Shown: one piece after another, positions 1 through 36,455 of the stretch
How the letters are laid out: every line of letters starts with the position of its first letter
Numbering within the stretch: the first letter of the stretch is position 1
Assembly: GCA_016188985.1 (NCBI GenBank)
Contig: JACPGM010000100.1
Span: 1-36,455 of the forward strand
Source: Lentisphaerota bacterium
GTDB taxonomy: Bacteria; Verrucomicrobiota; Kiritimatiellia; JAAZAB01
Length of the DNA: 36,455 nt
Direction: 5' to 3'
The notes under the pieces: model-generated
The model's database searches: none
Told to the model about the DNA's origin: nothing
Seen by the model: only the letters and a program-made list of their open reading frames with translations
Position numbers and translations under genes: made by a program

Positions 1-681
1 GGCGACCACCTCGGGTTTGAGTCTTTCGATGAGCGGGAACACGTGTTCCCGAACCCCGCGGAGATTGTTGTCGGCGATGTCGCGGACCAGTTCGGGATCG
101 TCGTAGAAAGCCAGGCTGGCGCCCTCCGGCCCCATTAATCCCCGCAAGGCGCCGTATGTGCTGCCGGCGCCGATGACAAGGGGTTTGGTGCGGTTGTCGA
201 ATTTCTTCGCCCGCTCGTGCATTTCATTTCGTGTCATGAACGCCCTTGGCGTCGTGCGCTCCTTGTAGAATTCCCAGGAGGCGCGGTCCCGCACCGGGTA
301 GCGGACAAACTCGGGCATGCTGTAAGTGTTGGCGTTGTCAATTACCTGCCGGGTAATCTCGCCGCTTTCCGACTCGATGACTTCGAATTCACCCTCCCGG
401 CGAGTAGTGGTACGGAAGCCTTCGGCCCCCCAAGCCAGCGAAAAACCGGGGCCGATCGGGCTGGTCGTTCCCCAGTAGCGGCGCCAGCCCTCCACATCGT
501 GCCACACCCAGTTATCCACGCAGCCGCCGACATGCCGCGGCATGCCGGTGGCAATTAAATGGTCGTGGGTGTTCTTCATGCATCCCAACGACATACCGGG
601 GGCGCCCCAGAATCCAAAGATGGGCACATAGTCGGGCTTTTCAAAATGCGCAATCGCCAGGAATCGTTCAATATCGTTCAC
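1..681 (-). CDS. URO-D (uroporphyrinogen decarboxylase-like) family protein, 3' end outside window
   Basis: The minus strand is open from a GTG at 681 to the window edge (227 codons), so the C-terminus is missing. The protein begins MNDIERFLAIAHFEKPDYVP, the usual opening of URO-D-superfamily proteins. It continues with a Trp-rich segment (VDNWVWHDVEGWRRYWG, about residues 56-72) and a VIGAGSTYGALRGLMGPEG stretch near residue 180 matching the strand-loop around the URO-D barrel. An in-frame TGA 33 bases upstream of the GTG leaves no earlier conventional start; the Shine-Dalgarno is weak (GAAAG). Members outside heme synthesis are often methyltransferases of the MtaA/CmuA type or of unknown activity. 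Lineages with many copies, as here (others at 4714 and 7702), rarely use them for heme. It lies 55 bases after the isomerase-like gene and probably shares its mRNA. Family is fairly sure; substrate unknown. Confidence 0.8.
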   Translation of the reverse strand, partial: MNDIERFLAIAHFEKPDYVPIFGFWGAPGMSLGCMKNTHDHLIATGMPRHVGGCVDNWVWHDVEGWRRYWGTTSPIGPGFSLAWGAEGFRTTTRREGEFEVIESESGEITRQVIDNANTYSMPEFVRYPVRDRASWEFYKERTTPRAFMTRNEMHERAKKFDNRTKPLVIGAGSTYGALRGLMGPEGASLAFYDDPELVRDIADNNLRGVREHVFPLIERLKPEVVA

Positions 682-736
682 GGAAAATTTACTTTCAGCG
701 GGTGTATCTATTCATTCAGCTTTGGCAATACCCGCT

Positions 737-2125
737 TCACGCCAACACCATCGTGTCCCAGCCCATAAGCTCGCCGAAGCCGATAATCTGCGGCGCCGCT
801 GAACCATAAACCAGGGCGGCATGATGCGTGCCCCCAGCGCGGCTGTAAGCCGCCAGGAAATCGGCCACCGGCAGGAGTGATCGGAACCAGCCATGAATCA
901 TAGCTTTCATATTATCCCGGCCGCGCACGGTCTGCATGGTAACCGGCGCAACAATCAACCGGAACTTCCTTGCCGCCAAGGGCGCCAGGTTGACCAATAC
1001 GGCCGCTCCGCCCCGCAAGCAGCCGACCGCCATAACCGGATCTTCGGCCTCCCATAATTTATACCCGGCCTTTTGCAGCCTTGGCCGGCCCGCCAACAGA
1101 TTGAGATTAACCTCGCCCATGTGGCTGAGAAAAATTCTATTGCCTTTCCAATCCGGGCAAAACATTTCGGTAAAAGTCGTAGCCGGATAAGCGCTCATCA
1201 GTGCGCCGGTCAGGGCGGCGGTCAGCACGTCGCCCTCGCCGGCATAACCGAGGCCGCGAGCCATGGCCTTGCTGGCTTCCAGAAACGGCACGGTGGCAAA
1301 CCCGCTATGGCGGTTTATGGCCAGGAAATTGAACGTAAAGGCGCCAAGATGTTCGTTCCTTATCCACCGGCGGATTGCCAGACCCACTAACACGGAACGC
1401 CGATGCGCGGCGGCGCTCAGGCCGGCCGTTGAAAATTTTTGGCGATCGGCGGAGAGTTCCGCTTCGATTTCAGCGGGGCGGATGGCGGCCACCAAGCGTT
1501 TGATGGTCGGACCATGGGATGGGATGGTAGTTACGCCCAGAGCTTTAAGCACCCGCTCAGGCACGGTAAAATCGCCCATGCCCTTGAACGGTTCCCCAAT
1601 TCGCCCGACCCGGGCGGCGCGCAGGCTCAAGGCCATACGGGCGGAAGCAAGTTGTTGCGCTACGCGCTTCAGTACGTCGGATTTTTGCCAATGGCCGGCC
1701 AGGATGATAAAGGGCTTGCCATTACGCCGCAGCAGATTGCACATATCCTGAACACCGTGGATCCCGTGATTATACATGAGCTTATCCGGCAATTGCCGGG
1801 GGCCAAAGTCAAAATCCGGAGTTGTATCAAGCACAATGAGCGGCAGGCGGGTGGCCGCCAGCTCCGCGGCCGATTCCAGCGAAGGGGAATAAGCCAGGTG
1901 CAGGGTTACCAGGGCATCCACGCGGGCTTTTTCAAATGAGGCTATTGTCCTTTTGAATTCGGCGGCCAGGCGGCATACCGGCGCGGTTACCACTTCAAGT
2001 CCCTGGCGGCGCAAGCCCTGGGCCACATCCTGATAAAACGCTTCCGCACACGGGCGGAAGGCGGTAAAGGAACGGTCGTACAACTCCAGGTAGAGCGGTA
2101 ACAAACCAATGCTATACGGTTTCAT
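737..2125 (-). CDS. L-arabinose/L-fucose isomerase-like protein
   Basis: A 462-residue protein beginning MKPYSIGLLPLYLELYD. The start at 2125 is preferred over an upstream alternative because AGGAA sits 9 bases before it and the IGLLPLYLELYD strand is the usual N-terminus of the family. The N-terminal half has the alternating alpha/beta pattern of the AraA/FucI N-terminal domains (VDALVTLHLAYSPS, RLPLIVLDTTPDFDFG, KPFIILAGHW). The C-terminal half (GYAGEGDVLTAALTGALM, FCPDWKGNRIFLSHMGEVN) resembles the isomerase C-terminal domain, where acidic and His residues bind a divalent metal. True isomerases interconvert aldoses and ketoses. These divergent relatives are common beside oxidoreductase and URO-D genes, and their reaction is mostly untested. 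Downstream is a URO-D gene, upstream an amidohydrolase. It is a distant paralogue of the product of 8753-10129. Confidence 0.8.
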   Translation of the reverse strand: MKPYSIGLLPLYLELYDRSFTAFRPCAEAFYQDVAQGLRRQGLEVVTAPVCRLAAEFKRTIASFEKARVDALVTLHLAYSPSLESAAELAATRLPLIVLDTTPDFDFGPRQLPDKLMYNHGIHGVQDMCNLLRRNGKPFIILAGHWQKSDVLKRVAQQLASARMALSLRAARVGRIGEPFKGMGDFTVPERVLKALGVTTIPSHGPTIKRLVAAIRPAEIEAELSADRQKFSTAGLSAAAHRRSVLVGLAIRRWIRNEHLGAFTFNFLAINRHSGFATVPFLEASKAMARGLGYAGEGDVLTAALTGALMSAYPATTFTEMFCPDWKGNRIFLSHMGEVNLNLLAGRPRLQKAGYKLWEAEDPVMAVGCLRGGAAVLVNLAPLAARKFRLIVAPVTMQTVRGRDNMKAMIHGWFRSLLPVADFLAAYSRAGGTHHAALVYGSAAPQIIGFGELMGWDTMVLA

Positions 2126-2158
2126 CGTAATGTTCCTGGGATGACTTATAAAGGCATA

Positions 2159-2183
2159 GTTCACAGTTCACGGTTCACAGTTA
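2159..2183. repeat. Short iterated repeat, TTCACRG units
   Basis: The gap between the amidohydrolase and isomerase-like genes carries three near-copies of an 8-base unit (AGTTCACA, GTTCACGG, TTCACAGT). The unit is similar in style to the iterated repeats at 3310 and 14113. No stem or promoter is evident. Confidence 0.5.
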
Positions 2184-2189
2184 ATAACA

Positions 2190-3269
2190 CTAAATACGTT
2201 TCATCCGTAGTTGCGGCAGCGGCGGCTTAGAGCGGGCTGCTGCCAGCAGCTCCGCCGCATTATTATAAAATACATCCTCCAGGTCGTGCCGCGACAGGCC
2301 GGTTTTCTCGGCGGCCTGGCGGAAGGCATCCAATTCTTCATACATGAAGAAGGTCAGGCGCTCGGCGGCGGCGCCGCGCACGGCGCGCATGTGCGCATCG
2401 CCGGAAATATCGCCATAAAGTCCGGCCGGCACGATGTTCACGTAATTGCCGCGTTCGCATATCCGGGCCATGCGCATGCGGGTAATGGGCAGATCGCTGC
2501 CGAAGAGGATCCGCTTGGGCCCAACGGCCTCTATTAATTGTCGGAATACTGTGCGATTGGTATTAGCCGAAATGTCAAAGCGCATTTTCTTTGTTTTGGC
2601 CAGGACCTTGAAGGCATTGCCCACATCGCCCGGACAATAAGCGCGGCCCACGTGGGCCACAATAACCTTGATCTTCGGGTAACGCTGCTCGAGCTCGATC
2701 ATCTGGGCAAGATTAACCTCATCGCGTAGGCGGCCGGGGCGCGGGATGTGCAGCATCAGGATCCAGCCGTGCCGGTTGATCACCTCCAGGTGGTGATGGG
2801 GGAAGAAGTCAAAAATGCGGATTTCATTTTCCGGCAGGTATGGTTCGGCCAGCGAGAGATAACTCTTGGCTCCCAGGAACCCGCCGGCAACAATTTTTTG
2901 CTCGAGCTGCTCGGCGCTCCATTTGGGCATTGAAAAGATGAGCGCCGGAAAGTTATGCCGCCGTGCCACGCGCTCCACATAAGCATTGGCTTCTTCAAAA
3001 TTGTTGCCCACCAGGGTGGTGAACATGAGCGGTGTCACCGACTTCCCCGGAAACATGAGGGCATAGGTCTCGACAAGCTGCTCCACGGTACATTCCGCCG
3101 CCACGCGGTCCGGCCAGGACACCCGGCGGAGCGGCTTCCTGGCGGCCGCGCTGATAAACTGTTTGCGCCAGACGTGGGTGTGCACGTCAATCATGTGCTC
3201 CGGCAAAAAATCGCGCAGGCGCTTTTCATAGAAGGCGCGGTCCACGGATTTGATTTCAAACAGCGGCAT
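2190..3269 (-). CDS. Amidohydrolase-family (Amidohydro_2) TIM-barrel hydrolase
   Basis: A 359-residue protein. Metal-ligand motifs of the amidohydrolase superfamily appear in order: DVHTHVW near residue 28 (HxH at the end of strand 1), HIPRPG near 175, IVAHVGRAY near 207 (strand-6 His) and ILFGSDLPITR near 255 (strand-8 Asp). This pattern fits the Amidohydro_2 group (lactonases, decarboxylases, C-C or C-O hydrolases) better than uronate isomerase. Such enzymes often open sugar-acid lactones, which would suit neighbouring dehydrogenases, but the substrate is inferred only. The ATG at 3269 has GGAAAG upstream. It sits between an oxidoreductase gene and an isomerase-like gene, all on the same strand. 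Superfamily is secure; reaction unknown. Confidence 0.83.
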   Translation of the reverse strand: MPLFEIKSVDRAFYEKRLRDFLPEHMIDVHTHVWRKQFISAAARKPLRRVSWPDRVAAECTVEQLVETYALMFPGKSVTPLMFTTLVGNNFEEANAYVERVARRHNFPALIFSMPKWSAEQLEQKIVAGGFLGAKSYLSLAEPYLPENEIRIFDFFPHHHLEVINRHGWILMLHIPRPGRLRDEVNLAQMIELEQRYPKIKVIVAHVGRAYCPGDVGNAFKVLAKTKKMRFDISANTNRTVFRQLIEAVGPKRILFGSDLPITRMRMARICERGNYVNIVPAGLYGDISGDAHMRAVRGAAAERLTFFMYEELDAFRQAAEKTGLSRHDLEDVFYNNAAELLAAARSKPPLPQLRMKRI

Positions 3270-3308
3270 AGCAGTGCTTTCCTTGCAACTAGTCAGCTAA
3301 GACATATT

Positions 3309-3412
3309 TACCACGGATGCCACTGATTACACTGATACTGACAGTCGGCGAGTGACAGGCAACGGTCTCACTGTATCCGTGTGATCCGTGTCTGTAATCC
3401 GTGGTGAGCAAT
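3309..3412. repeat. Inverted ACCACGGAT-type iterated intergenic repeat
   Basis: The 152-base gap between the amidohydrolase and oxidoreductase genes is mostly two inverted arms. The first is ACCACGGATGCCACTGATTA and onward (3311-3340). The second is its imperfect reverse complement (about 3379-3410, ending TAATCCGTGGT). Each arm is built of roughly 9-base units of the form CACNGATNN. Similar iterated repeats are common between genes in environmental genomes. It could form a long imperfect hairpin in the transcript. Confidence 0.7.
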
Positions 3413-3421
3413 TACCTTTCC

Positions 3422-4684
3422 TTAAGGCCCTTTATACCCGATTTCCCGCCAGACGGCGCGGGAGAGGCGAAATTGCCTACGGGTCGGTTTGATGAAGCCC
3501 AGAATACTGGAGGGCGGCTGGCCGGGGCCGGCATCTTCCGGGAAAGGCGACCAATGATCGTTTTCATATTTCCTGCGGACGGATTCCCGGCGGAAATCAG
3601 GGATTTCCATCGGCGCGCCCTTCGCCAGGCAACTACGCCAGCCCTGGATGCCGGCCAGGGTCATATCCAGGGCGCGATAGACGTTCAAAAACGGCTGGCG
3701 GCCCGACCGGATGGCCTCGGCAAAGAAATAGTTGGTGAAAAAGTCGCCGCCACCGTGGCCGGCCTGACGGGCCCGATCGGCATGCGCGGGAAAATCGGGC
3801 GTGTAAATCTTTTCGGCCACGTCCCCCGGCCGCTGGTCCCAGTGCTCGTGCACGAGACGCAATTTGCCCTGGCAACCCTGCGTGCGCAGATTTTCCATCA
3901 AGCCCCGCGTGCCGTGCAGGCGATACCAGTTGCCGTGTCCGCGGTAGCAGATGCCGTTGACGATGGTTACGGCGCCGTTATTCATGTGGCACAATATATG
4001 GAAGCCGATATCGGTCCGCTTGGTCCAATGGCGCTCGGTATCCACCGGCGAATAGGGCACGCTCTGGGCATTGACGTATTCAGGCCGGGTTTCAGTGATA
4101 TACATGATGGGGGCCAGGGCATGGGTGCAATAATAGATGGGCGGAATAAAATTGCGCCAGTGGTTGCCGCCCGGCGAGATGGCTGCCACGTCGCGCGCGA
4201 GCATCGGATGCATGTATTCGCACTCGCCCATCTGGAACTCGCCGATTTCACCGGAGCGGTAAAGCCGCCGCATTTCCTGGTTGTAGGCAAAATAACAGTA
4301 GTTTTCCGCCAGCAGGTAAATCTTCTTCGAGCGCTCCACGGCGCGCGCCAGCTCCACGCCCTCGGCCATGGTCTTGCAAGCCGAGGTTTCGCTCATGACG
4401 TGCAAGCCGCGCTTCAGCGCCTTAACGGCAAAGGGCGCATGCTCATGAAAATAATTGGCCAGGATTACGGCGTCCAGGTCATGTTCCAGGAACTTATCGT
4501 AATCCGTATAAAGCGCCACGCGCGGAAATTGTTTGCCGGTCTGGCGCAGTTTTGCCTTCCACTGATCGCAGAGCGCCACCAACTCCAGGCCTACGTACTT
4601 GGCGCTGCTGGCAAATGATCTGCCCCGGCTCAACCCGATTACCCCAACACGAATGGGCTTTTGGCTGCGTTTTATTGTTTTCAT
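3422..4684 (-). CDS. Gfo/Idh/MocA-family oxidoreductase
   Basis: A 420-residue NAD(P)-dependent dehydrogenase. After a short basic start (MKTIKRSQKP) comes the Rossmann motif IRVGVIGLSRGRSFA, then VALCDQWKAK and YTDYDKFLEHDLDAVILANYFHEHAPFAVKALKRGLHVMSETSA. In the last stretch the usual EKP is replaced by SETSA. The C-terminal half (GNHWRNFIPPIYYCTHALAPIMYITETRP) is the alpha/beta substrate domain and carries the His/Tyr-rich active-site strand. The start at 4684 has CGGAG 7 bases upstream; a longer frame to 4849 would overlap the upstream gene and lacks family similarity. Members oxidise sugar or cyclitol hydroxyls or act as glycosidases. The change from EKP to SET, where a Lys usually contacts cofactor and substrate, may alter catalysis. 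Confidence 0.87.
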   Translation of the reverse strand: MKTIKRSQKPIRVGVIGLSRGRSFASSAKYVGLELVALCDQWKAKLRQTGKQFPRVALYTDYDKFLEHDLDAVILANYFHEHAPFAVKALKRGLHVMSETSACKTMAEGVELARAVERSKKIYLLAENYCYFAYNQEMRRLYRSGEIGEFQMGECEYMHPMLARDVAAISPGGNHWRNFIPPIYYCTHALAPIMYITETRPEYVNAQSVPYSPVDTERHWTKRTDIGFHILCHMNNGAVTIVNGICYRGHGNWYRLHGTRGLMENLRTQGCQGKLRLVHEHWDQRPGDVAEKIYTPDFPAHADRARQAGHGGGDFFTNYFFAEAIRSGRQPFLNVYRALDMTLAGIQGWRSCLAKGAPMEIPDFRRESVRRKYENDHWSPFPEDAGPGQPPSSILGFIKPTRRQFRLSRAVWREIGYKGP

Positions 4685-4713
4685 GTTTACTCCGTGTAGC
4701 GCGGGACTCTCCC

Positions 4714-5844
4714 CTACCCCCGTCCGTGTTCGCGGTAATAGTTCAGGCCTTCCACAAAGGCCTGCATATTTTCCAAGGACACTCCCGGCGCAATGGAACT
4801 GCTGCCACCCAGAAACATTCCCGTGCGCGGCCCATGCGCCACCAGCCACTTCATTTCGGCGCGCACATCCTCCGGCGTGCCCTGCGGCAAGGTGCGGGTG
4901 ACCGAAACGCCGGCAATGATTAAAAGCTCATCGCCGGTTCTGGTTTTCATCCGGCAGATTTTTTCATAATCCATGCCATCTTCATACTGAAAGCCCTGAA
5001 ACCCCGCCAGGCCCACTTCCAGCAGACGCGGCACCATCGCCGCAAGATTGCCATCACAATGCCAGATCATTTTTATATCGGTCTTCAAGATGGGCGCAAG
5101 AGAGCGCGCAAAATGCGGGAACCATAGAGTGTCCAGCGACCGGATATCCACCAGCGTGCCGCGCGAGTCGGCCATATCATGGTCCAGGCGGATAAAGGGT
5201 GGCAGGCGGCCTTCAGCATAGGCGCGCGCCACGGCCCGGTTACGCGGTACGGCGCAGTCGGCCTGTAGAGCAAAATCTTTTTCGATGACTTCCGGATAAA
5301 GCGCGTAAGCCATGAAGTAATTGGCATAACCATATTGGCCATAGTGAAAACCGGGGAAAGCGATCAGGCCGTACGGGGCTTTAAGTATTGTCGGCCCAAA
5401 CTTGGTCTGCACTTCGCGCTCGCGCTCCAGAATGGCGCGGACGGTCGCTTCCTCATCAAATTCCGCAGCTTGCTTTCGCAGAGCCGGAAACACGATTTTC
5501 TCCAGATGCACGACTACGGCCTCGGGCGAGTCAATCGCGATCCCGTCGAGAATGAGCTCTTCCGCTCCGGTCGTGGCCCCCTTTTTGGAATCACCCGCAT
5601 AGCCCCGCGCGCCGATGGACAATGGATTTGTGGGAATAAATTGATCAATCATGCACACGCCAATCCGGTGTTGCATTTTCAGATAGACGGTTTCCGGGTC
5701 CCGGACATACGAGCCCTCCGGCACATCAGCCAGGCGGTCAATGATGGCGTGTTCCATGGGATGAATCACCCAGGAAGGGATGCCCCGGGTCGGCTTGCGC
5801 CCAATCGTGTCCAAGGCCAGCAGCGCGTTATCGGCAAGTTGCAT
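4714..5844 (-). CDS. URO-D family protein
   Basis: A 376-residue protein of the uroporphyrinogen decarboxylase superfamily. Visible segments include RGIPSWVIHPMEHAIIDRLA near the N-terminus, KAPYGLIAFPGFHYGQYGYANYF mid-protein, and the C-terminal barrel strands IKMIWHCDGNLAAMVPRLLEVGLAGFQGFQ and GPRTGMFLGGSSSIAPGVSLENMQAFVEGLNYY. The WHCDGN motif corresponds to the HxDG/HxCG segment where methyltransferase members such as MtaA bind catalytic zinc; here the His and Cys are adjacent. The start at 5844 has GAGAG 8 bases upstream. The gene follows a repeat-filled gap after the GH4 gene and precedes an oxidoreductase by 29 bases. A role in methyl or carboxyl transfer on a catabolic intermediate is more likely than heme synthesis, but this is inference. 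Confidence 0.83.
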   Translation of the reverse strand: MQLADNALLALDTIGRKPTRGIPSWVIHPMEHAIIDRLADVPEGSYVRDPETVYLKMQHRIGVCMIDQFIPTNPLSIGARGYAGDSKKGATTGAEELILDGIAIDSPEAVVVHLEKIVFPALRKQAAEFDEEATVRAILEREREVQTKFGPTILKAPYGLIAFPGFHYGQYGYANYFMAYALYPEVIEKDFALQADCAVPRNRAVARAYAEGRLPPFIRLDHDMADSRGTLVDIRSLDTLWFPHFARSLAPILKTDIKMIWHCDGNLAAMVPRLLEVGLAGFQGFQYEDGMDYEKICRMKTRTGDELLIIAGVSVTRTLPQGTPEDVRAEMKWLVAHGPRTGMFLGGSSSIAPGVSLENMQAFVEGLNYYREHGRG

Positions 5845-5948
5845 GATTTACTCTCTCAGGCTAAGCGTTTCTTGTCCATCTCGTTAAGTCCAGCGATCTC
5901 AGGTTGGCACAACATCGGCAGGAGGAACGTCTCTGTTATGAAGGCTGT

Positions 5949-6027
5949 TGTCATTCCCGATTTGATCGGGAATCCAGAAAAAACTCCGCCAGTGATGGAC
6001 TGGATTCCCGCTTGCGCGGGAATGACA
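5949..6027. repeat. ATTCCC-N8-GGGAAT (dRS3-like) paired palindrome
   Basis: The gap between the GH4 and URO-D genes holds two palindromes, ATTCCC-N9-GGGAAT at 5953-5973 and ATTCCC-N8-GGGAAT at 6004-6023. They are bounded by outer inverted arms TGTCATTCCCG (5949) and CGGGAATGACA (6017-6027). The second matches the core consensus of the neisserial dRS3 repeat (ATTCCC-N8-GGGAAT). No coding capacity is seen. Confidence 0.75.
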
Positions 6028-6098
6028 GCCCGACCTTTGGCTGGGCAGGCATTGATGTTCATAACATACGCGAATGGTTAGATATTACTCACCGGATC

Positions 6099-7469
6099 TT
6101 ATTTATAGTGTTCGCGAAGTTCGGCATGATAGGGCAGAGCAAAAATAGCGTCAATCAAATCATCGGCGTGTTGGAGGTCTCGAGTCCATTTATCCATCAG
6201 GATAAGTTGCCGCAGCAAGGCGCGGCGGCCTTGCTCGTAGGCGGAGAGTTCCATCTCCACGGGCGCTACGCGATCTCTGAGGATGTGGGCGAGCATTGGC
6301 CGCGGCAAGGGCGTGGTCTTAAGGCCCTGAATGCCGCGCCGGCTGACCATGGCGGGAATCTCAACTTCAAAGTCCCGCGGAATACCCTCAACGTATTCTT
6401 CGCGGTTAAGCATATTAACGATGATTACCCGTGAGCGGTCCTGCGTGATGGCCTCCATGATGGGAATCATGGGTTCGCCCGAGGGGTTGCTCCCAAGTTT
6501 GAACTCGTCGGCAATTTTACGGGATTTATCCGCGACCATTTCCTGATAACGCCGCGGCGTGTTCTTAATATATTTGACATACTCGAACCAGGGCGCTTCC
6601 GATTCCGTTTGCCAGAACTTCTCAACCTCCGGGTCGCTATGATACCACCACGGCCACGAGGCGCCGGTCCAGTTGGCCGTGTCGCCGATGGGGATGACGC
6701 CCAACTGGCGGAATAAATCCATGGCTTTGGGGCAAAGCGGATCGCTGCACGAATACCAGGCGCGCGGTTCTTTGCGATCCCAGTAGGCCCGGGCCTCGCG
6801 CGTCAGCCATTGCTGCAGCAACGGGAAAATATCGCGGCCTTCGTGAGTGGCGCGCGTCAGCCACACGAAATGATTCACGCCGGCTATTTCAAAATCAAAC
6901 TTTCCCTCGGGCAGTCCCAAGCCTTTGGGAATGGCATACGCCGCGGCAAAACCATGACACAGCCCTACCATCCGGCACCGCGGATACTTGCGCTGCAGCC
7001 AGGTGGTGGCCGCCAGCACCGGATTGGACACCAGCAGATGCCAGGCCTGGGGACACAGCTCCAGCATGTCCCGGGTAATATCCTCGAAGAGCCGCAACTG
7101 GTAGAAGTTGAGCCAGAAGGGTTCGTCATAGAGAATATGATAACTTCCGGGCCACTTATAGCCGAGTTCCCGCGCTATCCGCCAGCCTTCCGATAGCCGG
7201 CGCGGTCCATCAACAAGCGCAATCGTTACGACAAAGTCGGCACCGGCCAATGCCGCGCGCCGATCGAGCGTCTTCTCAATCTTCAAATTTACTCCGAACT
7301 CGGCGCAATAGCGCTTGCAGAGTTCATAAGAATTATCAAGCCGTTCCGGATTAATGTCCATAAAGCTGATAGTGCTCTGGTGCAGGCTCGGCGTAACACA
7401 GATGTCATGAATCAACCCGACCACAAAACAGCCGCCCGCGCCGATAACCGCAATTTTAATATTGGCCAT
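6099..7469 (-). CDS. Glycoside hydrolase family 4 (alpha-galactosidase/glucosidase-like)
   Basis: A 456-residue GH4 enzyme. It starts with the NAD-binding Rossmann strand MANIKIAVIGAGGCFVVGLIHDI and has the family signatures HLLVSNPVLAATTWLQ near residue 145, MVGLCHGFAAAY near 170 (the Cys and His that bind Mn2+) and FEIAGVNHFVWLTRATHEGRDI near 193. GH4 enzymes cleave glycosides by an oxidation-elimination-addition route with NAD+ and Mn2+, retain configuration, and act in the cytoplasm. The ATG at 7469 has GGAGG 9 bases upstream. Its place among dehydrogenases and isomerase-like proteins suggests it frees the monosaccharide that the locus then converts. Galactosidase, glucuronidase or glucosidase specificity cannot be told from motifs alone. 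Confidence 0.9.
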   Translation of the reverse strand: MANIKIAVIGAGGCFVVGLIHDICVTPSLHQSTISFMDINPERLDNSYELCKRYCAEFGVNLKIEKTLDRRAALAGADFVVTIALVDGPRRLSEGWRIARELGYKWPGSYHILYDEPFWLNFYQLRLFEDITRDMLELCPQAWHLLVSNPVLAATTWLQRKYPRCRMVGLCHGFAAAYAIPKGLGLPEGKFDFEIAGVNHFVWLTRATHEGRDIFPLLQQWLTREARAYWDRKEPRAWYSCSDPLCPKAMDLFRQLGVIPIGDTANWTGASWPWWYHSDPEVEKFWQTESEAPWFEYVKYIKNTPRRYQEMVADKSRKIADEFKLGSNPSGEPMIPIMEAITQDRSRVIIVNMLNREEYVEGIPRDFEVEIPAMVSRRGIQGLKTTPLPRPMLAHILRDRVAPVEMELSAYEQGRRALLRQLILMDKWTRDLQHADDLIDAIFALPYHAELREHYK

Positions 7470-7546
7470 AGGTCAATCCTCCATTTGTTTCAACTGATGT
7501 ATCTGCTTCGGTGGCGTGCCGCCTGTATATTACGGCACCGCGCCTG

Positions 7547-7632
7547 TGTCATTCCGAGCGGAGTAAAGCGGAGTCGAGGAATCTCAACGTTTATTGATAA
7601 CTATGAGATCCCTCGACAAGCTCGGGATGACA
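7547..7632. repeat. TGTCATTCCGAG / CTCGGGATGACA inverted repeat
   Basis: Arms TGTCATTCCGAG (7547-7558) and CTCGGGATGACA (7621-7632) enclose GTCGAGGAATCTCA and its near complement TGAGATCCCTCGAC, giving a long imperfect hairpin. It fills most of the 232-base gap between the URO-D gene ending at 7702 and the GH4 start. A degenerate relative is at 23257-23334, and part of the motif occurs inside the gene at 33370-33400. Confidence 0.75.
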
Positions 7633-7701
7633 GAAAGCCGTGCCAACTCTCCGAGAGGTCGGGATTGCGGCGATGCCGGTCAAGGAGACACCCCATTTAG
7701 T

Positions 7702-8748
7702 TCAATACTTGCCATAGTCCCACACGGTTTCATACATGGCCAACACGTTTGCGGCCGGCATGCTGTTATCAACCTCGCCTGAGGCCGAAGCCACCAGCAA
7801 ATTGCCGGCGCCGCGGAAGCGGTCAATCAGGGCCCTGGTTTTTTCAGTGACAACTTTCGGCGTGCCGCGCGCCAGCACGTCCACGGCGTCAATACCGCCC
7901 GCCAGCGCTACGCGCGTTCCGCAGATCTCCTGGAAGGTTTCAAGCGTCATCCCGGCCGAGAGTTCCAGCGGATTGAAAGCGTCAATGCCGCAGTCCACCA
8001 GGCGTTGCAGCGCTTCGGTTACGTCGCCATCAGAGTGGAACAACACCTTCAAACCACGCCCATGCAGCAACTCAACCAAAGCCCGCAAATGCGGGTAAAA
8101 GAGTTCTTCCAGGATATAGGGCGGATAGAGCAATTTCCCCTTGAAGGCAATGTCATTCCAGCAAATGGCCACGGGGCCTAAATCCACTGGCGGCATGGTT
8201 TCGTTTTCCCGCAACAGTTTCTGAAACATGGCCTGATTCCAGCGCCGCGTCAGTTCGGGCTGGTCCATGTAAGCATAAACCCCCTGCTCGATATCGAAGG
8301 GCAGGATGGGGAAATAGGCGCCGACATGGATGTAGACCATGTCGCCGGCTGCGCGGTTGGTAGCCTCAACCTTCCGGCAAAAATCGCGTTGCGCCGCCGC
8401 CGATGGAGCCCAGGCCTCGGCAGCCTCAATCTCAGCATGCAATTGCTTGATCATGGCGGCTTCGCCGCGCAAGGGCTCAGGCGCCTTCCAGGTAGTCCAG
8501 CGTTCGATGACCTGCTGAACGCCGCCGGAGTGTTCAATCACGCGCGGCTCCTGTGGCGTAGCCGCCGGATGGCACAGGTCCAGGCAACGGCTGCAGGCGC
8601 GCACCACCGCCGCAAAATCGCCGGTGGCAATTCTGCCGGCGCCAAAGCGCTCCAGAATGCCATCATGAATCAGATGCTCGAAAATCGGCGCCCGGTCCGG
8701 CTTTTCGCCGCTCAGCACGGCCAATACTCTGTCGCGCTTGCTCCACAT
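7702..8748 (-). CDS. URO-D family protein
   Basis: A 348-residue URO-D-superfamily protein starting MWSKRDRVLAVLSGEKPDRAP, the classic N-terminus. Typical barrel segments follow: HVGAYFPILPFDIEQGVYAYMDQPEL, the core GLKVLFHSDGDVTEALQRLVDCGIDAFNPLELSAGMTLE, and CGTRVALAGGIDAVDVLARGTPKVVTEKTRALI. The HSDGD and INPLE-like motifs mark the methyltransferase-like or unknown branch. Most heme-type catalytic surroundings are not recognisable. The ATG at 8748 lies only 4 bases after the TGA of the FucI-like gene (8753-8755), so translation is probably coupled. Together with the FucI-like protein it forms a tight pair, suggesting the two act on one intermediate. Family sure, activity unknown. Confidence 0.85.
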   Translation of the reverse strand: MWSKRDRVLAVLSGEKPDRAPIFEHLIHDGILERFGAGRIATGDFAAVVRACSRCLDLCHPAATPQEPRVIEHSGGVQQVIERWTTWKAPEPLRGEAAMIKQLHAEIEAAEAWAPSAAAQRDFCRKVEATNRAAGDMVYIHVGAYFPILPFDIEQGVYAYMDQPELTRRWNQAMFQKLLRENETMPPVDLGPVAICWNDIAFKGKLLYPPYILEELFYPHLRALVELLHGRGLKVLFHSDGDVTEALQRLVDCGIDAFNPLELSAGMTLETFQEICGTRVALAGGIDAVDVLARGTPKVVTEKTRALIDRFRGAGNLLVASASGEVDNSMPAANVLAMYETVWDYGKY

Positions 8749-8752
8749 GGTG

Positions 8753-10129
8753 TCACCCGATACCCTTGATTATTTTGAACTCGTCCAGCGCCTCGGCCCA
8801 GCTCCCGGGCACTACCGCGACGTGCTGCGCCAGCGCGCCGCGCATAAATTCGGCGACGCTCAGGCCATCCGGTTTGAACAGGACCGAAGGATGTTGCCCC
8901 TCGCCCAGGCAGTCCTCGCACCAGGTCGGCGGATCGGCCGCCACACCTTCCGCGCAAGCCAGGCGATAGAGGCCATCGGCAGCCCCCGCGCTCCCGCGCG
9001 GCGCGGGACAAGTATGCGAGGCAAGCTTGCCCAGGCGCACAACCGTATAGGGACCGTTCTTAATCCGGCTGCAGCAGGCCAGCCCGGTCATAAATCCTTC
9101 AAACACCCGCACGCGCACGCCTTCGCGCAAAAAAGATTCCGGCGCAAACCCGCAGCAGCCAAACAAGATGGCATCACTCAAAACCTCATAGAACTCCCAG
9201 TAGGCGCTCATCTGGTCACTTAAGAAACCCAGAATGACCTGGCCCAGCAAACCGGGTATGTCATTCTCGCAGACATAATGATATTTCCCGGCCAGCAAGC
9301 AACCGACCAGGCACGGCGTGATGCCGAGATGCGCCGCTACACCGGTGGGGCATTTGATGCTTAAGCCCACGTAACCGCACTCCTGAGCCCAGCGGTCGAG
9401 CACCAGGAACATGGCGACAACCTTTTGCAGCGCTTCCGGCCGAGTGTTCCGGCCCTCGAAAACCCAGTTGGCCGTCAATTGCTCGATTTGTTGCGCTACG
9501 TCTTTCCGGTCAAGCGAATCCATTTCCTTTTGCAATTCAAGCATATCGCGGGACTCGACTTCCACGCCGAAGGTCTCATGCACTTCCTGGACATCGAAGC
9601 CCGTGGCCTGCAAACGCATGTCGCCAAAACCGATCATGAGCAGCTTGGCGCCCAACATTTTGCGACTGGCCGCCGCGGCGCGCAGAAAGGGCATAAAATC
9701 CTCTTCGGCAATGGGCGCGCCCGGAGCGGAGAAGGCATACTTGAACTTAATTTCATGGCGGCGCAGGATCGGCAAGGAAGCGCAGGCGCCCGCGGCCGGA
9801 GCAATGGAACGAATCAGGCCGTTGACTATCGGACTGCCCGGCGAATAAAGCACCATCGGCAGAACCGGGAACGCCCGGATAATCTGCAACAAAACGGCCG
9901 GCCGGGCCCAGGCCGCCTGCACCAGAAACAAGGCGTCAAACGGCTTCTCGGCGTGCTGCTTGGCCAGCGCCGTTATTGCCTGGAGTGAACGGCGTTCATC
10001 AGGTTGCAAGCCGGCGTCAACCACATCGGTAATTGATAGCTTCAGCCGTTCAACGGAAGCAGCCTGCTGCTCCGCGGCCACTTTTTCTGAATATCCCGGG
10101 TCACAAAGACCTATTGCGGCAATTCTCAT
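8753..10129 (-). CDS. L-fucose isomerase-like protein
   Basis: A 458-residue protein. The start MRIAAIGLCDPGYSEK at 10129 is chosen because AAGGAG lies 5 bases upstream and the strand IAAIGL is the natural N-terminus; a longer frame to 10324 reads through palindromic DNA. It has FucI/AraA-like alternation (FDALFLVQAAWARPAVLLQIIRAF, PVLPMVLYSPGSP, GAKLLMIGFGDMRLQATGFDVQEVHETFGVEVE). The second half is Cys-rich (GYVGLSIKCPTGVAAHLGITPCLVGCLLAG, CCGFAPESF, CEDCLGEG), more so than in true FucI. True fucose isomerases need Mn2+ held by Glu/Asp/His; the Cys richness suggests another metal or a changed reaction. Four bases separate it from the URO-D gene downstream. Confidence 0.75.
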   Translation of the reverse strand: MRIAAIGLCDPGYSEKVAAEQQAASVERLKLSITDVVDAGLQPDERRSLQAITALAKQHAEKPFDALFLVQAAWARPAVLLQIIRAFPVLPMVLYSPGSPIVNGLIRSIAPAAGACASLPILRRHEIKFKYAFSAPGAPIAEEDFMPFLRAAAASRKMLGAKLLMIGFGDMRLQATGFDVQEVHETFGVEVESRDMLELQKEMDSLDRKDVAQQIEQLTANWVFEGRNTRPEALQKVVAMFLVLDRWAQECGYVGLSIKCPTGVAAHLGITPCLVGCLLAGKYHYVCENDIPGLLGQVILGFLSDQMSAYWEFYEVLSDAILFGCCGFAPESFLREGVRVRVFEGFMTGLACCSRIKNGPYTVVRLGKLASHTCPAPRGSAGAADGLYRLACAEGVAADPPTWCEDCLGEGQHPSVLFKPDGLSVAEFMRGALAQHVAVVPGSWAEALDEFKIIKGIG

Positions 10130-10363
10130 GATGTCTCCTTCAATCTTTAGTTGCGACGTTTGAATTAGGTCCCGAAGTTTCGAGCCACAGGCAGATCCGC
10201 CCGCGGCAGAAAGCGCAACGCATACTTCAGTGTAGGTTTTACTGTAGCCGTCGGACGTTAGGCCGACGTCCGCGCGAGCCTGGCGTCTCGCGGTTACAAC
10301 ATTGTGGCCGCCAGACGAGTCCACGCCGTCACCGGCGCGGCTACCCGGATTTTATTCCCGTGC
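10130..10363. other. Intergenic region with palindromes
   Basis: This 234-base gap between the MttB-like and FucI-like genes has no convincing gene. Around 10250-10300 are two hairpins: GGACGT / ACGTCC (loop of 7) and CGCGAG / CTCGCG (loop of 8), preceded by GTAG at about 10245. It may be a degraded member of the GTAG-footed palindrome family. The AAGGAG at its left end serves the FucI-like gene. Confidence 0.5.
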
Positions 10364-11842
10364 TTATTGCAACACGCGTTGTGCGCGATTTACGACCTCG
10401 TCAATTGCCCGGCTGCGCTCCTCGTCAATCTGATAAAGATCGTCGCGATTCCAGATGGCCTCAAGTTTCTCCTGCGCCGCGGCCACCATATCCTTTTTTC
10501 GTTCCGATTCAAGTCCGGTGGGCATCGTGCGATCCCACAATTCGGGCAACCACAAGTTCCGGCGAAATTTCTTTAAGGTATGCGCGTGGGATAGAAACTC
10601 CCCGCCGATGCCTACTTCCTGAATAACGCTTAAGGCCAGGGTTTCAGCGCTGATGTCAAGATTGGCTGTCAGGCGCCGGATATATTCAGCCAGTTCCAGA
10701 TCAATAAGCGCCTGCACCGGCGAGAAACGCTTCCCGCCGGCCAGCAATCCTACAGGAAAGTTATAGCGTCCCTGGCGCGCCGCCATTTCCATCTTCAGCG
10801 CTTTTTCGGCGGAGGCCTGCGCGCCCGGATACTTGGCATCAATGTAGCCCGTGCCGATGGCCAGGTCCTGGCCATAGAACGTGTCGTAGAGCTGGGCGAG
10901 GCCGGCATCCTGCAACAGAACTTCCGGGGCTGAGAAGCTGGCGGCGCCTGTCGCCATGTCCATGACGCCGCTGATCACGCCGCCACCTACGATCGCCTCG
11001 GGAACCGCCGCGTGCAGGCAAGCAAGCACACCCAGAATTTCGGCATTGGCCATGACCAGATTGGCCGCGGCGGAACAAGGGCAAGTGCCGCCGGTAATCG
11101 GCATCGGAATGATGGTGGCCGGCAAGCCGGCGCGGGCCAGCATCAGGAGGATGTGTCCATCTTCAGCGGGAAATTGGAGCGGCGCGATAGTTTCTTTGGC
11201 CGTAATGAAGCAGGGCGCGGCCAAGTAGGCCTCCCGGCTGCCGCGCACAATTTCGCCAATCTCGACCAGAAAGGCCAACTCGGTTTCGTTCCAGACTTCG
11301 GTGCTGCCGCATTTGGTGGTGTATTTGGCGACCAATGCCGCGGTTTTGATCCGCTGCATGGCGCCGGAAACCTTGCGGCCTTCGGCATCGGTGAGGCAGA
11401 CCACCGGGTTGCCTACAAACCCAACTGCGGGAAGCGCTTCGCCCAATTGCAGCAGCCGGATTAAATCCTGCTCCGTTGGCGGTCGGATCGCGTTGGTCTG
11501 CGGGTCGCAATATTCGATGCAAGCCCCGCCAAACTTGCAGCCCAGGGGCGGCGTCCAACGCGGGTTGGTTACGCCGTTCAAAAGGCGCTGCTTGCGGCCG
11601 GAAACAATTTCACGGCGCAAATAAGCCAGCGTCGCTTCAACCAGGCTCGGCGGAAATTTCACTACGCGCGTGCCACGGTCAACGCTGGCGCCGGTGCGCT
11701 CAAGCGGCTCGTGCAAATCAACGCAGTCTACCCGCAGTCCGGTCTGCTCCAACACCACCAGCGTCGCATTGTGGAGTTTGGTCAGTTGGTCAGGAGCCAG
11801 CGGCCCGGCCCACGACGCTTGCGCGGAAGTTTGGCGAGACAC
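10364..11842 (-). CDS. MttB-family (trimethylamine methyltransferase-like) protein, no pyrrolysine
   Basis: A 492-residue protein of the MttB superfamily. It shows PLAPDQLTKLHNATLVVLEQTGLRVD at the N-terminus, GGACIEYCDPQTNAIRPPTEQDLIRLLQL, and IIPMPITGGTCPCSAAANLVMANAEILGVLACLHAAVP in the barrel. The C-terminal segment is AEYIRRLTANLDISAETLALSVIQEVGIGGEFLSHAHTLKKFRRNLW. MttB itself has pyrrolysine encoded by amber; this frame is continuous, so it belongs to the non-Pyl branch whose studied members demethylate quaternary amines such as glycine betaine to a corrinoid protein. GTG at 11842 is chosen: it lies 2 bases after the stop of the aldolase gene with AAGG upstream, and the family similarity begins just after it. 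No corrinoid protein or reductive activase is in the window. Confidence 0.88.
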   Translation of the reverse strand: MSRQTSAQASWAGPLAPDQLTKLHNATLVVLEQTGLRVDCVDLHEPLERTGASVDRGTRVVKFPPSLVEATLAYLRREIVSGRKQRLLNGVTNPRWTPPLGCKFGGACIEYCDPQTNAIRPPTEQDLIRLLQLGEALPAVGFVGNPVVCLTDAEGRKVSGAMQRIKTAALVAKYTTKCGSTEVWNETELAFLVEIGEIVRGSREAYLAAPCFITAKETIAPLQFPAEDGHILLMLARAGLPATIIPMPITGGTCPCSAAANLVMANAEILGVLACLHAAVPEAIVGGGVISGVMDMATGAASFSAPEVLLQDAGLAQLYDTFYGQDLAIGTGYIDAKYPGAQASAEKALKMEMAARQGRYNFPVGLLAGGKRFSPVQALIDLELAEYIRRLTANLDISAETLALSVIQEVGIGGEFLSHAHTLKKFRRNLWLPELWDRTMPTGLESERKKDMVAAAQEKLEAIWNRDDLYQIDEERSRAIDEVVNRAQRVLQ

Positions 11843-11844
11843 GT

Positions 11845-12660
11845 TTAACCTTGCAATTTGAAGGCGCGGACGGCCGCGGCCACCGTGCATTCGCCGTTCA
11901 GCACCGCGCGCACGGCCTGAATGAAACGCGCTGGCGCGCGTGATTGAAAAATGTTGCGGCCGAAAACAATGCCGCGGGCGCCGGAGTGCGCGGCATCCCG
12001 GGCCAACCGCAGGGCGTGGGCGTCGGTCGGCATCTTTTCCGCGCCAAGGACCAGGATCGGCACGGGCGTGGCGGCCACAATTTCCTCGAACCTTGGCCCG
12101 GTATAAAAGGTCTTGATCAGGTCAGCGCCAAGCTCGGCGATTGCCCGGCAGCCGATTTTGATTGTCGTGTGCAGCGCTTTTTTCGACATGCTTTCCGTCG
12201 CCGCCGGAAAATATTCACCCACGATCGGAATGCCGAGCTGCTCGGCCTGCTGCACGTATTGGCTGAAAAGGCCGGCGTTTTCGGCGTCCACTTGTTCGCT
12301 GCCGGTATTAAGCGCCAACGACGCGAGCACCAGGTCGGCGCCTTTCGCCAGCGCTTCGGCCACGCTCAGCATCCGGGCATGGCGGCTCTCTGAATAGCGC
12401 CATTGGAAGCAATAGGTGGAATTCCAGGCTAAGCGCGTGATCACGGTTGGGGCCGGCGCGGCGGCCAGATGTTCGGCCACATGCCGAATCATTCCGGGCA
12501 GCAGCAAGACGGCATCGGCTTTGACCAGTTGCTCGGCGGTTCGGGCAGGATTCTCCAACCCCGGGATGGGACCCATAAACGCGCAGTGATCCATGGCCGC
12601 CACTACCAGCTTGTCCGCGCGCAAAAGAAACCGTTTCAGCCGAAACTGCTTGCCATTCAT
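11845..12660 (-). CDS. Class I DhnA/FbaB/LsrF-type aldolase family protein
   Basis: A 271-residue TIM-barrel aldolase. Key features are LVVAAMDHCAFMGPIPGLEN at the N-terminus (the D-H-G-like segment of DhnA/LsrF), GADLVLASLALNTGSE near 108, PIVGEYFP near 145, and the Schiff-base strand GADLIKTFYTG with Lys183. The phosphate-binding end is GARGIVFGRNIFQS near 228. Such enzymes cleave or form C-C bonds in phosphorylated keto-sugars or act as thiolases in AI-2 breakdown. A strong AGGAGGAG lies 5 bases before the ATG at 12660. The stop overlaps the leader of the MttB-like gene (2-base gap), pointing to coupled expression. It is the likely C-C cleavage step of the locus. A 197-bp MITE lies upstream. 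Confidence 0.85.
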   Translation of the reverse strand: MNGKQFRLKRFLLRADKLVVAAMDHCAFMGPIPGLENPARTAEQLVKADAVLLLPGMIRHVAEHLAAAPAPTVITRLAWNSTYCFQWRYSESRHARMLSVAEALAKGADLVLASLALNTGSEQVDAENAGLFSQYVQQAEQLGIPIVGEYFPAATESMSKKALHTTIKIGCRAIAELGADLIKTFYTGPRFEEIVAATPVPILVLGAEKMPTDAHALRLARDAAHSGARGIVFGRNIFQSRAPARFIQAVRAVLNGECTVAAAVRAFKLQG

Positions 12661-12736
12661 CGTGCTCCTCCTGTGGCCAGTGCGCGGTGGTCCTTTTTAG
12701 ACATTGCGCAATTGGCGGATTATTGTTTAACCGAAC

Positions 12737-12933
12737 GTAACTGCTCAGGTCACCAAGAAATGAAACTACGAAATACGCGAAAGGCGCGAAAATGGGAATG
12801 GAAATTACACTCAAGTTTCGCGTATTTTGTGCGTTTCGTAGTTCCCGCCAGAGGCGGGTCTGCCTAAGGCATGATCCACCTGAGGCGGATCCGCCAAGGC
12901 GGAAATTGTTTTCTCAGATAGCTGAATAGTTAC
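12737..12933. mobile_element. MITE copy 1 (TIR GTAACTGCTCAG, 8-bp TSD AACCGAAC)
   Basis: A 197-base non-coding element. Its left end is GTAACTGCTCAG (12737-12748) and its right end CTGAATAGTTAC (12922-12933), inverted with 10 of 12 matches. It is flanked by exact 8-base direct repeats AACCGAAC at 12729-12736 and 12934-12941, the mark of transposition. Inside are GC-rich palindromes (CCGCCAGAGGCGG, CCGCCAAGGCGG and around). The same interior occurs inverted at 16115-16367. It has no transposase, so an enzyme elsewhere must have moved it. Confidence 0.9.
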
Positions 12934-12959
12934 AACCGAACTACTGTTCAACCCCTTTC

Positions 12960-14105
12960 TTATCCTACGACGATCGTCTGCCGCTCGGCTTGCGAGCGCA
13001 ACGCCGCTGTAAAGAGCGCGTGGCTCAGCGCCGTTTCTTGCGGCGTGACACAACCCGCAAATTTTTTGAGCGGCCGGCCTTCGGTCAACTCGTAAAGAAA
13101 GGCCGCCCACATCTGCAGAATGGAATCGGAAAAGCCGAACTCGAAGATGCCGCCGGTGATCGTCTTGAAAGCGGTCTCCTGGCCCATGTCCAGGTGTTGC
13201 CAGGCCTGCTCGCCACCATGATATTCCAACACTTGCAGTAACTTCGGATTTTTCGTGGAAAACCGGGCGGAAGCCTTGGCGCCCAGGATTTCAATGCCCC
13301 AGGTATTTTTCTCGCCCGGGGCAATCCGGTGGGTCTTGAGCGTCAGCGGAAAGAGCGCGCCGGCCACAGGGTCGAGCGCTTCGCATAAGAGCGTGGCATT
13401 GTCCCAGGTCCGGCAGGGCGCGCGGCCGCCCCGGCCGTCCGGGCGCTCTTTGACGATATCGGAGAGAATGGCCCGCACATTTTTGGGAATCCAGCCGGCA
13501 CGGAAGGGCACGTGGCAGACGTGCATACCCAGGTCGCCCAGACAGCCGTATTCGCCGTTAATTTCAATCTGGCGTTTCCAGTTGAGCGCCTTGGCGGGGT
13601 CAAGATCGCTGGAATGGAGAAAAAAATTGTTGACCTCGATAATCTGGCCGAAGGCGTTTTTTTCGATCAGGTCGCCGATCCGCTGGGCCGCAGGATAGAA
13701 AGGAAGTTCCGAGGAACAGCGCACAAAGACATTGCCGTGAGCATTGGCACACTCCAGGATCGTCCGGTTGGCTCTCTGGTCAATGCCGAAGGGCTTTTCG
13801 CCCATGAGATGTTTGCCGGCCTGGATGATGGCGGTATAGAGCTCGGCATGCAAGTTATGCGGGACCGCGCAATAGACGGCTTCCACGGAGGCCTCGGCCA
13901 ACAGCTCGCGGTAGTCAGCGGTAAAGCAGCGGATCGCGGGAAAGTTCTGCCGGTACCAGGCAAGCACGGCCGGATTTTTGTCGCAGACCGCCGTAAGTTC
14001 CGGCCGGACCAGCATTTCCGGCAAGTGCGCCCAGCGCGCTATGGCGCTGGCGAACTCCCGCCCCATCAACCCGGCCCCAATAATCCCGAATCTGACTTTT
14101 TTCAT
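12960..14105 (-). CDS. Gfo/Idh/MocA-family oxidoreductase
   Basis: A 381-residue dehydrogenase starting MKKVRFGIIGAGLMGREFASAI (Rossmann GxGxxG), then LTAVCDKNPAVLAWYRQNFP, VEAVYCAVPHNLHAELYTAIIQAGKHLMGEKPFGID with an intact EKP catalytic motif, and GCLGDLGMHVCHVPFRAGW in the substrate domain. This copy therefore keeps the Lys that is changed in the copy at 3422. The start at 14105 is preferred over an upstream ATG at 14132 because similarity begins at MKKVRFG; no strong Shine-Dalgarno is visible, and the leader is a run of A residues from the repeat zone. Members oxidise sugars, amino-sugars or inositols with NAD(P). It lies downstream of an aminotransferase, so a keto intermediate passed between the two is possible. 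Confidence 0.87.
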   Translation of the reverse strand: MKKVRFGIIGAGLMGREFASAIARWAHLPEMLVRPELTAVCDKNPAVLAWYRQNFPAIRCFTADYRELLAEASVEAVYCAVPHNLHAELYTAIIQAGKHLMGEKPFGIDQRANRTILECANAHGNVFVRCSSELPFYPAAQRIGDLIEKNAFGQIIEVNNFFLHSSDLDPAKALNWKRQIEINGEYGCLGDLGMHVCHVPFRAGWIPKNVRAILSDIVKERPDGRGGRAPCRTWDNATLLCEALDPVAGALFPLTLKTHRIAPGEKNTWGIEILGAKASARFSTKNPKLLQVLEYHGGEQAWQHLDMGQETAFKTITGGIFEFGFSDSILQMWAAFLYELTEGRPLKKFAGCVTPQETALSHALFTAALRSQAERQTIVVG

Positions 14106-14112
14106 ATTTTTT

Positions 14113-14200
14113 TTTGCCACAAAGATGCACAAGATTCACAAGACTAATTTCAATCCAGAATATTTGCCACAAAGATGCACAAGATTCACAAGACTAATTT
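14113..14200. repeat. Tandem 38-base direct repeats (50-base period) at the 3' end of the GxxExxY gene
   Basis: Positions 14113-14150 and 14163-14200 are identical over 38 bases, beginning TTTGCCACAAAGATGCACAA and ending AGACTAATTT. Each is itself made of CACAAGA-like units of about 9 bases. The second copy covers the last five codons and the stop (14186) of the GxxExxY gene. The motif recurs inverted beyond the gene's 5' end. Confidence 0.92.
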
Positions 14201-14563
14201 TTTTAGCTGCAGTTTTGACGCGCCATAATTGATCAACAATCCATGACGCATTCGTGATGCGCGCAAATATCCCAGAATCTGGGCTATATGATCATCCGCT
14301 AGATTCTGGCACGCTTTTATTTCAATGATTAACTCTTCTTCGACCAGTAAGTCGGCAAAGTAATCGCCCAGGATGGTCCCGTCTTCATCAAAAACTTTCA
14401 AAGGATATTGCTGTTGAACATTTATTCCTTGCTTGCTCAGGCGATGAGCCAAGGCATTTTCATAGATCTTTTCCAAATGCCCATGCTTCAAATAGGCATG
14501 GATAGCCATACTTGTTGCACGGACACGGTCGCATAGCGCCATAACTTTTTGATCGTTAATCAT
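14186..14563 (-). CDS. GxxExxY family protein (PD-(D/E)XK nuclease-like)
   Basis: A 125-residue protein with the family motif exactly placed: GHLEKIY (Gly28, Glu31, Tyr34). A PD-(D/E)XK core follows: GDYFADLLVEEELIIEIKA with Asp71 and Glu81-x-Lys83. The family is widespread, often multi-copy, and has no settled function; the fold predicts a metal-dependent nuclease. The ATG at 14563 has AAGGAG 6 bases upstream, lying in a GCACAA-type repeat. The last residues (KKLVL) are encoded by the flanking repeat. The gene has been inserted between two catabolic genes unrelated to it and is bracketed by inverted GCCACAAAGATGC arms, so it looks like a mobile or repeat-associated cassette rather than part of the pathway. 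Confidence 0.9.
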   Translation of the reverse strand: MINDQKVMALCDRVRATSMAIHAYLKHGHLEKIYENALAHRLSKQGINVQQQYPLKVFDEDGTILGDYFADLLVEEELIIEIKACQNLADDHIAQILGYLRASRMRHGLLINYGASKLQLKKLVL

Positions 14564-14606
14564 TTGTGCTCCTTGTGCGTCCCTGGCCTGCGGCAGGGCA
14601 GGCTTT

Positions 14607-14715
14607 GTGGCTAATTTTTTAAATCCTTAGCCATGCGTATCTTGCGCATCTTTGTGGCTATTTTCCAAATCCGAATTCCTTAATATGTGCATCTTTGTGG
14701 CTAATTTCCGAATCC
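14607..14715. repeat. Inverted-orientation CATCTTTGTGGC repeats upstream of GxxExxY gene
   Basis: The unit GCATCTTTGTGGCTA occurs at about 14646 and 14689, and a partial CTTTGTGGCTAAT at 14613. The span 14639-14658 (ATCTTGCGCATCTTTGTGGC) is the reverse complement, with one mismatch, of 14116-14135. The last unit overlaps the aminotransferase stop codon (14701) and its final GFGN codons. Confidence 0.85.
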
Positions 14716-16071
14716 GAGCTCTTTTTCCGTTTCGCCGATGGCTTCGTCAATAATGTCCATGCACTTTGCGGCCACATCAACGTCCATGACAATCGGCGGA
14801 CTCATCCGCAGAATGTGCCCGGCCGGGATCCAGGCCAGGCCCTTGCGGAACACTCGCTGGTAGACCTGTTTGCCCGCCTCGTCAAACGGCTCTTTGGTGG
14901 CGCGGTCCTTGACCAGCTCAATCCCCATCAGGCAGCCCTTGCCGCGGACGTCGCCGATGATTTTGTGCGCGCGCTTCATTTGTTCCAGGCGCGGAATAAA
15001 GAAATCTTCCAGCCGCTTGGCGTTTTCCAACAGGCCTTCCTCTTCGATTGCCACGATCGAAGCCAGCGCCGCGGCGCAAGCCATGGGATTGCCGCCGTAA
15101 CTGGTGGAAGCGCTGATATTCTCGATGGCCTCCGCGTAGGGCGCGCGCACCACCATGGCGGTTACCGGAAAACCGTTGCCGAAACCTTTGCCCAGCGTAA
15201 CCACGTCGGGCAGCGTGTTCCAATGTTCCATCGCCAGATATTTGCCGGTGCGGCCCATGCTGGTCAGGACTTCGTCGGCCACCAGCAGATATTTGCGCTG
15301 ATCGCACCACTTCCGGAGCTTGGGAAAGAAATCTTCCGGCGGAAAGATGGAGCCGGCCCAGCCCTGGATCGGCTCCAGGACGATGGCCGCGACCTGGCCG
15401 GTGGTGGCCTCGACAATGAACTCGTCAAAAAAGCGGATATACTCATCGGTATCAATCGTGCCATCGGCTTTCTTGAAAAGCGGCCGATAAGGATTGGGGC
15501 GCGGCAACATGTAAAAGCCGGAGGCGCGGGCCGGCCCATTCGTGCGATTCATGCGCGCCAGGCTCACGGCATGGCCGGACTTGCCGTGAAAATCGCCGTA
15601 ACAGGAAAGAAACTCACACTTACCCGTCGCCGCCCGGCAGACGCGCAGGGCGGCCTCAACGGCCGTGGTGCCGCTGTCATAGAGCTGAACGCCGCGCAAA
15701 TCGCCCGGCAGAATGTTGACCAGTTTTTCGAGCAGTTGCAGCTTAAGCGGCGTAGTAAAATCGTGGCAGTTCATCAACTCTCCGGCGGCCTTCTGCACGG
15801 CCTCGGTGACCTTGGGGTGGCAATGGCCGAGCGTGGTCACATAAATGCCGGAAGAAAAATCCAGATAGGTGTTGCCATCCACGTCCGTGAGGGTGCAGCC
15901 CCGGCCCTTTTCGAAAACGACCGGGAACAACTTGACCTGCGACGAATAACCCTTCATGATCCTCGTGGCCCGGCCGTGCAGTTCGCGGGACTTGCTCCCC
16001 GGAATTTCCGGCGATACCAGGCGCGGCACTTTTTTCAGATCAACCTTGGCCCAGGCAATATCATAACTCAT
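14701..16071 (-). CDS. Class III PLP-dependent aminotransferase
   Basis: A 456-residue fold-type I aminotransferase of class III (ornithine, GABA, glutamate-1-semialdehyde or acetylornithine type). Segments in order: GCTLTDVDGNTYLDFSSGIYVTTLGHCHP near residue 60, VQLYDSGTTAVEAALRVCRAATGK (PLP phosphate), FHGKSGHAVSL, the PLP-contacting Asp in YLLVADEVLTSMGRTGKYLAMEH, and the Schiff-base Lys in DVVTLGKGFGNGFPVTAMVV. It transfers an amino group between an amine and a keto acid in the cytoplasm. The ATG at 16071 has AGGAG 9 bases upstream. It is the first metabolic gene after the DeoR regulator, separated from it by a MITE. In context it may de-aminate an amino-sugar-derived or omega-amino intermediate; specificity is not readable. 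Confidence 0.9.
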   Translation of the reverse strand: MSYDIAWAKVDLKKVPRLVSPEIPGSKSRELHGRATRIMKGYSSQVKLFPVVFEKGRGCTLTDVDGNTYLDFSSGIYVTTLGHCHPKVTEAVQKAAGELMNCHDFTTPLKLQLLEKLVNILPGDLRGVQLYDSGTTAVEAALRVCRAATGKCEFLSCYGDFHGKSGHAVSLARMNRTNGPARASGFYMLPRPNPYRPLFKKADGTIDTDEYIRFFDEFIVEATTGQVAAIVLEPIQGWAGSIFPPEDFFPKLRKWCDQRKYLLVADEVLTSMGRTGKYLAMEHWNTLPDVVTLGKGFGNGFPVTAMVVRAPYAEAIENISASTSYGGNPMACAAALASIVAIEEEGLLENAKRLEDFFIPRLEQMKRAHKIIGDVRGKGCLMGIELVKDRATKEPFDEAGKQVYQRVFRKGLAWIPAGHILRMSPPIVMDVDVAAKCMDIIDEAIGETEKELGFGN

Positions 16072-16114
16072 GGTTTAGTCTCCTGAATGTCTGGATAAGC
16101 CAAATTCCCAATTC

Positions 16115-16367
16115 ACAACTACTCAGCTATATGAGAAGACACTTTCCGCCTTGGCGGATACGCCTCAGGTGGATCATGCCTTAGGCAGACCCGCCTCTGG
16201 CGGGAACTACGAAATGCGCGAAATACGCGAAGGGGATTTTCTTCACCACGCGCCGCGCGAGGTGAATCAACTACTCCTGTTCCACCGAAACCGAGTCAAC
16301 CTGCGTTCCCATTTTCGCGCCTTTCGCGTGTTTCGTAGTTTCATTTCTTAACAACCTGAACAGTTAC
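16115..16367. mobile_element. MITE copy 2 (TIR GTAACTGTTCAG, 8-bp TSD CCCAATTC)
   Basis: A 253-base relative of the 12737 element in the opposite orientation. Its ends are ACAACTACTCAG (16115-16126, decayed) and CTGAACAGTTAC (16356-16367), flanked by exact 8-base direct repeats CCCAATTC at 16107-16114 and 16368-16375. About 145 bases of interior match copy 1. Roughly 55 bases around 16240-16310 are absent from copy 1, partly palindromic (CCACGCGCCGCGCGAGG). It lies between deoR and the aminotransferase gene, and its right target repeat overlaps the deoR stop codon. Confidence 0.9.
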
Positions 16368-16373
16368 CCCAAT

Positions 16374-17147
16374 TCATGATTCGGCCACCGCGATTTCTTT
16401 GATGCGGACCATCCGTTGAAAACGCTGGCGTTCCTTGCTTTTCAGGCGCGGGGCCGTGATCCAGAGATCAAAGTCTCTCAAGGCGCCATAGCGAATCCCG
16501 GCGCCGTCGCCCACCTTGGTAGCATCGGCCAGTAGAATTTTGCGCCGGGCCGAGCGCAGCATCAGTTGCGTGTCGCGGGCGGCGGCGGGACGCGCCACCA
16601 GGCAACGGCCGCGCGCATCAATACCATCCGTGCCCAGAAAAGCAGTGTCGGCCCGGATATTCTCCAGCACGCCGGCCATGAGCGCGCCGCCCAGGCAATA
16701 GAGGTCGCGGTAGTATTCGCCGCCCAGCAGGAACACGCGCACGTTTTCGAACCGGCTGAACTCGCCGATCATCGCCACCGAATTGGTATAGACCGTGATG
16801 GGTCCGCAGGCGCCCAGGCAGGCCGCCAGGTGAAAATTCGTCGAGCCATCGCTGATCAGGAGCGCGTCGCCGCTCCGCACTTCGCGCGCGGCGGCGCGGC
16901 CAATGGCCTGTTTAAGCTCGAAACGGGTAGCCACCCGTTGCTGATAGACCGCGTTCTGGGTGCGGCCCAGCGCCAGGCAACCGCCCAGCGTGCGCACAAT
17001 GGCGCCGGAGCGCGCGAGGATATCCAGATCGCGCCGGATGGTAAGGGGCGACACGTGAAGAGCCCGGGCCAACTCATCCACGCGCCACTCGCGTTCGAGG
17101 GCGCGCAGGCGGTTAAGCAGTTCCTGCCGGCGCAATTCGGGTTTCAT
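16374..17147 (-). CDS. DeoR-family transcriptional regulator
   Basis: A 257-residue regulator. The N-terminal winged helix-turn-helix is REWRVDELARALHVSPLTIRRDLDILARSGAIVRTLGG (about residues 20-57), the DeoR signature. The C-terminal sensor domain has RAAAREVRSGDALLISDGSTNFHLAACL (phosphosugar-binding, Asp/Gly/Ser-Thr loop) and RADTAFLGTDGIDARG with RKILLADATKVG. DeoR proteins usually repress sugar catabolic operons until a phosphorylated sugar binds. Placed at the head of the long minus-strand run, it is the natural candidate regulator. The stop TGA (16374-16376) overlaps the MITE target repeat, but the reading frame is intact. The gene is divergent from the protease operon. Confidence 0.9.
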   Translation of the reverse strand: MKPELRRQELLNRLRALEREWRVDELARALHVSPLTIRRDLDILARSGAIVRTLGGCLALGRTQNAVYQQRVATRFELKQAIGRAAAREVRSGDALLISDGSTNFHLAACLGACGPITVYTNSVAMIGEFSRFENVRVFLLGGEYYRDLYCLGGALMAGVLENIRADTAFLGTDGIDARGRCLVARPAAARDTQLMLRSARRKILLADATKVGDGAGIRYGALRDFDLWITAPRLKSKERQRFQRMVRIKEIAVAES

Positions 17148-17355
17148 GAAGCTTTGAACTCTTTGTTCATTTGCCCTGAACTATACGCTCAGAGCCGCCG
17201 GCCGTCAAGCGCCTTGTTCCCGGACCCGCATGCGACCCCCAATCTGCTTGGCCGGCGGCAAGGGAATGAAGCGCAATTTTCCCGCCCGCGCAACTTCCCC
17301 GACGCGCAACCGGGATTGCAATGCTAACAATCGCATGGTAATTTTACTGCTTGCA
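17148..17355. other. Divergent intergenic region
   Basis: About 200 bases separate the divergent deoR and protease genes and must hold both promoters. TTGTTC (17162) and TATACG (17180) occur but with poor spacing. No confident promoter or operator was found. Confidence 0.4.
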
Positions 17356-18756
17356 ATGAAAAGCACTGCCAGACACTTCAGCGTTCGCCAGCGCGGCATT
17401 GCGGCGTGTTTGGGCTGGATTATTCTGGCCTTGCCAAATTGGGCCGCGCCCAAAAACGATTTTGCGGATCTCGCCAAGCTCGATTTCCGCGAAGTCGTCC
17501 GCCAGTCCAAGGACAGCGTCTTTCCGACCGTAGTCTTCATAAAGTGCGTGCGCGAGTCTCATGAACACGGCAAGAAACAATTCCAGGAAGTTGCCGGCAG
17601 CGGCGTCCTGATCAGTCCGCAGGGCGAGATCCTTAGCAACTGGCACGTGGTGGACAAGGCGACCGAGATCCGTTGCCTGCTCTTTGATGGTCGTGCCTTT
17701 TACGCCGACACGGTAGGCGCCGACAAAGACCTTGATCTGGCGCTCATTCGCCTTCGTTTGCCGGACGCCGCCAAGATCGAGCCTTACGCCGCGCTCGGGG
17801 ACTCGTCCAAACTTAAAGAGGGCGATTTTGTCATGGCCATGGGCGCACCGTGGGGGCTGACCCGGTCAGTTTCGATCGGAATAGTTGCCTGCACCCGGCG
17901 CTACCTGAAGGGCAACAGCGAATACAGTCTCTGGCTGCAAACCGATGCTTCGATCAGTCCCGGTAATTCGGGCGGTCCACTGGTTAGCACCGCCGGCGAG
18001 GTGGTGGGGATCAATACGATGGGCGCCATCTTTGGCGGCGACCTTGGTTTTGCCGTCCCGTCCGCAACGATAAGGGAAGTTCTGCCCAGGCTCAGGGAGC
18101 ACGGCGATGCGGACTGGTCCTGGACTGGTCTGGAGATTCAAGCTATTCGCGATTTCAACCGCAATGTTTACTTTGAGGGCAGTAATGGTGTTATTGTGGC
18201 AAGTGTCGTTCCGGGCGGCCCGGCCCAACAGGCGGGCATCCGTGATCGCGATCGCATTCTGGCCGTAAACGGATTGCCGGTGAACGGCTATGCGGAGGAG
18301 GACCTGCCGGCGATTCGGCGCATGTTTGGGCTCTTGCCGGTCGGCCAACCGGCCGCAATGGAAGTGCGGCGCGGCGATGAAAAGTTAGCCATCGCCATCG
18401 TTCCCCGCCGCAAGGGCAAAGTGGAAGGAACGGAGTTGGATTGCCCGCGCTGGGATCTGACGATCAAAGCGATCAATCAGTTCGACAATAAGGACCTCTA
18501 TTTCTACCGCAAGGAAGGCGTGTTTATCTTTGCCGTCCGCCATCCCGGCAACGCGTCCACCGCCGGCCTGATGCCCCGGGATATCATCCTGGAGATTGAC
18601 GGCGCGAACGTCGCCACCGTTGACCAGTTGAAGGATATTCACGGCCGGTCGCTGGCGGACATTGGCACGCGGACACGGGTGCTTCTCAAGGTTCTGCGCA
18701 ACGGGACCATGCGGCAAGTTATTCTCGACTTCGCTCGAGATTACGAAAAGGAATAA
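17356..18756 (+). CDS. HtrA/DegP-like secreted serine protease with two PDZ domains
   Basis: A 466-residue protein from ATG 17356, chosen because it gives a clean signal peptide (basic MKSTARHFSVRQRG, then IAACLGWIILALPNWAA); an ATG 7 codons earlier (17335) is equally in frame. The trypsin-like domain has the full triad: His97 in SNWHVVD, Asp127 in KDLDLALI and Ser205 in SPGNSGGPLV. PDZ-like domains follow at about 255-345 (SNGVIVASVVPGGPAQQAGIRDRDRILAVNG) and 375-460 (GVFIFAVRHPGNASTAGLMPRDIILEIDGANV). HtrA proteases degrade or refold damaged envelope proteins in the periplasm. The stop is 4 bases before the next gene, a degenerate homologue, so the two form an operon. Confidence 0.9.
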   Translation: MKSTARHFSVRQRGIAACLGWIILALPNWAAPKNDFADLAKLDFREVVRQSKDSVFPTVVFIKCVRESHEHGKKQFQEVAGSGVLISPQGEILSNWHVVDKATEIRCLLFDGRAFYADTVGADKDLDLALIRLRLPDAAKIEPYAALGDSSKLKEGDFVMAMGAPWGLTRSVSIGIVACTRRYLKGNSEYSLWLQTDASISPGNSGGPLVSTAGEVVGINTMGAIFGGDLGFAVPSATIREVLPRLREHGDADWSWTGLEIQAIRDFNRNVYFEGSNGVIVASVVPGGPAQQAGIRDRDRILAVNGLPVNGYAEEDLPAIRRMFGLLPVGQPAAMEVRRGDEKLAIAIVPRRKGKVEGTELDCPRWDLTIKAINQFDNKDLYFYRKEGVFIFAVRHPGNASTAGLMPRDIILEIDGANVATVDQLKDIHGRSLADIGTRTRVLLKVLRNGTMRQVILDFARDYEKE

Positions 18757-18760
18757 CCTC

Positions 18761-20947
18761 ATGAAAGGCAGAATACAGGCGCGATTGTTATGGGTGGTTC
18801 TTTTGCTTGCGACCGGCGCCGTCGGACTGGCTGAGGAACAGCCCCGCCTTGAGCCGGTTAAGCAGGCACGGATTGTCGAGGCCATCAACCCGAGTCTGGC
18901 GGTAATCGAGTATACGCTGCGCTACGATAAGAGCCGGGCGCCGGGCACCTTGGATACGTCATACATTTGCCCGAATTGCGGCCGACCGCATATGCGGCAT
19001 AGCGGCGAAGAACTGATCAGGGAGCAGCGGCCTTTCGAGGAAGCCGGCTTCCTGGTCGGCGCCAAAACTGTTGTAACGCGCGATATCGCCCTCGATCCGC
19101 GCTTTATGCAAAGCCTGCGCGTGCGCTTCGGCGACGATATCATTGAGGGCCGTGTCACGGCTTGCGCCATAAACGAGTGTGCCGTGTTTATCGAACTGAG
19201 CCGGGAGCCCTCGCGAGCAAAACCGCTGGTATTCGACGCGGCGGCGCCGGGTCCTTACCTGGCTTTGACACATACGGAGGCGAACGGAACCTGGACCACA
19301 ACGGTCCGGCCGCTGGCGCTGGATGTGTCGGTCACCAAGGAAGACACGCGATTTATTGCCCCTCCCCCATCGAGCCTGATTCTGGACATGAGCGGGAAGC
19401 CGGTAGCAATCGCAATGAACGGCGAGCTGGCGATTGACGAGACGTGGAAAAAGTCGCCGGCCTCCTGGTCGGCGATCTCGGCAGAGGAAATGTCTTTGAA
19501 ACGGGAAGCCCTGCGCAAGTTGGCCGATGAGACCATTCTGCGTGTTTCCCTTCATTTCCGCAGTCCGAAGACGAAAAAGGGCGAAGATGTCATGGCACAG
19601 ATATGGCATTCTTCCCAATCCGAGCAAGTAGACCCGTCCGCCACTGAATTGGACGCGGTCGGGGTTTGCTTCGAGCCGCGCCGCGTGCTGGTGCTGGCGA
19701 ACCTGACGCAGGAAATGACGGCGCGTCTTGAGGAAATTCGCGTCTACGACGGCGCCGGAAAGCACCGGGCGGGCGCGTTTGCCGGCACCCTGAAAGATTA
19801 CGGCGCATTAGTCGCGACAATCGAGCGACCGGTGGCGCAGCATCTGGAGCTGTCGGAGAAGCGGGCTATTGACTTCAGGCACCAGCTTCTGCTTAGAGCC
19901 GAGGTGGGCGCGGCCGGCGAACAGCGGACTGCCTATTTCTGGCACGGTCGCATCCTGGGAGGCGAACAAGGTCCGCAGCGGAGATTGTATCCAAGGTTCT
20001 CCGGCGAACCGAACAATGTGTACCTGTTTGACCTGGACAACCGGCTGCTCGCACTGCCGATTTGCCTTCGCCGCGGGGTATCCACCCGGACCGAACGCCA
20101 ATGGGAAGGCAATCGTCCGGTTGCTCTGGCCGCCTCCGATCTCAAACCGGTGCTGGCCGCGCTGGCCGGCAACCTTGACACCAACAATGTGCCCTTAAGC
20201 GAGGAGCACGCCGCGCGCGTTGCCTGGCTGGGGGTCGTCCTTCAACCTATGGACCGCAAGCTGGCGCGCGCCAAAGGCTGTTCCGAGCAGACGCGCAACG
20301 GTGAAACGGGCGCGCTGATCGTGGATGTTTTCCCGGATTCACCGGCCGCTCTCTCAGGCATCGCGCCGGGAATGATTCTGCTCCGTCTGATTGTCGTGGG
20401 CGAACCGAAGCCGGTTGACGTCAAGCTTGAACGGGAACAGCCCAGCTTTTCCTTCCCGCCGGAAATGCTCGACCAAGTTCCGTCCGAGTATCTCGACAAG
20501 ATGCCGCCGCCCTGGCCGGCCGTCGAAAACAGTTTCAGCCGCCTGTTGACGGACATAGGGTTCGGCCGCCAATACACGGCCGAGTTCTTCCATGAAGGCA
20601 AGGAATTCTCGAAGGAGTTCCTCGTGACGGCGAGTCCTGTCCATTATGCTTCGGCGCTACGACACAAGTCCGACCTGCTCGGCGTCACGGTGCGCGACTT
20701 GACCTTCGAGGTGCGGCGCCACTTGCGGAAGAAAGCGGATGACGCCGGTGTGATAATTTCCAAGATCGAACTCGGCGGCAAGGCCGATGTCGCGGAAATC
20801 AAGTCTTACGACCTGATTACGCACATCAACGGCAAGCCAGTCATGAACGTCGGCGAGTTTGAGAAGCACCTGAGGGGGGAAGGCGAACTAAATCTCTCCA
20901 TTGAGCGGATGGGCACAGCGCACCAGGTCCGGTTGAAAGTTCAGTAA
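18761..20947 (+). CDS. HtrA-like pseudoprotease with PDZ domains and CxxC motif
   Basis: A 728-residue secreted protein: signal peptide MKGRIQARLLWVVLLLATGAVGLA, then a trypsin-like region lacking the triad. The His region reads KTVVTRDIALD, the Asp region INECAVFIEL, and the Ser region PPPSSLILDMSGKPVAIAMNG instead of GNSGG. Near residue 68 is ICPNCGRPHMRH (Cys70, Cys73, His78, His80), a possible small zinc site absent from the upstream protease. Two PDZ-like regions lie in the C-terminal half (WLGVVLQPMDRKL to GMILLRLIVVG, and LLGVTVRDLTFEVRRHLRKKADDAGVIISKIELGG to DLITHINGKPVMNVGEFEKHLRG). AAAGGA precedes the ATG. It is likely an adaptor, scaffold or regulator for the active protease encoded 4 bases upstream; that role is inferred. 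Confidence 0.8.
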   Translation: MKGRIQARLLWVVLLLATGAVGLAEEQPRLEPVKQARIVEAINPSLAVIEYTLRYDKSRAPGTLDTSYICPNCGRPHMRHSGEELIREQRPFEEAGFLVGAKTVVTRDIALDPRFMQSLRVRFGDDIIEGRVTACAINECAVFIELSREPSRAKPLVFDAAAPGPYLALTHTEANGTWTTTVRPLALDVSVTKEDTRFIAPPPSSLILDMSGKPVAIAMNGELAIDETWKKSPASWSAISAEEMSLKREALRKLADETILRVSLHFRSPKTKKGEDVMAQIWHSSQSEQVDPSATELDAVGVCFEPRRVLVLANLTQEMTARLEEIRVYDGAGKHRAGAFAGTLKDYGALVATIERPVAQHLELSEKRAIDFRHQLLLRAEVGAAGEQRTAYFWHGRILGGEQGPQRRLYPRFSGEPNNVYLFDLDNRLLALPICLRRGVSTRTERQWEGNRPVALAASDLKPVLAALAGNLDTNNVPLSEEHAARVAWLGVVLQPMDRKLARAKGCSEQTRNGETGALIVDVFPDSPAALSGIAPGMILLRLIVVGEPKPVDVKLEREQPSFSFPPEMLDQVPSEYLDKMPPPWPAVENSFSRLLTDIGFGRQYTAEFFHEGKEFSKEFLVTASPVHYASALRHKSDLLGVTVRDLTFEVRRHLRKKADDAGVIISKIELGGKADVAEIKSYDLITHINGKPVMNVGEFEKHLRGEGELNLSIERMGTAHQVRLKVQ

Positions 20948-20995
20948 GCGGCGCCAACGAGCAACTTTCACGCGGTGAATAACCCGCCGGCTTAG

Positions 20996-21269
20996 TGCTC
21001 AGTTTCATAAATATTATGACAATGACGCAACCTATTTTGCCGATTGCGCAAGGCGCACGCGAAGGTGGAATACCTGGAAGGTATTTTCCCTTCGCGTGGA
21101 ACACGGCGCAACGGCAAAAGAGGTTGTGCCCAAGCGGGTTGGGCCCATTTTTGGGCCGGGCGGCGTTGGCGAAAGCGGCACGGACCTTTCAGGTACGCCT
21201 CCGCTTTCGCCGCCTGGCCTGCGCAAAAATGGACACAATCATTCGTCATAATATTTACGAATCTGAACA
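20996..21269. mobile_element. 274-bp multi-hairpin MITE-like element
   Basis: Terminal inverted repeats of about 30 bases share TAAATATTATGAC exactly (21008-21020 and inverted 21245-21257) and begin TGCTCAG / TGTTCAG. CTTAG occurs directly at both sides (20991-20995 and 21270-21274) and may be a 5-base target repeat. Inside are three strong hairpins: CGCGAAGG / CCTTCGCG (21058-21096), GGCCCA / TGGGCC (21142-21157) and GGCGAAAGCGG / CCGCTTTCGCC (21168-21211). Open frames here are by-products of the palindromes. Confidence 0.8.
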
Positions 21270-21415
21270 CTTAGACCCTTTCCCAAAAAACTAACACGTT
21301 TTTTCGTGTATGTTTCAGCCATTCAGAACCGCGCTAACAAACAAGAAAAGAAATTTCCGCCCCGGCGGATCCGCCTGAGGAGGAGATTTTCTTGGGTTGC
21401 GGGCATAAGCACGCC
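21270..21415. other. Intergenic region between convergent genes
   Basis: It holds palindromic CCGCCCCGGCGG followed by GGATCCGCCTGAGG (21357-21379), a fragment of the same GC-rich module found inside the MITEs. No gene or clear terminator seen. Confidence 0.4.
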
Positions 21416-22864
21416 TTAGGCGAACATTGCGTTGATCAAGCGCACGGTTTCATTGACTAAAATCTGGCCGCCGGCCGGGGTTACCAGGTTGTTTTCGATC
21501 GTGGCGCCATATGACTTGCTTTGCAGGGCCCTTTCGGTGGGCAGATACGAGCCTTCGCCGGCCAACTGCACGACAAACGTCTGAACCGCCTTGCTGCGCG
21601 CTTTGATCCTCAGGCCGTAATCCAGGAAATACTCGAACCGGTTGGTGGCGATGGCAATATCGCCCAGCCTGATAACGTGAACTTCAATCGGCAAGGTTGG
21701 CACGGCGCCTTGCCGTTCATAGCGCTCAATGACATTCTGAAACCGGCGGATATGCACATAACTGCTGGAATACTCGCGGCTGGCCGGATCCTGATTGCCC
21801 GCCGCCAGCCTGGCCTTATGCGTTTCCACGGTTTGCCGGGCAAAGGCCAGTTCCTCAGGCGTGATCATCCGGCGGGGCAATTCCAGCCGCGCCACCCGGT
21901 GTTGGAAAATAACGGCGCTCTGCTTATCTTGCGCGGCCGGCGGCAGGACCTCATCCACCGCAGCGGCAATTCTGCGCCCGATTTCCACGCGTTCCGCCGC
22001 GCGGGTATCCTGGCCATGTTGCATAAGCCCCTTGAGAACAAGCATGCGCGCGGCGGCCTGTTTCTTCAGCAGCGGATGCGGCGACTGGTCGCCGGCCGCA
22101 CTGCACTGGGGCAGAACATACAGAGCGCTGCCATGGCGTCGGCGGATTTCCGTCCGCGCGTCGTGCCAGAAATCAGCGGTAACGCAAGCAAGCGCTTCGC
22201 TCACCTGCGAGGGGCAAGCCAGGTTAACGATCAGGCCGGTCAGTTGCCCGCGACAATCGTAGGCGCAAAGTATGTCCACGCCATGGTCCTCGTAGCCTTC
22301 GATATGCGAAAAATTCGCGTCCTGCGTGTTGCCATACATTCGCGCGGCGCCATCGAGATAAACCACTCTCCGGTTGCATCCCACGACAGCCTGGCCGCAG
22401 CCCCAGCCGACGGCGCCCGGCTGGCGCGTTGCCCAGGCCTCTACCGCAGCGTCGCAGATTCCCTGGACCAGCAGTTGCGTGTACACTTCCACGGGCATAA
22501 CGGGTTCCGGCTGGGGCGGATAACGGACCAGCGGGACTTGCGCCGGGGCGTTATGCGTGTGAGTCGCGTTCAGAACGAGCCAATCGGTATTGAAACCCAC
22601 CAGCCGCTCCTTGAGAATCTTGCGGCACTCGTCATAGACCTGCTCCTCGATCACGGCAATATCCGCTGAAACCATGAGAGCGGCTTCCCGGCCGCTGTCG
22701 TCGGACAGGGCCAACGCCGTAACCGTCAGCGGATCCAGGACTTGATCGGTTACCCGGGCATGAAGCTGGCCGACCACGTTCACCGGCTTTGGGGGCGTGA
22801 TATCCCGCCCTGACCAGCCGATAAGAAGCTTCCGCGGCGTGGTTTCTTTGGCAATCGCATTCAT
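21416..22864 (-). CDS. Neutral/alkaline ceramidase-like (N-terminal domain) hydrolase
   Basis: A 482-residue protein. The start MNAIAKETTPRKLLIGWSGRDITPP and following segments (VLDPLTVTALALSDDSGREAALMVSADIAVI, WLVLNATHTHNAPAQVPLVRYP, VNLACPSQVSEALACVTADFWHDARTEIRRR, LPQCSAAGDQSPH) match the neutral/alkaline non-lysosomal ceramidase N-terminal fold. Its zinc site uses His residues of the THTH region. In ceramidases the AGDQSP-like segment (GDVSPN) carries the catalytic Ser; here Ser is kept. The protein lacks a signal peptide, so lipid is an unlikely substrate. Cytoplasmic members in sugar-degrading bacteria are common and uncharacterised. ATG 22864 is favoured (GGAGG upstream); a TTG at 22882 with a closer AAGGAG is an alternative. 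It is read opposite to its plus-strand neighbours. Confidence 0.82.
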   Translation of the reverse strand: MNAIAKETTPRKLLIGWSGRDITPPKPVNVVGQLHARVTDQVLDPLTVTALALSDDSGREAALMVSADIAVIEEQVYDECRKILKERLVGFNTDWLVLNATHTHNAPAQVPLVRYPPQPEPVMPVEVYTQLLVQGICDAAVEAWATRQPGAVGWGCGQAVVGCNRRVVYLDGAARMYGNTQDANFSHIEGYEDHGVDILCAYDCRGQLTGLIVNLACPSQVSEALACVTADFWHDARTEIRRRHGSALYVLPQCSAAGDQSPHPLLKKQAAARMLVLKGLMQHGQDTRAAERVEIGRRIAAAVDEVLPPAAQDKQSAVIFQHRVARLELPRRMITPEELAFARQTVETHKARLAAGNQDPASREYSSSYVHIRRFQNVIERYERQGAVPTLPIEVHVIRLGDIAIATNRFEYFLDYGLRIKARSKAVQTFVVQLAGEGSYLPTERALQSKSYGATIENNLVTPAGGQILVNETVRLINAMFA

Positions 22865-22907
22865 GATGTTTTCCGCCTCCAATTCTCCTTCCAGGTCGAG
22901 TGCAAAC

Positions 22908-23116
22908 GTATCTGTTTAGCGCGTCGCAGAACCGACATGTATATTAACGGCGCTCTCGGGCCTACTCCGCCGTAGCAAAGCCTCCTGGCTGCGAAGGCTG
23001 GACGAGAGCGCCCTACCAGGTAGGGACGGCTCCCCGCTACAGCGCGGGGCAAGCTCCGAGTTTATCCCGCCTTGGCGGGACCGTCCGACGGAATCTATCC
23101 TACGCTAAACAGATAC
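22908..23116. mobile_element. MITE copy 3 carrying a GTAG-footed palindrome pair
   Basis: Perfect 14-base terminal repeats GTATCTGTTTAGCG (22908-22921) and CGCTAAACAGATAC (23103-23116) resemble the GTAACTGTTCAG ends of the other two copies. They are flanked by near-identical 8-base repeats GTGCAAAC (22900-22907) and GCGCAAAC (23117-23124). The interior is different: a long palindrome GGCGCTCTCG / CGAGAGCGCC (22949-23012) then CTAC, and after three bases GTAG followed by GGACGG / CCGTCC (23024-23086) with small hairpins inside. It lies 36 bases upstream of the ceramidase-like gene, on its promoter side. Confidence 0.8.
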
Positions 23117-23256
23117 GCGCAAACAGCGCGGCGCCAGAAACGATTCGGCACATCGTAATTCCCCCCTTGGGAAGGTAAAGATAATAGTTGGGGCAATGTC
23201 AGTCTTGTGGGTGTCTGACTACGGTTGATATGTAGCAAGCTTGATCCACTCCAAAT

Positions 23257-23334
23257 GAGATTCCTCGGCCGGCCTCAGCCGACCTCGGAATGACCGTTGC
23301 TGCGTGTCATGTCGAGCGAAGTCGAGGCATCTCA
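23257..23334. repeat. TGAGATTCCTCG / GTCGAGGCATCTCA inverted repeat
   Basis: This is a degenerate relative of the 7547-7632 repeat: TGAGATTCCTCG (23257) opposes CGAGGCATCTCA (23323-23334), with CTCGGAATGAC and GTCATGTCGAGCGAAGTCGAG between. It lies in the 370-base gap before the metalloprotease gene. The rest of that gap shows no gene; a weak TTGTAA / GATAAA pair at 23413-23439 is the only promoter-like signal. Confidence 0.6.
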
Positions 23335-23496
23335 GCTTGGGCGTAGCATAGTTTTGGCTACCACCTAATAACTGATTGCTACTTGGGAATTACCGGGCTC
23401 GGTTTATTTTCTTGTAATTCAATGTGCTGGCGGATAAAGTTTCTTTAGCAATTAAGCCGGGAACCGCAATTTGGCTTAACACGAAAGGGGTGCGCT

Positions 23497-26001
23497 ATGA
23501 ACAAGTGGTTGCTGTTGACGGTGATCGGGTTGGCAGCCGGGACAGCCTATGGCTTTCTTCCGGAAGAATGGCCGGTTTCAAACCCGGCTCCGGGAAGCAA
23601 AGCGGCGGTAGCCGCCGCCAGGATTGTCCAGCCGAGCAGCGCTCAGTTGCAGGCGGCCGGCCAGTTGGCCGACGCCGAAATTCAGTGGGATCGGCAAACG
23701 GGCGCGCCGCTTTCGGTGCGGGCCAAGATGCTGGGAACATTGAACCTGGGCGGCAAGGGTCTGAAGGCGGCCGGGAACGGCAATTTTGCCGGGGATGCCA
23801 TCGCGGTGCTGGATAGCTTGAGCGCCGTGTATGCCGTTCAGGACGCGCAAAAGGAATTTGCCGTGCTGCGGGTTGAAGCCGATAATATCGGCTTCCATCA
23901 CGCGCGCGTTCGGCAGCTCCATCGCGGCTTGCGCGTAGTCGGCGCGCAAGTCATTGTCCACTTTAACCGGGCCAACCAGGCTTACCAGGTTAATGGCCGT
24001 TATGTTCCGGGCATTACCATTAACACTACCCCGGCGCTCACTGCCGAGCAAGCCGCGGCCAAAGCCCAGGCGGATTTACTCTCGCGCGGCAAGCCGGAGG
24101 GCGCGCTGCAGGGCACGCCCGAGCTGGTGGTGTATGCCGAGGGAGGCGCGGCTAAACTGGCTTTCGAGCTTATCCTGACTTACCCGGCGGCGCCGGGCGG
24201 CATTCCGGGGCGGTGGCTCTACGCGGTGGATGCGCTCACCGGCCAGATTCTGAACGCCTTCAACTCCATTCCCGCGGCGGATGCCTCCATCAGCGGCAAC
24301 CGCCTGGCCGGGGAAGGCGGCGCGAGCGTAAACGTGACCGGCACGCTCTCGGGCGGATTGTATTACCTGCAACACACCCTGTGGCTCATTCATAATGCCG
24401 ATACTACCGGGTCCTTTACCGACAGCAACAGCGATGCCCGCCGATCAACCGCCAGTTGGGGCGTTTCCGATACCATTGAAATGTCGGGCGCTTATAATTT
24501 CAGCGCGATTCAAAATTATTTTTCCACAGTGCACAGCCGGAACAGCTACAATAACGCGGGAGCACAGGCCACGGTAAACGTACACCAGGAGTATGGCGTC
24601 ACCTATAATAACGCTTACTGGGACCCGAGTGTTGGGCAGTTTTTTTTCTTTGATGGTGACGGGGCCAGCTTGAATGGCCTGACCGTCACCGACGTAGCCG
24701 CGCACGAGTTCACCCACGCGGTCACGACCTATACCGCCGACCTTGTCTACCAGAATGAACCCGGCGCGTTGAACGAATCATTTTCCGATATTTTTGGCGC
24801 ATTGGTTGAGTTTTATTTTCAGCCGGATGGGCGTAGCGCTTATCCCGACAAGACCGCCGGGTCTGCCGACTGGCTATTGGCCGAAGACGCCGAAGTGTCC
24901 CAGACCGCCATGCGCGACATGCGCAACCCCAGCCGCTACAGTCAGCCGAGCAAATATAACGGCACTTCCTGGTACACGGGATCCCAAGATAACGGCGGAG
25001 TCCACATCAATAGCGGCGTGCAGAATTTTTTCTTTTATCTGCTCTGTGAAGGCGGCAGCGGCAGTAATGACGGCACAAGCTATGACCTGACCGGTATCGG
25101 CTTCACCAATGCCGCGCGCGTAGCTTTCCGGGCCTTGACCGTGTATTGCACCGCCAACACCGATTACTCGGCCGTGCGCTCCGCCTGGGTTTCGGCGGCC
25201 ACCGATATTGATTCAAGCTTAGTCAGCGCGGTGGAGGCGGCCTGGGACGCGGTTGGCGTCAGCGCGGGCGGCGGTGGCGGCGGCGGTGGCGGTCCGACGG
25301 AGCGCTATACGCCGCTCATGTATGATTATGACGGCGACTATTATGGCGATCCGACCATCTATGATTCCGTCACCGGTTATTGGTACATTCGCCTGTCCGG
25401 CGCCGGGTATAACCAGGTATCAGGCCTCTGGGGCGGCTCAGGCTACCAGCCGCTCGCGGGGTATTTCGATAACGACTGGAGTTATGATCCTACGATCTAT
25501 GATTCTTCGTCGGGCAACTGGTTCATGCTGCTCTCTACTTATAACTTTGATTCCTATGCATATCTGACCTGGGGCGGCGGCTCGATGCTCACGCCGGTCT
25601 GCGGCGACTTTGATGGCGATCTCTACGCTGATCCAACCGTATATGCGCAGTCAGTCGGCATTTGGCATATCCTCATGTCTTCCTATGAGTGGGAAGCTTA
25701 TTATGCGCTTAGCTTTTCCGCCCCTGTGGGCTTCTTGCCCTTCATGGGCGATTTCGACGGCGACGGCTGGGGTGATCCCACGTTCTATGACCCGGACACA
25801 GGCTACTGGTATTTCCTGCTCTCGAGCACAAATTTGACATCCTATGATTCACTATGGTTCGGTCTGCCCGGGTATACCCCCACCTTCGGCGACTTTGATG
25901 GCGACCTCCGCGCTGACCCGATCGTTCGATCGTCAGCCGGGGTTTGGTACGTTCTCCTGTCCAGCTCCGGGTATCAGAACTACATCTATTTTTCGTGGTA
26001 A
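23497..26001 (+). CDS. Secreted thermolysin-like (M4) metalloprotease with C-terminal DxDxD repeats
   Basis: An 834-residue pre-pro-enzyme. There is a signal peptide (MNKWLLLTVIGLAAGTAYG), then an FTP/PepSY-like propeptide (to about residue 270). The M4 catalytic domain has HEFTH (His403, Glu404, His407), the third zinc ligand Glu427 in LNESFSD, and HINSG (transition-state His) near 505. After residue about 590 comes a poly-Gly linker, then five repeats of 46-50 residues with the pattern GDFDGDxxxDPTxYDxxTGxWYxLLS. These resemble FG-GAP/VCBS-type repeats, whose DxDxD loops bind calcium. It digests extracellular protein. AAAGGGG precedes the ATG by 6 bases. The TAA overlaps the next ATG by one base (TAATG), so expression is coupled to the glycosyltransferase. 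Confidence 0.93.
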   Translation: MNKWLLLTVIGLAAGTAYGFLPEEWPVSNPAPGSKAAVAAARIVQPSSAQLQAAGQLADAEIQWDRQTGAPLSVRAKMLGTLNLGGKGLKAAGNGNFAGDAIAVLDSLSAVYAVQDAQKEFAVLRVEADNIGFHHARVRQLHRGLRVVGAQVIVHFNRANQAYQVNGRYVPGITINTTPALTAEQAAAKAQADLLSRGKPEGALQGTPELVVYAEGGAAKLAFELILTYPAAPGGIPGRWLYAVDALTGQILNAFNSIPAADASISGNRLAGEGGASVNVTGTLSGGLYYLQHTLWLIHNADTTGSFTDSNSDARRSTASWGVSDTIEMSGAYNFSAIQNYFSTVHSRNSYNNAGAQATVNVHQEYGVTYNNAYWDPSVGQFFFFDGDGASLNGLTVTDVAAHEFTHAVTTYTADLVYQNEPGALNESFSDIFGALVEFYFQPDGRSAYPDKTAGSADWLLAEDAEVSQTAMRDMRNPSRYSQPSKYNGTSWYTGSQDNGGVHINSGVQNFFFYLLCEGGSGSNDGTSYDLTGIGFTNAARVAFRALTVYCTANTDYSAVRSAWVSAATDIDSSLVSAVEAAWDAVGVSAGGGGGGGGGPTERYTPLMYDYDGDYYGDPTIYDSVTGYWYIRLSGAGYNQVSGLWGGSGYQPLAGYFDNDWSYDPTIYDSSSGNWFMLLSTYNFDSYAYLTWGGGSMLTPVCGDFDGDLYADPTVYAQSVGIWHILMSSYEWEAYYALSFSAPVGFLPFMGDFDGDGWGDPTFYDPDTGYWYFLLSSTNLTSYDSLWFGLPGYTPTFGDFDGDLRADPIVRSSAGVWYVLLSSSGYQNYIYFSW

Positions 26002-27764
26002 TGCGGGACATACTGCCGAGCCGGGATTATCGCGGCGCCTGGCTGGTGCTGGCAATTTTCTGCGCCTTTGGTGTCTTTGACCATTCCTTATGGTCCAGCA
26101 ACGACACTCGCGAAGGCGCCATGATCCGCGAGATGGTGCGCGAGGGCGTCTGGGTTACCCCCGTTTTCAACGGCCGGCCTTATCTGGAAAAGCCGCCGCT
26201 TTTGCACTGGACCGCCGTGGCGCTCTGCAAGCTGTTCGGCCGGGTGAACGAAGGCCTGGTGCGCCTGCCGGCCGCCCTTTACGGTTTCGGCGCCCTTTTG
26301 ATCATTGGCCGCTGGGCGCGCGCCTTGGGCCGCGAGCGCGCCGGCCTGGTGGCCGCTTTCCTCTGCGCCACTTCCGCGCTCTACTTCGAATATTCCCGGA
26401 TTGTGCTCACCGATGCGGCGCTCACTTTCATGGTCGTGCTCTCGCTCTACCTTTTCTGGCGGGCTTACACGGCCGGCTCAACCAACCAGAAACGCTGGAT
26501 TCCCTTTCTGGCGGCGGCGGCCCTCGCGTTTTACGCCAAGGGCCTCATCGGGCCGGGCCTGATATGGGTAGCGGTTGGCGCTTTCCTGGCCTACCGGCGC
26601 GAATGGAAATTAATTGTTGCCCTCGGCGCGGTCTTTAGCGTGCTCTTTGTGCTGATACTCGCGCCGTGGGTCGCCGCCTTGTGGCGTTCCGGCGGGCCTG
26701 GCTTTCTCCACAGCGTCTTCTGGGAAAATCAGTTCGGCCGCTTCCTGGCTTTCAACGATCCCAACCTGCCGCTGGACCCTTATTATGTCCACAAAGAACC
26801 GGTTTTGTTCTATCTCATCAGCCTGCCGGTGCGGCTGCTGCCCTGGACCTTGCTGGTAATCCCGGCGCTCATCTATTTCTTCCGCAAAAAAAGTCCGGTC
26901 GAGGGTCTGGCGGCAACGTTCATCCGCTGCGCGCTCCTTGGCATGCTGGCTCTGCTGCACGTCTCTTCCGCCAAGGCGGCCTGCTATACCCTGCCGATTT
27001 TTCCGGTCTTATTCCTGATGACCGGCATCTGGCTGGAAGATACCGCCATCCTCTGGCAATCCGCGCTCGATCGGCGCCTGATCGGTTTGACTTTTGGCCT
27101 GGTTGGATTTGTAGTGCTGGCCGTGCCTTTGCTCTATTTGCTGATATTTGCGAATCCCCTTGTTTTTATACACTTGAAAGGACCCAGTGTGGCATCTGCA
27201 AGTTTCATCTTGGAGCCGATTGCTCTTGCGACCGGCATTTTCGCTTGGAGGCGGCTTGAGCGCATATTTCGTTCCGGCCGGCGGAACGAGACCATTCTCA
27301 CCAAGCCCATGGTTCTGGCGGTCCTTGGACTGGTGAATGCCGCGGCCTTTCTGCCGTACGTAGATTTTGATCGCTCTTACAAGCCTTTAGCCGCACTGGT
27401 CCGTGAGGAGCTCAACGCCGGCGCGCGCATGGCATTGGCCGGCGAACGCGAGCGCGATCTGGGCGCCCTGATGTTTTACTTAGATTCGCGCCTGAAGGTT
27501 GTCGCGCTGACCAATGCCACGGAATGGCAAGCCCATCTCTATGAGCAGCCCGGCCGCGCCGGTATTGTTGTGGCCAAAAGTGATTTACCTCAAGCCGAGC
27601 ACCTGTTGCTGGGCCAGCCCTTCAAAACAATTCAGCCGACAAACTGCGGAACCAAGAGCCGCGCGTTCCGGCTGATAATGAACGCAGCCGATACCACTTT
27701 GCCGCTTAAAGCGCCTGCTTCCCAGAACACCAGCGGGATTAGGCCCAAAGAAGGAACCCCTTAG
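26001..27764 (+). CDS. GT39/ArnT-like membrane glycosyltransferase
   Basis: A 587-residue multi-spanning membrane protein of the ArnT/PMT (glycosyltransferase family 39/83) type. The first periplasmic loop after TM1 has SSNDTREGAMIREMVREGVWVTPVFNGRPYLEKPPLLHW. Its D-x-R-E segment holds the catalytic acid of the family, and the YLEKPPLLHW stretch is diagnostic. EYSRIVLTDAALTFMVVLSLYLFW follows, and about ten hydrophobic spans come before a short C-terminal globular domain. Such enzymes move a sugar from a polyprenyl-phosphate carrier to lipid A, protein or another acceptor outside the membrane. The start ATG at 26001 overlaps the protease stop. Coupling to a secreted protease hints at modification of secreted protein, but that is inference. 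Confidence 0.9.
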   Translation: MRDILPSRDYRGAWLVLAIFCAFGVFDHSLWSSNDTREGAMIREMVREGVWVTPVFNGRPYLEKPPLLHWTAVALCKLFGRVNEGLVRLPAALYGFGALLIIGRWARALGRERAGLVAAFLCATSALYFEYSRIVLTDAALTFMVVLSLYLFWRAYTAGSTNQKRWIPFLAAAALAFYAKGLIGPGLIWVAVGAFLAYRREWKLIVALGAVFSVLFVLILAPWVAALWRSGGPGFLHSVFWENQFGRFLAFNDPNLPLDPYYVHKEPVLFYLISLPVRLLPWTLLVIPALIYFFRKKSPVEGLAATFIRCALLGMLALLHVSSAKAACYTLPIFPVLFLMTGIWLEDTAILWQSALDRRLIGLTFGLVGFVVLAVPLLYLLIFANPLVFIHLKGPSVASASFILEPIALATGIFAWRRLERIFRSGRRNETILTKPMVLAVLGLVNAAAFLPYVDFDRSYKPLAALVREELNAGARMALAGERERDLGALMFYLDSRLKVVALTNATEWQAHLYEQPGRAGIVVAKSDLPQAEHLLLGQPFKTIQPTNCGTKSRAFRLIMNAADTTLPLKAPASQNTSGIRPKEGTP

Positions 27765-27780
27765 TCATCGGGGGTAAAAT

Positions 27781-27829
27781 GGCGCGACACGAGGTCGCGC
27801 CCTACGTAGGGCCTCAGCTTGCTGAGGCC
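27781..27829. repeat. Head-to-head pair of GTAG-footed palindromes (BIME-like)
   Basis: Palindrome GGCGCGAC / GTCGCGCC (27781-27801) is followed directly by CTAC (27802-27805), then GTAG (27806-27809), then palindrome GGCCTCAGCTTGCTGAGGCC (27810-27829). The GTAG/CTAC feet abut the stems exactly and meet tail to tail. It lies in the gap after the glycosyltransferase and may also stop transcription. Confidence 0.85.
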
Positions 27830-27903
27830 ATTGGGATCGCCGACCACCCAATAACTGATGGGTTTCCTAAAGAAATCCAACTACCCGAACGGCGGAAGGA
27901 TAA

Positions 27904-28572
27904 ATGAATAATAACACCCTCAACCAAACCCATGCTCCGCCGCATCGGCCGGGTAAGCTGCGCTGCCTGATCAAAGCCCTGTTGGTAATCCTCGCATTAA
28001 TTGCCGGAGCCGGGGCGCTCTGGGAACTTGCCCTCAAAGACCGCTTGATTGCCAGGCGCTGGGGAGTGGTGGAGAGCGGCCTCATTTATCGCAGCGGGCG
28101 GCTGCCCAGCAGTCGCATTGCCGCGGTGCTGGCAAATCAGCGTATTGCCGTCCTCATTGATCTCACGGAAAATCTGCCCGCCAATCAGCTCCAACTCCAG
28201 GAGCGGGTAGCGGCGGCAAATCTGGGGATTGCGTATTATAATTTTCCGCTGCGCGGGGACGGGACCGGCGATATCGCTCACTACGCCCAAGCCATTCAAG
28301 TCCTGCACCGCGCGCGGCGGGCCGGCCAACCGGTGCTGATTCATTGCGCCGCCGGCGCCCAGCGCACGGGCGGAGTTGTGGCCGCCTACCGGGTTCTGGT
28401 GGAACGCCGCCCACACGCCGAGGCGCGCGCCGAGCTCCAGCGCTACGGCTGGCAACCGGGTAAAGACCAGGTGCTGCTCGATTATCTGAACGCCAACATG
28501 GCCGAACTGGCCGCGCGGTTGCAAACCTTGCAGGTCATTGAAACTGTCCCCAATCCCCTGCCGAGGTTGTAA
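27904..28572 (+). CDS. Membrane-anchored dual-specificity/tyrosine phosphatase-like protein
   Basis: A 222-residue protein. A cytoplasmic or basic N-terminus (to Lys24) is followed by one membrane span (ALLVILALIAGAGALWELAL). Next come the DSP-like strand GLIYRSGRLPSSRIAAVLANQRIAVLIDL and the P-loop HCAAGAQRTGG with nucleophile Cys148 and Arg154, the CX5R signature. The topology puts the catalytic domain on the far side of the membrane if the N-terminus stays inside. The general acid may be Asp119 or Asp123 in RGDGTGD. Such proteins resemble the beta-propeller-less phosphatases found with envelope enzymes. GGAAGGA precedes the ATG by 4 bases. Substrate (phosphotyrosine, phosphoinositol, polyprenyl phosphate) is open. 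Confidence 0.87.
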   Translation: MNNNTLNQTHAPPHRPGKLRCLIKALLVILALIAGAGALWELALKDRLIARRWGVVESGLIYRSGRLPSSRIAAVLANQRIAVLIDLTENLPANQLQLQERVAAANLGIAYYNFPLRGDGTGDIAHYAQAIQVLHRARRAGQPVLIHCAAGAQRTGGVVAAYRVLVERRPHAEARAELQRYGWQPGKDQVLLDYLNANMAELAARLQTLQVIETVPNPLPRL

Positions 28573-28655
28573 CTTGTCCCGCGCCGTGCAAGGCTTGCGC
28601 TGTTATTTAGCGATACGGAAGAACGGCGCAACATGGCCGGTCCATTCCACCATGC

Positions 28656-29144
28656 ATGGAAGAGACGAAAGAACCGATGTGTATTGAGAAGATGGAAGGC
28701 AATCAACCAAGAAGGAAGGTTTTGCCGCATGAACGCCCGGCTTGGGTTCGTGAAGATGCGGTCTTCTTTGTCACTGTTTGTTGCGAACCGCGCGGGCAGA
28801 ATCAGTTGTGCCGTGAGACGGTTGCTGGCAAATTGTTCGAGACGGTGGAGTTTCGGCAGGATAAGGGTGAATGGTATGTGCATTTATTGATCCTGATGCC
28901 TGACCTTATGCACGGCTTGATCTCGTTCCCATTGGATCAAAGCATGCGCCAAGTGATATCGGAATGGAAAGAATCTGTGGCGCGCCGAGCGGGTGTACGG
29001 TGGCAGAGGGGTTTTTTCGATCATCGTTTAAGAAATGACGAAATTTATGTGGAGAAGGCCCATTACATCCGGATGAATCCGGTTCGAAAGGGATTGGTCA
29101 AAAATTATGATAATTGGCCATATGTTTGGCCCAAGAAGACATAG
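28656..29144 (+). CDS. REP-associated tyrosine transposase (RAYT, IS200-like)
   Basis: A 162-residue Y1-type transposase. Typical stretches are RPAWVREDAVFFVTVCCEPRGQNQL, WYVHLLILMPDLMHGLISFP, the WK segment, GVRWQRGFFDHRLRNDE and EKAHYIRMNPVRKGLVKNYDNWPYVWP. The last carries the catalytic Tyr region. RAYTs are single-copy, lack IS ends, and cut and move REP palindromes by a GTAG foot. The metal-binding HUH motif is altered: MPDLMH instead of the usual MPDHLH, so the first His is Leu84 (codon CTT at 28905; one base from CAT). The start is uncertain among ATGs at 28656, 28677 and 28692. GTAG-footed palindromes follow from 29163. Confidence 0.88.
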   Translation: MEETKEPMCIEKMEGNQPRRKVLPHERPAWVREDAVFFVTVCCEPRGQNQLCRETVAGKLFETVEFRQDKGEWYVHLLILMPDLMHGLISFPLDQSMRQVISEWKESVARRAGVRWQRGFFDHRLRNDEIYVEKAHYIRMNPVRKGLVKNYDNWPYVWPKKT

Positions 29145-29162
29145 CCGTATCATAGAAAAGGC

Positions 29163-29188
29163 GGCGGGACAGGGCTGTCCCGCCCTAC
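29163..29188. repeat. GTAG-footed palindrome (REP-like), 3' of RAYT
   Basis: A perfect 10-base stem, GGCGGGACAG / CTGTCCCGCC with a 2-base loop (29163-29184), is followed at once by CTAC (29185-29188). It starts 18 bases after the RAYT stop and could also end transcription from both convergent genes. Confidence 0.9.
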
Positions 29189-29222
29189 CGCAAAAAAACA
29201 CGAAGGCAGCAGATGACAAAAG

Positions 29223-29247
29223 GTAGGGCCGCACAGCTTGTGCGGCC
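29223..29247. repeat. GTAG-footed palindrome (REP-like), opposite orientation
   Basis: GTAG (29223-29226) directly precedes a perfect 9-base stem GGCCGCACA / TGTGCGGCC with a 3-base loop (29227-29247). With the palindrome at 29163 it makes an inverted pair separated by 34 bases, between the RAYT gene and the convergent giant gene. Confidence 0.9.
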
Positions 29248-29284
29248 GTAGTACCGCCAACTGCGGCAGACAACTACCGGCTCA

Positions 29285-32200
29285 CTACTTCTCGACCGAG
29301 ATCTCAAAGCCATTGAGCATGGGGGCGGTGGTCCAGTCGAAGTTGGTGGCCTTGCTCACCAGTTCCAGGGTGAGGTTGGTTGCGGCCATGATGCCCCGGA
29401 ACTCCAGCGCCAGCGGCCGACGCGGAGCGCCGGAAAGCCGGGCAATATCGAGCGCCTGAGTCACGCAATTGTTCTGGAGAAAGACGTCAAACACCCGCGT
29501 CCCGGGGGCTGCGTCGTATAACTCGGCAAAATGCAGGCGCACGGTATAGCTCCGCGCCGGGCTGGCGGCGCTCTGGCGAAAGTCTACCGGGACAAAGCCC
29601 CAATCCGGGTGCCCCGTCAGTTGGCCGCGGCGGCTGAAATCAATGAGCAGTTTGTCATGGCTCAAACCCGCCTGCTCCAGCGTACGCCAGGGAATCGCCA
29701 ATTCGCCAATGAAAACCGCCTCGTTCGTCTTGACCGCGCCGCGCCACTCGCCGTCCCATTGGCTGTCCTCTTCCATCTGGGCCGCCGCAAGACCGGGCTT
29801 GGCTGAGTTGGTCAGCCAATCCAGTGTCCAGGGCGCGCTGGGCGCCTCGGCCAGACGCAGGCGCTGGAGGGCCCGCGGATGAAAGCCCGCATGACCTTCC
29901 GGATGCCACATCATGCGGAACCAGTCGCCTGCCTTAGGACTTTCGTAGTCAGCGTCGTTAATCATGACCTGCAGGGCAACCTCGCGGCCAGGTTCCGGGA
30001 CAATGCTTAAGTTAGACCAGGGCAGAAGTATTTCCACATCATACCCTTCGGTGGTCCGTGCGCCGGCCACTGTGGCGGTCAGGGCCGTGCGAAAATCAGG
30101 ACGCCGGTCCCAGAAGAAAGTCCGGGCTTTGGGCTGCAGGCCATCGACGCCCGGTCCAACGCAAAGTTGAAAGCGATTGCGGGAACTCCTGCTCTCGGCC
30201 ATGAAAAGTTCGAGGGAGTCCCTGGTCCACATAGCCGGCTGAGACGGGTATTCCACCACGACATCATCACGCACGTTGGCAAAGATGAGCAGACCGCGCT
30301 CATCCCAGCCTAAGCGGAACGCAGGCGCAAAGCTGTTGGTGGCGCGCGTGGCGCCGGCGGCTTTGACCAATCCCTCCACACGATAGCCATTGGTGCCCCA
30401 GTCGGCAGAGTGCGCGTCAATGCTGATATCCTTAAGGCGCGGAATATTTAGCGGGGGGAACTTGTCATCGTGGTTGCCCAGAGCGTCATAGCGCGCGCCG
30501 GACGCGGAAACTCCCAAATGCACGGACTTCTCCCGTTTTTGATCGCTGAGGGTAACCTCGCATGATTCGCCTTCCCACACGGGCGCGTCCTTGCCGGCGA
30601 CGGCCGGCTTCGGCGGCGGCACTATCCCGCGGCGGTCAATCTCGGCCGGCCGCCGGTAAGCCAGGTAGAGGTTGGCGGCGTCGTGCCGCAGAAAAACGGT
30701 TGAACGCTCGTCGCGCACGGCCAGCGGGAATTTACCATCCCAGCAGGCATCAGCGAGCACGCCGTCAATCGCCGGCTCATTGGTCGTTGCCAGGCTGACA
30801 ATAGCGCCGATATTTTCCAGACCCAGCGAAAGCCGCTTGAGCCCGACAATGCCGCTGGCATAGATCCAGGGCCGGCTCGTGCCCGCGATTGGCGTCCGGT
30901 CGGCGTTAATCCGGTCCGGGCCAAGTTCGGCGCTCAGCTCAAGGGAACAGTCAAGTTTCAGGCCGGTCTCGGGACGGGGCAGACCTAACCAGAGCCGGCC
31001 CTCTTCGTCGCGCCGGTCGCCGGGCGCGCCCAGGTTGAGCGCCAACTCGCGGGTAATTCCTTGGGCCGGCTCGCTATAGAAAATGGCCCAATCCTCGTTC
31101 CGGCGCCGGTGGGCCGGCGCCAGGGCAAAGGCCGACCGGAAATTATACGAGCAAACGCAGGCGCCGGCGCCGTCGTTGGCGATCAAGAGGCCCAGAGCCG
31201 GCATCATGTTCAACGCGCAGGCCGGGCGCACTCCTGAGAAGTTGCGCAGGCCGCTGGCGTCTTCCAGATCATAAATCCCATAAGTGGCTGAACGGAAAAA
31301 GTGCATCGTGGCCGAGGAGATGATCCCGCCGCACCCGTGCGTTCGCAAATAAGTCTGGACGACATCCACGCCCGTTAACGGATCCGGGCGGGATTGGCCG
31401 AGGGCCACTACCGGCACGGGCACTTGCGCCAGCGCATGGGGCGGAAGCATCTCCCACGGCCGCACCTCGTCCTCGGCTTTATCCCAGCCTTTGACATCCT
31501 TGCGATAAGTTGCCTCAGGCCGGCCGGTCTGAGCATCGAGGGCCAGGCACTCTTCCCGGAAATGCACATAAACCGTATCGTCATCAGCCGCAACGACGCC
31601 AACTTTCCACGCCAACCCGGGTATAGCCCGCGACCAGAGCTTGCTGCCGTTATAAGCGTCCACGGCAATCAGCTCGTTCTGGCCGACAATGAAATACCGT
31701 CCGTTAGCCACAATGGGCGGAACGGAAATGTGCTGACTGAAAGGCAGCGCCGGGCCAGGAGCGCCGAACCAGATAAGTTCCAGCGGCCACTTGAGCCGCT
31801 GGTCGCTGGCCACCGGCGCGTTCCAGTCGAAGGCGCCGGCAAGCTTGCCGCGCACGACGCGGGCGACCTCGCCGTTCACGCCCGGCTCAAGGAATTCGCC
31901 GGCCGGCAACTCGGCGCCGGCCATCAGCGTCTTAGCCTCGGCCGCCGACAAACCCGGAAAGCACAGCACTCCGCCACAGGGCCGCAGCACACGGTAAAGT
32001 TCCGCGCCGGACAAGCCGGCGAGCGGCGCGGCCACCACGACCAGATTGGCGAAGAAATCGGGATGCGGAAGCCTGCCCGCAATGCTATCCGCCACAGGCG
32101 GATTGTAGGCGGGTTGGTTGGTCGGGGAAAGGTGTTGTACCGAAACCTGCGAGCCGTATAGCGCGGTTTGATTGAGAAAATGTTCGCGCGCGGTAGCAAC

Positions 32201-33790
32201 GCGCTTGAAGTCCGGGTCGAGAATGATTACGTGGAGCTTGGTATGTTTAAGGAGCGCCTCTATCAGCGGTATATTCGTAGCGCCGATCATAAGGGCATAG
32301 CCGCCGGTGAAACGCGCGAAGTCAATTCCCTTGAAGGCCGGCAGCAACTCAGCGTGCACCGGCAAATCGGGGCGCTTGATCAGCTTCGGCTGCGCGGCGG
32401 GGAGTTGCCCGGAAGCGGCATGCCGGCCGGGCGCGAAACAAACGGTTGCGCCCAAGTGGGTGGCAACCACCAGGCGTCCATCAGCGATGGCAAGCCCGCG
32501 CGCTTCACCGCCCACCAGGCCGCGCCAAACCAGCGTGCCATCGGCCAGCGCCAATGCGCTGACCGAGTTCAAGCCGCCAACCAACAAGGCGTTGCCGGAA
32601 CGCGCCAGGGAAAAAACCCGCGGATGAGCGGCCTTCCAGATTATTTCGTTGCCCCGCCGCGCTTCGACCACGCCGTTTCCGGCAACGTAAGTAACCTTGC
32701 CGGCCGGGACAATAAAATGGCGCTCCGGCAAATCGTCGTTGATTACGCCGGTGGCCAGATCGAAGCGACCCAGGCCGTCGCCGGCTTTGGGGCCATACTT
32801 CTCCTCCGGGACGGATAGCGGCCATTTTTCGGCGTGAAGCGGACAATAGAAAACCTCGTCCGCAAGAGTAACGCGCCAGCCGCCATCGCTGCGCCGGGCA
32901 GAGCGGTAATAGAGCAAGCGGCCGGTCTTGCGGTCATAGACCGCCGGGACTGACCGGCCGGTGGGCGCCAGCAGCAGGTTGTCTGATGCCAGCAGGTAGC
33001 CTTGGGGCGCGACGCCGCCAATCGCATAGGCATTCGCGTGGGGATAGAGCGTGAAGCGCGCGCCGCTGGTATCGTTGCACCAGAGTTCGCGGCCATCGCG
33101 CTCATCCAGCGCATAAATGAAAATACCCTCGGAAGGCCACATGCCCGCCGCCACATAAACAACTCCCTCGGCCACCAGCACGCCGGCGCGGGCCGGCCAG
33201 CGCGAAATCATTCGGCCGTTGCCTAAAACCTGACGGTCATCCAAGGCGAGAAGCCGTTTCCAAACGAGCGCGCCGGTTGCCGCCTCCAGGCAGTAGACAA
33301 AACCGTCATCGGCGGCGAAGTAACAAAGTCCGGCGCTGATCTGTGGCTTGCCCGCCGTAGCCCCGAGCGGACCTGTGGTGAGCGAAGTCGAACCAGTCGA
33401 GGAGGCGGCGAAGGCGGGGGCGAACCGGATCGGCGCATCCGCGGTGAAATGCCAGCGCAACGCGCCATTCGCGAGGTCAAACGCCCTGACGGTATCATCG
33501 GCGGAAGAGGCCAGGAACACCAGCGAACTGGCAATCACCGGCTGAAAAGCATAGTCAAAGTCAAGGCGGTGCAGCTCAATGCCCGGCTCAGGCCAGGCAT
33601 AGGCCGGCGGTTGCGCGGCCACATTGCTCCAAGCCGCTTGCAGCGGAAAAGCCAGGCGCTCTTGGGTGAGATGGCGGCGGCCGGCGTCGGCGCCGTAGGT
33701 CGGCCAGTCACCCGCGGTCGCCGTCCCGGCGCTGAGCAACCCGGCGAGCAGCAGGAACTTGACCAGTCGGTTATGAATCAAGATGCGCAT
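29285..33790 (-). CDS. Giant secreted PQQ-propeller protein with embedded methyltransferase-like fold, CBM9-like and malectin-like domains
   Basis: A 1501-residue protein with signal peptide MRILIHNRLVKFLLLAGLLSAGTATA. Residues 28-455 hold quinoprotein-type propeller blades (VRAFDLANGALRWHF, VYCLEAATGALVWKRL). Residues 495-615 look like a class I SAM-methyltransferase fold (GGYALMIGATNIPLIEALL, VIILDPD, ELYRVLRPCGGVLCFPG). Propeller blades then resume (LIAVDAYNGSKLWSR). A Cys-conserved module follows (HGCGGII near 818, VRPAC at 858, GACVCSYN at 877-882). Two or three CBM9-like domains lie between about 1010 and 1400 (RDSLELFMAES, DVEILLPWSNL), and a malectin-like domain ends the protein (VRLHFAELYDAAPGTRVFDVFL). 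Such proteins are typical of PVC bacteria and probably bind carbohydrate outside the cell; no function is proven. GGAAAG precedes the ATG. Residues 128-142 come from an inserted repeat. Confidence 0.85.
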   Translation of the reverse strand: MRILIHNRLVKFLLLAGLLSAGTATAGDWPTYGADAGRRHLTQERLAFPLQAAWSNVAAQPPAYAWPEPGIELHRLDFDYAFQPVIASSLVFLASSADDTVRAFDLANGALRWHFTADAPIRFAPAFAASSTGSTSLTTGPLGATAGKPQISAGLCYFAADDGFVYCLEAATGALVWKRLLALDDRQVLGNGRMISRWPARAGVLVAEGVVYVAAGMWPSEGIFIYALDERDGRELWCNDTSGARFTLYPHANAYAIGGVAPQGYLLASDNLLLAPTGRSVPAVYDRKTGRLLYYRSARRSDGGWRVTLADEVFYCPLHAEKWPLSVPEEKYGPKAGDGLGRFDLATGVINDDLPERHFIVPAGKVTYVAGNGVVEARRGNEIIWKAAHPRVFSLARSGNALLVGGLNSVSALALADGTLVWRGLVGGEARGLAIADGRLVVATHLGATVCFAPGRHAASGQLPAAQPKLIKRPDLPVHAELLPAFKGIDFARFTGGYALMIGATNIPLIEALLKHTKLHVIILDPDFKRVATAREHFLNQTALYGSQVSVQHLSPTNQPAYNPPVADSIAGRLPHPDFFANLVVVAAPLAGLSGAELYRVLRPCGGVLCFPGLSAAEAKTLMAGAELPAGEFLEPGVNGEVARVVRGKLAGAFDWNAPVASDQRLKWPLELIWFGAPGPALPFSQHISVPPIVANGRYFIVGQNELIAVDAYNGSKLWSRAIPGLAWKVGVVAADDDTVYVHFREECLALDAQTGRPEATYRKDVKGWDKAEDEVRPWEMLPPHALAQVPVPVVALGQSRPDPLTGVDVVQTYLRTHGCGGIISSATMHFFRSATYGIYDLEDASGLRNFSGVRPACALNMMPALGLLIANDGAGACVCSYNFRSAFALAPAHRRRNEDWAIFYSEPAQGITRELALNLGAPGDRRDEEGRLWLGLPRPETGLKLDCSLELSAELGPDRINADRTPIAGTSRPWIYASGIVGLKRLSLGLENIGAIVSLATTNEPAIDGVLADACWDGKFPLAVRDERSTVFLRHDAANLYLAYRRPAEIDRRGIVPPPKPAVAGKDAPVWEGESCEVTLSDQKREKSVHLGVSASGARYDALGNHDDKFPPLNIPRLKDISIDAHSADWGTNGYRVEGLVKAAGATRATNSFAPAFRLGWDERGLLIFANVRDDVVVEYPSQPAMWTRDSLELFMAESRSSRNRFQLCVGPGVDGLQPKARTFFWDRRPDFRTALTATVAGARTTEGYDVEILLPWSNLSIVPEPGREVALQVMINDADYESPKAGDWFRMMWHPEGHAGFHPRALQRLRLAEAPSAPWTLDWLTNSAKPGLAAAQMEEDSQWDGEWRGAVKTNEAVFIGELAIPWRTLEQAGLSHDKLLIDFSRRGQLTGHPDWGFVPVDFRQSAASPARSYTVRLHFAELYDAAPGTRVFDVFLQNNCVTQALDIARLSGAPRRPLALEFRGIMAATNLTLELVSKATNFDWTTAPMLNGFEISVEK
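33367..33405. repeat. GTGAGCGAAGTCGA repeat fragment inside the PQQ-protein gene
   Basis: GTGAGCGAAGTCGAACCAGT (33376-33395) resembles the GTCGAGCGAAGTCGAGG arm of the intergenic repeat at 23311-23327 and the CGGAGTCGAGG of 7569-7579. On the coding strand it encodes the low-complexity peptide SSTGSTSLTTG (residues 130-140), lying between propeller strands, and it keeps the frame. Confidence 0.65.
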
Positions 33791-33818
33791 GGATGCTTTC
33801 CGGCCGAGTCGATCCTAA

Positions 33819-33885
33819 GTAGGGCGCGACCACGCCTCTGGCGTGGTGAACCTCGCGCCAGCCACGCGAAACGCGTGGTCGCGCC
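33819..33885. repeat. GTAG-footed three-stem palindrome upstream of the giant gene
   Basis: GTAG (33819-33822) abuts the outer stem GGCGCGACCACGC / GCGTGGTCGCGCC (33823-33835 with 33873-33885). Within it lie CCACGCCTCTGGCGTGG (33830-33846) and CCACGCGAAACGCGTGG (33862-33878), which compete with the outer stem. It sits about 30 bases before the start of the giant PQQ gene, within its likely leader. Confidence 0.85.
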
Positions 33886-33996
33886 ATTTCTCACCATTAC
33901 GTAAAAAACTACAAATTACCTTGCGCACCATGCCGATGCAAGTTGGAACTTGCGCGCTGGTGCTGCAGGGGTGTAATTCAAGAAAGGTGGGGCAGG

Positions 33997-34027
33997 CGCA
34001 AGAAAGGTCTTGCGTCTTTCTTTTTTG
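33997..34027 (+). terminator. Hairpin plus T-tract just inside the left IS end
   Basis: CGCAAG / CTTGCG (33997-34014, loop AAAGGT) is followed by TCTTTCTTTTTTG. An outer stem AAGAAAG / CTTTCTT (33980-34022) encloses it. It faces transcription entering from the left and would shield the transposase gene from outside promoters. Confidence 0.7.
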
Positions 34028-34070
34028 CCGTGTAGTATGTATCTGAGATAGATACATATAAATAGGAGGA
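34025..34070 (+). promoter_or_regulatory. IS promoter region with 9-bp palindrome and Shine-Dalgarno
   Basis: TTGCCG (34025) and TATAAAT (34057-34063) are candidate promoter boxes, though their spacing is long. Between them is a perfect palindrome TATGTATCT / AGATACATA (34036-34058, 5-base loop), a possible operator or leader hairpin. GGAGGA (34065-34070) stands 6 bases before the ATG at 34077. Confidence 0.5.
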
Positions 34071-34076
34071 ACCCTC

Positions 34077-34439
34077 ATGAAGGCTCTGCAAGAACGACGA
34101 CGGGCGGCGATGGAAAGGCTCATGGCCATTGGGACGGCGCGGCGTGGCCAGCTCAGCGAGCAGTACTACGAACACAGGGACCAACAGGGCAAGGTTCGGC
34201 GGACTGGCCCGTACTATGTGTGGCAACGGTGGGTGCGCGGGCAAAAACAGTCCGTGCGCGTCCCGGCTGACGCCTTGGCGCAGGTGCGTGCCGACTTGCA
34301 ACGAGGGCGGGAAGTTCAGGCCATCTTCAATGAGTTGTGGGCCGTGATGGAGCAGACGGCTATGGCCCAGGATGCGGACAGTAAAAAAAAGCCCAGACGA
34401 TCCAAGCCGCCTTCGGCCGGGAACTCACGCAGTTCCTGA
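34077..34439 (+). CDS. ISKra4 upstream frame (DUF6788-like), feeds the -1 frameshift
   Basis: A 120-codon frame starting MKALQERRRAAMERLMAIG, with the conserved YYEHRDQQGKVRRTGPYYVWQRW and QSVRVPADALAQVRADLQRGREVQAIFNELWAVME. This resembles the small DUF6788-type proteins linked with ISKra4 elements. A strong GGAGGA precedes it. Codons 103-105 are AAA AAA AAG in a run of eight A (34383-34390). A shift of -1 there joins it to the transposase frame and replaces the last 15 residues. If ribosomes do not shift, the 120-residue product is made alone and could act as a regulator. Confidence 0.8.
   Translation: MKALQERRRAAMERLMAIGTARRGQLSEQYYEHRDQQGKVRRTGPYYVWQRWVRGQKQSVRVPADALAQVRADLQRGREVQAIFNELWAVMEQTAMAQDADSKKKPRRSKPPSAGNSRSS
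34385..34438 (+). promoter_or_regulatory. Programmed -1 frameshift signal (A AAA AAG)
   Basis: The heptamer A AAA AAG (34385-34391) is in the correct phase of the first frame. AGGA lies about 10 bases before the A-run, like the stimulatory Shine-Dalgarno of dnaX. A 6-base stem GGAACT / AGTTCC (34422-34438) with a GCCGCCTTCGGC stem before it lies downstream. The -1 frame opens only at 34385, so slippage must happen here. Confidence 0.75.
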
Positions 34440-35704
34440 ACGCCGCGCGGGATAAAATTGTCCGGGAACAGGCCTTTGATCCGGTGGGGTTCGAACAGGC
34501 ATTTCGAGCGGCCGCACAGAAGGATACGGCCGCCCTGCTCGAAGCCTTCCTTAACCGCGAGTTGCCGAGGCTCTTGCCGCCGTCCGCGCGGCGCAAGGAC
34601 GAGCAATTTCATTCCTGGCGGCCTCGACAGGTCACGACTCTGTGCGGCCCGATCTCCTTGCGCAGAGCTTACTATCTCGGGCCTGAAGGAGGCCGGTGTC
34701 CCCTCGATGCGCAACTCGGGCTTCACGATCAATATACTCCAGCCGTGGCACAACTCATGTGTTGGGCGGGCGCTATGGACCCGTCTTTTGATCAAGCTTC
34801 CCAGACCCTGCAACGCTTCGCAGGCCTGGAGATTCCCAGCCGCCAAATCCCGCGCGTCGTCCAGCATTATGCCGCCCAAGCCGCGGCGTGGATGAAAGAC
34901 CGCCCCGCACTAAAACGCCACGCCCCGCTGCCTATCTTGAACATTCAAGCGGATATGACTGGCATTCCCATGCGCCCAAAAGAACTGTTGGGCATCCGGG
35001 GTAAACAACCCGACGGCTCCGCCAAGACGCGCCAGATTAAAATCGGCTGCATCTTTACCCAATCTTACGATGCTCACGGGCAACCCCAGCGCGATCCTTT
35101 TTCCTCCACCTATGTCAGCACCTTTGGCGATGCCGTCGATCTCAGTGCCAGGTTATACGCCGAAGCAGTTAAAACCGGCTACGCCACGGCCCGCACGACC
35201 GTCTTTCTTGGCGATGGCGCCGAATGGATCTGGAACATGGTGGAGGACCGATTTCGGGGGGCAGTGCAGATCGTGGATTTCTATCATGCTTGCGAGCATC
35301 TCCACGATCTCTGCCTGCTCCTCGATCCTCAAGAAAGCCGGGCCAAGGCGCTATTCAAAGCTTGGCGCAGACGCCTCAAGCGTAACGGATTGCCGCGCAT
35401 CCTGGAAGAAGCATCCCAACGAGCGGCCACCTTCGCTCCCGCGCGCCGGCAGGTTGTCGTGGATCAACTCAAGTACTTTCATAAAAATGCCGGCCGTATG
35501 ACCTACCGCACCTTCCGCCGCAAAGGCTATTTCATCGGCTCCGGCGCCGTCGAGGGTGCCTGCCGCCATATCGTCGCTCAACGCACAAAGCTTTCTGGTA
35601 TGCGTTGGCTCCGTACGGGAGCGGAGGATGCGCTCACTTTCCGTTGCCTGATTAAAAGCAATCTCTTTGACGATTACTGCAAGTCTTGGCAGCACGCTGC
35701 TTGA
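34391..35704 (+). CDS. ISKra4-family DDE transposase (main part, reached by -1 frameshift)
   Basis: The -1 frame opens right after a TAA at 34382 and runs to 35704; counted from 34391 it gives 437 residues, and joined to the first 105 codons about 542. It begins AQTIQAAFGRELTQFLNAAR, the normal ISKra4 N-terminal region, before the only conventional start (GTG 34484). That argues that the longer fused product is the real transposase. The DDE core is visible: NIQADMTGIPM (first Asp), FLGDGAEWIW (second Asp), IVDFYHACEHL, and YFIGSGAVEGACRHIVAQRTKLSGMRW (Glu). It has no internal stop and appears intact. Confidence 0.87.
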   Translation, partial: AQTIQAAFGRELTQFLNAARDKIVREQAFDPVGFEQAFRAAAQKDTAALLEAFLNRELPRLLPPSARRKDEQFHSWRPRQVTTLCGPISLRRAYYLGPEGGRCPLDAQLGLHDQYTPAVAQLMCWAGAMDPSFDQASQTLQRFAGLEIPSRQIPRVVQHYAAQAAAWMKDRPALKRHAPLPILNIQADMTGIPMRPKELLGIRGKQPDGSAKTRQIKIGCIFTQSYDAHGQPQRDPFSSTYVSTFGDAVDLSARLYAEAVKTGYATARTTVFLGDGAEWIWNMVEDRFRGAVQIVDFYHACEHLHDLCLLLDPQESRAKALFKAWRRRLKRNGLPRILEEASQRAATFAPARRQVVVDQLKYFHKNAGRMTYRTFRRKGYFIGSGAVEGACRHIVAQRTKLSGMRWLRTGAEDALTFRCLIKSNLFDDYCKSWQHAA

Positions 35705-35733
35705 TTACCTACCAACAAATTTGACTTACACCC

Positions 35734-35951
35734 TCTTAATCATGTCCATCAACACTCAATTTTTTATCAGTAAAATAAACCTTGCAAATTATGGAAGAAA
35801 CGCCTAACTTATGCTTAAGTTAATTGCGCGCAGATTCTCGCATTAACCAAGGCGGAGGCACAAGATCAAAAGACTCGTGCTTCGTAGCGAAGGGGCTTCG
35901 CCACTTCGCAGAGTAGCATCCGGTATATTGTTTGCTTGCCACGCGCCGCGC
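35734..35951. other. Intergenic region right of the IS
   Basis: AT-richer sequence (35734-35846) without a recognisable gene, then GGAGG (35854-35858) and an ATC AAA AGA CTC frame that leads into the following secreted-protein gene through palindromic repeats (see that gene). Confidence 0.4.
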
Positions 35952-36104
35952 ATGGCTGACCAGGCGCAACGCTTGGCAGGCCATCCCGCGCGGCGCGGGA
36001 CAAACGCGCGCGCCACGCTTTCAGCGTGGCCGGGCGGGGCTTGCCACGCGCCGCGCGTGGTAAAACCTGCCCCGCGCTTCGCGGGGCTTGCCACGCGTTT
36101 CGCG
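35937..36104. repeat. Array of GC-rich palindromes in the 5' part of the last gene
   Basis: At least six short palindromes lie close together: CCACGCGCCGCGCATGG (35939), CCCGCGCGGCGCGGG (35984), GCCACGCTTTCAGCGTGGC (36012), CCACGCGCCGCGCGTGG (36044), CCCCGCGCTTCGCGGGG (36069) and CCACGCGTTTCGCGTGG (36089). The same CCACGC..GCGTGG type occurs at 33830-33878 and in MITE copy 2. The reading frame stays open through all of them. Confidence 0.8.
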
Positions 36105-36455
36105 TGGTTGATCGTTCTGGCTTTGGCCTGCGCGCCCATGGCCTCCGCGACCGACTACTTTGTGGCCACGAACGGCTCTGACGCTGCCGCCGGCACGAGC
36201 TGGGCCACGGCGCTGCTGACCATCAGTAATGCGGTGGCGAAAACCGCTTCCGACGATACGGTCACAGTCTCCAACGGCACGTATAACATCACCAATCAAA
36301 TCAGTATCACCAATGGCATCACCGTCCAGAGCCTGAACGGCGCCACGAATGCCATTGTGAATGGAGGCGGCTCTGTGCGGTGTTTCTATGTGAGCCATAC
36401 CAACGCCGTTGTGGACGGGTTCACGATCACGAACGGATATTTAGCTTCAGGAAAC
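35952..36455 (+). CDS. Secreted right-handed beta-helix protein (N-terminal part), 3' end outside window
   Basis: The frame is open from 35847 to the window end. The mature part starts TDYFVATNGSDAAAGTSWATALLTISNAV and continues with NGTYNITNQISITNGITVQSLNGATNAIVNGGG and VDGFTITNGY. This is the DUF1565/parallel beta-helix pattern of secreted polysaccharide-lyase-like or choice-of-anchor proteins. The signal core is FAWLIVLALACAPMASA (about 36087-36146). The true start is unclear: 35952 is the first ATG, GTG lies at 35877, and ATC at 35865 is spaced correctly (6 bases) from GGAGG and is followed by KRLVL. About 60 residues before the signal core are encoded by repeat palindromes, so the original start may have been displaced. 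Confidence 0.7.
   Translation, partial: MADQAQRLAGHPARRGTNARATLSAWPGGACHAPRVVKPAPRFAGLATRFAWLIVLALACAPMASATDYFVATNGSDAAAGTSWATALLTISNAVAKTASDDTVTVSNGTYNITNQISITNGITVQSLNGATNAIVNGGGSVRCFYVSHTNAVVDGFTITNGYLASGN

Follow-up and report, generated by a model that had tools for sequence, protein, structure and literature searches.

A RAYT gene followed by an inverted pair of GTAG-footed hairpins, with a MITE carrying a second pair nearby, in a Lentisphaerota bacterium

The RAYT gene and the GTAG-footed palindromes in its neighbourhood very probably represented a REP/BIME system (REPtron) of the ordinary kind, next to which a transposon had inserted. They were found in a window of 36,455 nucleotides, by which we mean the whole stretch of DNA that was analysed. 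A preliminary description of this DNA had reported four palindromes with CTAC or GTAG at the stem base, arranged as inverted pairs around the RAYT gene, and all four were confirmed with perfect stems at the positions given there. The word "around" held for the two downstream palindromes only, which flanked the gene. The upstream two lay beyond a dual-specificity phosphatase gene (27904-28572), which separated this hairpin pair and its MITE from the RAYT, and therefore the upstream pair was not a RAYT flank. The features of the locus were as follows, with F1, F2 and F3 denoting hairpin families of this genome.

27745-27752, no strand: left target-site duplication CCAAAGAA, matching the right copy at 7 of 8 bases
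27753-27866, no strand: F3-family MITE of 114 bp with degenerate terminal inverted repeats (TIRs), carrying the upstream hairpin pair (from alignment and a blind TIR scan)
27781-27805, minus strand: F3 hairpin 1, GTAG-GGCGCGAC-loop-GTCGCGCC, foot at 27802-27805; its junction was found 17 times genome-wide
27806-27829, plus strand: F3 hairpin 2, GTAG-GGCCTCAG-cttg-CTGAGGCC, foot at 27806-27809
27867-27874, no strand: right target-site duplication CTAAAGAA (from alignment and the TIR scan)
28656-29144, plus strand: RAYT gene (REP-associated tyrosine transposase, 162 aa; NCBIfam NF047646)
29163-29188, minus strand: F2 REP, GTAG-GGCGGGACA-gccc-TGTCCCGCC, foot at 29185-29188, member of a 21-copy family
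29223-29247, plus strand: F2 REP, partner hairpin, GTAG-GGCCGCACA-gct-TGTGCGGCC, foot at 29223-29226

The product of the RAYT gene scored 84.7 bits against the NCBIfam RAYT model NF047646 (cut-off 80) and was missed by the Pfam Y1_Tnp model at E 0.001. The catalytic Tyr was present in a YIRMNP motif, and both this Tyr and a Trp were invariant among 68 aligned sequences. The HUH motif was incomplete. Namely, it read MPDLMH, with LMH in place of HxH, and the first His, present in 66 of 68 aligned homologues, was seen directly to be replaced by Leu. The protein was a RAYT/TnpAREP member by descent and, judged from these residues, was probably catalytically dead, and the lost His could also be an assembly error. 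Named homologues of this RAYT came mostly from Verrucomicrobia. A second copy of the same RAYT clade was encoded on contig C71 of the genome. It was 52% identical, had an intact HUH motif (MPDHLH) and carried F1 hairpins on its flanks. The window RAYT was itself a REP-flanked gene, with two F2 hairpins on its 3' side and no clear REP on its 5' side.

The anatomy of the four hairpins was simple and could be read directly. Upstream, the hairpin at 27781-27801 had a perfect stem of 8 bp, a loop of 5 and CTAC directly 3' of it, and the hairpin at 27810-27829 had a perfect 8 bp stem, a loop of 4 and GTAG directly 5'. Downstream, perfect 9 bp stems were found at 29163-29184 (loop 4, CTAC 3') and 29227-29247 (loop 3, GTAG 5'). 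Both pairs were inverted with the feet pointing inward; the upstream hairpins abutted, joined only by CTACGTAG, and the downstream feet were 34 bases apart. GG at the stem base was common to all four. Among the 21 hairpins of the window with stems of at least 8 bp, the foot was present on five, that is, on these four and on an AT-rich one at 34036. The latter (34036-34058, TATGTATCT-gagat-AGATACATA, GTAG at its 5' base) stood alone and matched no family found, and its foot was probably due to chance.

The scan against shuffled sequence that the preliminary description had proposed came out in favour of a repeat system. The genome (G000) comprised 3.09 Mb in 173 contigs and was 86% complete, and foot statistics were taken from a 0.79 Mb sample. 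In this sample, GTAG preceded perfect stems of at least 8 bp more often than any other of the 256 tetranucleotides, with 81 occurrences against a mean of 4.6 per foot and 0-1 in Markov-shuffled sequence. A count made without regard to the foot placed GTAG on 72 hairpins where 1.05 were expected from its frequency (about 70-fold). All 22 adjacent pairs of GTAG hairpins were inverted and none was tandem, each combined two different stems, and random placement yielded only 1.4 adjacent pairs. The GC-rich hairpins were located just 3' of genes, and published REPs are often found 3' of genes and may have a role at the RNA level (PMC3733652), which would suit transcription terminators or RNA-stabilising stems with an incidental foot. 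We regard this reading as highly improbable: the stems were not followed by a T-run, strict inverted pairing of distinct stems is unexpected of terminators, and the roughly 70-fold excess of the foot argues against it as well. GTAG thus stood at GC-rich hairpins that were multicopy above chance and arranged as inverted pairs, as in a GTAG REP/BIME system. Together with the NCBIfam assignment and the RAYT association seen in relatives, these data bore out the original identification of a RAYT with REP/BIME repeats.

The GTAG hairpins of the genome were sorted into recurrent families with conserved stems, and the idea of a single REP family defined by the foot only was rejected on this ground. 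F2 consisted of GTAG-GGC(G/T)GGACA with a four-base loop joined to GTAG-GGC(C/T)GCACA with a three-base loop. The family was present in 21 copies, against 0 for a reversed-pattern control, and 18 of the 21 made up nine inverted heterodimers, of which five had their feet pointing outward and four inward. None of 57 relatives had more than three copies. F2 was probably the REP family of the window RAYT and its putative substrate, a link drawn from adjacency and from amplification in this genome only. F1 had the form GTAG-GGNNNNYTC-ncc-GAR and so on, with 154 genome copies. The four stems of the window had looked free because members of two families and their heterodimer mates, which are expected to differ, were being compared. 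The claim of freely varying stems was therefore replaced by two recurrent conserved families (21 and 17 copies), and it survived in the sense that the central stem was exchangeable if paired. Since published REP families also have exchangeable paired central stems (PMC3733652), the contrast drawn with classical REP families was not upheld.

Further GTAG hairpin families were seen at L007, L025, L045, L048, L049 and other loci, among them CCGCGCCC-gtga-GGGCGTGG, GCCGCCAT-agt-ATGGCGGC and AGCCGAC-tttat-GTCGGCT. The last of these hairpins also adjoined other RAYTs in relatives (L084, L085).

Relatives of the RAYT in other genomes (39-57% identity) provided insights into what was constrained in the repeats. 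Many were flanked by hairpins that combined GTAG-GG and a stem of 9 bp with NC[C/T] as a loop of three bases. We collected 25 distinct hairpins beside related RAYTs. Of these, 23 had a GTAG foot and two a GTGG foot, the first two base pairs of the stem never varied, the second loop base was C in 24, and stem positions 3-9 were variable with compensation, pairing in these counts being 100% by selection. In an F1 set chosen by foot and loop only, 37 of 38 genome sites paired perfectly while having seven different central tetranucleotides. Within the RAYT clade, some members had GTGG or a mismatched hairpin. Other bases (AGCC, combined with the loop tttat; CTGCC) were found in RAYT clades at greater distance. 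The REP base type clustered on the RAYT tree, requiring 9 changes compared with 18.3 when shuffled. Recognition was probably more than foot and shape, because the distant RAYT clades have other stem bases. This comparative pattern agreed with in vitro data on perfect-stem REPs, for which loop bases are critical, one or more being essential, and stem perfection matters more than stem sequence (PMC8266576).

It had been proposed that the enzyme reads mainly the foot and the hairpin shape, which did not agree with a basal GG and a loop that were nearly as constant as the foot in the RAYT clade. In its strongest form, one RAYT would recognise any GTAG-footed hairpin whatever its stem, and all four palindromes would be substrates. 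The constancy of the foot across families, the exchangeable central stems of F1 when paired and the GG stem base of all four hairpins could be explained in this way. Nevertheless, we consider it unlikely, given that the stems sorted into recurrent families, that basal bases and loop were kept within the RAYT clade and differed in other clades, that MITE ends, complete or decayed, bounded the F3 copies, and that published assays on perfect-stem REPs show at least one loop base to be essential (PMC8266576).

We searched 58 genomes with a covariance model of the hairpin, scoring at most 134 candidates in each, so that the per-genome counts were lower bounds. At least five hits were found in 8 of 13 genomes with a close RAYT and in 7 of 45 without one (p = 0.002), and the association held when the own genome was excluded (p = 0.005). 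The predicted excess over relatives without RAYT was thus observed. However, some relatives (such as G009, G011, G021 and G024) were rich in these hairpins although they had no close RAYT, and as they encoded other Y1 transposases, the contrast between presence and absence of RAYT was not clean. Sampled stretches of single genomes gave five feet against 0.19 expected in G044, which had a close RAYT, the foot on two unrelated singletons in G033, which had a RAYT fragment only, and no hairpin with the foot in 0.25 Mb of G054, in which no RAYT was found. The arrangement of foot plus stem was far above chance and was associated with RAYTs.

The upstream pair belonged to a different kind of element. 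Its layout was GGCGCGAC-loop-GTCGCGCC-CTACGTAG-GGCCTCAG-cttg-CTGAGGCC, and copies were counted by a 17-base junction pattern, which occurred 17 times in the genome (14 exact) and in 2-3 copies in each of three congeners, and was not found in the other 16 relatives searched. The window MITE (27753-27866) aligned end to end with a 114-bp element (L056:1971-2084) that folded as a single palindrome. Full-length F3 copies had terminal inverted repeats of type GTAAYSSGTCAGTTAYNGGGG, with element ends GTAAYSSGTCAGTTA. These repeats were clear in L056, L031 and L022 and degenerate in the window copy, which still qualified as a MITE. Target-site duplications were likewise observed directly: an exact one of 8 bp flanked the F3 copy at L022, the window copy matched at 7 of 8 bases, and exact 8-bp duplications were also present at L027, L032, L036 and L042 around MITEs carrying F1, while L056 and L031 had none. 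A scan for MITE ends placed 13 of 80 GTAG hairpins within TIR-bounded elements, compared with 16 of 4000 random positions.

The combination of GTAA ends with duplications of 8 bp presumably resembles that of IS66. As the assembly (86% complete) contained no IS66 transposase (PF03050), IS66 was rejected as the partner of the MITE, and the element was not classed as an IS66-type MITE. Nor could the other Y1 transposases of the genome be tied to F3: neither the contig that encoded the C159 copy nor the locus of the C109 copy (1.7 kb) contained a GTAG hairpin. The search for a transposase of the F3 MITE found none.

An alternative history of the upstream pair deserves serious attention, although we put it at somewhat less than an even chance. 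The pair may have been a true RAYT-spread REP doublet that was later captured by a MITE, both mechanisms having raised its copy number. Such an origin would account for the REP anatomy of the F3 hairpins, for an identical GTAG-GGCCTCAG-cttg hairpin about 350 bases from another RAYT in G051 (L094) and for the presence of F1 REPs both beside RAYTs and within MITEs. On the other hand, the same MITE-like sequence adjoined the pair in all F3 copies read, each of which retained AAATGGC...GCCATT beside the hairpins. Moreover, no F3 pair was located next to a RAYT in this genome except the window copy, which was separated from it by a gene.

Several other palindromic elements were noticed. The window contained a further TIR-bounded element of 197 bp (12737-12933) with ends GTAACTGCTCAG / GTAACTATTCAG and a target duplication of exactly matching 8 bp, AACCGAAC; a relative of 254 bp (L057:6352-6605) had GAATTAAG on either side. 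The segment at 33814-33895 matched an insert that long F3 copies carry within their hairpin (94% to L031) and was probably, by this similarity, another dispersed palindromic repeat. The long F3 copies (L170-L193) had further palindromes within hairpin loops (e.g., CCTGCCCGCAATGCTACGCATAGCGTTGTAGGCGGG), as if these loops were preferred insertion sites. In G051 (L094 2220-2340), an F3-like pair lay about 340 bases from a RAYT and was enclosed by a long inverted repeat of another kind, ACATGCTCGTT...AACGAGCATGT.

In our preferred reading, that of an ordinary REPtron with a transposon beside it, an inverted heterodimer of F2, the REP family that probably belongs to this RAYT, lies 3' of the gene. 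By analogy with published relatives, an intact HUH/Y1 enzyme would bind single-stranded REPs in their folded form and cleave them. The GTAG foot would guide a nearby cut, the basal G-C pairs and the loop would be read, and the central stem would mainly have to pair. The repeats would spread in inverted doublets whose two hairpins differ slightly. The window RAYT would most likely be cleavage-dead, with the intact-motif paralogue remaining on C71 beside F1, and other RAYTs may be missing from the list since the assembly was 86% complete. The F3 MITE was most likely inserted by a cut-and-paste transposase, presumably of the DDE type, rather than by the window RAYT.

The closest known system was that of the GTAG REPtrons with group 3 REPs, such as those of S. 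maltophilia (8-bp perfect stem, GCT loop; PMC8266576). The shared features were the GTAG foot, a perfect GC-rich stem of 8-9 bp, many copies, a RAYT nearby and a short loop starting with G, here in F1 and F2. The stem and loop sequences, the fixed basal GG and a window RAYT without the first HUH His were different here (PMC8266576). In the verrucomicrobium Opitutus terrae, GTAG REPs are abundant and dimer partners are 1-2 bp apart (PMC3733652). Its GTAG-17 and GTAG-19 dimers shared the phylum, the GTAG REPs and the inverted dimers with our case, a likeness by description and not by consensus sequence (PMC3733652). REPs in general form inverted homo- and heterodimers and sub-families with compensatory stem changes (PMC3733652). 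Similar to F3 and the MITE-borne F1, QMITE2 of Coxiella burnetii is bounded by TIRs and direct repeats and has a GTAG REP inside (PMC5896051), but the elements described here were 114-185 bp long with 8-bp duplications, other TIRs and usually an inverted REP pair.

Thus, GTAG REPs, inverted dimers and compensatory sub-families (PMC3733652) as well as a MITE with a GTAG REP (PMC5896051) were already known, and our additions are modest: new REP families, doublets from two families carried by a single type of MITE, and a RAYT lacking the first HUH His whose neighbouring REP family was amplified in the genome. Several REP families were added from a lineage related to Verrucomicrobia, for which the literature found describes only O. 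terrae. The 25 distinct hairpins beside related RAYTs gave comparative evidence that foot, basal GG and loop are constrained and that the central stem is free but paired, and REP pairs were documented within MITEs with 8-bp target duplications. We would further suggest, tentatively, that REP doublets of more than one family may be standing MITE cargo in this genus, spread by two unrelated mechanisms (HUH on single strands and DDE on double strands) and persisting despite the HUH loss of the adjacent RAYT.
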